From NCBI RefSeq assembly GCF_003611695.1, contig NZ_RAWE01000014.1, forward strand, positions 1 through 64,000: 64,000 nucleotides of DNA. The letters run 5' to 3'. The notes under the pieces were generated by a model. It worked only from the letters and a program-made list of their open reading frames with translations, made no database searches and was not told the DNA's origin. This document shows, piece after piece, positions 1 to 64,000 of the stretch; the stretch's first letter is position 1, and the number at the start of each line of letters is the position of its first letter. The DNA comes from Corallococcus carmarthensis. GTDB taxonomy: Bacteria > Myxococcota > Myxococcia > Myxococcales > Myxococcaceae. The position numbers and the translations under genes were made by a program.

Positions 1-2161
<2,161 letters not shown>

Positions 2162-2322
2162 GAACACCGCCCCACGGCGCACGGAGGGAAGACAGTCAGG
2201 ATGGAGCGCACGGAAGGACCCGTCCGACGAAGGTGAACGGATCGACTACCATGTCAGGCGGGTGCGTCCGGGAGCCGTGACGGCCGAAGTGTCGCCTTGT
2301 GCGCGCCCGGCCGCGAACGTGC

Positions 2323-3231
2323 CTAGAAGGCGCCCGACAGGCCCACCATCTGGGCGCCGACCATCGGGTTGAGCGACACCGAGGACGCTCGCGTGGTGGA
2401 AGGCGGCGCGTCGTCCACGCGGCCGTGCAGGAGCAGGGGCACGGCGACGCCGAACGCGGTGCCCAGCAAGGCGCCGGTGAGCACGTCGGAGAGGTAGTGC
2501 TTGTCCGCGCCCATGCGCAGCAGGCCCACGGACGCGGCGAGCGGCAGACCCACGCCCCACACGATGGCCTGGTGCTTGTAGCCGCGCATCGAGGCGACGG
2601 TGCCGGCGGACACGGCCAGGGAGAAGGCCAGGTTGGTGTGGCCGCTGTAGAAGGACAGGTTGTTGTCGCTGGGGTGCGCGGTGAGGCCCTTGTCCTCCTC
2701 CGGCAGGACGTGGACGAAGGGGCGCTCGCGGCCCAGGGTGAACTTCACGGCCTGGTTGGCGACGGAGGCGAGGACGGCGCTCTGCACCATGATGGTGGCG
2801 TCCTGGGCGAAGAACTCACGGGACGCGCCACTGCTGTGGCCCACGGCGTACTGGGTGCCCAGCAGGGCCAGCGGCAGGCCCGCGAACCCGAGGATGTTGC
2901 TCCAGGTGTCCGCGCGCTTGCGGGACGCTTCGGTGTTGCCCGCGATGCCTCGGCCCCAGCGGTCCAACTGGTTGAGCCGGTCGGTGCCATCCGGAGCGCG
3001 GTCGCACCAGCGGCACTGCGCCGGGGCCAGGTTGCCCTTGAACACCGTCTCGCTGGAGATCCACAGCACGCCGGCGGTGCCGGTGATGATGCCGTCGCGG
3101 GTCCAGTCGAAGCGCAGCGCGCGCGGTGCATCGGAGGTGTCCTGCGCGGCGGCGGGGGACAGCGGCGCCAGCAGCAGCAGGCAGAAGGTGGCCAGGGTCC
3201 GGTAGGAGGCAGGCATGGGGCGGCGGAGCAT
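2323..3231 (-). CDS. PAP2-family phosphatase, exported
   Basis: Secreted or membrane-associated phosphatase of the PAP2/acid-phosphatase superfamily, which dephosphorylates lipid phosphates or isoprenyl pyrophosphates. A signal peptide covers about residues 1-29, ending AAAQ. The three family motifs are intact: K163-x6-R170-P171, SGH at 196-198, and R239-x5-H245-x3-D249. These give the catalytic His and the phosphate-binding residues. Hydrophobic helices surround the motifs. GGAG seven bases upstream supports the ATG at 3231; an in-frame ATG at 3216 is possible. It lies 42 bases downstream of the LysR gene on the same strand, so co-transcription is likely. Substrate cannot be told from sequence; lipid A or undecaprenyl pyrophosphate are guesses. 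Confidence 0.87.
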   Translation of the reverse strand: MLRRPMPASYRTLATFCLLLLAPLSPAAAQDTSDAPRALRFDWTRDGIITGTAGVLWISSETVFKGNLAPAQCRWCDRAPDGTDRLNQLDRWGRGIAGNTEASRKRADTWSNILGFAGLPLALLGTQYAVGHSSGASREFFAQDATIMVQSAVLASVANQAVKFTLGRERPFVHVLPEEDKGLTAHPSDNNLSFYSGHTNLAFSLAVSAGTVASMRGYKHQAIVWGVGLPLAASVGLLRMGADKHYLSDVLTGALLGTAFGVAVPLLLHGRVDDAPPSTTRASSVSLNPMVGAQMVGLSGAF

Positions 3232-3273
3232 AAGGGCGCTCCGCCCCCTGGTTGCAATCCGGCCGGAGTGGGG

Positions 3274-4182
3274 TCAGCGCGTCCCGGCCTCGTCCTCTTC
3301 GACGAGCCGCGCCAGGAAGTCGCCCAGGGCCTTCACCTTGGGAGGGGTGCGCCGGGCCTGGGGCCACACCATCCACAGCGCGCCGCGTTCCAGGGAGTGC
3401 TCGCGGAGGAAGGGGCGCAGGGTGCCGGCCTCCAGCTCCGGGCGGATCATCAGCTCCACGAACTGGGCGATGCCGAAGCCCGCCCGGGCCGCGTGGGTGA
3501 CGGCCTCGCTGTTGTTGAAGACGAAGGTCTCCGGGATGCGAGGCGCGGAGGCGCCCACGGGCTGGCGCAGGGCCCAGGACTCCACGCGGCCAGTGGACAC
3601 GAAGCGGTAGCGGATGCAGTCGTGTTCCTGGAGCGCGTCGAGCGAGCGCGGCGTCCCGTGCGCCTGGAGGTACGCGGGGGAGGCGCAGAGGATGAAGCGC
3701 TTGGGGCCGAGCCTGCGGCGCATGAGGCGCGAGTCGGTGAGCTCCCCGCAGCGCACCGCCGCGTCCAGTCCGTCCCCGACGATGTCGGCCACGTGGTCGT
3801 TCACGTCCAGGTCCAGCTCCAGGTGCGGGTACTCGCGGCGGAAGCGCTGGAGGTTGGGGATGATGAGCCGCAGGGCGAGCATCTCCGGGACGGAGACACG
3901 CACGCGGCCGCGAGGCGTGCGCACGGCGTGGGCGAGCTCCGATTCGGCGTCGCGCAACTCCGTGAGGGCGCGGATGCAACGCTCGTGGAAGCGGGCGCCC
4001 TGTTCGGTGAGGTGCATGCGCCGCGTGGTGCGCTGGAAGAGGCGGGTGCCCAGGCGCTCCTCCAGGCGGGCCACGCTCTTGCTCGCGGCGGAAGGGGTGA
4101 TGCCCAGCGCACGGGCCGCGGAGGCGAAGCTGCCGGTCTCCGCGACGCGGGCGAAGACGCCAATGGCGGACAGGCTCTCCAT
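3274..4182 (-). CDS. LysR-family transcriptional regulator
   Basis: DNA-binding regulator of 302 residues, the usual LysR length. The N-terminal winged helix-turn-helix (about residues 1-60) has the family signature GSFASAARALGITPSAASKS followed by LEERLGTRLFQRTTR. Residues 90-295 form the periplasmic-binding-like effector domain. GGAGGA shortly before the ATG supports the start. It is transcribed away from the alpha/beta hydrolase at 4299, the classical arrangement in which a LysR protein controls its divergent neighbour and itself. A dyad (GAAATG-N11-CATTTC) sits in the shared intergenic region. It is close to the AaeR/DmlR-type LysR subgroup by feel; the effector is unknown. Confidence 0.93.
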   Translation of the reverse strand: MESLSAIGVFARVAETGSFASAARALGITPSAASKSVARLEERLGTRLFQRTTRRMHLTEQGARFHERCIRALTELRDAESELAHAVRTPRGRVRVSVPEMLALRLIIPNLQRFRREYPHLELDLDVNDHVADIVGDGLDAAVRCGELTDSRLMRRRLGPKRFILCASPAYLQAHGTPRSLDALQEHDCIRYRFVSTGRVESWALRQPVGASAPRIPETFVFNNSEAVTHAARAGFGIAQFVELMIRPELEAGTLRPFLREHSLERGALWMVWPQARRTPPKVKALGDFLARLVEEDEAGTR

Positions 4183-4226
4183 GCGTTCCTCCAGGCCTGA
4201 TGATTCAAGACACCGATGTCCGGAGT

Positions 4227-4249
4227 GAAATGGCAGACAGCGTCATTTC
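4227..4249. promoter_or_regulatory. Dyad in LysR-hydrolase intergenic region, candidate operator
   Basis: GAAATG at 4227-4232 and its exact inverse CATTTC at 4244-4249 are separated by 11 bases. The dyad lies 44 bases upstream of the LysR start and 49 upstream of the hydrolase ATG, where LysR proteins usually bind. The arm spacing resembles LysR sites, but the T-N11-A core is not exact. The assignment is inferred from position and symmetry. Confidence 0.45.
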
Positions 4250-4298
4250 GCGCACGCCTTTTCCACCGCATGAATGCTGGCGAAAGGAAACACGCGCC

Positions 4299-5282
4299 AT
4301 GTCCACGCCCTGGAAGGCTCCGCCGATTCTTGCTCCACCGTCGTCGCATCCCACACCGCCTGACGGCACGGTCTCCCGCCGGGGCGTGCTGAGCGCGGGG
4401 GCCGCGCTGATGCTCGCGGGCTGCGGGAGCGCGTCCGGTGCCCGAACGCGCGCGGCTTCGGACGGAGCGGTCGGGCAGGAGCCGGCGGCCTTCACCCAGC
4501 ACCGGATCACCTCCGCGGATGGCACCTCGCTGTCCTACTTCCGGCACGGCCAGGGGCCCGCGCTCGTCTGGATCTACGGCACGCTCAGCACCTGGGGCGA
4601 CTGGCGGGACGTCGCGTCGCGGTTGTCTCCCCACTTCACGAACTTCGTGCTGGAACGGCGAGGACGCGGCGCCAGCGCGGACGGCGCGGCGTACGCGCTG
4701 GAGCGCGAGGTGGAGGACGTGCTCGCGCTGATGCAGGAGGCCGGGCCCGGTGCCTCGCTGTTCGGCCACTCACTGGGTGGCATCCTGGCGGTGGAGGCGG
4801 CGACGCGGCGGCCTCCGGCACGGCTGGTGCTCTATGAACCTCCGTTTCCCATCTCCCAGCCCATCGCGCGCGAAGCGGTGGAGCGCGTCCGGACGACCTG
4901 GAAGCGCGAGGGACCGGACGCGGCGCTCGTGGCCGCGCAGCACCACATCTTCCGGATGCTCACGCCGGAGCAGCTCGAAGCCTTCCGCCAGACGCCCCAG
5001 TGGGCGAAGCAGCTCGGCATGATGGAGAGCTTCGTGCGTGAAATCAGCGCGGTGGCGGACCTTCCCATGGGTGTGGAGCGCTTCCGCGCCGTGGATACCT
5101 CCACCCTCGTGATTCTGGGCGACCAGAGCCCACAGGTGCTCCTCGCGGAACCGGCTCAAGCCCTGGCGAAGGCACTCCCGCACGTGTCCCTCCGCGTGCT
5201 GCCGGGACAGGGGCACGTGGCCCACGTCTCCGCACCCGCGCTGCTCGCCCGTGAGGTGGAAGTCTTCCTCTCCGCGCGCTGA
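4299..5282 (+). CDS. Alpha/beta hydrolase, Tat-type lipoprotein
   Basis: 327-residue hydrolase predicted to be anchored in the cell envelope. The N-terminus has a twin-arginine stretch SRRGVL (R27, R28), a hydrophobic core and the lipobox LAGC with C42, so Tat export plus lipidation is likely. The hydrolase fold follows: nucleophile elbow GHSLGG with Ser158, acid LGD with Asp275, and His306 in GQGHVAH complete a plausible triad. The open frame reaches 4200, but ATG 4299 follows GAAAGGAAA at a good distance and starts directly before the signal, so it is preferred. It is divergent from the LysR regulator and probably its target. Substrate is unknown; a haloperoxidase/esterase-like role is possible. 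Confidence 0.88.
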   Translation: MSTPWKAPPILAPPSSHPTPPDGTVSRRGVLSAGAALMLAGCGSASGARTRAASDGAVGQEPAAFTQHRITSADGTSLSYFRHGQGPALVWIYGTLSTWGDWRDVASRLSPHFTNFVLERRGRGASADGAAYALEREVEDVLALMQEAGPGASLFGHSLGGILAVEAATRRPPARLVLYEPPFPISQPIAREAVERVRTTWKREGPDAALVAAQHHIFRMLTPEQLEAFRQTPQWAKQLGMMESFVREISAVADLPMGVERFRAVDTSTLVILGDQSPQVLLAEPAQALAKALPHVSLRVLPGQGHVAHVSAPALLAREVEVFLSAR

Positions 5283-5626
5283 CGGAGCGGCTGAGCCCCA
5301 AGCCCCTGCGCGTCCATGCCGACGTGTCGGACAGGTTTCGGCGCGGCCGCGGTGCCAGCCGCCGAGTTCCAAACGGGTCCGACAGTCGGACCCGTTCGTT
5401 CGGCGCGGCCCCGACGGAAAGCGCCAGCGAGGACAGAAGTCATGACCGAAGGCCTGGGAACCTCTGGCCTGAGCGGAGCTGTCCCAGGTCGGGTGGAAGG
5501 CCCGCGACCTCGGACTTCCCGGGTTCCGGAGGGCAGCAGGCGGGCGGACAACGGGCCAGGGTGTGGGAATGCCTCGAAAGGAGCATGAAAACGGCGCCCC
5601 TGGCCGTTCTAGAGTCCTCGCCCCGC
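5283..5626. other. Intergenic region with palindrome and direct repeats
   Basis: No convincing gene lies in these 344 bases, although the addB frame stays open back to 5324 without coding-like start context. It contains a perfect 25-base palindrome (5372-5396), a 12-base direct repeat TTCGGCGCGGCC at 5337-5348 and 5399-5410, and GTCGGAC at 5326-5332 matching the palindrome arms. TAGAGT at 5610-5615 may be the -10 box for addB. Confidence 0.6.
5372..5396. repeat. Perfect 25-base palindrome
   Basis: AACGGGTCCGAC is followed by a single A and then its exact reverse complement GTCGGACCCGTT. A half copy, GTCGGAC, lies upstream at 5326. It could be an operator for a dimeric regulator, a hairpin ending the hydrolase transcript (no T-run follows), or a piece of a dispersed palindromic repeat. 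Confidence 0.8.
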
Positions 5627-8600
5627 ATGCCCCGCCCTGGCCGCACACTCCACGTCTTCCCCGATGCCGCGCGCCGCCAGGCTGCCCTGCGGACGGAGAG
5701 GCGTGCGCGGGGCATCTCCGTGGGGACCCACCTGCTCACGTGGGACGACTTCGTCCACGCGCTGGGTGGGGCGCGCGAGCTCAACCGGCGGCCCTGTCCC
5801 GCGATGACGGCGCGCGCCGTGGTGTCAGGCCTGGGTGGCACGCTGGGCACCACGCCGTTCGGCGACTACGTGCGCGAGCCCGCCTTCGCCCGCGCCGCGG
5901 CGGACGTGCTGTTGGACCTGAAGGCGGGCCGGCTCTCCCCGCGCGAGCTCCAGGACGCCGCGGAGGTGCTGCCGCCAGAGCGCCGCACCCGCGCGCGGGT
6001 CCTGGCCCGGCTCTATCACCTGTACGAACAGCGCCTGGCGGAGCTGGGACTCGCGGACCATGAGGACGTGCTCCGGGGCGCGCGCGAGGCACTGGACCGG
6101 GGCGCGTGGCCCACGGGCTGGGACGGCGTGACGGGGCTGGTGCTCCACGGCGTCTACGACGTGCGCCCGTCGAAGCTGGAGCTGCTGATGGGCCTCGCGG
6201 CGGCGTGCGAGGCGCGTCGCGTGTCGCTGCGCGTGGAGACACCGGTGGGTGGCTCGCCGGTGGCGGACGCGGCGCTCGCGGCGCTGTTCCGCGCCTTCGA
6301 GAACCGGGGCGAGACCATGCCCCACGTGGACCTCTTCAAGGCGGACGTCACCTTCGAGGGCCGCCCCTTCACGGACCTGGGCCGGCACCTGTTCTCGCCC
6401 CGCGCCGCGCGCGACGTGCTGAAGGGCGCGGTGGATGGGCTGTCCGTGTGGAACGCGACGTCCGCGCGTGAGGAGGCCCGCGTGGTGGCCCGCGATGTGC
6501 GGCGGCTCATGGACGCGGGCAGCGCGCCGGGTGACATCGCCATCGCGTACCGGGACCTGGGGCCGGAGGCAGGGTGGCTCGCGGAGGCGTTGGGCGACCT
6601 GGGCGTGCCGGTGCGTCTGCCCTGGGGTGAGCCGCTCGCGCTCGCGGGGCCGGTGCGGCTGGCGCTGGAGCTGCCCGTGCTGATGGAGGACGGCTTCCCG
6701 GCGGAGCGCGTGGCGGAACTCGTCTCCAGCCGCTACGTGCCCTCGTTGTCGCGCGGAGGGCCGGATGCGCCCGCGACCCTCTTCGCGCTCGCCGCCGCGC
6801 GCGACGACCGCCTGGGCGCGACGCGAGGCAAGGGCGCCTACGACGTGCGTCTGGACGGGCTCGCGCGCCGGATGGCCGCGCAGGGGGGCAGGCACAAGGA
6901 GGACGCGGTCAAGGTGATGGCCGTGCGCGCGCTGCGCGACCGCGTGATGCGGCTCATCGACGAATGCCGCCACATCCCCCAGGAGGCCCCGGCCGCGGAG
7001 TCGGTCGCCGCGTGGTGGAAGGTGGTGGAGCGGCTGGGCCTGCTGGACTCGGCGGGACCGCTGGAGCCCCGCGAGGCTGGCGCGCTGGGTGCGCGCATCG
7101 AGGACGCCAGGGCCCGGGACGACGCGGCGCTCGCGGCGTTCCGTCAGCGGATGGAAGCGCTGCTGCGCTCGCTGCGCGCCGTGGGCGGAGGTCCCCGCAT
7201 CACCCGGCGCGTGCTGGGCCGGTGGCTGGCGGACGCGTTGCGCGACGTGCACCTGCCCGCCCGGGGTGCGTCCACCGGCGCGGTGGAGGTGTTGGACCTG
7301 GCCGATGTTCCGGGCCGCACCTTCCGTCACCTCTTCGTCGCCGGGCTCACGGAAGGCCGGCTCCCCGGGCGCGATCCGCCGTCGCCGCTGCTGGGGGACG
7401 CGGAGCGCGTGGCGCTCAACCAGCACCTGACCCGGGACGTGTTCCGCCTCACCGGCGGCGAGTTCGACGACCGCGCGCCCTGGCGCCTCACGGAAGACCG
7501 GCTGCTCTTCGCCAGCGCGCTCGCGGCGGCGGAGGGCACGTTGAGCCTGTCGTTCGCGGTGAAGGCCGCGGGCGGACAGGAGCAGGTGCCCTCGGCGTTC
7601 CTGGAGGAGGTGCGCAGGCTCACCGGCCACAAGTGGGCCACGCGCACGCTGCCGCCCGTGCTGCCGTTGGACGAAGTGCTCACGGCGTCGGAGCTGCGGC
7701 GCACCGTGGCGCTGGAAGCGCTGGCGGGCCTGTCGTTCCCCACGTTGCGTGTCACGGAGCCCGACCCCGCGGGACCGCTGCTCAAGGATCGCTTCGGCAC
7801 GGACGACTGGTTCCGCACCGCGCGAGAGCTGGCCCACATGGAGGCCGCGCGCCTGCGCTTCTTCGGCCGCGAGGACGAACTGCCCGGCGAGTTCACCGGC
7901 GGCGTGCAGGGTCCGGAGCTGGAGCAGAAGCTGCGCGACACGTTCCACTTCGGCCTGGAGCGCCCGCTGTCCGCGAGCGCCCTGTCGAAGTTCGGCAACT
8001 GCGGCTTCCAGGGCTTCATCGCGTACGGCCTGAAGGTGGCCGAGCCCGTGGTGGCCAGCGAGGAGTTCGACGCCCGGGGACGCGGCACCTTCTGGCACCG
8101 CGTGATGGAGGAGGTGTTCCAGGCGCTGAAGGAGAAGAAGCTCCTGGGGCAGGCGCCGGAGGACATCCCCGACGACGTGCTGGAGAAGGCGGTCAAGAAG
8201 GCCAGCCGGCACTTCGCGGAGCTGAACCACGTGGGCCACCACGAGCTGTGGAAGCTCGCGGGAGAGAAGGCCCACGCGATGGCCCGGCGCATCCTCGCGG
8301 ATCCGCGTCACGGCCTGCCGTTCGACCCGCTGGTGCCCGAAGGCTTCGAGCTGCGCTTCGGTCCCGCGGCCGAGGACAAGCGCTGGAGCGACGTGAAGCT
8401 GATGGTGGCGGAGGACGCCATCGTCTTCGAGGGGCAGATCGACCGGCTGGACACGGCCGGCGCGGAAGTGGGCGTCATCGACTACAAGACGGGCCGCCTG
8501 GACAAGCGCACGCTGAAGGAGAACCTGCTGCGCTCGGACTTCCAGCTCCCGCTGTACCTCTACGCTGCGCGCGAGGCGGGCCACGTGGGCGCGAAGAACG

Positions 8601-8872
8601 CGGCGTGGTTCTCGCTGCGCACGGGTGACGCCATCCACCTGTCCGCCGTGCTGCCGCCCGCGGAGCTGGAGGACCTGCTGTCCACGGATCCAGAGGTGCG
8701 CCAGCGCGTGGCGGACGCCGCCGGGCTCAACCTGCCCAACGCGGTGGAGGACCTGGTGCGGCGCCTGCGCAAGGGCGACTTCCCGGCGCGGCCCAACGAT
8801 TGCGGCAAGTGCGGCTACCGCGCGGTGTGCCGCATCACCGAGCGCCGCATCTCGGACGAGGGGAGCGGATGA
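5627..8872 (+). CDS. addB: AddB-like Fe-S nuclease subunit (PD-(D/E)XK)
   Basis: Subunit of a helicase-nuclease that processes DNA double-strand ends before RecA loading. From ATG 5627 it has 1081 residues, close to AddB size. The C-terminal nuclease is intact: HRVMEEV, GQIDR with D939, and DYKTG with D952 and K954. Four cysteines (C792, then C1059-x2-C1062-x5-C1068) match the AddB 4Fe-4S staple. The N-terminus reads RTLHVFPDAARRQAAL and shows no Walker A, unlike Bacillus AddB, so it is probably not a motor. The stop overlaps the addA start (ATGA). ATG 5585 is an alternative start, but its GGAG is only one base away; 5627 follows a TAGAGT hexamer by 11 bases, fitting a leaderless start. The addB name rests on domain order and partner. 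Confidence 0.85.
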   Translation: MPRPGRTLHVFPDAARRQAALRTERRARGISVGTHLLTWDDFVHALGGARELNRRPCPAMTARAVVSGLGGTLGTTPFGDYVREPAFARAAADVLLDLKAGRLSPRELQDAAEVLPPERRTRARVLARLYHLYEQRLAELGLADHEDVLRGAREALDRGAWPTGWDGVTGLVLHGVYDVRPSKLELLMGLAAACEARRVSLRVETPVGGSPVADAALAALFRAFENRGETMPHVDLFKADVTFEGRPFTDLGRHLFSPRAARDVLKGAVDGLSVWNATSAREEARVVARDVRRLMDAGSAPGDIAIAYRDLGPEAGWLAEALGDLGVPVRLPWGEPLALAGPVRLALELPVLMEDGFPAERVAELVSSRYVPSLSRGGPDAPATLFALAAARDDRLGATRGKGAYDVRLDGLARRMAAQGGRHKEDAVKVMAVRALRDRVMRLIDECRHIPQEAPAAESVAAWWKVVERLGLLDSAGPLEPREAGALGARIEDARARDDAALAAFRQRMEALLRSLRAVGGGPRITRRVLGRWLADALRDVHLPARGASTGAVEVLDLADVPGRTFRHLFVAGLTEGRLPGRDPPSPLLGDAERVALNQHLTRDVFRLTGGEFDDRAPWRLTEDRLLFASALAAAEGTLSLSFAVKAAGGQEQVPSAFLEEVRRLTGHKWATRTLPPVLPLDEVLTASELRRTVALEALAGLSFPTLRVTEPDPAGPLLKDRFGTDDWFRTARELAHMEAARLRFFGREDELPGEFTGGVQGPELEQKLRDTFHFGLERPLSASALSKFGNCGFQGFIAYGLKVAEPVVASEEFDARGRGTFWHRVMEEVFQALKEKKLLGQAPEDIPDDVLEKAVKKASRHFAELNHVGHHELWKLAGEKAHAMARRILADPRHGLPFDPLVPEGFELRFGPAAEDKRWSDVKLMVAEDAIVFEGQIDRLDTAGAEVGVIDYKTGRLDKRTLKENLLRSDFQLPLYLYAAREAGHVGAKNAAWFSLRTGDAIHLSAVLPPAELEDLLSTDPEVRQRVADAAGLNLPNAVEDLVRRLRKGDFPARPNDCGKCGYRAVCRITERRISDEGSG

Positions 8873-11800
8873 GCGACACCGCGCCCCACATGCTCGCGCT
8901 GGAGAAGAACCTGGCCCTGATGGCGGGTGCGGGCGCGGGCAAGACGTACAGCCTGGTGACGATGACGCTGCACCTGTTCGCGGGAGCGCGGCAGGCGGAG
9001 CCGCTGCGTCCATCCCGGCTGTGCATGCTCACGTTCACGGACAAGGCCGCCGCGGAGATGCGCAAGCGCGTCCGCGAGCGCCTGGACGCCCTGGCCCAGG
9101 GAGACGTGCCGCTGGACGCGGAGAAGGACCTGCGCGCGTCGCTCGCGAGGCTGGAGCGTCCGTTCCCCACGCAGGACGCGTGGCGCAAGGTGCGCGAGGA
9201 GCTGGGCGCCGCGACGGTGGGCACGTTCCACTCGCTCTGCGGTCAGCTGCTGCGCCGCGCGCCGCCCGCGGTGGGAATCGATCCCGCGTTCGAAGTGCTG
9301 GACGAACTGGAAGCCGCGGGCCTCCTGGAGGACGTCACCGAACGCGTGGTCCTGGACGCGCTGGAGGGCGGCGACGCGCGCGTGCGCGAGCTGTGCGCGG
9401 AGCTGGGTTTCTCCGGCTCCGGCTTCTCCGATGGGCTCGTGGCCGCGCTGATGGATGTCTACGGCACGCTGCGCGAGGAAGGCCTCAAGGCCGCCACGGC
9501 GCGCGTGGGTGACGGCGTCGCGGACAAGGCACAGCTCGAAGCGCTCATCGAGGACTGCCGCCGCCTGTGCCTGGACGCACGCGCCCAGGACACCAAGGGT
9601 GAGTGGAGCGGGCTCCTGAACGCGTGCGAGCCCGCTTTGAAGGGGATGACGCCGGACACGTTCATGCAGCCGGCCCACTTCCCAGCGCTGCGAACCGCGC
9701 TGCTGTCGGAGCCGAAGAACCTGGTCAACCTGCGCAAGGGCGCGGGCGCGTGCCTCAAGGAGCTGCTCTGGAGGGTGAAGGGCAAGAGCGACGGCTCCGT
9801 GCGGCGGCTGGAGGATGCCTATGCCGCGTGGCGCACGGCTCCGTTCGAAGCGACCTTCCGCGACCTGCTGGGCCAGGTGGAGGAGCGGCACGACGCGGAG
9901 CTGACCCGGCGCAACGTGTTCGACTTCACCTCGCTCTTGGTGAAGGCGCGCGACCTCTTGCGCGACCATCCGGAGTTCCGCCAGCAGGTGCAGGAGCGGC
10001 TGGGCGCGCTGCTGGTGGACGAGTTCCAGGACACCAACCGGCTGCAACTGGAGCTGGTGCTGCTGCTGTCGGAGCAGCGCGAGGGCGGCCCGCGCGAGCT
10101 GGCGGCGGGCGCGGACCTCGTGGCCTCGCTGCCCCTGGAGCCCGCGTTCCTGTGCGCGGTGGGTGACCGCAAGCAGTCCATCTACGAGTTCCGTGGCGCG
10201 GACGTGTCCGTGTTCAAGGTCCTGGCGGACAAGATCGAAGCCGAAGGCGGCATGCGCGGCTTCCTCCAGAACAACTACCGCTCGCTGCCGGGCGTCCTGT
10301 CCTTCTTCAACCGCACGTTCGCCGGGCTGCTCGTGGCGAAGGAGGCGACGCCCCGTCCCTTCGAGGTCGTCTACGACGCGGCAACGGACGACCTGTCCCC
10401 CACGCGCCCGGAGCTGGCCGAAGGGCCCGTGGTGGAGCGGATCACGTTGCCGGAGGCCGACACGGCTCCGGAGCTGCGCGAGTACGAAGCGGACGCGGTG
10501 GCTCGCAGGCTGCGGGTGATGCTCGCTCCTGGCGCTCCGGCGACGGTGATGGCGGAGGACCGGAAGGGCCTGCGCCCCGCGCGCGGAGGCGACGTGGCCA
10601 TCCTCTTCCGGACCTTCACGCACCTGGAGGAGTACCGGCAGGCGTTGATCCACCACGGCGTGCCGCACCGGGTGCTGCGAGGCCGGGGCTTCTACGGGGC
10701 CCAGGAGGTGCGCGACCTCGCCTCGTTGCTGGCGTTGCTCGCGGACGCGGACGATGCCCTGGCGTTCGCGGCGGTGTTGCGCTCGCCGCTGGTGGGCCTG
10801 TCGGACGCGTCGCTGTTCCGGCTGGCGGGGGACCTGCCCCTGTCGCTCGGTTCATCCCGGTTGGTGGATCCAGACGTCCGCGCCGCGATGTCCGCGCGTG
10901 AGCAGTCGCGGCTGGCGCGCTTCCTGGAGCTCATCCCCGTGCTGCGCAAGGAGCGCGACCGGTTGGGTGTGCATGCCCTGCTGCATGCCGCGCTGGAGGC
11001 AACGGGGTATCGCGAAGCGCTGGCGGGTTCGCCCTACGCGGAGCAGGCGAGCGCCAACGTGGAGAAGCTCCTGTCGCTGGCGGCGCGGCGGGATGAGCGC
11101 GGCACGGGAGGCTGCGTGGCCTTCGCGCGTGAGCTGCGCCAGTTGGCGGACTCCGACCCCAACGAAGCCCAGGCGGACCTGCTGGACGAGGGCGACCCGC
11201 GCGCCGTGCAACTGCTCACCATCCACCGCGCCAAGGGCCTGGAGTGGCCGGTGGTCGTGGTGCCTGGGATGGGCGGACGCAGGCGCACCACGTCGGCCCG
11301 CGCGTACTTCGAACGTTCCTTCGGCCTGGCCCTGCGGCCCTGGATGCCGGACTCGCTGGACACCTTCACCTCCGAGCGCTTCGAGGCCGTGCGCGCCGAA
11401 CTGAAGGCCCGCGAGGACGCCGAATACCTGCGCCTGCTCTACGTGGCCCTCACGCGCGCCAAGGACCTGCTCGTGCTGTCGGGCGGAGAGGAGAAGCGCG
11501 CGGGCACGGACACGTGGTGGCACCGCGTGGACCGCCGGCTGGACGCGGATCCGGATCTGCGGTCGCTCGCCAGCGACGTGGACGTGGAGCAGCTGCCCCC
11601 GCCCGCGGATCCGGAGCCTCCCACGGAGGAACAGCGCGAACAGGCTCGGATCCGTCTGGAGTCCGCTCTGGAGCGGATGTCCGATGCCGCGTCCGGAGCC
11701 CTCTTCACCGACGCTCCGGCGATCGCCTCCGTGCGCGCGGTCCAGGACTTCCTCACGTGCCCGCGCCGCTACCACCAGCTCCACCGGCTGGGGCTCGCCG

Positions 11801-12528
11801 TCGGATCCGAACCCTGGGAAGCCCCCGCGCGGTCCGCGCCCCTCTTCGTCGAGCCCGAGGGCTGGCTGCCCGTGGAGCGTCCGGACCAGCTCGTCACGCG
11901 GCTGTTGCGAGAGGTGGACCTGTCGCTCGCGGGCTCGGACGCGGAAGCCTCCGAGCGGCGCGCGCACCTGGAGAACCTGCTGCGGAGCGCGGGCCGGGAT
12001 CCGGCCGAGGACGAACTGGGCGACGTGATGACCACCGTCGAACGTTTCCTGGAGACCTCCTTCGCCCGCCAGCTGTCGGCGGTGCCCGCGTCCTCCATCC
12101 ACCGGGGGCTGGACTTCGTGCTGGACCTGGACGACGGCGCCAGCGTGGAAGGGGCCGTGGACCTGCTCTGGGAGTCGCCAGACGGTGAGGCCGTGGCGGT
12201 GCTCCTGCGCCCGGGCGCCCGCCACCCCCTGGGGCCGGCCGCGTGCGCTCATGAGCTGACGGCCCTGTCCCTGGCGTCCGCGCGGATGGTGCGCGACGGG
12301 GTGCCGGTGCGGGTGGGCGTGGCCTTCCTGGGGGATGCGTCCCCGGAGCCGGAATTCCTCCCGGCCGGATCCGCTGACGCCGGGGCGGTGCGACGGCTGG
12401 CCGAGGGCGTCCGGGCCCTGGTCCAGGCCGAATCCACGCGGGGATGGCAGGGGTGGGACAAGGCAGCCTGCCAGGCCCTTCACTGCGGCTTCGCGGAACA
12501 CTGTCACCCGGCCCCTCCCGCGTGCTAA
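8869..12528 (+). CDS. addA: AddA-like UvrD/Rep helicase with degenerate nuclease domain
   Basis: Superfamily 1A helicase of 1219 residues, the motor partner of the preceding nuclease. Visible motifs: Walker A AGAGAGKT (residues 19-26), DEFQDTNR, GDRKQSIYEFRGAD, NNYRS, LLTIHRAKGLEWP and LYVALTRAKD. A nuclease-like domain follows (from about 960, starting FLTCPRRYHQLH with C964). The His expected in the GxxxH motif is Thr1010, and the DYK triad is replaced by LLR near residue 1112. Only the GxxD Asp1098 remains. Oddly, Cys residues resembling an Fe-S set persist at the end (CQALHCGFAEHC). ATG 8869 overlaps the addB stop, with GGGGAG upstream. Inference: AddA drives translocation and AddB supplies the only nuclease. 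Confidence 0.87.
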   Translation: MSDTAPHMLALEKNLALMAGAGAGKTYSLVTMTLHLFAGARQAEPLRPSRLCMLTFTDKAAAEMRKRVRERLDALAQGDVPLDAEKDLRASLARLERPFPTQDAWRKVREELGAATVGTFHSLCGQLLRRAPPAVGIDPAFEVLDELEAAGLLEDVTERVVLDALEGGDARVRELCAELGFSGSGFSDGLVAALMDVYGTLREEGLKAATARVGDGVADKAQLEALIEDCRRLCLDARAQDTKGEWSGLLNACEPALKGMTPDTFMQPAHFPALRTALLSEPKNLVNLRKGAGACLKELLWRVKGKSDGSVRRLEDAYAAWRTAPFEATFRDLLGQVEERHDAELTRRNVFDFTSLLVKARDLLRDHPEFRQQVQERLGALLVDEFQDTNRLQLELVLLLSEQREGGPRELAAGADLVASLPLEPAFLCAVGDRKQSIYEFRGADVSVFKVLADKIEAEGGMRGFLQNNYRSLPGVLSFFNRTFAGLLVAKEATPRPFEVVYDAATDDLSPTRPELAEGPVVERITLPEADTAPELREYEADAVARRLRVMLAPGAPATVMAEDRKGLRPARGGDVAILFRTFTHLEEYRQALIHHGVPHRVLRGRGFYGAQEVRDLASLLALLADADDALAFAAVLRSPLVGLSDASLFRLAGDLPLSLGSSRLVDPDVRAAMSAREQSRLARFLELIPVLRKERDRLGVHALLHAALEATGYREALAGSPYAEQASANVEKLLSLAARRDERGTGGCVAFARELRQLADSDPNEAQADLLDEGDPRAVQLLTIHRAKGLEWPVVVVPGMGGRRRTTSARAYFERSFGLALRPWMPDSLDTFTSERFEAVRAELKAREDAEYLRLLYVALTRAKDLLVLSGGEEKRAGTDTWWHRVDRRLDADPDLRSLASDVDVEQLPPPADPEPPTEEQREQARIRLESALERMSDAASGALFTDAPAIASVRAVQDFLTCPRRYHQLHRLGLAVGSEPWEAPARSAPLFVEPEGWLPVERPDQLVTRLLREVDLSLAGSDAEASERRAHLENLLRSAGRDPAEDELGDVMTTVERFLETSFARQLSAVPASSIHRGLDFVLDLDDGASVEGAVDLLWESPDGEAVAVLLRPGARHPLGPAACAHELTALSLASARMVRDGVPVRVGVAFLGDASPEPEFLPAGSADAGAVRRLAEGVRALVQAESTRGWQGWDKAACQALHCGFAEHCHPAPPAC

Positions 12529-13851
<1,323 letters not shown>

Positions 13852-13871
13852 GAAGGACGCAGGCCGAAGTG

Positions 13872-13896
13872 GTCCTGGCCCGCCGGGGGCCAGGAC
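13872..13896 (+). terminator. GC hairpin after purA
   Basis: GTCCTGGCCC and its exact inverse GGGCCAGGAC enclose a five-base loop, 20 bases after the purA stop. No T-run follows, so it may act as an attenuating or mRNA-stabilising hairpin rather than a full terminator. It lies just before the ribosome site of the TPR gene. Confidence 0.5.
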
Positions 13897-13907
13897 GGGA
13901 GAGGGAC

Positions 13908-14804
13908 ATGGTTCGCACGCGCAGGTTCCAGCTCGGGGTCTCGGCGGTGGTGTGGCTTGGCACGATGGCGGTGCCGGCCCAGGCGCAGGTACAGCCCCCG
14001 GCCTCCGAGGCGAAGTCCGCCGCCCAGCCCGCGCGCGCGCCAGGTCCTGCCACCGACACGAAACCCGGCCCCGCGGAGGCCCAGCCCCAGCGCACGTCGC
14101 AGGCGGTGCTGGCGGCCACGCGGATCCGTGACGGGGACGCGCTGATGCGCGAGCGCCGCTACCGCGAGGCGGCCTTCGCCTTCCTCGACGCGAAGCACGC
14201 GGCCCCGGAGCATGTGGAGGCCCGCTTCAAGCTGGGCAACGCGCTGGCGGTGCTCGGCTACTACGCGCGCGCCATCGACGAGTGGGAGACCGCGTCGCGC
14301 CTCACCCAGGACGCCGCCATCCGCCAGAGCGCGCAGGACAACATCACCCGGGCGCGCGTGAAGCAGGCGGAGGCCGGCGCGTCCCCTCAGGCCATGGGGC
14401 AGCCGCCCGGTTCGGGTCCGGTGGCGGACACGACGCGGGCCCAGGCGCGCCGCGCCTACGAGCAGGGCGTCCAGCACATCAGCCAGCGCGCCTACGCGCC
14501 CGCGCTCCAGACGTTGACGCAGGCCCTGCAGCAGGAGCCGCTCCTGACCGTGGCGTACATCGCGCGAGGCAGCGCCAACATCGGGCTGCGGCGCTACGCG
14601 GAGGCCGCGGCGGACTACCAGTTCGCGCTGAAGCTGGAGCCGGAGTCGGCCTCGCCGCTGTACGGCCTCGCGGAGGCGTACCGCGCGCTGGGCCGCAACC
14701 TGGAGGCCCGCGACCTCTACGAGCGCTATGCCCGCTCCACCGCCGCGGACGCCCGCCCCGAGCTGAAAGAGGAGTCCCGCCAGAAGGCCGAGCGCCTGCG
14801 CTGA
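13908..14804 (+). CDS. Exported TPR-repeat protein
   Basis: 298-residue protein with a cleavable signal peptide (residues 1-25, ending AQAQ) and a Pro/Ala-rich linker to about 60. At least four tetratricopeptide-like repeats follow: one pair near 70-135 (ERRYREAAFAFLDAKH, FKLGNALAVLGYYARAIDEW) and another near 185-270 (ALQTLTQALQQEP, ANIGLRRYAEAAADYQ, GLAEAYRALGRNLEARDLY). TPRs usually serve protein-protein contacts, here in the periplasm. ATG 13908 has GGGAGAGGG upstream and begins the signal peptide; the longer open frame overlaps purA and is not used. Function is unknown; it may be co-expressed with purA. Confidence 0.8.
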   Translation: MVRTRRFQLGVSAVVWLGTMAVPAQAQVQPPASEAKSAAQPARAPGPATDTKPGPAEAQPQRTSQAVLAATRIRDGDALMRERRYREAAFAFLDAKHAAPEHVEARFKLGNALAVLGYYARAIDEWETASRLTQDAAIRQSAQDNITRARVKQAEAGASPQAMGQPPGSGPVADTTRAQARRAYEQGVQHISQRAYAPALQTLTQALQQEPLLTVAYIARGSANIGLRRYAEAAADYQFALKLEPESASPLYGLAEAYRALGRNLEARDLYERYARSTAADARPELKEESRQKAERLR

Positions 14805-14867
14805 CCGCCTGCCTGGTAGGCGAACGGGCATTGCCGGAGGGGCTGTCCAGGCCACTATTTTGAAGGC

Positions 14868-15308
14868 ATGGACGGACGCGATCGGACGGTGGAGGGGAAG
14901 CAGCCGCACCAAATCTTTCGCCCCCGCAGGGTGCTCGCCGCGCTGATGGCGGCGGCAGGCCTGTTATGGCTGGGCGTCTTCGCCTGGCTGTTCCATTTCG
15001 ACGGGGTGCCGCTGCAGACGTTCCTGTCCGCGGCCTTCTTCGTCGTCTTCTTCGCGGTGGCCGTCGCCTACTACGGCCGCACCCGCATCGAGGTGGACTC
15101 CCATGGCGTCACCTGCCGGGGCATGGTGCGCACCCGGCGCTTCTCCTTCGCGGACATCCGCAAGCTGGACGTCATCTCGGGGCCCGTGACGGTCTACGCC
15201 ATCCGGGGCAGCAAGGGCTTCGTGCACTTCACCAGCTTCTTCCGGCACCACCGCTACCTGGCCCGGCTCCTGGTGGAACGCGCGGGCCTCTCGCCCCTGC
15301 CGGCGTAA
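14868..15308 (+). CDS. Small inner-membrane protein with PH-like domain
   Basis: 146 residues. Two hydrophobic spans (about 22-42 and 47-69) form a hairpin with a very short outside loop. A cytoplasmic beta-rich tail follows (TRIEVDSHGVTCRGMVRTRRFSFADIRKL), resembling the bacterial PH domain of YdbT/DUF304-like proteins. No catalytic motif is visible. TATTTT at 14856 lies six bases before the ATG and no clear ribosome site exists. It is convergent with the FHA gene, 11 bases away. I do not recognise a named family with certainty. Confidence 0.65.
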   Translation: MDGRDRTVEGKQPHQIFRPRRVLAALMAAAGLLWLGVFAWLFHFDGVPLQTFLSAAFFVVFFAVAVAYYGRTRIEVDSHGVTCRGMVRTRRFSFADIRKLDVISGPVTVYAIRGSKGFVHFTSFFRHHRYLARLLVERAGLSPLPA

Positions 15309-15319
15309 GGACGCCCGCT

Positions 15320-16153
15320 TCAGCCCGCCGCCACCAAGGAAGCGGCGAGCAGGGCCCCCAGGGCCAGCGCGATGGCCCCGGCGATGATCCACGCCTCCAT
15401 CCGCCGTGGCTTCCCTTCCGGAGGCCACGGCGTTTCCGTTTCCGCCAGCGCCTCCAGGGCGGCCACCGGCGGAGGCACGGGCAGGGCCTCCCCCGAAGCC
15501 TCATCGAACGCGGCCTGGAAGCGGAGCAGCGAGCGCCCCAGCTCCACGACGTCTCCGTCCGCCAGCGGTCCGGGGGCCTCCAGCCGCACGCCATTGAGGA
15601 ACACGCCGTTGGGCGTCCCCAGGTCCTCCAGCACGAAGCCCGCGTCCTCGCGGCGGATCCGCGCGTGCATCCGGGACACGGCCCGGTCGCGCAGCCGCAG
15701 GGCCACGCCATCGCCCCGGCCGATGTCGGTGCATGCCTCCGCGAGCGCGTGACAGCGGCCCACGTCCAGTCCGGTGAGGCAGGTGAGGGTGGCGGCGCGG
15801 GACGGAAGCGCTTCCGCATCCGTCAGCAGTCCCTTGAGCACCGCGACAGTGCCCACGCCGCGCTGGGGGGCACCCGGTTCGGCGAGCACGCGCAGGCACA
15901 TCCCGTCTGGCAGGCCCAGCACCTCGCCGGGCACCACCAGACGCGACACGCCGGGCAGCACGCGCACCGCGTTCACGGTGAAGCTGCGCACCGCCTCCAC
16001 CATGAGCCGCCCGGAGCCGATGCGCAGGGTCAACAGCCCCGGAGGCAGGCCCGCCAGGTGGATGTGATCCTCCGGGCCGCCGCCCAGCAGGTGGTGGCCC
16101 TCGGTCAGCTCGAACGGGGTGGGGGTGCCCAGGTGCTCGAATTCGAAACGCAT
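15320..16153 (-). CDS. FHA-domain protein with C-terminal membrane span
   Basis: 277 residues. An FHA phosphothreonine-binding domain lies around residues 120-215, with recognisable LRLRDRAVSRMHARI and LEDLGTPNGVFLNGVRL. The N-terminal half looks like a second, degenerate FHA-like sandwich (FELTEGHHLLGGGPEDHIHL). One hydrophobic segment near 250-275 should anchor the C-terminus, leaving the FHA domain in the cytoplasm. FHA proteins read Ser/Thr kinase signals, which myxobacteria have in large numbers; no kinase adjoins. ATG 16153 is chosen over an upstream in-frame TTG at 16171. Interaction partner unknown. Confidence 0.82.
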   Translation of the reverse strand: MRFEFEHLGTPTPFELTEGHHLLGGGPEDHIHLAGLPPGLLTLRIGSGRLMVEAVRSFTVNAVRVLPGVSRLVVPGEVLGLPDGMCLRVLAEPGAPQRGVGTVAVLKGLLTDAEALPSRAATLTCLTGLDVGRCHALAEACTDIGRGDGVALRLRDRAVSRMHARIRREDAGFVLEDLGTPNGVFLNGVRLEAPGPLADGDVVELGRSLLRFQAAFDEASGEALPVPPPVAALEALAETETPWPPEGKPRRMEAWIIAGAIALALGALLAASLVAAG

Positions 16154-16282
16154 GCGAACGCCCGGCAGCAAGGCTCACGCCTGCCACCGGACGCCGCGTT
16201 TTCGCGAGGTTGCCCCAAGCGCCCCATCCATCCCCGGCCTCCCATGTCCGGAGGCCGGGACGGCGGTGGCCGTGGCTTCGGG

Positions 16283-16918
16283 TTAGAAGGTGGCACCCAC
16301 GTTGATGGTGCCCACGTAGCGGCCGCCCTTGCTGAACGTCTCGTCGCCGCCCAGGTCCACGTCGGACGGCGGCACGGTGAGGGCGAACTCCTGGTCGAAC
16401 AGGAAGTTGTAGTTCACGCGCGCGTCCGCGGTGAAGCTGCCCACGTGCAGGCGCAGGCCCGCGCCCACTGGCACGTTGCCCACCGTGTCGTCCTGGAAGC
16501 CCGGGGCGAAGGCGCGCACGTTGTAGCGGCTCAGGCCCAGGCCGCCCATGATGTACGGCTGGAGCGGCGTGGCCGTCAGGCCCAGCGTCACCGCGGCCTG
16601 CGCGCCGTTGCGCACGATGTCCGGCCCGTTGGCGTTCGTCGCCAGCACGCTGCCGGTGTTGAACTCGCTGATGGCGCCCGTGTAGCCCAGCTCGACGCCC
16701 AGCACGTTCGTCGGCTTGATGGCCACCGTCACGCCGTAGGCCAGGCCTGGATCAATCTGGTCGCGCAGCGCGCTGGTGTAGCCCTCCACACCGCCGCCCA
16801 CGAGGAATGTCAGGCCGCGCATGTCCGCCGACCTGCGCAGCTCCGTCGAAGCCGCCTGCACGGAACCCGCCGCCAACACCGCCATCGCCGCCGCACCAGC
16901 CAACAATCCCTTGCTCAT
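16283..16918 (-). CDS. Outer-membrane beta-barrel protein
   Basis: 211 residues with a clear signal peptide (MSKGLLAGAAAMAVLAAGSVQAAS). The mature part alternates polar and hydrophobic residues, with repeated glycine/aromatic strands (FLVGGGVEGYTSALRD, YTGAISEFNTG, PYIMGGLGLSRYNV, GAGLRLHVGSFTADARVNYNF), and ends in Phe, the usual outer-membrane barrel signal. The pattern fits an eight-strand OmpA/OmpW-like barrel. GGAGGGG nine bases upstream of ATG 16918 decides this start over an upstream in-frame codon. It is divergent from the lipoprotein at 17105. Function unknown. Confidence 0.8.
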   Translation of the reverse strand: MSKGLLAGAAAMAVLAAGSVQAASTELRRSADMRGLTFLVGGGVEGYTSALRDQIDPGLAYGVTVAIKPTNVLGVELGYTGAISEFNTGSVLATNANGPDIVRNGAQAAVTLGLTATPLQPYIMGGLGLSRYNVRAFAPGFQDDTVGNVPVGAGLRLHVGSFTADARVNYNFLFDQEFALTVPPSDVDLGGDETFSKGGRYVGTINVGATF

Positions 16919-17104
16919 GTGGTCCCCTCCCTGTGTTGGACCGAAAAGTGGGGTGCACTTCGGTCCATGCCAACCGGGCTCCGGGGGCCCGCAGGCTCGG
17001 TCGCCCTCCCTTGCGGACGGGTTGCCCATGCATGGGAAGCGCGGTGCCCCAACCTAGGAAGAACGCTTCCCGGAAGACGGGGAAGGGTAGACTCCCCACC
17101 TTCG

Positions 17105-18310
17105 ATGCGCCTCCGCTCCCTTGTCCTCGTTCCGCTTCTGTCCTCCTTCCTGTTCGTCGCTGGCGCATGCCGGGATGAGCAGGCGGGCCCCGCCCACCGC
17201 ACGCCCAAGCTGCCCGCGCCCACGACGCTGCGGACGCTCGACGCGGCTCCGGAGGGGCTCACCTTCCGCAGCGGCGCCACCTTCGCGGGCGGCGCCATCG
17301 TGTACCTGGGCTCGCGCGTGACGCCGGAGCGGCCCACGCCGGGGCAGCCGGTGCGGATCGCGCACTACTTCCAGGCCGTGCGTCCGCCGCCGCAGGGCTT
17401 CCACTTCTTCGTGCACGTGGTGGATACGGAGAACGGCCAGATGCTGGCCAACGCGGATCACGAGTTCCAGGACGGGGCCGCGCCGCTGGAGACCTGGCCC
17501 GTGGGCAAGGTGGTGGAGGACGTGCACACCGTCGCCATGCCGTCCGTGCCCGCGCGTCTGGCGATGGGGTTCTGGCGCGGCGACGAGCGGCTCCCGGTGG
17601 ATGATCCGCGTCAGCACCAGGGCGACAACCGCGTGCGCGGCCCGCTCCTGGGCGGCGAGGCCCCCTCGCTGCCGGAGTACACCGTCACGCGCGTGAAGAA
17701 GGCGCCGGTCATCGACGGCGCGCTGGACGACGAAGCCTGGAAGGGCGCGAAGCCGGTGACGCTCGTGGGCAGCTTCGACGGAAGGCCCGGACGGCTGCGC
17801 ACCCAGGCGCGCCTCGTGTACGACGACGCGAACCTGTACGTGGCCTTCGACGTGGAGGACCCGGACATCTGGGGCTCGCTGCGCAACCGCGACGACTCCA
17901 TCTACGAGCAGGAGGTCGTGGAGGTGTTCCTCGACGCCAACGCGGACGGGCGCACGTACAACGAACTGGAGGTGTCCCCGCACAACGTCATCTTCGACGC
18001 GTACTTCCCGGCGCGGCGCCAGGGCATGGACCTGTCGTGGGACTCAGGGATGAAGACGGCGGTGAAGGTGCGCGGCACGCTGGGCGACGCGTCCGACCGC
18101 GACGAGGGCTGGACGGTGGAGCTGGCCATCCCGTTCAACCGGCTCGCGGAGGTGCCCCACATTCCGCCCCAGCCGGGCGAGCGCTGGCGCTTCAACCTGT
18201 ACCGGTTGGAGCACCACGACCGCAGGCAGGTGGAAGGCCAGGCCTTCTCGCCCCTCTTCATTGGAGACTTCCACGCACTGCCGCGCTTCGCGTGGCTCGT
18301 CTTCCAGTAG
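17105..18310 (+). CDS. Lipoprotein with CBM9-type carbohydrate-binding domain
   Basis: 401 residues. Signal peptide with lipobox VAGAC marks a lipoprotein. The middle region (about 50-190) is an uncharacterised beta domain. The C-terminal part (about 195-400) has the family 9 carbohydrate-binding hallmark VIDGALDDEAWKGA, then LYVAFDVEDPDI, VVEVFLDANADG, YNELEVSPHNVIFDAY and WTVELAIPFNRL. Such domains bind sugar ends in xylanases but also occur alone in surface proteins. TAGACT lies 11 bases before ATG 17105 and no ribosome site is visible. The open frame runs far upstream over other genes, but only this start gives the signal peptide. Confidence 0.85.
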   Translation: MRLRSLVLVPLLSSFLFVAGACRDEQAGPAHRTPKLPAPTTLRTLDAAPEGLTFRSGATFAGGAIVYLGSRVTPERPTPGQPVRIAHYFQAVRPPPQGFHFFVHVVDTENGQMLANADHEFQDGAAPLETWPVGKVVEDVHTVAMPSVPARLAMGFWRGDERLPVDDPRQHQGDNRVRGPLLGGEAPSLPEYTVTRVKKAPVIDGALDDEAWKGAKPVTLVGSFDGRPGRLRTQARLVYDDANLYVAFDVEDPDIWGSLRNRDDSIYEQEVVEVFLDANADGRTYNELEVSPHNVIFDAYFPARRQGMDLSWDSGMKTAVKVRGTLGDASDRDEGWTVELAIPFNRLAEVPHIPPQPGERWRFNLYRLEHHDRRQVEGQAFSPLFIGDFHALPRFAWLVFQ

Positions 18311-18319
18311 GCGGGCGCG

Positions 18320-18580
18320 TCAGGCGTGGGGCGAGATGTCCCACGGCGCGTCCGCGACGGAGCGCTCCGCCGGGTCACCCAGGAAGCGCACGAAGCCCCG
18401 GGACTCCAGCGTGTCGACGAGCTCCTCGGCTTCCAATTCGGAGAACCGGTTGTCTCTCATGTCGAGCAGCATGTCGCGCATGAGGGACTTGCCGCGCAGG
18501 TAGCCCACGGGCTCGCCCGGGCCCAGGCGGGCCTTCAGGTCGGCGGTGAGTTGCCGGAGATCGAGGTCGTCGTTGATCAT
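18320..18580 (-). CDS. Small hypothetical protein coupled to comEC
   Basis: 86 residues, acidic and predicted mostly helical, with a winged-helix feel in LEAEELVDTLESRGFVRFLGD. No signal peptide or membrane span. Its ATG shares the A of the comEC stop (TGATG), so translation is almost certainly coupled. GAGCGG lies upstream. A role linked to ComEC is only suggested by this coupling. No recognised family. Confidence 0.72.
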   Translation of the reverse strand: MINDDLDLRQLTADLKARLGPGEPVGYLRGKSLMRDMLLDMRDNRFSELEAEELVDTLESRGFVRFLGDPAERSVADAPWDISPHA

Positions 18581-21042
18581 CACCGCTCAAGCTGGGCCTG
18601 CTGCCCACTCCTGGCAACGGGGAGGGGGGCGGCATCCGCACGCGGCAGGAAGGACACCAGGCGGACGTCCTGACCGTCGCTCTCCAGGGTGATGGCGCCG
18701 TCCTGGTCGGTGCGCCAGCACTCGGTGCCCAGGGCGCGGTAGCGCGCTTCCACCTCCGGATGCGGAAAGCCAAAGCGGTTGCGCCGGCCCACGCAGAACA
18801 CCGCGTGACGGGGCCGCGTGCGCTCCAGGAGCGGTGCGGTGGAAGACGTGCGCGAGCCATGGTGTGGCACCTTCAACACCGTCACCGGGCCCAGTGACTC
18901 CTCGAGCGCGGCCTCGCCGTCCGCTTCCACGTCGCCCGCCAGCAGCACGGTGACGTCGCCATGGCGCACGCGCAGCACCACGCTCCGGTCGTTCGCGCCC
19001 TCCATCAACTCCCGGTCCACGGGAGGCCCCAGCACCTCCAGGGTCGCCTCGCCCAGGGTGAACGCGGGATGGCCCACCTGGACCTCTTCCACCCGGGCTC
19101 CCTTCGCCGCCGCCACGATGCGCCGGGACAGCGGCCCGTCGGCGCTTCCCGCGGACAGCCACAGGCGTTCGGTGGGCACCTGGGCCAGCGTCGACACGAG
19201 TCCGAGCGCATGGTCCGGATGCGGATGGGACAGCACCGCGAGGTCCAGCCGTGACACGCCCTCGGCCTTGAGGAAGGGCAGGACGAAGCGTTCCCCGGTG
19301 TCCGCGCCCTCTGGGACGCCGCCCGCATCCACCAGGGCATGGTGCCCCTGCGAGCGCAGCACCACCGCGTCTCCCTGGCCCACGGAGAGGAAGGTGATCC
19401 GGAGCGCGGGCTCCGGCGCGAGCACGGGCAGCAGCAAGGCGGCCAGCACCGCGCCCGGGACGAGCACCCCCAGCCATCGCCAGCGCCCCGAGCCCAGTGC
19501 CCATCCTCCCAGCCCCACCGCGTACGCCCCGCCAGTCCACGCTCCCAATCCAGGCACCTCCACCGCCGCGAAGGGCACGGCCGCGAAGCCCCGCGTCAGC
19601 ATGAGGAGGAGCTCCGACGCCCAGGCCCCCGCCCACAGCACCGGTGTCGCCACGACAGGAGCTACGACGAAGAGTGCCGCGCCACCCGCCGCGAGCCCGG
19701 TGAGCACGCCGCACAGGGGCAGGGCGATGATGTTGGACACGAGCCCCGCCAGGCTCACCCGGCCGAACGCCGCGGCCACCACGGGCAGCCCCACGAGCGT
19801 CGCCGCCGCGCTGGCGCACAAGGTCTGCGCCACCGTCTCGCGCGCCTGTCCAAGCCACCGCTTCAGCCGCCGGGGCTCGGATGGATCCGGCCGGTCCAGG
19901 GGCAGGGCCTCGCGCAGCGCGGGCGACAGCAGCACCAGTCCCAGCACGGCGAGGAACGACAGCCGGAGCGACAGGTCCACGACACTGGAAGGCGTCCAGG
20001 CCACCAGCACCAGCGCCGCGAGCGACAGGCCGTTGAGCCCATCCGCGCGCCGCCACAGCGCCAGGCCCAGCAACACCGCCGAGGCCATCACCGCCGAGCG
20101 CACCGCGGGCGCCTGGTTGCCCGTGAAGAGCACGTAGGCCCAGACGAAGGGAACCGCCGCCGGGGCCGCCCACCGCCGCGCCTCCAGCGTCCGCCATCGC
20201 CTGCCCAGCCGCACCAGCCCCCACCGCAGCAACGCGAGCGTCATCAGCGCGAGCGCCGCCACGTGCAGCCCGCTGACGCTCAGCACATGCGCGAGCCCCG
20301 CCCGCGAGAACGCGTCCTCCCAGGCCGCGTCCAGGTCCGCGCGCTGTCCGGCGGCCAGCGTGAGGAACAGCGCCGCCGCGTCCGCCGAAGGCGCCACCCC
20401 GTGCACCGCCGTCGTCAGCCGTCCCCGCACGTCCTCCAAGGCCAGCCGCCACGAAGGGGCAGGGGAGAGCGTCAGCACGCGCCCCGGAATGAACCCGCCC
20501 GTGAAGGCCACGCCCTGTCGCCGCCGCGCCGACGCGAAGTCCCGCTCGCCTGGATTCGAAGGAGGCGCATCGGGCACGAGCCGTGCCTCCACCCGCACGC
20601 GCTGCCCGGGTTGCAATTCCAGACGGTCACCCCGTCCGGAAAGGCTGACGCGAAAGCGAGCCTCGACAGGAGGCTCCGGGATCAGCCCTGCCCGGGCCAC
20701 CGCGAGCCGCAGACGGAGGGCACCCTCGAAGCGCTCCACGCGCTCCAACTCTCCTTCGAGGACCGCGCTACCGCCTTCCCTCAGCGAGGGCGGCACTTCG
20801 ACGCGCGCCTCAAGAGCGGAAAGCCCCGCACCCGTGAGGGCCAGCGCCCCGAGCACCGCCAGATGCGCGCCAGGCAGCGGACCGAGCGCCAGGCCCAGCC
20901 CTCCCAGACAAAGCGCGCAGAGGAGAAATACCCCGGCGAAGCTCTCTGTTCCGGTTGCCCAGAGGGCGCCGAGCAAGAGGCTCAGCGCTGGAAAGAACAA
21001 CGGACGCGCGCCCAGGTCGCGCCAGCCATAACGAACCAACAC
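18580..21042 (-). CDS. comEC: ComEC/Rec2 DNA-uptake channel protein
   Basis: Inner-membrane protein that forms the channel for single-stranded DNA entry in transformation. 820 residues. The N-terminal region has several membrane spans and an OB-like DUF4131 part. The Competence domain follows (LAHVLSVSGLHVAALAL, then many hydrophobic helices to about 540). The C-terminal metallo-beta-lactamase domain has SVGQGDAVVL, HPHPDH (near 605) and VPHHGSRTSS, the likely metal-nuclease site. The start is a GTG at 21042. Known in naturally competent bacteria; Myxococcus xanthus is competent. It is divergent from cdnL and coupled at its 3' end to a small gene. Confidence 0.93.
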   Translation of the reverse strand: MLVRYGWRDLGARPLFFPALSLLLGALWATGTESFAGVFLLCALCLGGLGLALGPLPGAHLAVLGALALTGAGLSALEARVEVPPSLREGGSAVLEGELERVERFEGALRLRLAVARAGLIPEPPVEARFRVSLSGRGDRLELQPGQRVRVEARLVPDAPPSNPGERDFASARRRQGVAFTGGFIPGRVLTLSPAPSWRLALEDVRGRLTTAVHGVAPSADAAALFLTLAAGQRADLDAAWEDAFSRAGLAHVLSVSGLHVAALALMTLALLRWGLVRLGRRWRTLEARRWAAPAAVPFVWAYVLFTGNQAPAVRSAVMASAVLLGLALWRRADGLNGLSLAALVLVAWTPSSVVDLSLRLSFLAVLGLVLLSPALREALPLDRPDPSEPRRLKRWLGQARETVAQTLCASAAATLVGLPVVAAAFGRVSLAGLVSNIIALPLCGVLTGLAAGGAALFVVAPVVATPVLWAGAWASELLLMLTRGFAAVPFAAVEVPGLGAWTGGAYAVGLGGWALGSGRWRWLGVLVPGAVLAALLLPVLAPEPALRITFLSVGQGDAVVLRSQGHHALVDAGGVPEGADTGERFVLPFLKAEGVSRLDLAVLSHPHPDHALGLVSTLAQVPTERLWLSAGSADGPLSRRIVAAAKGARVEEVQVGHPAFTLGEATLEVLGPPVDRELMEGANDRSVVLRVRHGDVTVLLAGDVEADGEAALEESLGPVTVLKVPHHGSRTSSTAPLLERTRPRHAVFCVGRRNRFGFPHPEVEARYRALGTECWRTDQDGAITLESDGQDVRLVSFLPRADAAPLPVARSGQQAQLER

Positions 21043-21153
21043 CCACCCCCACCCACCGCCCTGTCCGTCATGTGGCGCTCACACACCGAGCGACACCGCA
21101 CACAAAACCGGACACCGTAGTGCGGCTGTCATCGGGTGGTCAAGGCGATTTCG

Positions 21154-21182
21154 TTGCCCGTGGATGTGGTTTGTGGTAGTAG
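21154..21182 (+). promoter_or_regulatory. Candidate promoter of cdnL
   Basis: TTGCCC (21154-21159), 17 bases, TAGTAG (21177-21182). The -35 box keeps TTG; the -10 box is weak. The spacing is ideal and the site is 49 bases upstream of the GTG start in a non-coding gap. A weak -10 fits CarD-family genes, which stabilise open complexes, but that link is speculative. Confidence 0.35.
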
Positions 21183-21230
21183 TGGCGGGCGTGAAGGCCG
21201 GGGTCGAAGCTTTCTCCAAGGAGGCAGTTA

Positions 21231-21725
21231 GTGCAGACCAGCTTCAAGACTGGTGACAAGGCGGTTTATCCGGGCCAGGGCGTCGGTGAGGTGATGGGCA
21301 TCGAGCACACCGAGGTCGCCGGGCAGCGCCAGTCGTTCTACGTGCTGCGCATCCTGGAGAACGGGATGCGGATCATGATCCCCATCAACAAGGTCGGTTC
21401 GGTGGGCCTTCGGGAGATCATCAGCGAGGAGGACGTCAAGCAGGTCTATTCCATCCTCCGCGAGAAGGACATCTCCGTCGACTCCACCACGTGGAACCGC
21501 CGGTACCGCGAGTACATGGAGAAGATCAAGACGGGTTCCGTCTTCGAAATCGCCGAGGTGCTCCGCGACCTGTACCTGCTCAAGGGTGACAAGGACCTTT
21601 CGTTCGGCGAGCGCAAGATGCTCGACACGGCCCGCTCGCTGCTGATCAAGGAGCTGTCGCTGGCCAAGGATTGCTCCGAGGAAGAGGTCGAGTCCGACCT
21701 GAAGAAGATCTTCAACCTCGCCTGA
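21231..21725 (+). CDS. cdnL: CdnL, CarD-family RNA polymerase-binding regulator
   Basis: 164 residues, exactly the size of the essential M. xanthus CdnL. Binds the RNA polymerase beta subunit and stabilises open complexes at housekeeping promoters. The N-terminal CarD/RID Tudor-like domain (about 1-65) has FKTGDKAVYPGQGVGEV and MIPINKVGSVGLR. The helical C-terminal domain contains TWNRRYREYMEKIKTGS and KDLSFGERKMLDTARSLL, including the conserved Trp. The start is GTG 21231, fixed by AAGGAGG at 21218-21224. It has its own upstream promoter-like sequence and a terminator at 21774, so it is a single-gene unit. Confidence 0.97.
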   Translation: MQTSFKTGDKAVYPGQGVGEVMGIEHTEVAGQRQSFYVLRILENGMRIMIPINKVGSVGLREIISEEDVKQVYSILREKDISVDSTTWNRRYREYMEKIKTGSVFEIAEVLRDLYLLKGDKDLSFGERKMLDTARSLLIKELSLAKDCSEEEVESDLKKIFNLA

Positions 21726-21773
21726 GTCCCCGCGTGACGCGAAGGCCCCCGTGGCCATCGCGTTCGCACCCCG

Positions 21774-21805
21774 CGCCCCGGGTTCCCTCGATGGAATCCG
21801 GGGCG
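21774..21805 (+). terminator. cdnL terminator hairpin
   Basis: A 13-base-pair stem with one G-U pair: CGCCCCGGGTTCC against GGAATCCGGGGCG around the loop CTCGAT. TCGTGTTTC follows. It lies 48 bases after the cdnL stop and before the convergent FHA gene, whose transcript it could also stop. Confidence 0.75.
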
Positions 21806-21834
21806 TCGTGTTTCTGGAGTCCGGGTGCGGTGTC

Positions 21835-23319
21835 CTACGGCGCCTTGGCGTCGAGCGCCGCCAGCTGCTCGCGGGCGTCGGCATTGCCGGTGTCGTAATC
21901 GAGGGCCGCGGTGAAGGCCGCGCGGGCCTCGGCGAAGCACTGGGCGCGGACGGCGTCCTGGCCCGTGCGCACGTACAGCCCGGCGAGCTGGCGGCGAAGC
22001 ACGGCCCCGTGGCGGCTCCAGTCTTGGGACAGCTCGTGGTCCAGCCGCACGGCGGCGCTGAGGGCATCGAGCGCCCGGGGGCGGTCCTGCTGCGCCAGGG
22101 CGGCCCGGGCGGAGGACTCGGCGACCTGGAAGCGGGTGAGTTGCTGCACCAGGGGCGCCAGGTTCGCGCGCTTCGCCTGGGCCAGGGCCCCGGCGACATC
22201 CCCGGACTCGTAGCGCGAAAGGATGTCCGCGCGCTGGCGCTCATCCGGAGACCCTGACGGCTCGGCGGAGGGAAGGGCCTTGCGTCCGGAAGAGGCCGCG
22301 ACCTGGCCCGCGCTCGGATGCTGGGCGTGGGCGATGTCCGAAGCACTCAGGGCCTTCGTGGCTCCCGTGTTCCCAACCTTCGGGGGCTTCACGGCGGGAT
22401 GCATGCCACGAGCGACGTCCGCCGCACTCAGCGCGGTGTGCTCCCCCGTGCTGACGTCCGGCGCCTTCGCGGGCACCTCCGCATCCACGGCGCTGGCCTC
22501 CTTCGCGGGGGCTTCCGCGCCGGTGTCGCGAGCATCGTTCGCGGGTGCGGCCGGAGCCTCGGGAGCCTGGGTGGGAGCACCCTCCGCCGGAGTCCGCGCG
22601 GGAGCCCGGTCCGCCATCCGCATGGCCACCACGCTGATCAGCGCCGCCACCGCGGAGCCCACGACCGCCGCCGCCACCGCCACCGCGACCCCGTTCAGCG
22701 GCCGCTTCACCGTGCGAGGCAGCCGCGGATCCATCGCCGTCCGGCCCGTCGCCGGCCCGGCCCCAGAACCGCGCAGCCGCAAGGTCGCGTTGCCCAGGCT
22801 CAGCTCGTCCCCGGCCTTGATCTCCACCTCGCCCTTGATGCGCAGGCGGTTGACGAACGTGCCGTTCTGGCTGCCCAGGTCGCGCACGGTGAAGACATTG
22901 CCTCGCCGGGTCAGCTGCGCGTGGCGCCGGCTGATGGACGCGTGCTGGAGCCGCAGGTCCGACGTGGACGACCGCCCCAGCGTGATGGAGCCCTGGTGCA
23001 GCGGCACGAGCTGGCCCGCGCCCGGCCCGCGCTCCACGTACACGAACGCGGGCGTCACGCCCGGATCCGAATACTCCTTCGCCCAGTCGTAGCGGGGCGA
23101 CAGCTCCCGGTCGGACTTCGTCCGCTCGCCCGGCCCGCGCCGCTTCACCTTCCGGGGGCCCGCCGGGTACTGGGGCACGCGCTGCGGGCGCGGATCATCC
23201 GCCTGCAGGGGCGCCACCTCGTCGTCGTCGAAGGGCAGCTCCTCCGGGTCGTCCGAAGACGCCTGCTGCCCTGGAGGGCGGGGAGGGCGCGGCGGGCGCT
23301 TCGGATTCGGCGGAGCCAT
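21835..23319 (-). CDS. FHA-domain transmembrane protein with TPR-like tail
   Basis: 494 residues. A Pro/Arg-rich acidic N-terminus precedes an FHA domain (about 90-180: LGRSSTSDLRLQHASISRRH and RDLGSQNGTFVNRLRI). A membrane span follows at about 205-230, then a long Ala/Pro-rich periplasmic linker. Two copies of a motif, LSAADVARGMHP and LSASDIAHAQHP, lie about 31 residues apart in the linker. The last 120 residues look like TPR-type helices. The domain order suggests a signal-responsive envelope scaffold. GGGAG eight bases upstream fixes ATG 23319. It is divergent from cysS. Kinase partner unknown. Confidence 0.82.
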   Translation of the reverse strand: MAPPNPKRPPRPPRPPGQQASSDDPEELPFDDDEVAPLQADDPRPQRVPQYPAGPRKVKRRGPGERTKSDRELSPRYDWAKEYSDPGVTPAFVYVERGPGAGQLVPLHQGSITLGRSSTSDLRLQHASISRRHAQLTRRGNVFTVRDLGSQNGTFVNRLRIKGEVEIKAGDELSLGNATLRLRGSGAGPATGRTAMDPRLPRTVKRPLNGVAVAVAAAVVGSAVAALISVVAMRMADRAPARTPAEGAPTQAPEAPAAPANDARDTGAEAPAKEASAVDAEVPAKAPDVSTGEHTALSAADVARGMHPAVKPPKVGNTGATKALSASDIAHAQHPSAGQVAASSGRKALPSAEPSGSPDERQRADILSRYESGDVAGALAQAKRANLAPLVQQLTRFQVAESSARAALAQQDRPRALDALSAAVRLDHELSQDWSRHGAVLRRQLAGLYVRTGQDAVRAQCFAEARAAFTAALDYDTGNADAREQLAALDAKAP

Positions 23320-23447
23320 GCGGCGATTCTCCCTATCCGACGCTTCCAACGCCAAGTGCTGGCCTGTGTGGGACCCGGGATCCTAGAGTGTGTATCGCGT
23401 TGCGCAAGTGCCGCGCCCGCCCTGTTCCCAAAGGAGGACCTTCCACC

Positions 23448-24917
23448 GTGGCCCCCTCATCCATCCGGCTCTTCAACACGATGTCCATGCAGAAGGAGCC
23501 GCTGGAGCCGCTCGTGCCCGGCGAGGTGAAGGTCTACGTCTGTGGGCCTACGGTCTACAGCTACATCCATATCGGGAACGCGCGCACCTTCACGTCGTTC
23601 GACGTGGTGGTCCGCTACCTGCGCTACCGGGGCTTCAAGGTGACGTACGTGCGCAACTACACGGACGTCGACGACAAGATCATCAAGGCCGCGCATGAGA
23701 CGGGCGAGGAGCCCGTGGCGCTCGCGTCGCGCTTCGTGGAGGCCTTCCGCGAGGACGCCCACGCGCTGCACCTGCGCGAACCGGACGTGTCCCCGCGCGT
23801 GAGCGAGACGATCCCGGAGATCGTCGCCATCATCCAGACGCTCGTGGACAAGGGCTACGCCTACGAGGCGAAGGGCGACGTGTACTTCGCCGTCGACAAG
23901 GACGAGGACTACGCGAAGCTGTCCAAGCGCAACCTGGACGACCTGTGCCAGGGCGAGCGCGTGCATCCCGGCGAGCTCAAGCGCCAGCCCCTGGACTTCG
24001 CGCTGTGGAAGGCGGCGAAGCCCGGTGAGCCGTCGTGGGACAGCCCGTGGGGCAAGGGCCGTCCGGGCTGGCACATCGAGTGCTCCGCGATGAGCGAGAA
24101 GTTCCTGGGCCGCACCTTCGACATCCACGGCGGGGCGTTGGACCTCATCTTCCCCCACCACGAGAACGAGATCGCCCAGAGCGAGTCCGCCACCGGCCAG
24201 ACGATGGCGAAGTACTGGATGCACTGCGGCTTCCTGGACATGGAAGGCGCGAAGATGTCCAAGTCGCTGGGCAACGTGGTGCGCCTGCGCGACGCGCTCG
24301 CCAAGGTGGATCCGGAGGCCCTGCGCTTCTTCTTCCTCTCCACGCACTATCGCCACCCGCTCAACTTCGGGGAGAAGGCGCTCCAGGACGCCGAAGGGCG
24401 CATGGAGTACTTCTACGAAACGCTGCGCAAGGTGGACGAGCGCGTGACGGGCAAGGACTTCGGCAAGGGCCCGCTGCACGCGGACCCCGCACGCTTCCTC
24501 ACGGAGTTCGAGTCCTCCATGGACGACGACTTCAACACCGCGGGAGCGCTGGGCGCGCTGTCGGGCCAGTTCGGCCTGATGAACGAGCTCACCGACAAGC
24601 CGCCCGTGAAGGACAAGGCGCTGGTGGGCCGCACGCTCCATGCGCTGCGCGAACAGGTGCGTGAGACGTCCCGCGTCCTGGGCCTCTTCGAGGACGACCC
24701 GGGCGCGTGGCTGCTGCGCCGCCGCGACCGCGCGGTGCGGGAGCGCGGCATCGACGTGGCGGAGGTGGAGCGGCTGCTCACCGAGCGGACCGCCGCGCGC
24801 GCCGCGAAGGACTTCGCGAAGGCGGACGAGGTGCGTGGGGCCCTCAAGGCCCTGGGCGTGGACATCATGGACACGCCTGCCGGCACCTCCTGGAAGGTGG
24901 CGGCGCCCGCCGCCTGA
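23448..24917 (+). CDS. cysS: Cysteinyl-tRNA synthetase
   Basis: Charges tRNA-Cys with cysteine. 489 residues from a GTG start at 23448, set by AAAGGAGG at 23431-23438. Class I signatures: HIGNA (residues 41-45, the HIGH motif) and KMSKS near 270. Zinc ligands are plausible at C32, the Cys in WHIECSAM, and His/Glu in FPHHENEIAQSE. The C-terminal anticodon-binding DALR-like domain is complete, ending with a segment containing AKDFAKADEVRGALKALGV, typical of CysS. It is followed 46 bases later by the M28 peptidase gene. Confidence 0.97.
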   Translation: MAPSSIRLFNTMSMQKEPLEPLVPGEVKVYVCGPTVYSYIHIGNARTFTSFDVVVRYLRYRGFKVTYVRNYTDVDDKIIKAAHETGEEPVALASRFVEAFREDAHALHLREPDVSPRVSETIPEIVAIIQTLVDKGYAYEAKGDVYFAVDKDEDYAKLSKRNLDDLCQGERVHPGELKRQPLDFALWKAAKPGEPSWDSPWGKGRPGWHIECSAMSEKFLGRTFDIHGGALDLIFPHHENEIAQSESATGQTMAKYWMHCGFLDMEGAKMSKSLGNVVRLRDALAKVDPEALRFFFLSTHYRHPLNFGEKALQDAEGRMEYFYETLRKVDERVTGKDFGKGPLHADPARFLTEFESSMDDDFNTAGALGALSGQFGLMNELTDKPPVKDKALVGRTLHALREQVRETSRVLGLFEDDPGAWLLRRRDRAVRERGIDVAEVERLLTERTAARAAKDFAKADEVRGALKALGVDIMDTPAGTSWKVAAPAA

Positions 24918-24963
24918 AAACCCGTTGGGGGGCACCCGTGCGGCCATGCTACGCACGGGGCCC

Positions 24964-26640
24964 ATGAGGCTCCTCCCCGCGCTGTTCGCTGCCCTGTGCT
25001 CGGTGCCCGCCCTCGCGGCGGGCGCGCCCACCGTCACGCCGCAGGAGAAGACGGCCGAACAGGCCATCACGGCGGACCTGCTGCGCGCGCACGTGCGCTT
25101 CCTGGCGAGCGACCTGCTGGAAGGCCGCGGCCCCGGCACGCGCGGTGACGCGCTGGCGCAGGAGTACATCGCCACGCAGTTCGAAGGCCTGGGCCTCAAG
25201 CCGGGCGCGGAGGGCGGTGGCTACCTCCAGCGCTTCGACCTGATGGGCATCCACAGCCGTCCGGGCTCGATGACCTTCCAGGCGAAGGCGGGCCGCGTGG
25301 AGCTCCAGCCGCGCGAGGACTTCATCGCCGTGTCCGGTGTGCAGGCGACCGAGGCGAAGCTGGACGCGTCCGAGCTGGTGTTCGTGGGCTACGGCATCGT
25401 CGCGCCGGAGTACCAGTGGGACGACTTCAAGGGCGCGGACCTGAAGGGCAAGACGCTGGTCATCCTCAACAATGATCCGGAGGACGACCCGCGCCTCTTC
25501 GCCGGCAAGGCGCGCCTCTGGTACGGGCGCTGGGACTACAAATACGAGCAGGCGGCGAAGACGGGCGCGGCGGGCGCCATCATCATCCACACCACGCCCA
25601 GCGCGGGCTACCCGTGGCAGGTGGTGCGCACGTCGTGGACCGGCGAGCAGTTCGAACTGCCCGCGGGCGACGCGCCCCGCCTCCAGGTGAAGGCGTGGAC
25701 CACCGAGGACGCCACGAAGCAGGTGATGAAGCTGGCGGGGCAGGACCTGGACGCGCTGCGCGCCGCCGCGCAGAAGCGCGACTTCCGCCCGGTTCCGCTG
25801 GGCGTGACGCTGTCGCTGCGCCTCACCAACGAGGTGCGCCGCCGGCCCACCGCGAACGTGCTGGGCCTGCTGCCCGGCAGCGACCCAACCCTGTCCAAGG
25901 AAGTGGTGCTCTACAGCGCGCACCATGATCACCTGGGCAAGAAGGACGACGGCAAGCCCGGCGAGGACGTCATCTACAACGGCGCGCTGGACAACGCGGC
26001 CGGTGTCGCCGCGATGCTGTCCGTGGCCCGCGCCTTCACCGCGCTGCCCACGCCCCCGCGCCGCTCCATCCTCTTCGCCGCGGTGGCCGCGGAGGAGTAC
26101 GGCCTGCTGGGCTCCGCGTACCTCGCGGCGCATCCGCCGGTGCCGCCGGGCCGCATCGCCGCGAACATCAACGTGGATGGCGGCAACGTGCTGGGCCGCA
26201 CCCGCGACATCACCGTCATCGGCCTGGGCAAGTCCTCGCTGGACACCTTCGTCACCGCGATGGCGAAGACGCAGGGGCGCACGGTGAAGGCGGATCAGCT
26301 CTCCGACCGCGGCTTCTTCTACCGGTCGGATCAATTCAACTTCGCGCGGCAGGGCATCCCGGCCGCCTACTTCGGCAGCGGCATGGACTTCATCGGCCGG
26401 CCGGAGGGGTGGGGCAAGGCGCAGCGTGGCCAGTGGGAGGCGAAGCACTACCACCAGCCCTCCGACGAGGTCCGCCCGGAGTGGGACCTGTCCGGCGCCG
26501 TGGAGGACACCCGGCTGTTCTTCCTGGTGGGCGCCCAGGTGGCGAAGGCCCCGGAGATGCCGGCGTGGAACAAGGGGGACGAGTTCGAGGCCGCCCGCCT
26601 GAAGTCCCTGGAGACACTGAAGGCCCCGGCCGCGCCGTAG
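24964..26640 (+). CDS. Exported M28-family zinc aminopeptidase with PA domain
   Basis: 558 residues with a signal peptide ([20 protein letters not shown]). A protease-associated domain occupies about 130-270. The M28 catalytic domain follows, with zinc ligands in [17 protein letters not shown] (bridging Asp), AEEYGLLGS (catalytic Glu and ligand), NVDGGN, and a late His in [11 protein letters not shown]. This matches the co-catalytic two-zinc set of the aminopeptidase S/glutamate carboxypeptidase type. It probably degrades peptides in the periplasm or outside the cell, fitting predatory nutrition. ATG 24964 is chosen because the signal peptide begins there; ATG 24946 is an alternative. Confidence 0.92.
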
Positions 26641-26670
26641 GGGAGCGCCCCGTCCTTTGCTGGACGGACG

Positions 26671-26687
26671 TGCACGAAGGTTCAGTA
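26671..26687. promoter_or_regulatory. Weak LexA-like site before uvrB
   Basis: GTTCAG at 26680-26685 with TGCACG before it resembles part of the M. xanthus LexA consensus as I remember it (an asymmetric motif with a GTTCAG core). The middle four positions do not match. It lies 35 bases upstream of uvrB, a classical SOS gene, which is the main argument. Confidence 0.25.
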
Positions 26688-26719
26688 CACAGGCAGCGGG
26701 GATGTTAGATCTGTCCCCT

Positions 26720-28885
26720 ATGCCGGAGTTCGAACTCGTCAGTGAGCACAAGCCGGAAGGCGACCAGCCCAGGGCCATCGGGGAGTTGACCGAGGGCCTG
26801 CTTCGCGGCGACCGCTACCAGACCCTCCTGGGCGTCACCGGTTCAGGGAAGACGTTCACGATGGCGAACCTCATCGCCAACGTGAAACGGCCCTCGCTGG
26901 TCATCGCGCACAACAAGACGCTGGCGGCGCAGCTGTACGGCGAGTTCAAGTCGCTCTTCCCGAGCAACGCCGTCGAGTACTTCGTCTCGTACTACGACTA
27001 CTACCAGCCCGAGGCCTACGTCCCGTCGACGGACACCTTCATCGAGAAGGACTCGTCCATCAACGACAACATCGAACGGATGCGCCACTCGGCGACGCAC
27101 AGCCTGCGCACCCGCAACGACGTCATCATCGTGGCCAGCGTGTCCTGCATCTACGGCCTGGGCGCCGCGCGCAGCTACGTGGACCTGGCCATCCGCGCCT
27201 CCGTGGGCGAGGACATGGGCCGCGACGGCTTCATGCGCAAGCTGGTGGAAGCCCAGTACGAGCGCAACGACCTGGACTTCCACCGGGGCACCTTCCGCGC
27301 CCGCGGCGACACCGTGGAGGTGTTCCCCGCGTACGAAGAGGAGCGCGCCGTGCGCGTCAGCTTCTTCGGCGACGAGGTGGAGCGCATCACCGAGTTCGAC
27401 CCGCTGCGCGGCCAGACGCTGGGCCAGCTGGAGAAGATCGTCATCTTCCCCGCCAGCCACTACGTCGCCGGTCCGGAGGCGCGCCAGAACGCCATGCGCA
27501 CCATCCGCGACGAGCTGAGCGAACAGCTCCAGAAGTTCAAGGCGGAGGGCAAGCTGCTGGAGGCGCAGCGGCTGGAGCAGCGCACCATGTTCGACCTGGA
27601 GATGATCGAACAGGTCGGCTACTGCAACGGCATCGAGAACTACTCGCGCCACTTCACCGGGCGCGCGCCGGGTGAAGCGGCCCCGTGCCTCATCGACTAC
27701 TTCCCGCGCGACCTGCTGGTGCTCATCGACGAGAGCCACCAGACCGTGTCCCAGATTGGCGCCATGTACCGCGGCGACCGCGCGCGCAAGGAGACGCTGG
27801 TCAACTTCGGCTTCCGCATGCCCAGCGCGCTGGACAACCGGCCGCTGAAGTTCGGCGAGTTCGAGGAGATGGTCCCCCAGGCCGTCTTCGTCTCCGCGAC
27901 CCCCGCCGAGTACGAACTTCAGAAGTCCAAGGGCGTGGTGGTGGAGCAGATCATCCGCCCCACCGGCCTCACCGACCCGGAGGTGGAGACGCGCCCCGCG
28001 GGCAACCAGGTGGATGACCTGCTGGAAGAGGTCCGCGTGCGCGTGTCGCGCAAGGAGCGCGTGCTGGTGACGACGCTCACCAAGCGCATGGCGGAGGACC
28101 TCACCGAGTACTACAGCGACGTGGGCGTGAAGGTGCGCTACCTGCACTCGGACATCGACGCCATCCAGCGCATGGCCATCATCCGCGACCTGCGCCGGGG
28201 TGAGTTCGACGTGCTCGTGGGCATCAACCTGCTGCGCGAGGGCCTGGACATCCCGGAGGTGTCGCTCGTGGCCATCCTGGACGCCGACAAGGAAGGCTTC
28301 CTGCGCAGCCACGTGTCGCTCATCCAGACCATTGGCCGCGCGGCGCGCAACGTGAACGGGCGCGTCATCATGTATTCGGATCAGATGACCGACTCCATGA
28401 AGCGCGCCATGGAGGAGACCACGCGCCGCCGTGACATCCAGCGCGCGTACAACCTGGAGCACGGCATCACGCCGCGTTCGGTGAAGAGCAACATCACCGA
28501 CTTCACGGAGAACATCCCGGACTACGACGCGGGCGCGGGCGCGCTGCCCATGGCGGCGGAAGGGGAGAACGACCTCCTGGAGCCCAAGGAGATCAAGCGC
28601 CTCATCACGGAGTTCAGCGCCGACATGCTCAAGGCCGCGGACGAGATGCAGTTCGAGAAGGCCGCCGAATTCCGCGACCGCGTCCAGCTGCTCAAGGACA
28701 TGGACCTGGGGCTCAAGCCCGCCTCGCGCTCGCTGCTGCGCGCGCCGCCCAAGGCGGTGGATCAGCCCGGCACCACCCCGAAGAAGGGGAGGGGACGCGG
28801 GCGTCCGTCGGCGTCCTCGGGGAGCGGTTCCTCGGGTAGCGGCTCCTCGGGAGCGCCCGGCCGTTCGCGGTCGCGCAAGAACTAG
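26720..28885 (+). CDS. uvrB: Excinuclease ABC subunit B
   Basis: Damage-verifying helicase of nucleotide excision repair, working with UvrA and UvrC. 721 residues. Walker A GVTGSGKT (38-45), the beta-hairpin region [20 protein letters not shown], and helicase motifs including [14 protein letters not shown] and QTIGRAARN are all present. The C-terminal UVR motif ([21 protein letters not shown]) is the UvrC contact. Unusually, about 45 extra residues follow, with [11 protein letters not shown], an AT-hook-like RGRP core, then Ser/Gly repeats and a basic end. ATG 26720 matches known UvrB N-termini; 26702 is in frame upstream. uvrC starts 8 bases later. Confidence 0.97.
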
Positions 28886-28893
28886 GACCCGCC

Positions 28894-30834
28894 ATGGACA
28901 TCCGGCTGCAGGAGAAGCTGGACGCGCTGCCCACCGAGCCCGGCGTGTACCTGATGAAGGACAAGCGCGGGACCATCATCTACGTGGGCAAGGCGGTGAA
29001 CCTGCGCAGCCGCGTGCGCAGCTACTTCAACCGCTCCGGCGACACCCGCGTCTTCGTGTCCCTGCTGGACACGATGCTGGGCGACCTGGAGACGGTGCTC
29101 GTCCACAACGAGAAGGAGGCCCTCCTTCTTGAAAACGAGCTGATCAAGAAGCACAAGCCGCGCTTCAACGTCCTGCTCAAGGACGACAAGCAGTTCATCT
29201 CCCTGCGCCTGGACCGCACCCAGCCGTTCCCCCGGCTGGAGGTGGTGCGCAAGTACGAGAAGGACGGCGCGCGCTACTTCGGCCCGTACTCCAGCGCCGG
29301 CGCCATCCGCGAAACGCTGCGCCTCATCAACCGCTTCTTCCGCCTGCGCACCTGCACGGACCACGTCCTGGCCAACCGCAAGCGGCCGTGCCTGCTGTAT
29401 CAAATCGGACGGTGCCCGGCCCCGTGCGTCCACCCGGTGTCCCCGGAGGACTACCGCAAGAGCGTGGACGAAGTGGCCATGTTCCTGGAGGGCAAGGCGG
29501 GGCAGCTCATCGAAGGGCTGCGCCTGCGCATGAAGCGCGCCGCGGTGGAGCTGAAGTTCGAGGAGGCCGCGCGCGTGCGCGACCAGCTGCTCGCCATCGA
29601 GCGCAGCCTGGAGCGCCAGAAGGTGGCCACCACTGACTTCAAGGACCAGGACGTGTTCGCCCTGTACCGCGAGGGCGACCGCATCCTGTTCTACGTGCTG
29701 CACGTGCGGCAGGGCCGGCTCAACGGCGGCCAGGCCTTCCCCTTCGGCAGCCAGGAGTTCCCGGCCGAAGAGCTGCTCGCCTCGTTCGTGAACCTCTACT
29801 ACGACCAGGGCGGCTTCGTGCCGGAGGAGGTGCTGCTGCCGCTGGAGCCCGGCGACGGCACCGACGGCCTGGAGGCCCTGCTCACGGAGCGCAAGGGCGA
29901 GCGCGTGCGCGTCTTCGTCCCCAAGCGCGGGGAGAAGCATGAGCTGGTGAACATGGCGGTGAAGAACGCGGAGCAGGCGTTCATCGAGCGCAAGCGCACC
30001 AAGGACGAGACGGACACGGTGCTGTCACGGCTCCAGTCCAAGCTGGGCCTGCGCAACTTCCCGCGCCGCATGGAGTGCTACGACATCTCCCACTTCCAGA
30101 GCTCCTCCATCGTGGCGTCGCAGGTGGCCGTGACGGACGGGGAGACGGACAAGTCGCGCTACCGCAAATACAAGATCAAGACGGTGGACAAGCAGGACGA
30201 CTTCGCCAGCATGTACGAGGTCATCACCCGCCGGCTCAAGCGCGGCCTGGAGGATGGGGACCTGCCGGACCTGCTCGTCATCGACGGCGGCAAGGGCCAG
30301 CTCGCCAGCGCCCACGCGGCCATGAAGGACCTGGGCGTGGAGGGCGTGGACGTGGTGGGCTTGGCCAAGAGCCGCGATCAAGAAGTTTTTGACCGCGACA
30401 CGGAGAGCGCGAAGAGCCCCGAGCGCGTCTTCGTCCTGGGCAGGAAGGACCCCATCGTCCTGCCCCAGAACTCGGCGGAAATGTTCATGCTCACGCGCAT
30501 GCGGGATGAAGCCCACCGCTTCGCCATCACCTTCCAGGGCAAATCCATGCGCAAGAGCTCCTTGCGTTCGGCGCTGGAGGACATTCCGGGCGTGGGGGAA
30601 GGCCGGCGGAAGATGTTGCTGCGCCACTTCGGTTCTCTCAAGCGGGTGGGTGACGCCAGCATCGAGGAGCTGGCCGAGGTCGTGGGCCCGGCGATGGCCG
30701 AGCGCGTCCACGCGGGCCTGCACGGCGACCCCGAGGACGACACCGAGGACCCCGTGCGCGAAGCCTCCCTGGATGACGCTTCCGAACCCGTGCACGAAAA
30801 AGCGGATGGAGGGTCGCCACCCGGTACGGCATGA
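28894..30834 (+). CDS. uvrC: Excinuclease ABC subunit C
   Basis: Endonuclease making both incisions around DNA damage. 646 residues, normal length. The N-terminal GIY-YIG nuclease ([18 protein letters not shown], residues 16-34) makes the 3' cut. A UVR motif ([20 protein letters not shown]) contacts UvrB. The RNase H-like 5'-incision domain has ECYDISHFQ with the catalytic Asp and [10 protein letters not shown]. The end has helix-hairpin-helix DNA-binding motifs ([21 protein letters not shown]). It is 8 bases behind uvrB and probably in its operon. A short acidic tail follows. Confidence 0.97.
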
Positions 30835-30871
30835 TTAAGTTCCGCTTCGGACGCCGGGGGGACTGGCCGCT

Positions 30872-30898
30872 GGAACCCGCGACGTTCCTAGGGTTTTT
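30872..30898 (+). terminator. uvrBC terminator
   Basis: GGAAC (30872-30876) and GTTCC (30884-30888) form a short stem, followed by TAGGG and five T at 30894-30898. It lies 37 bases after uvrC. The stem is short, so strength is uncertain, but a T-run is rare in this GC-rich DNA. Confidence 0.45.
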
Positions 30899-30900
30899 CA

Positions 30901-30930
30901 TTGCGACCATGCTCGGCGCTGATTTATAGC
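30901..30930 (+). promoter_or_regulatory. Promoter of DUF507 gene
   Basis: TTGCGA (30901-30906), 17 bases, then TTATAG (30924-30929); with 18 bases the -10 reads TATAGC. This is among the best sigma-70-like matches in the window, placed 43 bases upstream of the ATG at 30973 in an AT-richer stretch. Confidence 0.6.
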
Positions 30931-30972
30931 GGTTGAAGATCCGAGCACGTTTGAAGAGGACGAGGGACCGAC

Positions 30973-31491
30973 ATGAGGCTGTATCCGAAGGTGATCCCGA
31001 TCATCTCGCGCGAGGCCATTCAGCAGCTCATGCAGGACGGGGACATCGAGGTGGAGCCGATGCGCGTGGCCGACGCCGAGATGGATCTGTCCGCCATCAT
31101 GCGCGAGTACCTCGCCAACGAAGAGCGTGTGAACCAGGCGACGCGCGAGGCCCTGGAGCGTCGGGGATATGACTACTCCAAGTTCAACCAGGTGAAGCGC
31201 GAGATGGCGGACGTGCGCGGCTTCAAGATGGGGGACGAGGGCATCGAGTACGTCATCAACCAGATGATTGAGTTCCTCCTCATCAGCCGGAACGTCGAGG
31301 AGGTCTACTCCCCCGACAACGTGCTGCGTCAGAAGATGTTCCAGGGCATGAAGAAGCACCTGGACGTCGACGACGAGATCGACCGGGAGGCCCGCTCGCG
31401 GCTGAAGCACCTGCAGGAAGGCACGAGCGCCTTCGACATCGAGTACAACAAGACGGTCGAGCAGATCCGCCGCGCCCGCGGTCTGATTTAG
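30973..31491 (+). CDS. DUF507 family protein, two-repeat form
   Basis: 172 residues, soluble, strongly charged and helical. The start MRLYPKVIPIISREAI is typical of DUF507, a family of unknown function common in Deltaproteobacteria. Both halves resemble each other: residues 13-85 (AIQQLMQDGDIEV, REYLANEERVNQATREALERR, REMADVRGF) and 92-172 (VINQMIEFLLISR, HLDVDDEIDREARSRLKHL, EQIRRARGL), so it seems to be an internal duplication. GAGGACGAGGG precedes ATG 30973. It has its own promoter and a terminator-like element upstream. Promoter strength suggests steady expression. No biochemical role is known to me. Confidence 0.85.
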   Translation: MRLYPKVIPIISREAIQQLMQDGDIEVEPMRVADAEMDLSAIMREYLANEERVNQATREALERRGYDYSKFNQVKREMADVRGFKMGDEGIEYVINQMIEFLLISRNVEEVYSPDNVLRQKMFQGMKKHLDVDDEIDREARSRLKHLQEGTSAFDIEYNKTVEQIRRARGLI

Positions 31492-31552
31492 TTCCGGGGC
31501 GTGCCACGGCCCGCTCCGCTGCCTACCTTCAAGTTCAAGGGAGGCAGCGTCG

Positions 31553-33130
31553 ATGGCGGGTCCAATCACGAGCATCTTGCTGTCCGGTTTCCTGGCGGCG
31601 GCGCCAGGGGGAGACGGGTTCACGTTCGAGGGCCGGGAGGCCAGCGCGAGGACCGACCAACCGGACGGTTACTTCTTCCAGGGTTCCTTGCCGTTCAGTG
31701 ACCTGACCGAGCGCGGCACGGGGCAGGCATCGCTCTCCGTGCAGGACCGGGTCGGCATGGCGAACGCGACCTTCGGCGACAAGGCGCAGCTCACCGCGAG
31801 CCTGCGCATTGGCGGCACGGACTACCGGGTGGAGCTGACCCAGACGGGCTTTCCGCCCCGACAGGCGATGTCGCGGGCGCCCGCCGGGCCGCTCCCTCCT
31901 GCGCCGCCGCACCTCATCGAGGGCGGGGTGCTGATGGGCACGCCGCTCTATGGGGAAACAGGCATCGGTTGGCGCGCCACGACCCGTGCGCACGCGGCGA
32001 TGGCCGTGTGGGGCATTGGCAGCGTGTGGCGCAACGGGACGCTGCTGACGGACTCTGCGTTGATTCATGCGGCGGCGCTGGACGCGGGCACGTACTCGGA
32101 TGACGACACGAAGCGGCTCCTTCGCGAGGCGCGGCCGGGGGACGCGGAGCTGATGGTGGTGGTGTGGAACCTGCCGCCGCAGGCGGAGCCGCGCGGGTTC
32201 ATCCAGTTCGTCTTCGACAACGTCGCCATCGACGTGGACGGGGCGCGGGTGCCGTCGCTGGCGGTGGTGCCGACGACGGGGGATCTGCCCGCGTCGCTCG
32301 CGTTGCTCACGCCGGTGGCGCCCACGGCGTTCCCCGCGGCGGTGGCGCCGATGTCCCCGCCGAGCTTCGCGCAGGGGCCGCAGGGCACGGGAGGCAGCGG
32401 TGCGGCGGGCGTGACGCTCGGGGCGGGGACGACGGGCGCGACGGGCGTCGCGACCACGACGGGTGACACGGGCGCGGCGACCACGGTGGGCGCGAACGAC
32501 CTTGCGACCACGATTGGTGCCACGGGCACGGCGGCCACGGCCGGTTCCGCGAGCGCGGCGACCACGGGTGGGACGACGACGGGCGCGACGACCGCGGGAG
32601 CCGGGAACACGATGGGCGCCCCGGGGACGACGACCGTCACCACGCCTTCAGCGCCGACGCTGCCGTCGGCGGCCCCTTCGACGTTCAGCGGTTCGTTCGC
32701 GCCATCGGCACCGGCCAACCCGCCCGCGGTGGTGTCGGGCGTGCAGCCGGGCTCCTCCTCCACGGTGGGGCAGGGGGCCTTCGCCACGCCGCCGACGGTG
32801 GCGGGCGTGTCCGTGGGCGGCTTCACCACGCCGCAGGTGTCCGCGCCGGACTTCAACACCTTCGTGGGCACCAGCCAGGTGAGCCCGGGCATCCTCGCCA
32901 CGGTGCCGCCGCTGTCCCAGTCCTCCGCCACGCCGCTGTCGCCCATCCTGGGGACGCCCGCGCCGCTCAACACGGGCACGCCGGCGCCGCTCCTGGGGAC
33001 GCCCGCGCCGCTCAATGCCTCGCCGAGCACCGCGCTGCCCGCCACTCCAGCCCCGGCCAACGCCGCGCCCGCCACGGGTGCCGCCGCGTCCCCGGCCGCG
33101 ACAGGCGGTGCCTCGGGGCCCGCGCGCTGA
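31553..33130 (+). CDS. Repeat-rich protein with Ala/Thr/Gly nonapeptides
   Basis: 525 residues of unrecognised family. A short hydrophobic N-terminus (ITSILLSGFLAAAPG) lacks positive charges, so it is at best a weak export signal. Residues 20-245 are a beta-rich folded part with GYFFQGSLPFSDL and GFIQFVFDNVAIDVDG. From about residue 290 seven tandem nonapeptides of the form A-T-T-x-G-x-T-G-x follow, then a Pro/Ser/Thr-rich tail with GTPAPLN repeats. The composition suggests a surface or extracellular matrix-type protein. AAGGGAGG precedes ATG 31553. It follows DUF507 by 61 bases on the same strand. Confidence 0.7.
   Translation: MAGPITSILLSGFLAAAPGGDGFTFEGREASARTDQPDGYFFQGSLPFSDLTERGTGQASLSVQDRVGMANATFGDKAQLTASLRIGGTDYRVELTQTGFPPRQAMSRAPAGPLPPAPPHLIEGGVLMGTPLYGETGIGWRATTRAHAAMAVWGIGSVWRNGTLLTDSALIHAAALDAGTYSDDDTKRLLREARPGDAELMVVVWNLPPQAEPRGFIQFVFDNVAIDVDGARVPSLAVVPTTGDLPASLALLTPVAPTAFPAAVAPMSPPSFAQGPQGTGGSGAAGVTLGAGTTGATGVATTTGDTGAATTVGANDLATTIGATGTAATAGSASAATTGGTTTGATTAGAGNTMGAPGTTTVTTPSAPTLPSAAPSTFSGSFAPSAPANPPAVVSGVQPGSSSTVGQGAFATPPTVAGVSVGGFTTPQVSAPDFNTFVGTSQVSPGILATVPPLSQSSATPLSPILGTPAPLNTGTPAPLLGTPAPLNASPSTALPATPAPANAAPATGAAASPAATGGASGPAR
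32423..32611 (+). repeat. 27-base tandem repeats encoding nonapeptides
   Basis: GCGACCACG or a near copy recurs every 27 bases at 32450, 32477, 32504, 32531 (one mismatch), 32558 and 32585 (two mismatches), with a looser unit at 32423. Units encode A-T-T-x-G-x-T-G-x. Exact phasing shows origin by duplication rather than composition bias alone. Confidence 0.8.
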
Positions 33131-33170
33131 CAACGGAGGGCCGTCGCACCGGCGGGCAGGGGGTGGAAAA

Positions 33171-33200
33171 TTGACCGGACGCTACGGGCCTGTAGCGTCC
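33171..33200 (+). promoter_or_regulatory. Promoter overlapped by perfect dyad
   Basis: TTGACC (33171-33176), 16 bases, TAGCGT (33193-33198), only seven bases before the ATG at 33206. A perfect dyad, GGACGCTAC (33177-33185) and GTAGCGTCC (33192-33200), spans the spacer and -10 box. It could be an operator, or a hairpin ending the previous gene (no T-run). Confidence 0.5.
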
Positions 33201-33205
33201 TGGGC

Positions 33206-33556
33206 ATGCCCCCTCCCGTCGCAGCCCTCGCCACCTCCGCGATGTTGCGCCGTACCGACCCCGTTCGCGGGGCGGTGGAGCGCTTGGCCCGGACGCTGCC
33301 CGCTCGCGCGGACGCCAGCGTCCTCCTGGACTTCGTGGAGGACGACCTCCGCGAGGGACTGGATGCCCTGGGTGACGTGCAGGCCCACTTCCACGACCTG
33401 CTCCTGGCCCTGCACCGCGAGACGCTGACGCCCGTCGCCCTGATGAACGCGGGCGAGGACCTGCACGTGCTCCAGCGCCTGGAGGACCTGCACGAGGTGG
33501 TGACCCACCTGCGCCGCCGCCTGTCGCAGGCCGCCGGGATGATTCGCAACGGCTGA
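33206..33556 (+). CDS. Small helical protein, unknown
   Basis: 116 residues, soluble, predicted all-helical, with heptad-like Leu spacing (VLLDFVEDDLREGLDALGDVQ, LHVLQRLEDLHEVVTHLRRRL). No known motif. There is no ribosome-binding site; the -10-like TAGCGT ends eight bases before the ATG, so the mRNA may begin at or near the start codon. It ends 10 bases from the convergent di-heme protein gene. A coiled-coil adaptor is possible, without further evidence. Confidence 0.62.
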   Translation: MPPPVAALATSAMLRRTDPVRGAVERLARTLPARADASVLLDFVEDDLREGLDALGDVQAHFHDLLLALHRETLTPVALMNAGEDLHVLQRLEDLHEVVTHLRRRLSQAAGMIRNG

Positions 33557-33566
33557 AGGCCGGGCG

Positions 33567-34898
33567 CTACATCGACTGGAGGAAGCGCACCAGCGCGCCC
33601 CGGTCGCTGGCGGACAGGTTGCGGAACCCCTCCCGCGCCCGCTCCGCCTCACCGCCGTGCCACAGCACGGCCTCTTCCAGCGTCCGGGCCCGCCCGTCGT
33701 GCAGGTAGCCCGAGTACGGAAGAATCGTCTGCGTCAGCCCCAGGCCCCAGAGGGGCGCCGTGCGCCACTCGGTGCCGGTGGCGTCCCCGTCCGGCCGCCC
33801 ATCCGCCAGGCCCGCGCCCATGTCATGGAGCAGCAGGTCCGTGTACGGATGGATGCGCTGGTGCGACAGCTCCGCGACCGGATGCTCGCCGGTCTCCAGC
33901 GTGTCGCGGTGGCACGTCACGCAGCCCAGGTCCTTGAACTTCGCCTCGCCGCGCTTCACCGCCGCGTCTGCCAGCGCCGTGCGCGCCGGCACCCCGAGCG
34001 ACTGCGCGTAGAACACCGCCGCGTCCAGCGTGTCCATGGGCAGCTCGAAGCCGCCGTCCGCGCCGGGGAAGAGGGGGTTCGAAAGCCCCATGTCGTTGAA
34101 GTAGGCCTCCGCCGACTGCTGCCTCAGGTTGGGGCTGTTCGCCTTCCACCCGAAGCGTCCCGGCACCAGCGCGAGCGCCTGCACGTCCCACACGGTGTTC
34201 AGCCGGCCGGAAATCCCGTCGCGGTTCGCATCCGCGGGGTCTTCCATCCCCCGGAGCGTGGCCAGGTCCACCGCTTCCAGCAGCCCCAGGCCCACCACCG
34301 GCGGCGGCAGGCGCAGCGACGTGCGCATGTCCGCGGGCGGTGACGCCCCGTCCGGCATCACGATGGTGACGCGCGGCGAGCGCAGCCCATACGCCGTCCC
34401 GTCCGCGTACGTCCCCGCGCGCTCCACCCACTCGAGCGTCACGTTGGCCTCCGGCGACGCGCCGTAGACGGCCTGGTCCTGAATCTGGAGCCCCAGCCCG
34501 GGCACCGGCACCGCGCCGTTCGGGTGCTCCGGCGCGCCCTGGGGGAGGCTCACGCGCACCAGCAGCTGCGTGCGCGTTGGCCCGCCGCCCATCACCGGCA
34601 TGCCCCGGCCGTTGCGCAGGTGGCAGCCATTGCAGGAGGTGTTGTTGTACGCGGGCCCCAGCCCCGGGTTCACCGGGGCGGGGCCGGGCACGAAGACGGC
34701 CGCGAAGGCAGCGTCGCCATCGCGGTGAAGCGCTTCATGTTCCGTGGTGAGGTTGGGGGCGGGCTGCGCGAACGCCCGCGACGTGCGGTCGTCGATGGTG
34801 GTGTCGCCCCCCGCGCGCGGCGGAGCCCCCGGGGCTTCGGCTTCCGTGCCGCCGCAGCCCACCAGCCACAGCAGCCCGAGTCCCAATGCGCGTCGCAT
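33567..34898 (-). CDS. Di-heme DUF1111 oxidoreductase, lipoprotein
   Basis: 443 residues. The N-terminus MRRALGLGLLWLVGC is a short lipoprotein signal. Two c-type heme motifs are present: CNGCH (C89, C92, H93) and CVTCH (about 320). DUF1111 proteins (COG3488, the so-called thiol oxidoreductases) regularly sit beside imelysin genes, as here. They are thought to handle electrons for iron or copper uptake, but the reaction is not established. An upstream ATG at 34919 overlaps the imelysin stop as TGATG; ATG 34898 is preferred because GGGGGA lies before it and it starts the signal. Last gene of the porin-imelysin-DHOR operon. Confidence 0.87.
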   Translation of the reverse strand: MRRALGLGLLWLVGCGGTEAEAPGAPPRAGGDTTIDDRTSRAFAQPAPNLTTEHEALHRDGDAAFAAVFVPGPAPVNPGLGPAYNNTSCNGCHLRNGRGMPVMGGGPTRTQLLVRVSLPQGAPEHPNGAVPVPGLGLQIQDQAVYGASPEANVTLEWVERAGTYADGTAYGLRSPRVTIVMPDGASPPADMRTSLRLPPPVVGLGLLEAVDLATLRGMEDPADANRDGISGRLNTVWDVQALALVPGRFGWKANSPNLRQQSAEAYFNDMGLSNPLFPGADGGFELPMDTLDAAVFYAQSLGVPARTALADAAVKRGEAKFKDLGCVTCHRDTLETGEHPVAELSHQRIHPYTDLLLHDMGAGLADGRPDGDATGTEWRTAPLWGLGLTQTILPYSGYLHDGRARTLEEAVLWHGGEAERAREGFRNLSASDRGALVRFLQSM

Positions 34899-34918
34899 CG
34901 CGTTCCCCCGGTCCAGCA

Positions 34919-35998
34919 TCAGGGCAGGATGACAGCCTTCACGTCCACCTGGAAGGTGTCGTGGAGCTTGCGGATGACGGCCTGCGCCCCTTCGATTTCA
35001 TCCGCGGAGGCCGGGTCCTTGATGGACACCGGGAACGGCTCCGGCACCTTGCCCAGCGCCGCGATGGCCGCCGCGATCTCCGACTTCACGCGCGTGTCCA
35101 GTGCCGCGTCGCGCTCCTTCACCACGTCCGACAGGGACAGGCCCTTGGCCGCGCTCTCCGGGCGGTGGCCCAGGTAGACGTTCTCCACGCTGCGCAGGTT
35201 GTTGGTGAAGTCCGACAGCGAGTTGAGCGCGAACTGGCTCTCCACCAGGTTTGCGTCCTTCGCGTCATACGGGTCGGCGATCTTCCCGTTGGCCACCTCG
35301 TCCAGGATGGTCAGGATGCCGCCCAGCATCTCCTGCGCGCCCGACTCCACCGTGGGGTACGCCGTGTTGCCGGACTCGCCCGCCTTGGCCAGCGTGTCGC
35401 GGTAGGGGGCCTGGCCGTTCACGCCCGTCGTCCACGAGGCCGCCAGGTTGCCGGACACCGTCTTCAGCTCCGCGGTCAGCGCGAGCAGGTACTCGAACTG
35501 GCGCGCGTTGAAGTCCTCCGGCTTCTTCGCCTGGCCCTCCCCGAAGAGCAGGTACTCCGTCGTGTGGTAGCCCTTCTGCGTCTCCTGCAACTGGCTCACG
35601 TACTGCTGCGACAGCGTGTCGCTGTTGCCGAGCACCGCGTCCAGGTCCGTGCGGTTCACCGGCCAGCTGTCCATCGCTGGATCCCATCCGTTGCTGTCCA
35701 CCGGCCCGAAGAGGAACGCCTCGCTCTGCTCCCACGGCACGCGCGCCGCGAACCACGCGTCCTGCGCGGCCTTCAGCGTCGCCGCGCTGGGCCCGTTCTT
35801 CAGCGCCCGAGCCGCCGCGTCCAGTTCGACCATGCGCGTGGCGAGCAGGTTGTACGTGGGCACCACCACGTTGTCCGCGAAGTTCACGACGAGCTGCTGG
35901 TCCAACGACTCCAGGGGGGGGTCGTCGTCATTGCTGCAAGCGCCCATCAGGAGCGCGCCGCCAACCAGCAGGGAGAGTTTCAGGGAACGAGAGGACAT
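34919..35998 (-). CDS. Imelysin-family (M75-like) iron-associated lipoprotein
   Basis: 359 residues. Signal peptide with lipobox MGAC, lipidated at C21. The helical imelysin domain carries the family GxHxxE motif as GYHTTE (H145, E148), proposed to bind metal. Imelysin proteins (IrpA, ICMP, the EfeO M75 domain) are tied to iron acquisition, usually iron-regulated, and are not active peptidases in most cases. It lies between the porin gene (55 bases) and the di-heme gene, to which its stop is overlapped by an alternative start. Together they form a probable envelope iron-uptake module. No Fur box was recognised. Confidence 0.9.
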   Translation of the reverse strand: MSSRSLKLSLLVGGALLMGACSNDDDPPLESLDQQLVVNFADNVVVPTYNLLATRMVELDAAARALKNGPSAATLKAAQDAWFAARVPWEQSEAFLFGPVDSNGWDPAMDSWPVNRTDLDAVLGNSDTLSQQYVSQLQETQKGYHTTEYLLFGEGQAKKPEDFNARQFEYLLALTAELKTVSGNLAASWTTGVNGQAPYRDTLAKAGESGNTAYPTVESGAQEMLGGILTILDEVANGKIADPYDAKDANLVESQFALNSLSDFTNNLRSVENVYLGHRPESAAKGLSLSDVVKERDAALDTRVKSEIAAAIAALGKVPEPFPVSIKDPASADEIEGAQAVIRKLHDTFQVDVKAVILP

Positions 35999-36053
35999 GG
36001 GGGTGCCTTCAGGCCTTTCTTGCGACAGCGTTCGAGACAGCCGGGGTGACGAA

Positions 36054-37460
36054 TCAGTAGACGAAGCCCGTCGACATCCGCAGAGCGTTCTCTGGCCGGA
36101 AGGCGGAGCTGCCCATGCGCCGCTGGCTGAAGTCGAGCTTCAGCACGACGAGCCCCGCGAACGTGTAGCTGGTGCCCACGGTGTAGACGGTGCGCTCGAA
36201 GCGGGGGTTGTCGAACAGCTCCGCGCGGGGCTTGAACTGCGAATCCATGTAGTCGATGCGGACGTACGGCTCCAGCCGGTGGTTGCCGTCGAGCCCCAGC
36301 CAGGGCGCGATGTCGTAGCCCAGCTCGCCCCACGCGGAGAGCGCGTTGTCGGACACCGGCGTGCGCAGCACGTTGAGCAGGTTGGACAGACGCGCGTTGC
36401 GCGCGGACACCGCCGCGGCGTTGCCCAGGTGGCCGTACATCACCATCGCGTGCGCGCGCCACCGGTTGCGGTTCACCGACAGGTGCGCATCCGCGACGAA
36501 CAGGGGCGCGCTCACGTAGCCGCACGGCGCCACCATGTTGGGGTTCGCGTCATCGCACTGCTTGACCAGGTCAGGCTTGGGCCGGTTGCGCGTGGTGCCG
36601 CCGTAGTAGGCGGACACGCCGAAGTTGAAGCCCTCGAAGCGCCGCACGTCCGCGCGCAGCACTCCCGCCAGGTCCGTCGCGCGCACCAGTTCGAAGCGCT
36701 GCTGCAGCCCCGTGGCCACCCACGTCTGAGAATTGAACCCCGTGGAGTCCAGCCCGTTCACCACCTGCCCGGTGAGCCGCACGCCCCAGGGGGTGTCCCA
36801 TCTCAGCTGCATCCCCATGTCGTTCCACGTGTTGGGGATGATGCGCGTCTCCGCCTCGGAGCGGATGGTGCCCAGGTAGGACGTGGGCAGGTAGTCCGAG
36901 AAGAGCGTGCCCACCGCGACGTAGAAGCGGCCCACCGACAGCTCCACGTTCCGGCCCAGCTTCTTCGTCAGGTACAGCTCCTCCACCAGCGCTTCACCGG
37001 CCTTCTCCACGTCGGTGTCGAACTCGCCGAACTCCTCGTACTCCAGCTCCAGCGCCGCGCCCGCGCCGCCGTGCTCGAACTCCACCTCGAACTCGGCCTC
37101 GATGCCGTACTCCGGCAGCCCCGCCTCCAGCTCCATCACCAGGCGCGTCGTGTCGAACACGAGCCGCGAGTCCTTCTGCGAGCCGTTCGCCCGGTTCTGG
37201 TTCTCGCCGTAGTTGAAGTAGGCGAACTGGAGGTCCGCGTACGCGTTCACGGACAGGTCCAGCTGCGGCTTGCTGCCCACCGTCAGGACGCGGTCCTTGC
37301 CCTTCTCGTCCTCCCCGATGCGGCCTTCGTCCAGGAAGCGCGTCCGGCGCCAGCGGAGCTCGTCGGCGCCCCGGAGGGCCTCCGCGCGAGCCGCCAGGGG
37401 CAGCAGGAACAGGGGGGTGCACAGCAACGTCAGGAGCGGGCTCAGGAGATGGGGGCGCAT
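36054..37460 (-). CDS. Outer-membrane porin-like protein
   Basis: 468 residues. Long signal peptide ending AARA. The mature protein begins with SKPQLDLSVNAYADLQFAYF and continues with alternating amphipathic strands, ending MSTGFVY (terminal aromatic), as in phosphate-selective or carbohydrate porins of 16-18 strands. An acidic loop is notable (EAEFEVEFEHGGAG, LELEYEEFGEFDTD), which could attract cations. A promoter-like TTGCAA-N17-TAGGGT lies directly before the ATG, leaving little or no leader. First gene of the iron-type operon with imelysin and the di-heme protein; substrate unproven. Confidence 0.82.
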   Translation of the reverse strand: MRPHLLSPLLTLLCTPLFLLPLAARAEALRGADELRWRRTRFLDEGRIGEDEKGKDRVLTVGSKPQLDLSVNAYADLQFAYFNYGENQNRANGSQKDSRLVFDTTRLVMELEAGLPEYGIEAEFEVEFEHGGAGAALELEYEEFGEFDTDVEKAGEALVEELYLTKKLGRNVELSVGRFYVAVGTLFSDYLPTSYLGTIRSEAETRIIPNTWNDMGMQLRWDTPWGVRLTGQVVNGLDSTGFNSQTWVATGLQQRFELVRATDLAGVLRADVRRFEGFNFGVSAYYGGTTRNRPKPDLVKQCDDANPNMVAPCGYVSAPLFVADAHLSVNRNRWRAHAMVMYGHLGNAAAVSARNARLSNLLNVLRTPVSDNALSAWGELGYDIAPWLGLDGNHRLEPYVRIDYMDSQFKPRAELFDNPRFERTVYTVGTSYTFAGLVVLKLDFSQRRMGSSAFRPENALRMSTGFVY

Positions 37461-37472
37461 CGAACGGCGCGC

Positions 37473-37501
37473 ACCCTACGCCTGGGTTTTTGACTTTGCA
37501 A
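37473..37501 (-). promoter_or_regulatory. Candidate porin operon promoter
   Basis: On the minus strand, TTGCAA (37501-37496), 17 bases, TAGGGT (37478-37473). The -10 ends 12 bases before the porin ATG at 37460, implying a leader of about six bases or less. It lies just downstream of the terminator of the preceding operon. Confidence 0.45.
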
Positions 37502-37525
37502 ACCAGTCTCAATTTGGCGCCAACG

Positions 37526-37555
37526 AAAAGCCCGCGCTCCCGGTGGGAGGCGGGC
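37526..37555 (-). terminator. Intrinsic terminator of DUF3108 operon
   Basis: Reading the minus strand: GCCCGC-CTCCC, loop ACC, GGGAG-c-GCGGGC, then TTTTCG. The stem has 11 pairs with one bulged base and a T-run, the clearest rho-independent terminator in the window. It lies 24 bases after the stop at 37579. Confidence 0.82.
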
Positions 37556-37578
37556 CTGGGCGGAGACTCAACCCCGCG

Positions 37579-38556
37579 TCACCACTTGAGATCTTCCTTG
37601 CCCTGGGCCTCCATGGGCTTTTCGCCGGGGCGCTTCACGCCGGACAGGGTGAGGCGCACGGCGCCCAGGTCGATGGCGCCCACGGCGGCCAGCGGGAGGC
37701 GGCGCTCGTCGTCGGTGATCCACACGTGCACGTCGCGCGTCTGCGACGGCCGGTCCAGGCGCACGGCGGTGCCGGCCAGGTGCCAGGCGTCGAACTCGCC
37801 CAGGGGCAGCGACACGTGCTCGCGCTCCACCACGGTGGCCGTCATGCGCCACATGCGGCGGATGCCGTACACGTCGAAGCACACCGGCAGGTCCTTCTTC
37901 AGCGGCAACTGGCGGATGAGGTAGATGGCGCCCGCGACGTCCAGGCCGTCCTTGTCGAACGCGTAGTCGTAGTGGCCCTTGGGGCGGTCCGCGATCTGGT
38001 AGTCCACCTTGACGCTCTTGTCCTGCGCGCCGAAGTCCACGTTCACCTTGCGGCGCTGTTCGTTCTCCACGGCCTCCTCGGTGTAGCGCGAGGGGCGCAG
38101 CGTCTTGGGGTGCAGGTAGCTGGTCGCGCTGCCGCGCACCCGGCGCACCTTGGAGAACAGCGTGTTGGTCTGCGCCTCCACCACCACCGGCAGCGAGCCG
38201 TTGGCCGGGCGCTGCACGCGCATGGTGAGCTTGCCGGCCTTGGCGCCCATGGCGTCCATGTCGAACTCGAGCAGTTCCCCGGGCTTGAAGGCCAGCTGCG
38301 AGCGCAGCGCGGGCAGGCCCTGGGCGCACGGCTTCACCTCGACGACGGGCTCCTTGGGCGCCGCTTCCGCGGACGCGTCACCGGTGTTCTCCGGGGACTC
38401 CACGGGCTTCGCCGCGTCGGCGGGGGCCGCCGGTGAGATCTGGACTGGACGCAGGATGTTGCGTGGTGGGGGCTGGGCCTCCTGGGCCTGACCCGGGATG
38501 GCGCTGAGGGCGCTGAAGGCGAGGCAGGCCGCGACGAGGTTGCGCATGGCGTTCAT
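37579..38556 (-). CDS. DUF3108 protein B, exported
   Basis: 325 residues with a signal peptide (MRNLVAACLAFSALSAIPGQAQ). A Pro/Ala linker precedes the DUF3108 domain (about 90-315), with FKPGELLEFDMDAMGAKAG, DVAGAIYLIRQ, TATVVEREHVSLPLGEFDAW and ITDDERRLPL. DUF3108 proteins are periplasmic or outer-membrane-facing beta proteins of unknown function. It shares these marks with the first gene of this operon, so the two are paralogs. GGGAGGAAG six bases upstream fixes ATG 38556. It is 25 bases after the DUF4091 gene and ends the operon at a strong terminator. Confidence 0.85.
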   Translation of the reverse strand: MNAMRNLVAACLAFSALSAIPGQAQEAQPPPRNILRPVQISPAAPADAAKPVESPENTGDASAEAAPKEPVVEVKPCAQGLPALRSQLAFKPGELLEFDMDAMGAKAGKLTMRVQRPANGSLPVVVEAQTNTLFSKVRRVRGSATSYLHPKTLRPSRYTEEAVENEQRRKVNVDFGAQDKSVKVDYQIADRPKGHYDYAFDKDGLDVAGAIYLIRQLPLKKDLPVCFDVYGIRRMWRMTATVVEREHVSLPLGEFDAWHLAGTAVRLDRPSQTRDVHVWITDDERRLPLAAVGAIDLGAVRLTLSGVKRPGEKPMEAQGKEDLKW

Positions 38557-38581
38557 TCTGCTTCCTCCCAGGGGGGAGTGA

Positions 38582-40267
38582 CTACGGGGTTCCCCCGGAA
38601 GTCCGACGTCCGGAGCGCTTCGCTTGTTCAGCCGACTGCCGCTTCACGATGCGCTCGGTCACTTCCTGGCGCACCGCTTCCCACTCCGCCGGGTCCCGGG
38701 AGATTTCGTACCCGGACTTCGCCAGCCGCTTCGCCGCCGTCTTCGCGAAGGCGCCGTCGCCCAGCGAGGTGAGCAGGCGCAGGTATTCGTAGTCCTCCAG
38801 GCCGTCGCGGATGTGTTTCAGCCGCAGGGACACCACGGGTTGATGCTCCGTGCCGCCCAGCTTCGCGGGCGTGCCCGGATAGAAGAGGGTGCCGTCGCCG
38901 TTGCCGCCGAACTCGAAGAGGTCCGCCCAGACGTCCTTCTTCGTGTTGTAGGCGAAGACGGTGTCGAAATAGAGCTCGCCGTCCACGCCGCTTTCAAACG
39001 CCAGCACGCCCATGGCGCGGTTGAGCGGGGCGGGGTGGTCCACCATGTACGAGGCCCAGTCGCTGAACGCCTTGTCCAGCGCCTTGTCCGCGGGCGGCCC
39101 GCCCGTGCAGCCGTGGGACATACAGCTCTGGTACCACCACACCTTCGCGCGCGGCGGCAGCCGGGTGCGCGCGGTCGCGGTGTTGGCCACGGTGCGGCAT
39201 GTCTGGGGGCCTGCGCGCGGGTAGAAGCAGTTGATGATGGGCGTGAGGATGTCCACCGACCCCTGGAGCGCGGGGTCCAACGGCGTGGTGACGAGCACGG
39301 GGAGGGTGCCGCCCGCGTCGCGCACGCGCTTCGACTGCGCCTTCACCAGCGGAAAGTCCGCGGGCTTGGGTTCGTCCTTGGCGTAGAAGAAGAGCTGCGC
39401 CTTCCAGCCCTTGTCCTCGAAGTGCTTCTGGAAGGCGCGGTAGTACGCCGTCTTCTCCGCGTCCGTGGAGGCCTTCCGGTTGTCGCGCACGTCGGCCGTG
39501 GTGAAGCGCGCGCCAGAGGGCAGCAGGCTTCCGTCCAGGAAGGGCGCCATCTCCGCGTCGTACGCGGTCCAGTCCAGCACCGCGCGGCCGTCCTGGAACT
39601 TCACCGGCGGCGGATCCATGCCCATGCCGTGCGCGCTCACCCGGTGCTGAAGCAGCGTCTTGCCGTACTCGCGCAAGAGCGCCTTCGCCTCCGGCGAGTC
39701 CGCGGGGATGCCGTGCCCCTTCGCGATGCTGTACAGCGAGATGCCGAAGCTGTTGGGCAGCGACGACGTCGCGGGCAGGTCGAAGGGCTGCACCTCCACG
39801 GTGAAGGGAACGGCCGGCAGCTCCTTCCCGTCCACCGCCGCGCTCAGGCTCCCCTTGTAGGTGCCCGGGGCCTGCTTCGGCGGAACGCAGACCTCCGCGT
39901 AGACGACCGTGGGATGTCTGGGATTGGCGGGGGCCGACAGGGGCACCAGCGCGTCGGGCCACGGGCCCGGCTTGCCCTCGCCGTTGGAGGGCGTCTTCAC
40001 GTCCAGGTAGGCCTCGCGCCACGCGTCCACGGTGAGCGGCGCGCCCGGCCCCTTGAGGGCCAGGGGCTGCATCGTCACCCGCGTCACGCCCGGGGGGAGC
40101 ACCAGCTGCGTGCCCTCGCATTCACCCCGGGCCGCGCTGAGGCGGGCCTCCTTCGCACCCTTCGGCGCCGCGTCCGGCCGCACCTTCACCAGCGGCGACA
40201 CCACCTGCACGCCGCCCGGCGCGGCGGAAAGCGCCGCCGCCACTGCCCATGCCCAACCCACGCCCAT
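38582..40267 (-). CDS. DUF4091 glycosidase-like protein
   Basis: 561 residues. The N-terminus MGVGWAWAVAAALSAAPGG looks like a signal peptide with few charges. A beta-sandwich region (about 30-150) precedes a TIM-barrel-like core with the acidic motif FFYAKDEP near 300. The C-terminal DUF4091 part has LRLKHIRDGLEDYEYLRLL, the clearest family mark. DUF4091 proteins are considered glycoside hydrolase-like, but substrates are unknown. GGGAAGG-type sequence precedes the ATG. It sits between two DUF3108 paralogs with gaps of 25 and 34 bases, implying joint function in the envelope. Confidence 0.85.
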   Translation of the reverse strand: MGVGWAWAVAAALSAAPGGVQVVSPLVKVRPDAAPKGAKEARLSAARGECEGTQLVLPPGVTRVTMQPLALKGPGAPLTVDAWREAYLDVKTPSNGEGKPGPWPDALVPLSAPANPRHPTVVYAEVCVPPKQAPGTYKGSLSAAVDGKELPAVPFTVEVQPFDLPATSSLPNSFGISLYSIAKGHGIPADSPEAKALLREYGKTLLQHRVSAHGMGMDPPPVKFQDGRAVLDWTAYDAEMAPFLDGSLLPSGARFTTADVRDNRKASTDAEKTAYYRAFQKHFEDKGWKAQLFFYAKDEPKPADFPLVKAQSKRVRDAGGTLPVLVTTPLDPALQGSVDILTPIINCFYPRAGPQTCRTVANTATARTRLPPRAKVWWYQSCMSHGCTGGPPADKALDKAFSDWASYMVDHPAPLNRAMGVLAFESGVDGELYFDTVFAYNTKKDVWADLFEFGGNGDGTLFYPGTPAKLGGTEHQPVVSLRLKHIRDGLEDYEYLRLLTSLGDGAFAKTAAKRLAKSGYEISRDPAEWEAVRQEVTERIVKRQSAEQAKRSGRRTSGGTP

Positions 40268-40301
40268 GCCCCCTGCCTTCCCCTGGTTGGCGGACGACGC
40301 T

Positions 40302-41108
40302 TCAGTCGCCCGAGTTGTCCGCCCGGGCCACCGCCACCACGCGGCCCGGCTTGTAGTCCGTCAGTTCCGCCACGATGGTGCCCAGCGCGAAGTCCGCTTC
40401 GATGCGCACCGGCACGTGGTGGGCGTCCGCGCTCAGGTACGCGACCATGTCGCGCTTGGACTCCAGCTTGCCGCCGAACTCCGTGTGCACGCGCACGCGG
40501 AAGGTGTCCCGCGCGCCCGCGGGCGTGGTGACCGTCTCACGGCCCTCCACCGTGGCGCGCATGTTGAACTGCTTGCTGCCGGTGAACACCGGGTACTCGT
40601 AGGAGCGGCCCACCGCCAGGTCCTGGCCGCGCAGCGCGAACGTCGCGCCCGCCACGTCCAGCGTGCCCTGGGGCAGCGCGTGGTCCGACTCGCGCGGCGG
40701 GTCGCTCTCCTTCTGCTTGATGACCTTCGCGCCCGTGCCGTCCGCCGTCAGCTGGATGCGCTGGCGGCGGCGCTTGCGGTTCTCCTCCGAGTGCAGATCG
40801 CTTCCCGTCACCCGCTGGGTGCCCGCGTCCCAGTACGACACGAAGCGGCTCTTGACGGGGTAGACGCCCACCAGGTCGTCGGACTTCGCCGTGGACACGA
40901 TGGGCCACACGCTCTGGCCCCACTGCGTCATGGGCGCGCCCACCGTCACCGTCGCCGTGCCGGCCGTCAGTCCCAGGTAGCGCACCCGGTACTGCGCCTG
41001 CTCACCCGGGCCGAACGCCGTACCGGTGGGCTCCTGGGCATGCGCCAGCGAGGACCCCATGAGTCCCACCACCGCCGCCGTGAACCCCCACCTGGACAGA
41101 CCGCGCAT
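40302..41108 (-). CDS. DUF3108 protein A, exported
   Basis: 268 residues with a signal peptide (MRGLSRWGFTAAVVGLMGSSLAHAQ). The DUF3108 domain fills most of the mature protein: FGPGEQAQYRVRYLGLTAG, DVAGATFALRGQDL, RATVEGRETVTTPAGARD, LSADAHHVPVRIE. It lacks the long linker of its paralog at 37579. AAGGGAG lies upstream of ATG 41108, behind a promoter-like element at 41130-41158. First gene of a three-gene operon with DUF4091 and the second DUF3108. Function is unknown; sugar or lipid binding is a guess. Confidence 0.85.
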   Translation of the reverse strand: MRGLSRWGFTAAVVGLMGSSLAHAQEPTGTAFGPGEQAQYRVRYLGLTAGTATVTVGAPMTQWGQSVWPIVSTAKSDDLVGVYPVKSRFVSYWDAGTQRVTGSDLHSEENRKRRRQRIQLTADGTGAKVIKQKESDPPRESDHALPQGTLDVAGATFALRGQDLAVGRSYEYPVFTGSKQFNMRATVEGRETVTTPAGARDTFRVRVHTEFGGKLESKRDMVAYLSADAHHVPVRIEADFALGTIVAELTDYKPGRVVAVARADNSGD

Positions 41109-41129
41109 CGGGTGTGCTCCCTTGCTTGC

Positions 41130-41158
41130 AAGTTAGGTGGCCGGCCCGCCCAAGCCAA
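41130..41158 (-). promoter_or_regulatory. Candidate promoter of DUF3108-DUF4091 operon
   Basis: Minus strand TTGGCT (41158-41153), 17 bases, TAACTT (41135-41130), 21 bases before the ATG at 41108. A short dyad TCCAGGC-AC-GCCTGGA lies farther upstream at 41241-41256. Confidence 0.4.
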
Positions 41159-41399
41159 CCGTGCCGCTCAACCGCCCCCACCACCGGACATTTCCAGGAC
41201 GGACGGCCGTGGGACAGCATTCAAAGCCGTCCGGCCGCCCTCCAGGCACGCCTGGAAACGACAGGCAGGGGACGGAAAGGCGGCCCGCAGGGGTACACGT
41301 CCGCAAGGGCCGCTGACAAATGGCGGACAGTTTTCCAAGCCTGCCTGGATGCCCAGCGGGACGCACCCGGACGGCCGCCCGGTGTTAGCCTCCGGACCC

Positions 41400-41621
41400 A
41401 TGTCCAACGACTTCCAGTTCGACGACGACGACTTCGCGAAGGACGCGGGCGCCGGGACGGGCAGCCGCGTTTTCGACGAGTTCGACTGCCCCGGCTGCAA
41501 CGCCAACAACCCCGTGGACGACACGTTCACCGACGGGGACGAGGTGCGCTGCAACTACTGCGGCTGCGAGTTCAAGGCGCTCGTCAACCAGGAGGGGCGG
41601 CTGCGGTTCCGCGAGCTGTGA
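41400..41621 (+). CDS. Small acidic zinc-ribbon protein
   Basis: 73 residues. Two CxxC knuckles, CPGC and CNYC, about 22 residues apart, predict one zinc ribbon. The N-terminus is very acidic (NDFQFDDDDFAKD). Zinc ribbons of this type bind nucleic acid or protein; nothing more specific can be said. No ribosome site is visible; TAGCCT ends eight bases before ATG 41400, so a leaderless transcript is possible. It is convergent with yggS, 22 bases away. Confidence 0.72.
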   Translation: MSNDFQFDDDDFAKDAGAGTGSRVFDEFDCPGCNANNPVDDTFTDGDEVRCNYCGCEFKALVNQEGRLRFREL

Positions 41622-41643
41622 GCGGAACCGGGGGCGCCGTACC

Positions 41644-42309
41644 CTAGGCGCGCTCGCCGAAGATGGCGGTGCCCACGCGCACGGCGGTGGCGCCTTCCAG
41701 GATGGCCTGCTCGAAGTCGTGCGTGGTGCCCATGGACAGGGCCGCCAGCGCATGCGCCGCCGCGAGCTCGCGCAGCCGGGCGAAGCCCTCGCGCATCCGC
41801 GCCACGTCGTCCGTGGGCGGCGGCAGCGCCATCAGCCCCACCACCTGGAGGTTCGGCAGCTCGCGCACCTGGGACAGGAAGCCGCCCAGCGCGTCCGGGG
41901 TGAGCCCGTGCTTGGTGTCCTCGCCGCCCAGGTTGAGCTCCACGTAGCAGGGCAGGGGAGCTGCTCCCGCGCGCCGCTTGGACAGCTCCGCGGCGACGTC
42001 CAGCCGCTCCAGCGCGTGGAAGGCGTGCGCGACGCGGGCCACGTACTTCACCTTGTTCGTCTGCAGCGAACCGATGGCGTGCCAGCGCAGGCCGTCCAGG
42101 TCCTTGAGCTCCTCGGCCTTGTCGCGCAGCTCCTGGGCGTAGTTCTCCCCGAAGTCGCGCTGTCCGGCGGCGTAGGCCTCGCGGATGAGCGCCGCGGGCT
42201 TGAGCTTGGACACCGCCACCAGCGTCACGGAGGACTCCGGCCGGCCCGCGCTCGCGCAGGCCTTCGCCACGCGCTCGCGCACCCGCGCCAGGTTGTCCGC
42301 GACGCTCAT
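41644..42309 (-). CDS. yggS: YggS/PLPBP-family PLP homeostasis protein
   Basis: 221 residues, family length. Single-domain alanine-racemase-like TIM barrel that binds pyridoxal phosphate and buffers it, without known catalysis. PLP lysine is K35 in VAVSK. Other marks: [72 protein letters not shown] at the phosphate site. The start overlaps the end of maf by four bases, so the two are co-translated. Confidence 0.95.
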
Positions 42310-42899
42310 CGCGGCCCCTCCGTCCAGGGCAGCGGCAGGCCCACCCGGGTGAGCAGCGCCAGCGTCTCACCCAGCGGCAGGCCCACGACGTTTGACGGAC
42401 TGCCGTCGATGCCGCGCACCAGGAAGCCGCCCTTGCCCTGGATGGCGTAGGCGCCCGCCTTGTCCAGGGGCTCGCCGGTGTCCGCGTACCAGGCGATCTC
42501 CGCCGGGGTGAGCTCGCGGAAGGTCACCTGCGTGCGCACCACCTGGGAGTCCCGGGCCCGGCCGGCCACCGCGATGCCGGTGAAGACCTCGTGGACGCGG
42601 CCGGACAGCCGGGCGAGCATCTCCCGGGCCTCCGCCGCGTCCCGGGGCTTGCCCAGCAGCTCCGACCCCAGGGCCACGGTGGTGTCCGCGGCCAGCACCC
42701 ATGCGTCCGGGTGTCGGGTGGCGACCGTGCGGGCCTTCTCCACGGCCAGCCGGTGCACGTAGTCCGACGCAATTTCTCCGGCCATCGGCGTTTCATCGAT
42801 ATCCGCGGCCGCCACGGTGAAGCGAAGGCCCAGCTGGGCCAATAAATCCTTGCGCCGGGGCGAGGCGGAGGCGAGAACGAACAGAGCGGTTGGATCCAT
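42306..42899 (-). CDS. maf: Maf-family nucleotide pyrophosphatase
   Basis: 197 residues. Hydrolyses non-canonical or methylated NTPs (dTTP/UTP or m7GTP type) to monophosphates. Typical N-terminus [16 protein letters not shown], then ADIDETP, VEKA, and ADTTVALG with the catalytic Asp; [22 protein letters not shown] and [13 protein letters not shown] complete the family. The IQGKG segment is of the YhdE dTTP/UTP type. Overlaps yggS by four bases, forming a two-gene operon. Divergent from the diguanylate cyclase, 64 bases away. Confidence 0.95.
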
Positions 42900-42963
42900 G
42901 GGCGGGTGCGGGGTGTTTCGCGCTCGCGGGCCTTAGCAGACTTGCGCTCCAGAGGGCACCTCG

Positions 42964-44064
42964 ATGAACCCCGCGGACCTCCTGTCGGCCATGAAGCGGA
43001 CAGTGGAGCAGCTGGCCGCCTACAACGAGATGGCCAAGGCGCTGACCTCCACGCTGGAGCTGCGCGAAGTGCTCACGCTGGTGATGCAGAAGGTCAGTGC
43101 GCTGCTCAGGCCGCGCAACTGGTCCCTCATCCTCCAGGACGAACGCACCGGAAAGCTCTACTTCGAAATCGCCGTGGGCGAAGGCGCCGAAGCGCTCAAG
43201 GCCCTCCAGCTGAACCCGGGGGAAGGCATCGCCGGGGCCGTGTTCGCCTCCGGCGTCGCGCGGCTCGTGCACGACGTGGGCGGCGACCCCAGCTTCGCGC
43301 CCCGCTTCGATGAAGCCTCCGCCTTCCACACCCGCTCGCTGCTCGCCGTGCCCCTGGTGGCGCGCGAACGCGTGCTGGGCGTGATTGAGCTGGTCAACGG
43401 CCCCACGGAGCCCGGCTTCACGCATGACGACCTCGCCGCGCTGTCCGCCATCGCGGACTACGCGGCCATCGCCATCGAGAACGCGCGCAACTTCCGCCGC
43501 GTGCAGGAGCTCACCATCACCGACGAGCACACCGGCTGCTTCAACGCGCGGCACCTGCGCGCGCAACTGGAGCAGGAGGTGAAGCGCTCGGCGCGCTTCC
43601 GCCACCCGCTGTCGCTCGTGTTCCTGGACCTGGACCACTTCAAGTCCATCAACGACCGGCACGGGCACCTGGTGGGCAGCGCCACGCTCAAGGAGGTGGG
43701 GGACCTGCTCATCAGCCTGGGCCGCCACAACCTGGACGCCGTCTTCCGCTACGGCGGCGACGAGTTCGCGGTGATGTTGATTGAGACGGACACGGAAGGC
43801 GCGCAGATCATCGCCCAGCGCATCTGCGAGGCGTTCCGCGGCCAGCGCTTCCTGCGCGGGCAGGGGCTGGACGTGGCGCTCACCGCGAGCGTCGGGGTGG
43901 CGTCCTTCCCGGACCATGCCACCACTTCCACGGACCTCATCCGCGCGGCGGACTTCGCCATGTACGCGGCCAAGGGCCGGGGCCGGGACGGCATCGCCGT
44001 CGCCGAGGCCCCTTCGGCGGAAGGGACCCCCTTGGAGGTCCCCTACGCCCGCTCCGGCGGGTGA
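42964..44064 (+). CDS. GAF-GGDEF diguanylate cyclase
   Basis: Makes cyclic di-GMP from two GTP. 366 residues: a short N-terminal helix, a GAF sensor domain (about 30-175), and a GGDEF domain (about 185-350) with intact active site GGDEF at 264-268. Supporting motifs are DEHTGCFNARHLRAQL, LVFLDLDHFKSINDRHGH and ASVGVASFP. The product-inhibition site RxxD is changed to HNLD (residues 255-258), so feedback inhibition may be lost. No membrane span. AGAGGGC upstream supports the ATG. A PilZ gene lies within 7 kb, and the GAF ligand is unknown. Confidence 0.94.
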   Translation: MNPADLLSAMKRTVEQLAAYNEMAKALTSTLELREVLTLVMQKVSALLRPRNWSLILQDERTGKLYFEIAVGEGAEALKALQLNPGEGIAGAVFASGVARLVHDVGGDPSFAPRFDEASAFHTRSLLAVPLVARERVLGVIELVNGPTEPGFTHDDLAALSAIADYAAIAIENARNFRRVQELTITDEHTGCFNARHLRAQLEQEVKRSARFRHPLSLVFLDLDHFKSINDRHGHLVGSATLKEVGDLLISLGRHNLDAVFRYGGDEFAVMLIETDTEGAQIIAQRICEAFRGQRFLRGQGLDVALTASVGVASFPDHATTSTDLIRAADFAMYAAKGRGRDGIAVAEAPSAEGTPLEVPYARSGG

Positions 44065-45642
44065 CTACCCCGCGGAGCCCAGCACCGAGTCGATGGCCTC
44101 GGTGTTGGTGACGACGGTGCCGCTCTTCTTCAGCGACTTGAGGAAGGACTCCGTCAGCTCAATCTGCTTGGCCTGACGGGCCTGGGTGCGCAGCTCCTCC
44201 TTGCGCTTGTCGAAGCCCGTGGTGTCCGGCTTCTCGCGCTCCACCACCTGCGCGACGATGTTCGCCTCGCCCACGGTGAAGACCTCGTCCAGCGTCACGG
44301 GGCCCTTGGCCTCGAAGGTGGCCTTCACCAGGCCCGGCGCCGGACCCAGGTGCGGCACGGAGTCACCCTGCGCGGTGAAGCTGTCCGTCTCCACGGCCTC
44401 CGGCTTGGTCTCCGCCTCGAAGCGAAGCAGCGCCGGCTGCTGGCCCGCGGGGACCGGGAACTGCTCCTTCAGGGGCTTGCCGGCCTTCGCCGCGGCCAGC
44501 GCCTTGTCGGCCTCCGCCTTGGCCAGGCCCTTCGCCTGCTCCTGCTTGTAGAGGCTGGTGGCGATTTCGCCCTTCACGTCGTCCAGCTTCCGGGCCTGGG
44601 CGTCCTTCTTCTCCTCCACCTTCACCAGGTGCAGGCCCAGCGCGGACTCCACCGGCTGCGTCACTTCCCCGGCCTTCAGGGCGAACGCCGCGTTGGCCAG
44701 CGCCGGATCCCACGTGGTGCGCTCCACCCAGCCCAGCTCGCCGCCCTTGAGCTTGGTGGCGTCGTCGTCGCTGCTCGCCTTGGCCACGGTGGCGAAGTCC
44801 TTGCCGCCCTCCAGCTCCTTGCGCAGGCCGTCCGCCTTCGCCTTGGCCTGGGCCTTCTGCTCGGCCGTCGCGTCCGGGGCCACCTTCACCAGGATCTGAC
44901 GGGCGCGGATCCGCTCCGGCACGTTGTAGACGAAGCTGTTCGCCGCGTAATAGTTGGCGATCTCCTTCTCGTGCGTCTTCTGGAACTCCGCCAGCTGCGC
45001 GGCCGTGGGCGCGGGGACCTTGTCCGCGTACATCGTGGGCAGGAAGCGGGCGAACACCAGCTTCGCCTGGTTGCCTTCCTTCTCATAGCGCGCGCGGACC
45101 TCGTCGTCCGACACCACGGCGCCCGTGCGCACCACGTCGAGCATCTTCTGGGCGGCCATCTGGCGGCGCAGCTCCTGCTCGTACTCCTGCGGCGTGCGGC
45201 GGTAGAAGTCGCGCAGCACCTGCTGGTAGCGGGCGAAGTCGAACGCGCCCTCCTTGGAGTGGAAGTCCGTGTTGTCGTGGATGAGCTTGCGCAGCTCCTC
45301 GTCCGACGGGCTGATGCCGTGGCGCTCCGCCGACTGGGCGAGCAGCTCCGCGTTCACCAGCCGGTCGAGCACCTGCTTGTCCAGGCCGAACTGGCGGGCC
45401 ACCGACTCCGGGATGGGGTTGCCCTGCGAGCGCAGGAAGTTCATCTGGCGCGACCAGGCCATGCTGAAGTCGCGCAGGGGGATCTCCTTGCCGTTCACCG
45501 TGGCGACCGCGCTCGCGGTAGGAGCCTGGGCGCCACTGTCGGCGAACCCGTTGCTGCCAGGGCCGAACTGGAGCGTGAACACCACGGCGATGCCGATGAT
45601 GAACAGGAGGGAGAAGACCTTCCGGGGATTCAAACCGTCCAT
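44065..45642 (-). CDS. PpiD/SurA-like peptidyl-prolyl isomerase, membrane-anchored
   Basis: 525 residues. One N-terminal membrane span (about 9-24) anchors a periplasmic chaperone. A SurA_N-like helical region (about 45-235) has NAELLAQSAERHGISPSDEELRKLI. A parvulin PpiC domain follows (about 245-345: RARQILVKVAPDA, GGELGWVERTTWDPAL, ESALGLHLVKVEEKKD). The C-terminal region is PpiD-like. It assists folding of envelope and outer-membrane proteins. ATG 45642 is preferred to GTG 45651. Convergent with the cyclase gene with no gap, and divergent from mreC. Confidence 0.9.
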   Translation of the reverse strand: MDGLNPRKVFSLLFIIGIAVVFTLQFGPGSNGFADSGAQAPTASAVATVNGKEIPLRDFSMAWSRQMNFLRSQGNPIPESVARQFGLDKQVLDRLVNAELLAQSAERHGISPSDEELRKLIHDNTDFHSKEGAFDFARYQQVLRDFYRRTPQEYEQELRRQMAAQKMLDVVRTGAVVSDDEVRARYEKEGNQAKLVFARFLPTMYADKVPAPTAAQLAEFQKTHEKEIANYYAANSFVYNVPERIRARQILVKVAPDATAEQKAQAKAKADGLRKELEGGKDFATVAKASSDDDATKLKGGELGWVERTTWDPALANAAFALKAGEVTQPVESALGLHLVKVEEKKDAQARKLDDVKGEIATSLYKQEQAKGLAKAEADKALAAAKAGKPLKEQFPVPAGQQPALLRFEAETKPEAVETDSFTAQGDSVPHLGPAPGLVKATFEAKGPVTLDEVFTVGEANIVAQVVEREKPDTTGFDKRKEELRTQARQAKQIELTESFLKSLKKSGTVVTNTEAIDSVLGSAG

Positions 45643-45762
45643 TGTCGTCACTTCACGGTCGGAAGCGCCCGCGATTCACCTTGCGGAAGGTCTCGCGGCG
45701 CCGTGTTGTTGGTAGCCCGGCCGGTGGGGATGCTTCTGTGTCAACACCCCCTCATCCGGGCC

Positions 45763-45792
45763 TTGACTGCCTAGGACAACAGACCGGAAAAT
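45763..45792 (+). promoter_or_regulatory. Promoter of mreC-mreD-mrdA-rodA operon
   Basis: TTGACT (45763-45768), 18 bases, GAAAAT (45787-45792), 80 bases upstream of mreC. Five of six -35 positions and four of six -10 positions match the sigma-70 consensus. Confidence 0.55.
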
Positions 45793-45871
45793 GCAAGCGA
45801 TTCAGCCAGCTTAGCCCGCTCCTCTCCCCCTTCCACCACCGACCTCCGTCCCCCCGGGAAAGCCCCCGTCC

Positions 45872-46735
45872 GTGCTGTCTCTTCTCAAGCGGTACCGCCG
45901 CTTCCTCCTCGTGGCCGCCCTCCTTTTGTACCCGCTCGGCGCCTTTCTGCTGGGCGGAAGGCGGGGCCGCGACCCGAACTTCGTCGACCGGGGCGTCATC
46001 GCGCTCACGGCCCCCGTGCAGCAGGGGCTCACCGCTGGCATCGACGGCGCCGTGGCCGCGGTGCGCAACTACCTGGACCTGCGCGGCGTCCGTCAGGACA
46101 ATGACGCGCTGCGGCTGGAAAACCTCCAGCTGCGGGCCACGGTGCAGGTGCTGGGCGAGACCCGCTCGGAGAACGGGAGGCTGCGCAAGCTGCTCTCCTA
46201 TGCGGAGGCCGCGCCCGGTCCGGAGATTCCGGCGCGGGTGGTGGGCGTGAACCCGGTGGCGAAGCTCCTGTCGGTGCGGATCAGCAGTGGTGAGAAGGAC
46301 GGGGTGTTCCGGGGCATGTCGGTGGTGACGCCGGACGGCATCGTGGGGCAGGTCATCCGGTCCACGGGCGGCTACGCGGACGTGGCGCTGGTGACGGATC
46401 CTCAGAGCCGGGTGGCGGTGCGGGTGCAGCGCTCCAGGGCGCGCGGCACGGCGGCGGGCGCGGGCAATGGCCCCCTGACGCTGGAGAACATGCTGCGCAC
46501 CGAGGACGTGGAGGACGGCGACCTCATCATCACCTCCGGCACGGACAACATCTATCCGCCGGGGCTGGTGGTGGGGCGGGTGACGCAGTTGGAGAAGAAG
46601 GAGCACGGCATGTTCCAGGGCGCGGACATCCAGCCCGCGGTGGACACCAGCCGGTTGGAGGAGGTGCTCGTGGTGGGCAGCCCGTACAGCCAGATGGCCA
46701 CCAATGGGCCGTCGGCGGAAGGCGCGCAGAAATGA
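45872..46735 (+). CDS. mreC: Rod shape-determining protein MreC
   Basis: 287 residues. One N-terminal membrane span (about 9-28), then a coiled coil (about 65-110: QDNDALRLENLQLRATV) and the two beta-barrel domains of MreC (VGVNPVAKLLSVRISSGEKDGV, MSVVTPDGIVGQVI, VALVTDPQSRVAVRV, DLIITSGTDNIYPPGLVVG). Scaffolds PBP2/RodA with MreB during lateral wall growth. The start is a GTG at 45872. mreB is not in the window. It overlaps mreD by four bases. Confidence 0.96.
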   Translation: MLSLLKRYRRFLLVAALLLYPLGAFLLGGRRGRDPNFVDRGVIALTAPVQQGLTAGIDGAVAAVRNYLDLRGVRQDNDALRLENLQLRATVQVLGETRSENGRLRKLLSYAEAAPGPEIPARVVGVNPVAKLLSVRISSGEKDGVFRGMSVVTPDGIVGQVIRSTGGYADVALVTDPQSRVAVRVQRSRARGTAAGAGNGPLTLENMLRTEDVEDGDLIITSGTDNIYPPGLVVGRVTQLEKKEHGMFQGADIQPAVDTSRLEEVLVVGSPYSQMATNGPSAEGAQK

Positions 46736-47232
46736 AGTTCCTTGTCACCATCATCCTGGCGCTGGTGCTGCTCACGCTGGAGTCCGTGTTCGTCCAGCAG
46801 GCGGGGCTGGTGCTGGGCCGCGTGGACGTCACGGTGGTGCTCGTGGCCTTCCTCGCGCTCCGGGCAAGCCTCACCGAAGGAGCGTGTTCCGCCTTCGCGG
46901 TGGGCTACCTCCTGGACCTGATGAGCGGCCAGCCCACCGGCCTCTTCACCTTCCTGGCCGTGTTCACCTTCCTGGTGGGCCGGCTGGTGGCGTCGTTCGT
47001 GGACGTGCGCGGCCCGGTGGCCTTCGCGCTGTTCGCCATGGGCGCGGACCTGGGGCACGGCCTCTTGTCCACGTTCTTCACCTGGCTCACGGTGAAGGAC
47101 GGCCATACGGCGCCGCTGCTCGCCGGCATGCCGGTGCAGCTGGCGCTCACGGGCGCGGCGGCGCTGCTGCTCTTCCCGCTGTTCAAGCGGTTCGAGGTCG
47201 CGCAGGAGCGTCCGGCGGGGTTGCTCCGTTGA
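46732..47232 (+). CDS. mreD: Rod shape-determining protein MreD
   Basis: 166 residues, five to six membrane spans, typical of MreD. Visible marks are LESVFVQQAGLVLGRVDVTVVLVAFLALR, the conserved GxxxG-containing AVGYLLDLMSGQPTGLF, and a hydrophobic C-terminal half. The start overlaps mreC by four bases and the stop overlaps the mrdA start (TTGA), so all three are translationally coupled. Works in the inner-membrane elongasome. Confidence 0.95.
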   Translation: MKFLVTIILALVLLTLESVFVQQAGLVLGRVDVTVVLVAFLALRASLTEGACSAFAVGYLLDLMSGQPTGLFTFLAVFTFLVGRLVASFVDVRGPVAFALFAMGADLGHGLLSTFFTWLTVKDGHTAPLLAGMPVQLALTGAAALLLFPLFKRFEVAQERPAGLLR

Positions 47233-49289
47233 CGCCTCCGACCATTGGCAACACCACGCCGGGCCGGGACCTGAAGCGCCGCTTCCTGTGGCTGGGCCTG
47301 GCCATGTCGCTGGGCCTGGTGGCGCTGGCCATCCAGCTGTACCGGCTCCAGCTCATCCGCCATGAAGAGTACGCCGCCAAGAGCGTGGCGAACTTCGTGA
47401 AGGAGGTGCGCCTTCGCGCGGACCGCGGCGTCATCAAGGACGCGCGCGGCACCATCCTGGTGGACAGCCGTCCCTCCTTCGACGCCTTCGTGACGCCGGC
47501 CTTCTGCACGGACTGCTTCGAACAGGTGATTCCGCGCCTGGGCGAGCTGCTCCAGTGGGACCCCGAGCAGCGCAAGAAGATTGAAGACCTGGTCCGCTCC
47601 AGCCGCCGCAACGCGCCCTTCCAGCCGGTGCCGGTGCGCGTGGACCTGACGCGCGACGAATACGACCGGCTCAACGCCCGGCGCGACATCCTGGACGGCG
47701 TGGAGGTGGTGCCCGTTCCGCACCGCAACTACCGCGCGGACACGGTGCTGTCGCACGTGCTGGGCTACATGAACGAAATCACCCAGGAGGAGCTGGAGCG
47801 CCTCAACGGGGACGGCGCGAAGTACGCGCTGGGGGACTACATCGGACGCCGCGGCCTGGAGCGCTACTTCGAATCCAAGCTGCGCGGGCTGGACGGCGTG
47901 CGCAAGGAAGTGGTGAACGCGCGCGGCCAGACGATTGAAGAGCTCAACGAAAAGCTCGGCGAGAACGCCGTGATTCCGCCCACGGCCGGCAGCAACGTGG
48001 TGCTCTCCATCGACATGCGCCTGCAGGAGGAGGCGGAGCGCGCGTTCCCGGGCGTGACGGGCGCGGTGGTGGCCATCGACGTGAACACCGGCTTCATCCG
48101 GGCGCTGGTGTCCCGCCCCGGCTTCGACCCGAATCTCCTGACGGGCCGCGTGACGCCGACGCAGATGGCCACGCTGGCGCGCGACCCGCTCCACCCGATG
48201 ATCAACCGCGTGGCCGCGGAGCACTACAGCCCGGGCTCCACGTTCAAGGTCGTGACGCAGCTGGCGGCCTTCAAGTCCGGCGTGTTCCGGCCGGAGACGG
48301 TGGTGAACTGCTCCGGCGGCTACCGGCTGGGCGCGCGCGTGTGGCGCTGCCACAAGGACAGCGGTCACGGGCCCCTGGATGGCAAGGGCGCGATGAAGGC
48401 GTCGTGCGACTCGTGGTTCTACAAGGTGGCGGACACCATCGGCCTGGACCCCATCGCGGAGATGGGCAAGTCGCTGGGCCTGGGCCGCCCCACCGGCATC
48501 GGCGTGGTGGCGGAGGTGCCGGGCATCATGCCGTCCAGCGCGTACCACGACAAAGCCTCGCCCGGCGGCTACACCAAGGGCATGGCGCTCAACAGCGCCA
48601 TCGGGCAGGGCGATGACAACGTGACGCCCCTGCAGCTGGCGCTGGTGTACGCGGCCGTGGCCAACGGCGGGAAGCTCTACAAGCCGCAGATGGTGCAGCG
48701 GCTGGAGAACCTGGACGGGCAGGTGATGGAGGAGTTCAAGCCGGAGGTGGTGTCGAAGGTGGACATCAACCCCGCGCACCTGAAGGCCATCGTGGAGGGC
48801 CTGGAGGCGGTGGCGCAGGAGCCCGGCGGCACCGCGTACCGCGCGAAGCTCAAGTCGGGTCTGCCCGCGGACTTCCTGGTGGCTGCGAAGACGGGCACCG
48901 CGCAGGTGGCGCGCATCGGCACGGTGCGTCTGAAGACGCACCAGATGAGCTACTTCGAGCGCGACCACGCCTGGTTCGCCGGCTTCGCGCCCGCGGACAA
49001 GCCGGAGCTGGCGGTGGTGGTGCTCAACGAGCACGGCGGCCACGGCGGCGTGGACGCGGCGCCCACGGCGCTGGCGGTGATGAAGAAGTACTTCGAATTG
49101 AAGGCGCAGGACGCCACGTCGCCGCCGCCGCGCGCCAACCAGCCCTACACGCCGTCGCTGCCGCCGGCGCCCAGCCTGGATGAAGCGGCGCTCACCCGCG
49201 CGGTGGTGCCGCCGCCGCGGGTGAACCTGCCGGGAGAGCCCATCCAGCCGCCCTCGGAAACCGGAGACGACAGTGCAACTGCGGATTGA
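47229..49289 (+). CDS. mrdA: Penicillin-binding protein 2 (elongation transpeptidase)
   Basis: 686 residues. Crosslinks peptidoglycan during rod elongation. One membrane span (about 18-38), the pedestal/dimerisation domain (about 60-260, RADRGVIKDARGTIL, GLERYFESKLRG), then the transpeptidase domain with S337-T-F-K340, S392-C-D394 and K554-T-G-T. The start is a TTG at 47229 overlapping the mreD stop; no ATG fits nearby, and the protein from this codon has the expected N-terminus. A Pro-rich tail of about 70 residues follows the domain. Partner of the RodA gene that overlaps its end. Confidence 0.95.
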   Translation: MTPPTIGNTTPGRDLKRRFLWLGLAMSLGLVALAIQLYRLQLIRHEEYAAKSVANFVKEVRLRADRGVIKDARGTILVDSRPSFDAFVTPAFCTDCFEQVIPRLGELLQWDPEQRKKIEDLVRSSRRNAPFQPVPVRVDLTRDEYDRLNARRDILDGVEVVPVPHRNYRADTVLSHVLGYMNEITQEELERLNGDGAKYALGDYIGRRGLERYFESKLRGLDGVRKEVVNARGQTIEELNEKLGENAVIPPTAGSNVVLSIDMRLQEEAERAFPGVTGAVVAIDVNTGFIRALVSRPGFDPNLLTGRVTPTQMATLARDPLHPMINRVAAEHYSPGSTFKVVTQLAAFKSGVFRPETVVNCSGGYRLGARVWRCHKDSGHGPLDGKGAMKASCDSWFYKVADTIGLDPIAEMGKSLGLGRPTGIGVVAEVPGIMPSSAYHDKASPGGYTKGMALNSAIGQGDDNVTPLQLALVYAAVANGGKLYKPQMVQRLENLDGQVMEEFKPEVVSKVDINPAHLKAIVEGLEAVAQEPGGTAYRAKLKSGLPADFLVAAKTGTAQVARIGTVRLKTHQMSYFERDHAWFAGFAPADKPELAVVVLNEHGGHGGVDAAPTALAVMKKYFELKAQDATSPPPRANQPYTPSLPPAPSLDEAALTRAVVPPPRVNLPGEPIQPPSETGDDSATAD

Positions 49290-50424
49290 GCGCCGGATGA
49301 TGCCCCACGTGCCGTGGGGGCTCGTCGTGTGCGTGCTGGGCGTGTGCACGCTGGGCATCTGGAACCTGGCGTCCGCGTCCCGGCCCCCCATGGCGCCGGT
49401 GTGGACCAGCCAGGCGCTGTACCTGGCCGTGGGCCTGGGCGCGGTGCTGATGGTGTGCCTGGTGGACTACCGCTGGATCCAGCGGATGGCCCTCCCCATC
49501 TACGTGCTCAACATCCTGGCGCTGCTGGCGCTCAGGCTCGTGGGGCACACGGCGAAGGGCGCGGAGAGCTGGTTCGTCATTGGCCCGTTCCGCCTGCAGC
49601 CCGCGGAGTTCATGAAGATTGGCGTCGTGCTGATGCTGGCCAAGGTCTACCACGACGACTTCCAGCCCAATCAGCCGTCCTACGGCATCGTGCGGCTGTG
49701 GAAGCCGGTGCTGGTGGTGATGGTGCCCTTCGTGCTGGTGCTGGTGCAGCCGGACCTGGGCACCGCGCTGATGATCTTCCTGTCCTCCGGCACCGTCATC
49801 CTCTTCGGCAAGGTGCGCTGGTACCTGGCCGCGACGCTGGTGGCGGGCGTGCTGGTGGGCGGCCTCATCATCTGGAACGACTACGTCCGGGAGATGCCCG
49901 AGCCGCGCACCACCGTCGTGCGCCACTACCTCAAGAAACACCAGAGCCAGCGCATCTCCGGGTGGCTGGACCCCGAAGCGGACCTGCGAGGCAGCGGCTA
50001 CCACGCCGCCCAATCCAAGATCGCCGTGGGCTCCGGCGGGCTCACCGGCAAGGGCTGGCGTGAGGGAACCCAGACAGGTCTGCGCTTCCTGCCGGAACAG
50101 CACACGGATTTCATCTTCTCCGTGTGGGCCGAGGAGCACGGCTTCTTCTCCTGTCTCCTGTTGCTCCTGCTCTACGGAGGCATCTTCATTCTCGGGCTGG
50201 GCGTGGGCTTCAGCGCGCGCGATCGTTTTGGAGCGTTCGTTGCGGTGGGGGTGGTGGCCACACTTTTCTGGCAGGTGTTCGAAAACATCGGCATGGTCAT
50301 TGGCCTGTTGCCGGTGACGGGCATCACGCTGCCCCTCATGAGCTATGGCGGCTCCTCGATGCTGTCGGTGATGTTGTGCATCGGGCTGCTGGTGAACATC
50401 AGCATGCGCCGTCACATGTTCTGA
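49273..50424 (+). CDS. rodA: RodA SEDS peptidoglycan glycosyltransferase
   Basis: 383 residues, ten membrane spans. Polymerises lipid II into glycan strands with PBP2. SEDS marks: GPFRLQPAEFMKIGVVLMLA, LVQPDLGTALMI, FLPEQHTDFIFSVWAEEHGF with the likely catalytic Asp279, and GITLPLMSYGGSSML near the end. The start is GTG 49273, preceded by GGAGACGA, and overlaps the 3' end of mrdA by 17 bases. The PilZ gene follows 17 bases later. Confidence 0.96.
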   Translation: MQLRIERRMMPHVPWGLVVCVLGVCTLGIWNLASASRPPMAPVWTSQALYLAVGLGAVLMVCLVDYRWIQRMALPIYVLNILALLALRLVGHTAKGAESWFVIGPFRLQPAEFMKIGVVLMLAKVYHDDFQPNQPSYGIVRLWKPVLVVMVPFVLVLVQPDLGTALMIFLSSGTVILFGKVRWYLAATLVAGVLVGGLIIWNDYVREMPEPRTTVVRHYLKKHQSQRISGWLDPEADLRGSGYHAAQSKIAVGSGGLTGKGWREGTQTGLRFLPEQHTDFIFSVWAEEHGFFSCLLLLLLYGGIFILGLGVGFSARDRFGAFVAVGVVATLFWQVFENIGMVIGLLPVTGITLPLMSYGGSSMLSVMLCIGLLVNISMRRHMF

Positions 50425-50441
50425 CGGCCGCGGAGGCTCCG

Positions 50442-51083
50442 ATGGTGGTTCAGAGGAAGGGTGCGACGACGGTGAAGGCCGGCACGGCGGTTCGCGGGCC
50501 GGAGGGCACGGAGACACCCCGGCCGTTCGTTCCGCCGGTGGGGGCTTCGCGCAGCGCGCCCACGCCCGGCGCGGCGCCTCGCATTGAGATGAACCAGGGG
50601 GAGCCGGAGCACCGGCACTTCCCGCGCGCGCAGCTGGCCACCCACTTCGACCTCTGGGTGGATGACGGCGCCGGAGGCCGGCGCTTCAGCGCCAACCTCG
50701 TGTCCATCAACGTGAGCGTCAGCGGGGCCTTCCTCGCGAGCACCTTCTTCCTGCCCATGGGCACGGTGGTGCGCACGCGCTTCGCGCTGGAGGAGGGGGC
50801 GGCCCCCGTGGAGGCCCGCGCGGAGATTGTTCGCGAGGAGCGCGGCCCGGAGGAGGAGGGCCGCAGCGGGTTCGCCCTGCGCTTCCTGGACTTCTCAGGT
50901 CAGACGGAGGTGGCGCTCGCCCGGCTCTTCCTGGGCATGCGCCTGCGTGCCTTCACGGAGGACTACCTCAAGTCCCAGCGCGCCCGCTCCCTGCCCAATG
51001 AGCTGGAGCGGGTCATCGACGTGATGGCGGCCTGGGAGCTGCTCAAGGCCACCACGCCCGGAGACCCCTGGCGCGGCGAGTAG
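50442..51083 (+). CDS. PilZ-domain protein, last gene of elongasome operon
   Basis: 213 residues. A disordered Pro/Gly-rich N-terminus (1-55) precedes a PilZ domain with both c-di-GMP-binding marks intact: R58-x3-R62 (RHFPR) and N90-x-S-x2-G95 (NVSVSG). Helices at the end (ALARLFLGMRLRAFTEDYLK, ELERVIDVMAAWELLK) may contact a partner. GGAGG at 50432-50436 fixes ATG 50442. Placed 17 bases after rodA, it may link cyclic di-GMP to cell-wall elongation; this is inferred from position only. Ends 18 bases from the convergent AT-hook gene. Confidence 0.87.
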   Translation: MVVQRKGATTVKAGTAVRGPEGTETPRPFVPPVGASRSAPTPGAAPRIEMNQGEPEHRHFPRAQLATHFDLWVDDGAGGRRFSANLVSINVSVSGAFLASTFFLPMGTVVRTRFALEEGAAPVEARAEIVREERGPEEEGRSGFALRFLDFSGQTEVALARLFLGMRLRAFTEDYLKSQRARSLPNELERVIDVMAAWELLKATTPGDPWRGE

Positions 51084-51101
51084 GGCTCCGGTGCGCGGCC
51101 C

Positions 51102-51446
51102 TCAGGCCGGCTTGCCGGTGGCGATCTGCCTGCGGCGCTCGGCCTGGTAGTGCGCGGAACACAGGCCCTTGGAGCGCTGCTCACGGGTGCAGCCATTCAC
51201 CGTGCAGCGGCGGTCCATGGGCACCGGCCCACCCGCCACCGTCTTCGGGGGACGGCCGCGGCGGCGTCCCGCCATCACCGCGCCGTTGCCCGGCGACGCC
51301 GAGGCGACGCTGCCCATGCCCGGCATCCCCGTGTTCAGCGCGCGCAGCATGCCGCGGCCGATCGCATCACCCAATGCCTCCGCCCACGACGTCAGGGCAG
51401 GGGTCAGCGGTGCTTGCGAGGTCAATTCTTTGCGAAGGCGTGCCAT
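51102..51446 (-). CDS. Small protein with AT-hook and Cys/His zinc-finger-like motif
   Basis: 114 residues. An N-terminal helix (AEALGDAIGRGMLRALNTG) is followed by the AT-hook core RRRGRPPK (residues 61-68), which typically inserts in the minor groove of AT-rich DNA. A compact C81-x4-C86-x9-C96-x2-H99 set follows, with GLCSAHY, resembling small plant-WRKY19-type or myxobacterial zinc fingers. The end is basic. AGGAG five bases before ATG 51446 fixes the start; longer open sequence upstream lacks coding character. It has a 436-base upstream region with repeated TGTCT. Likely a DNA-binding regulator, target unknown. Confidence 0.78.
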   Translation of the reverse strand: MARLRKELTSQAPLTPALTSWAEALGDAIGRGMLRALNTGMPGMGSVASASPGNGAVMAGRRRGRPPKTVAGGPVPMDRRCTVNGCTREQRSKGLCSAHYQAERRRQIATGKPA

Positions 51447-51667
51447 GAAAACTCCTGTTGAAACTCGCCAATCAAGACAGGCGTGTATCCCCGACTTCTG
51501 TCTGGTGTGGCGAACTCTGTCAATAAGACATGTTGGGGTCGTGTTTGACTCGTAATGTAATTTCAATGTCTGTTGAACAAAACATGACGGGAGGATCGTC
51601 CAGCTGTGCCAAGCGGGCGTTTGTCTCAAGTGCAGAGAAACGTCTTCCGTCGGGGGCAGCCGGCCCC

Positions 51668-51689
51668 CGGTAAGTGAAAGCCCTTACCG
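51668..51689. repeat. Inverted repeat CGGTAAG-N8-CTTACCG
   Basis: Seven-base perfect arms around TGAAAGCC, inside the upstream region of the AT-hook gene. It could be an operator or an RNA hairpin. Confidence 0.6.
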
Positions 51690-51700
51690 TTGCGGTGAGT

Positions 51701-51716
51701 TGTCTTTCTACAGACA
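51701..51716. repeat. Inverted repeat TGTCT-N6-AGACA
   Basis: Two copies of the recurring pentamer face each other with a six-base spacer. This is the only pair in the region arranged as a compact dyad, as expected for a dimeric protein site. Confidence 0.55.
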
Positions 51717-51882
51717 TATCGAACCTGGAGCTTTGTCACGCCCCGGTGTCTGGTTGGGAGCCACACACGAAGCGTCCCCTCTCACCGGGCGCGAACCCTG
51801 GCGCTGAAGGCCAGGCGCGTCATGGGTGGGAGGGGACGGGGGGACGGCCGCGAGGCGGGCCCGTCACCGGGAACACGGCGGC

Positions 51883-52209
51883 TCAGAGATTCTTCCGGAC
51901 CACTTCCTCGATGCGCGCCCTGGGCACCGCGCCGACAATCTGGTCCACGACCTTGCCGCCCTTGAAGAGCAGCAGGGTGGGGATGGAGCGGACGCCGTAC
52001 TTCTGGGGCGTGTCCTGGTTCGTGTCGATGTCCAGCTTCGCGAACTTCACCTGGCCCTTGAACTGGTCGGACAGCGCCTCCACGGCGGGCGCGATGGCGC
52101 GGCAGGGGGCGCACCACGTGGCCCAGAAGTCCACGAGCACGGGTTGCTGCGCGTCCAGGACCTGCGTCTGGAAGTCCGAATCACCGATGTTGATCACGTC
52201 GCCAGCCAT
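51883..52209 (-). CDS. trxA: Thioredoxin
   Basis: 108 residues, classic single-domain thioredoxin reducing protein disulfides in the cytoplasm. Active site is W32-C33-A-P-C36, slightly unlike the common WCGPC; Ala at the third place occurs in some thioredoxins and may shift the redox potential a little. Other marks: VLVDFWA, KLDIDTNQDTPQKYGVRSIPTLLLFKGG with the cis-Pro. AGGAGG shortly before ATG 52209 fixes the start. Divergent from the small gene at 52365. Confidence 0.95.
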   Translation of the reverse strand: MAGDVINIGDSDFQTQVLDAQQPVLVDFWATWCAPCRAIAPAVEALSDQFKGQVKFAKLDIDTNQDTPQKYGVRSIPTLLLFKGGKVVDQIVGAVPRARIEEVVRKNL

Positions 52210-52364
52210 GTTGCCTCCTGATGTCTCTGCTTGGGAAAGGTGTGTCGCCGGGCTTCGTGCCCGGCCTGGGGGGACCGGATGGCCGGGCTGCCCGGGAGAC
52301 GGATGCGGCATCCCGCCGGGGGTTGCACCCCATTTCCAGCCCGTCCGACAGGAGGTGTTGTAGG

Positions 52365-52739
52365 ATGGCGGGCGTGACGAAGCTCTTCCTGTCCCAGGCC
52401 CAGCTCGAGGAGTGGGCGCTGGCGGACAAAGCAGACCTGCGCGAAGGCCGCCTGGTGGTTGCCGCCGAGGGAGGGAGCGACTGGCCGCTCACGCCCGCGG
52501 TCCACGTCGTGCAGCTGGTGTCGGGTGAGGACACCCACCAGCTGGTGTCGCGGGTGAAGACCGAGGAGCAGCTCGGCCGGCTGGGCGCCGAACAGATGGC
52601 CGACTCCATCCTGGTGGGGGACTCCGCGTACGAAGTCGTTCCGGGCTATGTGACGGAGGTGGGTGCGCCCGCCCCCGAGCGCAAACCCAATTCGGAGACC
52701 GACCTGTTGGCGGCCTTCATTCTCAACAAAATGGGCTGA
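52365..52739 (+). CDS. Conserved-looking hypothetical protein
   Basis: 124 residues, soluble, mixed alpha/beta. Segments such as LFLSQAQLEEWALADKADL, RLVVAAEGGSDWPLTPAVHVVQLVSGED and DSILVGDSAYEVVPGYVTEV suggest a compact beta domain. No catalytic pattern or export signal. AGGAGG at 52350-52355 fixes ATG 52365; a longer frame upstream would overlap trxA. It precedes the heme genes by 45 bases and may be co-transcribed. No family recognised. Confidence 0.7.
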   Translation: MAGVTKLFLSQAQLEEWALADKADLREGRLVVAAEGGSDWPLTPAVHVVQLVSGEDTHQLVSRVKTEEQLGRLGAEQMADSILVGDSAYEVVPGYVTEVGAPAPERKPNSETDLLAAFILNKMG

Positions 52740-52784
52740 GGCTGGACTGAATGCCTCCTCGGCCGGGGTTATGAGCCTGCCGCC

Positions 52785-53597
52785 ATGAGCCATACGCTCG
52801 TCTCGCTTGCCTGCCACGCCTACGGCTTGGCCGCGCTCGTCTACCTCGCCTTCCTGGTCCGCCAGTCCCAGGTGCTCGCCGTCACCGGCCGGGTGCTGGT
52901 GGGGACCGGCCTGCTGATGCATTGCGTTGCCCTCATCGAAATGCTGGGGGCGCAGGGGGGCCGGCTGGTGGGCCCCGCGCAGGGCATGTCCACCTTCGCC
53001 TTCCTGCTGCTGGCGCTGTTCCTGGCGCTGGACGTGCGCTACCGCAAGCCCGTCATTGGCGCGTTCCTCACGCCCCTGGCGGTGGCGGTGCTGCTCATCG
53101 GGATGCTGCTGCACGGCGGGTCCACGCCGCTTCCGGACGCCGTGCGCCAGCCGCTGTTGCCGGTGCACGTCACCATCGCGCTCCTGGGCATGACGGCCTT
53201 CGGCGTGGCGGCCGGGGTGGGCGTCATGTACCTGCTGATGGAGCGGCAGGTGAAGACCAAGCACTTCGGGCTGCTCTTCTCCCGGCTGCCGTCCCTGGAG
53301 TTCCTGGACACGCTCAACCGGCGGCTCGTGCTGTGGGGCTTCATCGCGCTGTCGCTCACGCTGGCGACCGGGGCCCTGTTCACCACCACGCTGCGCGGCC
53401 TCGCCTGGGCGCTCGAAGCCAAGCACGTGGCGACGTTCGTCGCCTGGGGCGTCTTCGCCGCGCTCGTCAACGCGCGCATCTTCGCCGGCTGGAGAGGCCG
53501 GCGGGTGGCGCTGCTCACCATGGCCGGCTTCTGCCTGGTGCTGGTCTCCTTCTTGTCGTCCTACGACCTGTCCGCCGCTGGCCCGGGGATGCCGTAG
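52785..53597 (+). CDS. hemX: HemX/CcsA-like membrane protein
   Basis: 270 residues with eight predicted membrane spans. It belongs to the cytochrome c assembly/HemX superfamily: conserved His in HCVALIE and HVTIALLGMTAFGVAAGVGVMYLLMERQVK. The tryptophan-rich WWD loop of true CcsA/CcmC heme handlers is not evident, so HemX, a regulator of HemA level, is the better call. hemA starts two bases after its stop. First gene of the hemX-hemA-hemC-hemD operon. Confidence 0.8.
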   Translation: MSHTLVSLACHAYGLAALVYLAFLVRQSQVLAVTGRVLVGTGLLMHCVALIEMLGAQGGRLVGPAQGMSTFAFLLLALFLALDVRYRKPVIGAFLTPLAVAVLLIGMLLHGGSTPLPDAVRQPLLPVHVTIALLGMTAFGVAAGVGVMYLLMERQVKTKHFGLLFSRLPSLEFLDTLNRRLVLWGFIALSLTLATGALFTTTLRGLAWALEAKHVATFVAWGVFAALVNARIFAGWRGRRVALLTMAGFCLVLVSFLSSYDLSAAGPGMP

Positions 53598-53599
53598 CC

Positions 53600-54940
53600 A
53601 TGGAATTCATCTGCATTGGCGTGTCGCACCGCACCGCGCCCCTGGGCGTTCGCGAGCGGTTGGCATTGCCCGAAGCCCGGCAGACGGAAGTGTTGCAGCG
53701 TCTGGCGCAGGCGCCCGTGGAGGCGCTCTGGGTGTCCACGTGCAACCGCGTGGAGGTGTACCTGGCGGCCCCCAGCGCGGAGCTGGCGAGGGATCGCGCG
53801 CGGGAGGCGCTGCACTCCCTGGGCGGCGCGGAGGCGCTGGAGCACCTGTATGAACACCAGGGCGAGGCGGCGCTCGTGCACCTGTTCCGCGTGGCGTCCA
53901 GCCTGGACTCCATGGTGCTGGGCGAGGCGCAGATTTTGGGCCAGGTGAAGGACGCCTTCGAGCGCGGCCAGGGCGCGGGCGCGGTGCGCGGGGAGCTGAC
54001 GCGTGCGTGCGCGGCGGCGTTCGGTTGCGCCAAGCGCGTGCGCACGGAGACAGCGGTGGGGCGCGCGGCGACGTCCATGGCGTCCGCGGCCGTGCAGCTG
54101 GCGAGCAAGGTGTTCGACGGGCTCAAGGACAAGACCGTGCTGGTGGTGGGCGCGGGAGAGATGGGCGAGCTGGCGGCGCGGCACCTGAAGAACGCGGGCG
54201 CCGGGAAGCTCATCGTGACCAACCGCACCCTGGCCCGCGCGGAAGCGCTGGTGGCGGAGGTGGGCGGGGTCGCGCGGCCCTATGAAGAGCTCTTCACGTG
54301 GGTGGGGGCCGCGGACGTGGTGGTGACGAGCACCGCGTCGCCGGTGCCCATCTTCACGCGCGACAACGTGGGCGCGCTGGGCAAGGCCCGCAAGGGACGG
54401 CCGCTGTTCATGGTGGACCTGGCGGTGCCGCGCGACATCGACCCGGCGGTGGGGACGCTGGACTGGGTGCACGCGTACGACGTGGACGACATCCAGAAGT
54501 TCGTCGCGGACAACACCGCCGCGCGCGCGGAAGAGGCGCACAAGGCGGGAGGGCTGGTGGCGCAGGAGGTGGCGCGCTTCGCCCGGGAGCGCGCGCTGCG
54601 CGACGGCATGCCCGTGCTGGCCCGCCTGCGTCAGCGCGCGGAGGCCATTGCCCGCGCGGAGGTGGAGCGCACGCTGCTGGGCCTGGGCGACGGGCTCACC
54701 GACAAGCAGAAGAAGAGCATCGAGGCCATGGGACGCGCCATCGTGAACAAGCTGTTGCATGAGCCCACCGCGCGCCTTCGCGCCGTGGGTCCGCAGGGCG
54801 AGGGCAACCGGCTGGCGGGCGCCGCCGCGGAGCTGTTCGGCCTCACGGAGGCGGAGGCCGCCGCCATCGCGCCGCAAGAGGACGCCGCGCCCGTGGCGGA
54901 AGCGCGCAACACCGTGGTGGCCACCGGGAGCCGGCGATGA
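53600..54940 (+). CDS. hemA: Glutamyl-tRNA reductase
   Basis: First enzyme of the C5 heme pathway; reduces Glu-tRNA to glutamate-1-semialdehyde with NADPH. 446 residues. Catalytic Cys48 in [20 protein letters not shown] at the N-terminus, [10 protein letters not shown], the Rossmann motif [16 protein letters not shown], and the helical dimerisation domain at the end. ATG 53600 lies two bases after the hemX stop. It overlaps hemC by four bases. Three genes of the pathway follow one another here. Confidence 0.97.
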
Positions 54941-55878
54941 AGGCCGTGCGCATCGCGACGCGGCAGAGCCCGCTGGCGCTGTGGCAGGCCCGCCACGTGG
55001 CCTCGCTCCTCACCCAGCGCAACCCCGGCCTGGAGGTGACCCTGGTGGAGATGACCACCGAGGGCGACCGCTTCCTGTCCGCTCCGCTGTCCGCGGTGGG
55101 CGGCAAGGGCCTGTTCGTGAAGGAGATTGAGCAGGCGTTGCTGGATGGCCGCGCGGACGTGGCGGTGCACAGCCTCAAGGACATGACGTCGGTGTTCCCG
55201 GACGGGTTGATATTGGCGGCGGTACCGGCGCGCGAGGACCCGCGCGACGCGTTCTGCAGCCCGGAAGGGCACACGCTGGCGATGCTGCCTCCGGGCGCGA
55301 AGGTGGGCACGTCGTCGCTGCGGCGCAGCTGCATCCTGCGCGCGCGCCGTCCGGACCTGGAGATCGTCTCCCTGCGCGGCAACGTGCAGACGCGGTTGCA
55401 GAAGACGCGCGACCTGGGCCTCGCGGGCGCCATGCTCGCGGCGGCGGGGCTCAAGCGCCTGGGATTGGACCACCACATCACCCAGGTGGTGCCGGTGGCG
55501 GACAGCCTGCCGGCGGTGGGGCAGGGCGTCCTGGCCATCCAGTGCCGCGAGGCGGACGCGGACGTGCGCGCGCTGCTTGCCCCCCTGGAGGACATCCTCA
55601 CGCGCAACGCCGTGCGGGCCGAGCGTGCCTTCCTGGCGAAGCTGGAGGGCGGCTGCACGGTGCCGCTGGCCGGCCACGCGACGGTGGAGGACGGGCAGGT
55701 GTACCTGCGCGGCCTGGTGGGCCGTCCCGACGGTTCGCTGGTGGTGCGGGGTGAGGTGAAGGGCCCCGTACCGGAAGCGGAGCGCCTGGGCGAGGCGCTG
55801 GCGGACGAGCTCCTGTCGCGCGGGGCCGGTGACATCCTGCGCGATTTCGGCCGCCGCGAAGGCGCGCCCCGCGCCTAG
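54937..55878 (+). CDS. hemC: Hydroxymethylbilane synthase
   Basis: 313 residues. Polymerises four porphobilinogens to hydroxymethylbilane. Marks: [61 protein letters not shown], and LEGGCTVPL with cofactor-binding Cys240 for the dipyrromethane. ATGA overlap with hemA and a 10-base gap to the hemD start support one operon. Confidence 0.98.
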
Positions 55879-55888
55879 AGTGCCGGCC

Positions 55889-56650
55889 GTGGACCGGCGA
55901 CTGGAAGGCATCCGAGTACTGGTGACGCGCCCCCGTGAGCGGGCCGAGGAGCTGTGCTTCCTCCTGGAGGACGAGGGCGCGGATGTCCTCAGCCTGCCGC
56001 TGCTGGAGCTGCACCCTCCGGAGGACCCGCGCCCGCTCGCGTCCGCCGCGGAGCACGTGCAGCGCTACCACTGGGTGGTGTTCGCCAGCCCCTCCGCCGT
56101 GGAGGCCTTCCTGGAGGCCCTGAGGCTCGCGGGCACGTTGGACCGGCTGTCCCGCGTGAAGCTGGCCGCCGTGGGGCCGCGCACCGCGAGGGCCGTGGAG
56201 GGCTTTGGCCTGAAGGTGGAGGCCGAACCCCATGAAGGCACCGGCGCCGCGCTCTTCACCGCGCTGCGCGACGTGCTGGGGCCGGACGACGACGTGCTGC
56301 TTCCGGCGGCGGAGGAGGGGCGGCGCGAGCTGGAGGACGGCCTGCGCGACCTGGGCGTGCGGGTCACGCGCGTGACGGCCTACCGCAGCGCGCCGGCCGC
56401 CGTCGACCCGGAGGCCCTGGCCCAGCTGGCCGGATCCCCGCCCCAGGTGGTCCTCTTCGCCTCGCCGCGCACCGCCGAGGCCTTCGTGGAGGGCGTGGGC
56501 CGTGAGCCCCTGTCGTCCGCGAAGGTGGTGGCCATTGGCCCTACCACCGCGACCGCGCTGACGCAGCTGGGCATCCCCGTGGCCGCCGTCGCGGAGCGCC
56601 CCACGCCCGAAGCGCTGGTGGATGCCACCGTCCGCGCCGTTCACGGTTAG
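55889..56650 (+). CDS. hemD: Uroporphyrinogen-III synthase
   Basis: 253 residues. Closes and inverts ring D of hydroxymethylbilane. Sequence in this family is poorly conserved, but VLVTRPRERAEELCFLLEDEGADVLSLPLLEL, VVFASPSAVEAFLEAL, VAAVGPRTARAVEGFGL-like text and FASPRTAEAFVEGVG, GPTTATALTQLGI fit well, and the position after hemC confirms it. The GTG at 55889 is chosen since an earlier start would overlap hemC by 50 bases. TAGAGT, including the hemC stop, ends seven bases before it. Confidence 0.92.
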   Translation: MDRRLEGIRVLVTRPRERAEELCFLLEDEGADVLSLPLLELHPPEDPRPLASAAEHVQRYHWVVFASPSAVEAFLEALRLAGTLDRLSRVKLAAVGPRTARAVEGFGLKVEAEPHEGTGAALFTALRDVLGPDDDVLLPAAEEGRRELEDGLRDLGVRVTRVTAYRSAPAAVDPEALAQLAGSPPQVVLFASPRTAEAFVEGVGREPLSSAKVVAIGPTTATALTQLGIPVAAVAERPTPEALVDATVRAVHG

Positions 56651-56665
56651 ACTGTCCGCCCGGTG

Positions 56666-56701
56666 ACGTCCGGGCGCCAGGAAGGCGCCCCGTGAGGACG
56701 T
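56666..56701 (+). terminator. Hairpin between hemD and MYXO-CTERM gene
   Basis: GGGCGCC (56672-56678), loop AGGAA, GGCGCCC (56684-56690), extended by ACGTCC (56666-56671) pairing with GGACGT (56696-56701) across a five-base bulge. It lies 15 bases after hemD. There is no T-run, so it may end the operon only weakly or shape the next leader. Confidence 0.45.
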
Positions 56702-56721
56702 GACGCGAAGAGGTGCGGGTG

Positions 56722-58488
56722 ATGAATCGTGGGTCGCAGCGGAGTGTCTTCCTCCTTGGACTGCTGGCGCTGGCCGCGACAGCGCATGCCCAGACGCAGG
56801 AGGACTACCAGTTCCTGGATCACTGGGTGCTCAACAACAGCCAGGACCCGTTCCCGTACTACCTGGACGCGCGCAACGGCACTCCCTCGGGCAATGACTT
56901 GTCCCTGGTGGAAGACGCGGTGAAGAAGTCGTTCCAGGCCTGGCAGGACGTGGACTGCGCCTGGCCCGCCTTCACGTACAAGGGCCGCTCCACCATCGTC
57001 CCCATCCCGGACGTGAACGACCGGCTGGACGGCTTCAGCGTCGCCGCCGTCTGGGTCACCGACCCGAACAGCACCGAGTTCAAGGACGTGCTCAACGCCG
57101 GTGACAGCGTGGCGGCCGCGGTGCCGCTGCGCCACAGCGGCTACGTCTACCAGTGCGACATCTTCCTCAACGCCGTGAGCTACAAGTTCACGACGCTGTC
57201 CCCCACGCCCGCGGGCTTCATCGACATCCAGACGGCGGTGATGCGCGAGGTGGGCCACTGCCTGGGCCTGGGCAGCACGTTCTTCTACACGGACGCGGTG
57301 ATGTACTTCTCGCTGGACCCGGGCATGCAGCGGCGCACCCTGACGTCCTATGACAAGGGCGCGCTCTGCAAGCACTACCCCCAGACGGGCGCGGTGGGCT
57401 CGCCGTGTGACACCGCCGCGTGCGGCTCGGGGCTCACCTGCGTCACCACCCGGTCCACCACCAGCGGCGCCACGCAGAAGATCTGCTCCAAGGCGTGCCC
57501 GTCCGGCACGCCGGGCTTCTGCCCCGCGCCCTACCAGTGCATCGCCTCCACGCTCGTCTCCGGCTCGCAGTACGCGTGTCTGCCGGAGCCCTTCGGCACG
57601 GGCACCAAGGTGGGCAACCCCTGCGCCAACGCCACCACGTGCGGCGCGCCGGATTCGCGCTGCCTCACGGACGCGGACAAGACCACCGCCTTCCCGGCGT
57701 GGACGGACGGCTACTGCACGGAGTCCTGCATCGCCAACGCGGACTGCCCCACCGGCTCCACGTGCACGACGGTGGGCTCCGTGGGCAAGCGCTGTCTGAA
57801 GAACTGCCGCCCCGGCAAGGGCGACTGTCGCGCCAGCTATACCTGCACCACGCTGCCCGACAACGGCGGCGACGTGTGCGTCGCGGACTGCTCCACCAGC
57901 AGCGACTGCGGCGGCAACTACGCCTGCCGCTCGTGCGACCACGCCTGCGTGGCGCAGAAGTCGGGCACGCGCAACGTCGGTGACCCGTGCCTCCAGGATT
58001 CCGAGTGCGGCACCAACGTGCAGTGCCTGAAGCTCAACGGCAACCCGCAGGGCGTGTGCGCGGAGCCGTGCTCGGTGGCCACCTGCACGTGCAGCCCCGG
58101 CAACACCTGCCGCTCGGCGGGCACCGGCGAGGACCGCTTCTGCTTCCGCGACTGCGGCGCGGGCACCTGCTCCTCGCCGCTCCAGTGCGTGCCGTTCGCG
58201 GAAGGGACCGCCTGCATCGCCCCCTGCCGCACCAACCAGGACTGCCCCAACGGCCTGTTCTGCGGCAACGGCGGCAAGTGCGAGGACCCCTACGCGCCGA
58301 CGGACGGCGGCACCTGCGCCCTGTGCGGTGATGGCGGCACGCCGCCGCCCCCGCCGGTGGACGGCGGCACGGGGGGCTCGACGAACGAACCCGGTGGCTG
58401 CGGCTGCCAGAGCACGCCCGCCTCCGCGGCATTCCTCATGGGGCTGGGGGTGTTGTTCCTGGCCACCCGCAGAAGGAGGAACGGTTGA
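56722..58488 (+). CDS. MYXO-CTERM protein with degenerate metzincin domain
   Basis: 588 residues. Signal peptide to about 27. An archaemetzincin/matrixin-like domain (about 30-215) shows the helix MREVGHCLGLGS and Met-turn AVMYF (M194). The canonical zinc site HExxHxxGxxH reads R175-E-V-G-H179-C-L-G-L-G-S185, so two of three zinc His are missing. Six or more Cys-rich EGF-like or disulfide modules follow (about 225-545). A Gly/Pro linker and the MYXO-CTERM signal complete it: CGC, a membrane span, and RRRR. Anchored at the cell surface, then probably released. ATG 56722 is chosen over GTG 56713. Its stop overlaps the GspE-type ATPase start. Confidence 0.85.
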   Translation: MNRGSQRSVFLLGLLALAATAHAQTQEDYQFLDHWVLNNSQDPFPYYLDARNGTPSGNDLSLVEDAVKKSFQAWQDVDCAWPAFTYKGRSTIVPIPDVNDRLDGFSVAAVWVTDPNSTEFKDVLNAGDSVAAAVPLRHSGYVYQCDIFLNAVSYKFTTLSPTPAGFIDIQTAVMREVGHCLGLGSTFFYTDAVMYFSLDPGMQRRTLTSYDKGALCKHYPQTGAVGSPCDTAACGSGLTCVTTRSTTSGATQKICSKACPSGTPGFCPAPYQCIASTLVSGSQYACLPEPFGTGTKVGNPCANATTCGAPDSRCLTDADKTTAFPAWTDGYCTESCIANADCPTGSTCTTVGSVGKRCLKNCRPGKGDCRASYTCTTLPDNGGDVCVADCSTSSDCGGNYACRSCDHACVAQKSGTRNVGDPCLQDSECGTNVQCLKLNGNPQGVCAEPCSVATCTCSPGNTCRSAGTGEDRFCFRDCGAGTCSSPLQCVPFAEGTACIAPCRTNQDCPNGLFCGNGGKCEDPYAPTDGGTCALCGDGGTPPPPPVDGGTGGSTNEPGGCGCQSTPASAAFLMGLGVLFLATRRRRNG

Positions 58489-60323
58489 CCCAGGCGGCTC
58501 CCCCCGGAAGCAGCGCTCCCTCGCGCAGCGCCACGGACTTCACCCTGGGCTTCCTGCTGGAAGCCATGGTGGCCCAGCGCCTGCTGACCCCTCAGCAGGC
58601 GCAGGAGGTGCTGGCGCGGGAGCCCGCCGCGCGCGCTCGTGTGCTCAAGGCGCAGGGCGGAACGGGCAAGGACGCGGCCCGGTATGACGCGTCGCCCGTG
58701 GAGCTGGTCGCGGCCTTCCAGATTCCCGCGCCGGGCGGGCGGGGCGTGCTGGACGAGGACCGCGTCACGGAGGCCGCCGCGCGCGCCGCGGGGCTGGCCT
58801 ACCGGAAGCTGGACCCGCTGAAGATGGACATGGCGCTGGCCACCCGCACGGTGTCCCGGCCCTACGCGCAGAAGCACGTGCTGCTGCCCCTGGAGCGGAC
58901 CGAACAGGGGCGGCTGCGCGTGGCGGTGGCCAACCCCTTCGACCGCGAGCTCTTCGAGTCCTTCCACCGCCTCACCGGCGAGCCGGTGGAGCCCGTGCTG
59001 TCCGCGAAGACGGACATCCTGCGCTCCATCGCGGACATCTACGGCTTCAAGAAGACGCTGGCGAAGGCCGCGGACGACTTCGGCGACACGGCGTCGCAGG
59101 TCGCCAACTTCGAGCAGCTGGTGTCGCTCAGCGGCACCCAGGAGTTGGAGGCGTCCGACCGGCCGGTGGTGCAGGCGGTGGACTACCTGCTGCGCTACGC
59201 GTTCGACAACCGCGCGTCGGACATCCACATCGAACCCAAGCGGGCCACCGCGGTGGTGCGCCTGCGCATCGACGGCGTGCTGCACCCGGTGTACTCGCTG
59301 CCCGCGCAGGTGCACCCGCCCATCGTGTCGCGCGTGAAGATGCTGGCGCGCATCGACATCTCCGAGAAGCGCCGCCCCCAGGACGGCCGCATCAAGACGG
59401 AGCGCGACGGCCGCGAGGTGGAACTGCGCGTCTCCACGCTGCCCACCGCCTTTGGCGAGAAGGTGGTCATCCGCATCTTCGACCCGGAGACGCTGGTGCA
59501 GGACATCGCCCAGCTGGGCTTCGAACCGGACGAGAAGGGCCACTTCGAGTCGTGGATTGATCAACCCCACGGCCTCATCCTGGTGACGGGGCCCACGGGA
59601 AGCGGCAAGACGACGACGCTCTACTCCGCGCTCAAGGCGGTGGCGGGGCCGGACGTCAACGTCACCACGATTGAAGACCCCATCGAAATGGTGTGGGACA
59701 CCTTCAACCAGGTGCAGGTGCAGCCCAAGGTGGGCCTGGATTTCGCGGGCGCGCTGCGCCACATCCTGCGCCAGGACCCGGACGTCATCATGGTGGGCGA
59801 AATCCGCGACGCGGAGACGGCGGAGAACGCGCTCCAGGCCGCGCTCACCGGCCACCTGGTGCTCTCCACGCTGCACACCAACGACGCGCTGGGCGCGGTG
59901 GCGCGCATGAAGGACCTGGGGGTGCCGGCCTTCCTCCTGGCGCAGAGCCTGTTGGGCGTCATGGCCCAGCGCCTGCTCCGCCGCGTCTGCGTGCACTGCG
60001 CGGAAGAAGTGGTGCTCACGCCGGACGAACTGCTGGCCCTCCAGGCGCCCCTGCCGCTGTTGCCCGGCGGGGTGAAGCTGTCCAAGGGGGCGGGGTGCGT
60101 GCGCTGCCGGGGCACCGGCTTCTCCGGCCGCACCGGCGTCTTCGAAATCGTCTCCACCAACCGTGAAGTGCGCGAGCTCATCGCCCGCGAGGCGCCCTAC
60201 GAGCAGCTGATGCAGGCCGCGCGCAAGAGCGGCATGCGCACCCTGCGCGAGGCCGCCGTGCGCAAGCTGGCGCAGGGCCTCACCGCCTTCGACGAGGTGG
60301 TGCGGATGACGTCCGCCTTCTAG
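58485..60323 (+). CDS. GspE/PilB-family secretion ATPase
   Basis: 612 residues. Hexameric ATPase powering a type II secretion or type IV pilus assembly system. An N-terminal N1-like domain (about 15-180) precedes the catalytic core: DIHIEPKRATAVVRLRIDG, Walker A GPTGSGKTTT (369-378), TIEDPIE, Walker B-like IMVGEIRD and STLHTNDA (His box). Zinc-binding CxxC pairs are C502/C505 and C538/C541. Start is TTG 58485, set by AGGAGG at 58474-58479 and overlapping the preceding stop. Other secretion genes are not adjacent, so its machine is unclear. Confidence 0.93.
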   Translation: MTQAAPPGSSAPSRSATDFTLGFLLEAMVAQRLLTPQQAQEVLAREPAARARVLKAQGGTGKDAARYDASPVELVAAFQIPAPGGRGVLDEDRVTEAAARAAGLAYRKLDPLKMDMALATRTVSRPYAQKHVLLPLERTEQGRLRVAVANPFDRELFESFHRLTGEPVEPVLSAKTDILRSIADIYGFKKTLAKAADDFGDTASQVANFEQLVSLSGTQELEASDRPVVQAVDYLLRYAFDNRASDIHIEPKRATAVVRLRIDGVLHPVYSLPAQVHPPIVSRVKMLARIDISEKRRPQDGRIKTERDGREVELRVSTLPTAFGEKVVIRIFDPETLVQDIAQLGFEPDEKGHFESWIDQPHGLILVTGPTGSGKTTTLYSALKAVAGPDVNVTTIEDPIEMVWDTFNQVQVQPKVGLDFAGALRHILRQDPDVIMVGEIRDAETAENALQAALTGHLVLSTLHTNDALGAVARMKDLGVPAFLLAQSLLGVMAQRLLRRVCVHCAEEVVLTPDELLALQAPLPLLPGGVKLSKGAGCVRCRGTGFSGRTGVFEIVSTNREVRELIAREAPYEQLMQAARKSGMRTLREAAVRKLAQGLTAFDEVVRMTSAF

Positions 60324-60346
60324 CCGTCGCCTCCCGCAAACACGAA

Positions 60347-60373
60347 GGGCCCGCCGTACCGCACGGCGGGCCC
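60347..60373. terminator. Bidirectional hairpin terminator
   Basis: A perfect 11-pair stem, GGGCCCGCCGT and ACGGCGGGCCC, with loop ACCGC, between the convergent ATPase and outer-membrane genes. It can serve both strands. No long T-run on either side. Confidence 0.78.
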
Positions 60374-60403
60374 CACGTGTGAAACCCAGAAGGGCAGGGC
60401 GGT

Positions 60404-61936
60404 TTAGAAGCGCGCCTGCAGCAGCGTGTTGAAGCCCAGCGCGTGCGGCTTCTCGAAGTTCGGCTGCGCGATGCCCGTCACGTCGTCCTCGAACGTGGTC
60501 CGGTTGGTGTCGTACGTGTAGTAGACCTCGCCGACCGCCGCGACCGTCTCCGACAGGTCCCACCGGAAGGTGGCCTTGGCGGACAGGATGAGCTCCGCCT
60601 CGCAGGCGCCGGAGCCGCCGCAGGTGCTGGGCAGGATGCTCAGCTGGTTGGCGTCACGCACCACCACCGTGCGCGTGCCGGTGAGGCTGGGGGGCGGGTT
60701 GCTGCCGCCCACCAGCGGCACCGGGCTGCGGAAGGATGCCGGCTGCTGCACGCCGAAGATGAAGCCCGGCGTCAGGTGCAGCTTGGCCAGGTTGTAGTCC
60801 GCGCCGACCGCGCCGAAGATTTCCGGCTTCAGCACCGTGCCCGTGGGGAAGTCCTGGAACGGCGGGAAGCCCGGCACGTCGAACTGGATGAAGGACAGGC
60901 TGCGGTAGAGCGCCAGCACGTTGAAGCGCCACTGGTTGAGCTTCGCGCGGCCCTGCAGCGCGAAGGCCGTGGCCCCCTGGTACTTGGTGGCGCCGAACTT
61001 GTCCGGGTCCTGCAGCGACTGCGTCAGGTAGCTGCCCTCCAGCGACACGGAGTAGGACAGGCCGCCCGGGTACTGCTCCGGCGCGAAGAAGCGCTGGTAG
61101 ATTTCCGGGTCGTTCTTGTAGAGCCGGAAGTCCACGCTCGTGCCCACCGGCACGCCCACGTGGTAGACGATCTGCCCGGACACACCGGACGCGTTGACGG
61201 GCGCCTCGATGGACTGGTTCGCCAGACCCGGGACGATGCCCTTCTGGAAGTAGCCCGCGCCGGCCTCCACGCGCAGCGTCTCCAGGACGTCCCAGCCCGC
61301 GCCGGCCATCGCGCCGTAGAGCGTCTCCTGCTCCAGGATGAGGTCGTTGAGCACCAGCGCCGTCTTGCCGCCGATGTACGCGTACCAGCGGTCGCGCGTC
61401 AGCTGGAGCTTGGCGCCCGGCACACCCGCCGCGGTGGCGCGGTTGGTGAAGATGGGGCTGCCACCCCAGGAGATGCGGTACGCGTAACCCAGACGGAAGC
61501 GGTCCGCGGACACCGGGAAGCCGGTGAGCGAGATGCCTTCCTTCTCACCCCAGCCCGGCGGCTGGTAGTTCAGGCGCACGTAGCTGGAGTTGTCGAGGAT
61601 GTCGACACCGCCGGACGGGCGCTCCAACACCAGCAGCGTGAGGGCCGCCTCGGTGGTGAGGCCCTCGAAGAACGCCGGCATGCGCTTGTAGAGCACGATG
61701 TTCGACAGCGACTCGAACCCGGAGAACTTGGTGTTGAAGTTGTCGTAGAACTGCGTGTTCTGGTTACCCGCGCCAAAGCGTGCGTTGGGGCTGTTGGGAG
61801 TCGTCTCTCCCGCGCCCGCGAGCACGTTGTCGTCCGCGAAGACGAACGACAAACGGGTGTCCACGAAGTCCCCGGCCCATGCGGGCGCGGAAAGGGCTGT
61901 CAGGCCCGTCAGGGCCAGCGTCTGCAACGTTTTCAA
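60404..61936 (-). CDS. Outer-membrane beta-barrel protein
   Basis: 510 residues. Signal peptide (MKTLQTLALTGLTALSAPAWA) and C-terminal Phe in LLQARF, the barrel-assembly signal. Alternating strand pattern with aromatic girdles (RWYAYIGGKTAL, VYHVGVPVGTSVDFRLY, YSVSLEGSYLTQS, KATFRWDLSETVAAVGEVYYTY) suggests a large barrel. Start is TTG 61936, placed by GGAGGG four bases upstream; no ATG begins the signal. It follows the large lipoprotein gene on the same strand after two hairpins. Transport or adhesion role unknown. Confidence 0.82.
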   Translation of the reverse strand: MKTLQTLALTGLTALSAPAWAGDFVDTRLSFVFADDNVLAGAGETTPNSPNARFGAGNQNTQFYDNFNTKFSGFESLSNIVLYKRMPAFFEGLTTEAALTLLVLERPSGGVDILDNSSYVRLNYQPPGWGEKEGISLTGFPVSADRFRLGYAYRISWGGSPIFTNRATAAGVPGAKLQLTRDRWYAYIGGKTALVLNDLILEQETLYGAMAGAGWDVLETLRVEAGAGYFQKGIVPGLANQSIEAPVNASGVSGQIVYHVGVPVGTSVDFRLYKNDPEIYQRFFAPEQYPGGLSYSVSLEGSYLTQSLQDPDKFGATKYQGATAFALQGRAKLNQWRFNVLALYRSLSFIQFDVPGFPPFQDFPTGTVLKPEIFGAVGADYNLAKLHLTPGFIFGVQQPASFRSPVPLVGGSNPPPSLTGTRTVVVRDANQLSILPSTCGGSGACEAELILSAKATFRWDLSETVAAVGEVYYTYDTNRTTFEDDVTGIAQPNFEKPHALGFNTLLQARF

Positions 61937-61949
61937 ATTCCCTCCAGGA

Positions 61950-61970
61950 AGCGGTCCGGGGGAGACCGCT
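61950..61970 (-). repeat. Hairpin in leader of barrel gene
   Basis: AGCGGTC and GACCGCT, perfect seven-base arms, around a seven-base G-rich loop. It lies 14 bases upstream of the TTG start, close to the ribosome site, so it may affect translation. Confidence 0.5.
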
Positions 61971-61978
61971 CCTCCCAG

Positions 61979-62001
61979 CGCCCCGGCATACCGCCGGGGC
62001 G
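61979..62001 (-). terminator. Hairpin after the lipoprotein gene
   Basis: CGCCCCGGC and GCCGGGGCG form a perfect nine-pair stem with loop ATACC, 32 bases after the lipoprotein stop in the minus direction. No T-run follows, so readthrough into the barrel gene is possible. Confidence 0.55.
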
Positions 62002-62032
62002 CGCAATGCGACTGCTCAAAGGTGAATGGCGA

Positions 62033-64000
62033 CTACGGGCACGGCTTGATGGGCTTCGGGCACTCCATCCCGGGCCCCGGATAGCAGCACAGGTCGTCCT
62101 GGTCTCTCGGCAGGACGTTCCAGCGCGGACGCGCGGGACCCACGTGCTTCAGGTGGCCCACGACGTCGAAGGTGGCCGCGCGCAGCTGCTTGCACTGGAG
62201 CGCCTTCGCCGCGTCGGCGTCGTTCTCGTTGCAGTCCGGGTTCAGGTCCGGCACCGCGTCCTTGATCTGCAGGCTGATGCGCGAGCGCGTGTCCGGAGAC
62301 ACCGTGCAGCTGGCGTTGGCCGTGGCGGCGGCGTCGCGCACCAGCGCGACCGTCACCTCGGAGCCCTGCAGGGTGTACTCGAAGCGGGTGTTCGCGGGGA
62401 TGAGCGTGCCCGTCTGGTCCACCGTGACGGTGTCCGTACCGAAGCGCGCGCGCACCGGCTGGGTGCAGAGGATGTTCATCCGGTAGCCCTGGGGCAGCGT
62501 CTTCGAGGGCCTGACGGACGTGGTGCCCGCCGTGACGCTCATGATGCGGCCGGGGACGGACTCGTCCATGCCCGCGGAGGCGGGGCCGGTGGCGTTCATC
62601 TCCACCACGAACTGACCGAAGTTCGTGTACGTCGTCTTCTCCGCGCAGATGGTGCCGGCGTACTCGCCAATGCCCAGCGCGCAGTCGATGACGCACTTGC
62701 GCTCCGGCAGGTCCGGGTCATCCGCGGGCTCCGCGAAGCAGTTCTGCCAGCTGCGCGACGTGCCGCTGCCCACCGGGCAGAACATGGGCATCTCGTTGTT
62801 GCCGTTGGCGTCGCAGTTGCGGAAGACCTTGGGGAACTTCACCCGGCGCAGCTTCACCAGCGACGACTCCAGGCTCTCCATCTTGTAGTTCTTGTAGCTG
62901 TAGCCACACAGGATGTCGTCCAGGTACGGCGAACCGCTGTAGCCGCACAGCCGGCCGTTCACCTCCACCGGCGGGACCAGGTCCAGGTACTTGTTCCACT
63001 GGTCCTGGGGCAGCAGGCGGACGTTCTCGCGCAGCGTCCAGGCGGGGAAGCTCATCTGCGTGGTGTTGGTGAACTCCGCCACCGTGCCGGACAGCGTCCA
63101 GAGCAGGTCGCCGGAGTCCAGCCCTTCCGGGAAGGAGTAGTTGTAGATGTAGATGCTGTTGAAGCGGCCCGGGTTGTAGCCGTCCGGCTCCGCGGTCTGG
63201 ACGTTCGCGCCCGTGACGCTCTTCTCCAGCACGCGGCAGGCCGTCATGTCCGTGACGTAGAAGCCGCTGGAGTCCGTGCCCGTCACCAGCAGCATCATCT
63301 GCTTGCCGTTGTTGGGGTCGGACGGGTCGCAGTTCTGCGTCAGCGGCTCGCCGGCCTCCGGCGGGCGGCCCACGCGCATGAACTGCTTGGTGAAGACGCT
63401 CGTCTCCGAACCGCCCTCCGGCAGCTGGATGGTGGCGAGGGCGGGCTCCTCGAACCGGATGCCCGTGGACAGGCCCGTCGCCAGGGTGCGCGTGTCCGGC
63501 TCCTGGGGCAGCTGGGAGAGGTCACCCACGACGCCGCCGTCCGCGTAGTCCAGCTCCAGGTCCTGGTCCTGCACCCAGACGTGCGTCTCGCCGTACAGGT
63601 GGGCCACGCGCACGCTGCCGGTGCCCTTGCCGTTGGTGAGCTGCGCCCAGCGCTTGTTGTACTCACCGGTGAGGTCGCCCGGGATGACCCGGAACGACAC
63701 CGGCCCGTTGAAGGACGTCATCTCCCCGCCGGTGCCGTCCAGCGCGGTGATGGACAGACCGATGTCCACGTTCGTGCGGGGCAGGGTGTAGGGGCAGTCC
63801 GTCGTGCCGCGCACCGCGGGCGGCACCGCCGCCTGGTCGTTGCCGTACTTCGCGGCGCACGCGTTCACCACGGGCAGCAGCGCGGCCGGCGAATCCCCGG
63901 TGGTGATGCTGGTCACCTCCACGCGGAACGAGGTGAGTCCGACGGTCGTCTCGGACTCCTTCGTGTAGCAGCCGGCCGCCAGGGCCAGCGTGGACAGCAG
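62033..64000 (-). CDS. Large lipoprotein, 5' end outside window
   Basis: About 655 residues are visible and the frame continues past base 64000. The first visible residues LLSTLALAAGCYTKE are the end of a lipoprotein signal, so only a few codons are missing. The mature protein is rich in beta segments and Cys, with Ig-like stretches (PVSFRVIPGDLTG, VWVQDQDLELDYADG, GRPPEAGEPLTQNCDPS). No catalytic motif. It could be a surface lipoprotein delivered together with the following barrel protein, 96 bases downstream on the same strand. Family not recognised. Confidence 0.78.
   Translation of the reverse strand: MLSTLALAAGCYTKESETTVGLTSFRVEVTSITTGDSPAALLPVVNACAAKYGNDQAAVPPAVRGTTDCPYTLPRTNVDIGLSITALDGTGGEMTSFNGPVSFRVIPGDLTGEYNKRWAQLTNGKGTGSVRVAHLYGETHVWVQDQDLELDYADGGVVGDLSQLPQEPDTRTLATGLSTGIRFEEPALATIQLPEGGSETSVFTKQFMRVGRPPEAGEPLTQNCDPSDPNNGKQMMLLVTGTDSSGFYVTDMTACRVLEKSVTGANVQTAEPDGYNPGRFNSIYIYNYSFPEGLDSGDLLWTLSGTVAEFTNTTQMSFPAWTLRENVRLLPQDQWNKYLDLVPPVEVNGRLCGYSGSPYLDDILCGYSYKNYKMESLESSLVKLRRVKFPKVFRNCDANGNNEMPMFCPVGSGTSRSWQNCFAEPADDPDLPERKCVIDCALGIGEYAGTICAEKTTYTNFGQFVVEMNATGPASAGMDESVPGRIMSVTAGTTSVRPSKTLPQGYRMNILCTQPVRARFGTDTVTVDQTGTLIPANTRFEYTLQGSEVTVALVRDAAATANASCTVSPDTRSRISLQIKDAVPDLNPDCNENDADAAKALQCKQLRAATFDVVGHLKHVGPARPRWNVLPRDQDDLCCYPGPGMECPKPIKPCP

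Follow-up and report, generated by a model that had tools for sequence, protein, structure and literature searches.

In Corallococcus, a soil bacterium that forms fruiting bodies, the locus raises the question of why a short intergenic stretch ahead of a small AT-hook/zinc-finger protein gene carries a dense array of the pentamer TGTCT or its reverse complement AGACA, next to a TTGACA element that stands alone. The original prediction, made on the window (the whole 64,000-nucleotide stretch of Corallococcus carmarthensis DNA analysed, from a genome of 10.8 Mb in 530 contigs), had proposed either an autoregulated DNA-binding switch or an untranslated RNA. It placed a small protein gene correctly beside a control region, but the strand had to be corrected: the gene for the 114-residue protein is on the minus strand with its ATG at 51444-51446, and the control region is therefore the high-coordinate side, 51447-51882. 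This stretch of 436 bp has a GC content of 59% against about 70% for the window. Upstream, at 51883 and above, the minus strand also carries a thioredoxin-like gene with the motif WATWCAPC, and a PilZ-domain gene is convergent with the 114-residue gene. The PilZ-domain protein (50442-51083, plus strand) also has a weak TIGR02266 match, and its gene directly follows a row of MreC/MreD/PBP2/RodA-like genes.

The start codon is preceded by GGAG in all 22 aligned rows that reach it. A 175-aa extension from a TTG start at 51629 was rejected, since small upstream indels break its frame among relatives while ATG and GGAG are kept. A 21-codon upstream frame retains its start and stop codons in 16 of 16 genus genomes, but it was also rejected as coding: most of the differences in the aligned examples alter the amino acid, and the frame sits upstream of TTGACA. 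The features of the locus are collected in the table.

Table. Features of the 114-residue protein gene and its control region, in window coordinates.
Feature	Position	Strand	Evidence or conservation
Gene for the 114-residue AT-hook/zinc-finger protein	51102..51446	-	ORF
Zinc-finger-like core C-x4-C-x9-C-x2-H, C81 to H99	51150..51206	-	four ligands invariant in 19/19 orthologs
AT-hook codons RRRGRPPK, residues 61-68	51243..51266	-	R63-K68 (RGRPPK) invariant in 19/19 orthologs
Ribosome-binding site AGGAG	51452..51456	-	sequence, ahead of ATG
Pentamer at -33	51475..51479	-	kept in 16/16 genus genomes
Site of the relatives' -10-like AATA[AG]G, degenerate here	51493..51499	-	ortholog comparison
Pentamer at -57, where the -10 is degenerate	51499..51503	+	kept in 16/16 genus genomes
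TTGACA, -35-like	51518..51523	-	present in 49/50 fetched orthologs
Pentamer at -84, adjoining TTGACA	51526..51530	-	kept in 15/16 genus genomes
Second MrpC-like site TTTTGTTCAACAGACA, one mismatch, holds one pentamer	51567..51582	-	identical in 15/16 genus genomes
Pentamer at -180	51622..51626	+	kept in 16/16 genus genomes
Second dyad CGGTAAG-N8-CTTACCG	51668..51689	.	sequence; mostly invariant in 16 genus genomes
Perfect 16-bp dyad TGTCTGTAGAAAGACA, holds two pentamers	51701..51716	.	zero mismatches to MrpC consensus
Outermost pentamer, -305	51747..51751	+	kept in 15/16 genus genomes

A total of eight pentamers were found within 277 bp (51475-51751), where the original prediction had them, against 26 in the remainder of the window. 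On the plus strand they read AGACA at 51475, 51526 and 51712, and TGTCT at 51499, 51567, 51622, 51701 and 51747; two of them (51701 and 51712) form part of the 16-bp dyad and one (51567) belongs to the second MrpC-like site. The two dyads that had been predicted are both present. The predicted excess over chance holds, with a mean of 0.98 pentamers and a maximum of 6 in 5000 dinucleotide shuffles of 51447-51760, though the half copy said to be expected was slightly low. The pentamer had been picked after it was seen, so the figures that leave the choice of word free are fairer: with every pentamer pair allowed, eight copies were reached in 6 of 1000 shuffles of 51447-51760 and in 28 of 1000 over the longer 51447-51882. 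Genome-wide, a search for AGACA, TGTCT and AGACA in alternation with gaps of at most 30 gave three matches, two of them at this locus, and one for the reversed control; the sole triple outside this locus is at G000:C99:15527-15551 (L130). No copies of the control region were detected elsewhere in the genome beyond chance matches of 16-27 bp.

Conservation of the pentamers in relatives, set by the original prediction as the test of the array, was found within the genus, and outside it the pentamers are reduced in number. In an alignment of 16 Corallococcus genomes, with a mean pairwise identity of 84% in the control region, each of the eight is kept in 15 or 16 genomes, and by the prediction's own measure the array is thus not noise. 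Invariant columns make up 33 of 40 positions in pentamers and 159 of 290 elsewhere (Fisher P about 0.001, indicative only as the 16 genomes are related); whole blocks around the pentamers are conserved as well.

At E<=1e-15 the protein has orthologs in 59 of the 145 genomes searched in the order, and upstream regions were read in 50 of these 59 (G089, G092, G095, G096, G099, G102, G113, G119 and G124 were left out). The named orthologs nearest to the gene come from Corallococcus species; genus names for the numbered groups (g-numbers) were inferred from contigs common with named loci. An AATAAG/AATAGG-like element, defined from the alignment of relatives after it was seen there, lies 18-19 bp past TTGACA in 33 of the 34 orthologs from other genera. 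None of the 16 Corallococcus orthologs has it, although all of them keep TTGACA. Several g7 matches begin inside the gene, so that distances there are shifted. The description of the window's own promoter as a perfect TTGACA lacking a -10 proved accurate, and no sigma-70 promoter pair was found in its control region. Pentamers per 320 bp number 7-9 in Corallococcus, 0-4 in the 21 loci of g19 (Myxococcus/Pyxidicoccus group) and 0-2 in the other genera apart from Citreicoccus. Both Citreicoccus (g5) loci have three pentamers and keep the -10-like element, and this promoter is an intermediate state. The GC content of the upstream stretches is alike in g19 (0.52-0.57) and Corallococcus (0.53-0.55), and composition therefore does not explain the difference in pentamers between genera. 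The control region is real, conserved and specific to the genus; its elements are of known kinds, and its interest lies in how it differs from one genus to another. One further locus, L021 (BNCN01000003.1), is titled Comamonas sp. KCTC 72670 but is of Myxococcus type, with 72% protein identity to the window and a promoter nearly identical to that of M. xanthus; the Comamonas label looks wrong or the assembly mixed.

The perfect dyad, TGTCTN6AGACA, lies about 262 bp ahead of the start codon and fits the published MrpC motif TGTYN8RAC (PMC4320627, in excerpt). Its 16-mer is exact in 15 of 16 Corallococcus genomes, once in each and always at this locus. With up to one mismatch it occurs in 16 of the order's 142 genomes searched, and the sole match outside Corallococcus is a one-mismatch copy on another contig of the g5 genome G056. 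At the orthologous promoter TGTYN8RAC is present in none of the 21 g19 (Myxococcus-group) loci and the one-mismatch dyad 16-mer in four, though an MrpC-regulated promoter need not keep its site in Myxococcus; upstream regions of other genera have 0-2 sites with at most one mismatch to the motif. Perfect TGTCTN6AGACA is found at two places in the window's genome, about the estimated base-composition expectation. The broader form TGTCN8GACA shows a modest excess there: it occurs at 46 places and its reversed control at 29, a 1.6-fold difference that hints at CRP/MrpC-type sites spread across the genome.

The genome itself encodes a 248-residue CRP-family, MrpC-like protein, which we take to be MrpC from gene context and background on the protein rather than from a database name. 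Of 59 family genomes, 37 have a match; in those of g5 and g19 the identity is 96-97%, with 97% in Citreicoccus. Among 16 mrpC-like loci examined, the start was found in 15 (L098-L101, L103-L109, L112, L113, L121 and L123) and not in L110. TGTYN8RACA is present 248-262 bp upstream of the start in all 15, which cover seven genera, and TGTCN8GACA 258-262 bp ahead of it in 11 of 11 loci of g1, g5 and g19. An enhancer-binding protein with the GAFTGA motif is encoded within 1500 bp upstream in 14 of the 15. Such a site and a neighbouring enhancer-binding-protein gene are as expected for mrpB-mrpC, and TGTYN8RACA at this place, with a spacer that varies freely, is probably an ancient site of self-binding. 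In the window's assembly the contig ends 159 bp ahead of the mrpC-like gene, and the self-site there thus falls outside the count. Note that the mrpC-like upstream regions have only 0-1 pentamers, and MrpC therefore does not explain the density of TGTCT at our locus. Moreover, 15 genomes have an unchanged dyad spacer at our locus, whereas the spacer of the self-site varies even within the genus, so conservation here may extend to more than an MrpC site.

The original prediction of RRRGRPPK and a CCCH-like set in the protein agrees with our alignment of 19 orthologs, drawn from the 59 genomes with a match; the putative metal ligands are C81, C86, C96 and H99. Eukaryotic CCCH zinc fingers have the spacing C-x8-C-x5-C-x3-H, which is not matched here. 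Pfam returned only weak Zf_WRKY19 and AT_hook matches (PF02178 at 12.6 bits, below the gathering cut-off of 17.4). A profile search gave the HNH endonuclease family PHROG 5351 as the best match to the finger (E 2.2e-6, residues 79-107). An AlphaFold2 model of mediocre quality (mean pLDDT 67.9, about 86 in the finger region) shows residues 16-39 as a helix, the AT-hook linker as disordered and the finger as made of strand and helix; Foldseek found no match to it at E<=0.001, and a PDB profile search of the protein yielded a single, meaningless match. From these motifs we infer a small protein that probably binds DNA and is perhaps nucleoid-associated. At least four paralogs (L002-L005) in the same genome have the common C-x4-C...C-x2-HY finger in different surroundings; some of them possess GRPPK-like hooks and Ala/Lys-rich linkers, and none belongs to a Pfam family above cut-off. 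No paper on this protein was found among titles and abstract openings of the open-access literature, and the excerpt of PMC8561891 contains nothing on the gene; the family is apparently undescribed.

We give moderate credence to the explanation that the promoter has been altered in Corallococcus and that transcription relies on proteins bound at the array, most probably MrpC at the dyad. The region 51447-51776 would comprise the promoter and the regulator-binding region. Relatives have a recognisable two-part promoter (TTGACA, 18-19 bp, AATAAG/AATAGG), of which Corallococcus lacks the second part and keeps TTGACA, and the genus has a fixed array of 7-9 TGTCT half-sites, two of them forming the perfect MrpC-type dyad. 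A CRP-family regulator, most probably MrpC, the master regulator of multicellular development, may act at the dyad and, with less certainty, at the one-mismatch site; MrpC has bound a one-mismatch site at pmxA (PMC8844925, in excerpt). At least one other regulator would occupy the remaining half-sites. The array and its conservation, the promoter difference, the dyad and the regulator gene are observed; binding of protein to the elements, MrpC as the factor, and an activator-dependent, developmental gene are inferred, and MrpC control of the gene is offered as a lead. The alternative that the whole array serves a regulator other than MrpC, reading single TGTCT half-sites, with the dyad incidental, is possible but doubtful. 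Four pentamers (-180, -84, -57 and -33) differ from the MrpC motif at 3-4 positions and would be left for another regulator or another cause, and some conserved sites have a common G/T-rich context, TGTCT[GT]. Among shuffles of this stretch, 5% also contain a perfect MrpC match, and 17% contain two sites that deviate at no more than one position. Against an incidental dyad stands its full agreement with the MrpC motif, retained in 15 of 16 genomes, and the one-mismatch site nearby.

The two readings of the original prediction fare worse. Binding of the 114-residue protein to the pentamers of its own promoter is suggested by the position of a probable DNA-binding protein gene next to a conserved array. 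However, the pentamers fall to 0-4 in the 34 orthologs of other genera while the hook core RGRPPK and the C-C-C-H finger stay invariant, which leaves autoregulation through them unsupported. AT-hooks prefer the AT-rich minor groove, which also counts against binding to TGTCT, and the upstream regions of the four paralogs contain 0-1 pentamers; we consider such autoregulation improbable. An untranslated or small antisense RNA encoded in the intergenic region is less probable still. The minus-strand fold beats shuffles (z -3.6) and a terminator-like hairpin lies on the plus strand at 51683-51699, but the z-score is similar on both strands, terminator-like matches average 0.9 in shuffles, no Rfam match was found for the region and the covariation term is +0.32, both partners having changed in 3 of 74 pairs. 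Similar folding of both strands with almost no covariation can be attributed to palindromic DNA sites. The hairpin has a T-rich tail, sits inside a conserved block and runs into the MrpC-type dyad.

The altered promoter with proteins bound at the array can be extended to a bolder form, which we regard as rather unlikely: a housekeeping-type promoter would have become activator-dependent in one genus through loss of the -10 and gain of the array, placing a global, nucleoid-type DNA-binding protein under developmental control by MrpC and a half-site regulator. If true, this would be a clean example of promoter rewiring, plain in most Myxococcaceae examined and regulator-dense in Corallococcus, and would link the AT-hook/zinc-finger family to fruiting-body development.

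Residues 77-107 of the protein resemble the N-terminal zinc finger of phage HNH endonucleases (PHROG 5351, 19978 and 1271; E down to 2.2e-6). Unlike these enzymes, it ends soon after the finger without a nuclease domain, the best match spanning only positions 7-35 of the 171-position profile, and an AT-hook and an N-terminal helix further set it apart. CarD of Myxococcus xanthus also bears AT-hooks. It is a DNA-binding global regulator (PMC4374960, in excerpt) and the likeness is that of a myxobacterial DNA-binding regulator with AT-hooks, though nothing resembling the CarD N-terminal domain was detected by Pfam in the 114-residue protein. The control region differs from the MrpC-bound promoters of M. 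xanthus (mrpC, fruA, dmxB and pmxA; PMC4320627, PMC8844925 and PMC10701913, in excerpt) in that most pentamers here complete no MrpC dyad and the MrpC sites are predicted ones. It resembles them in the TGTYN8RAC dyad a few hundred bp ahead of the start and in the several candidate sites per promoter.
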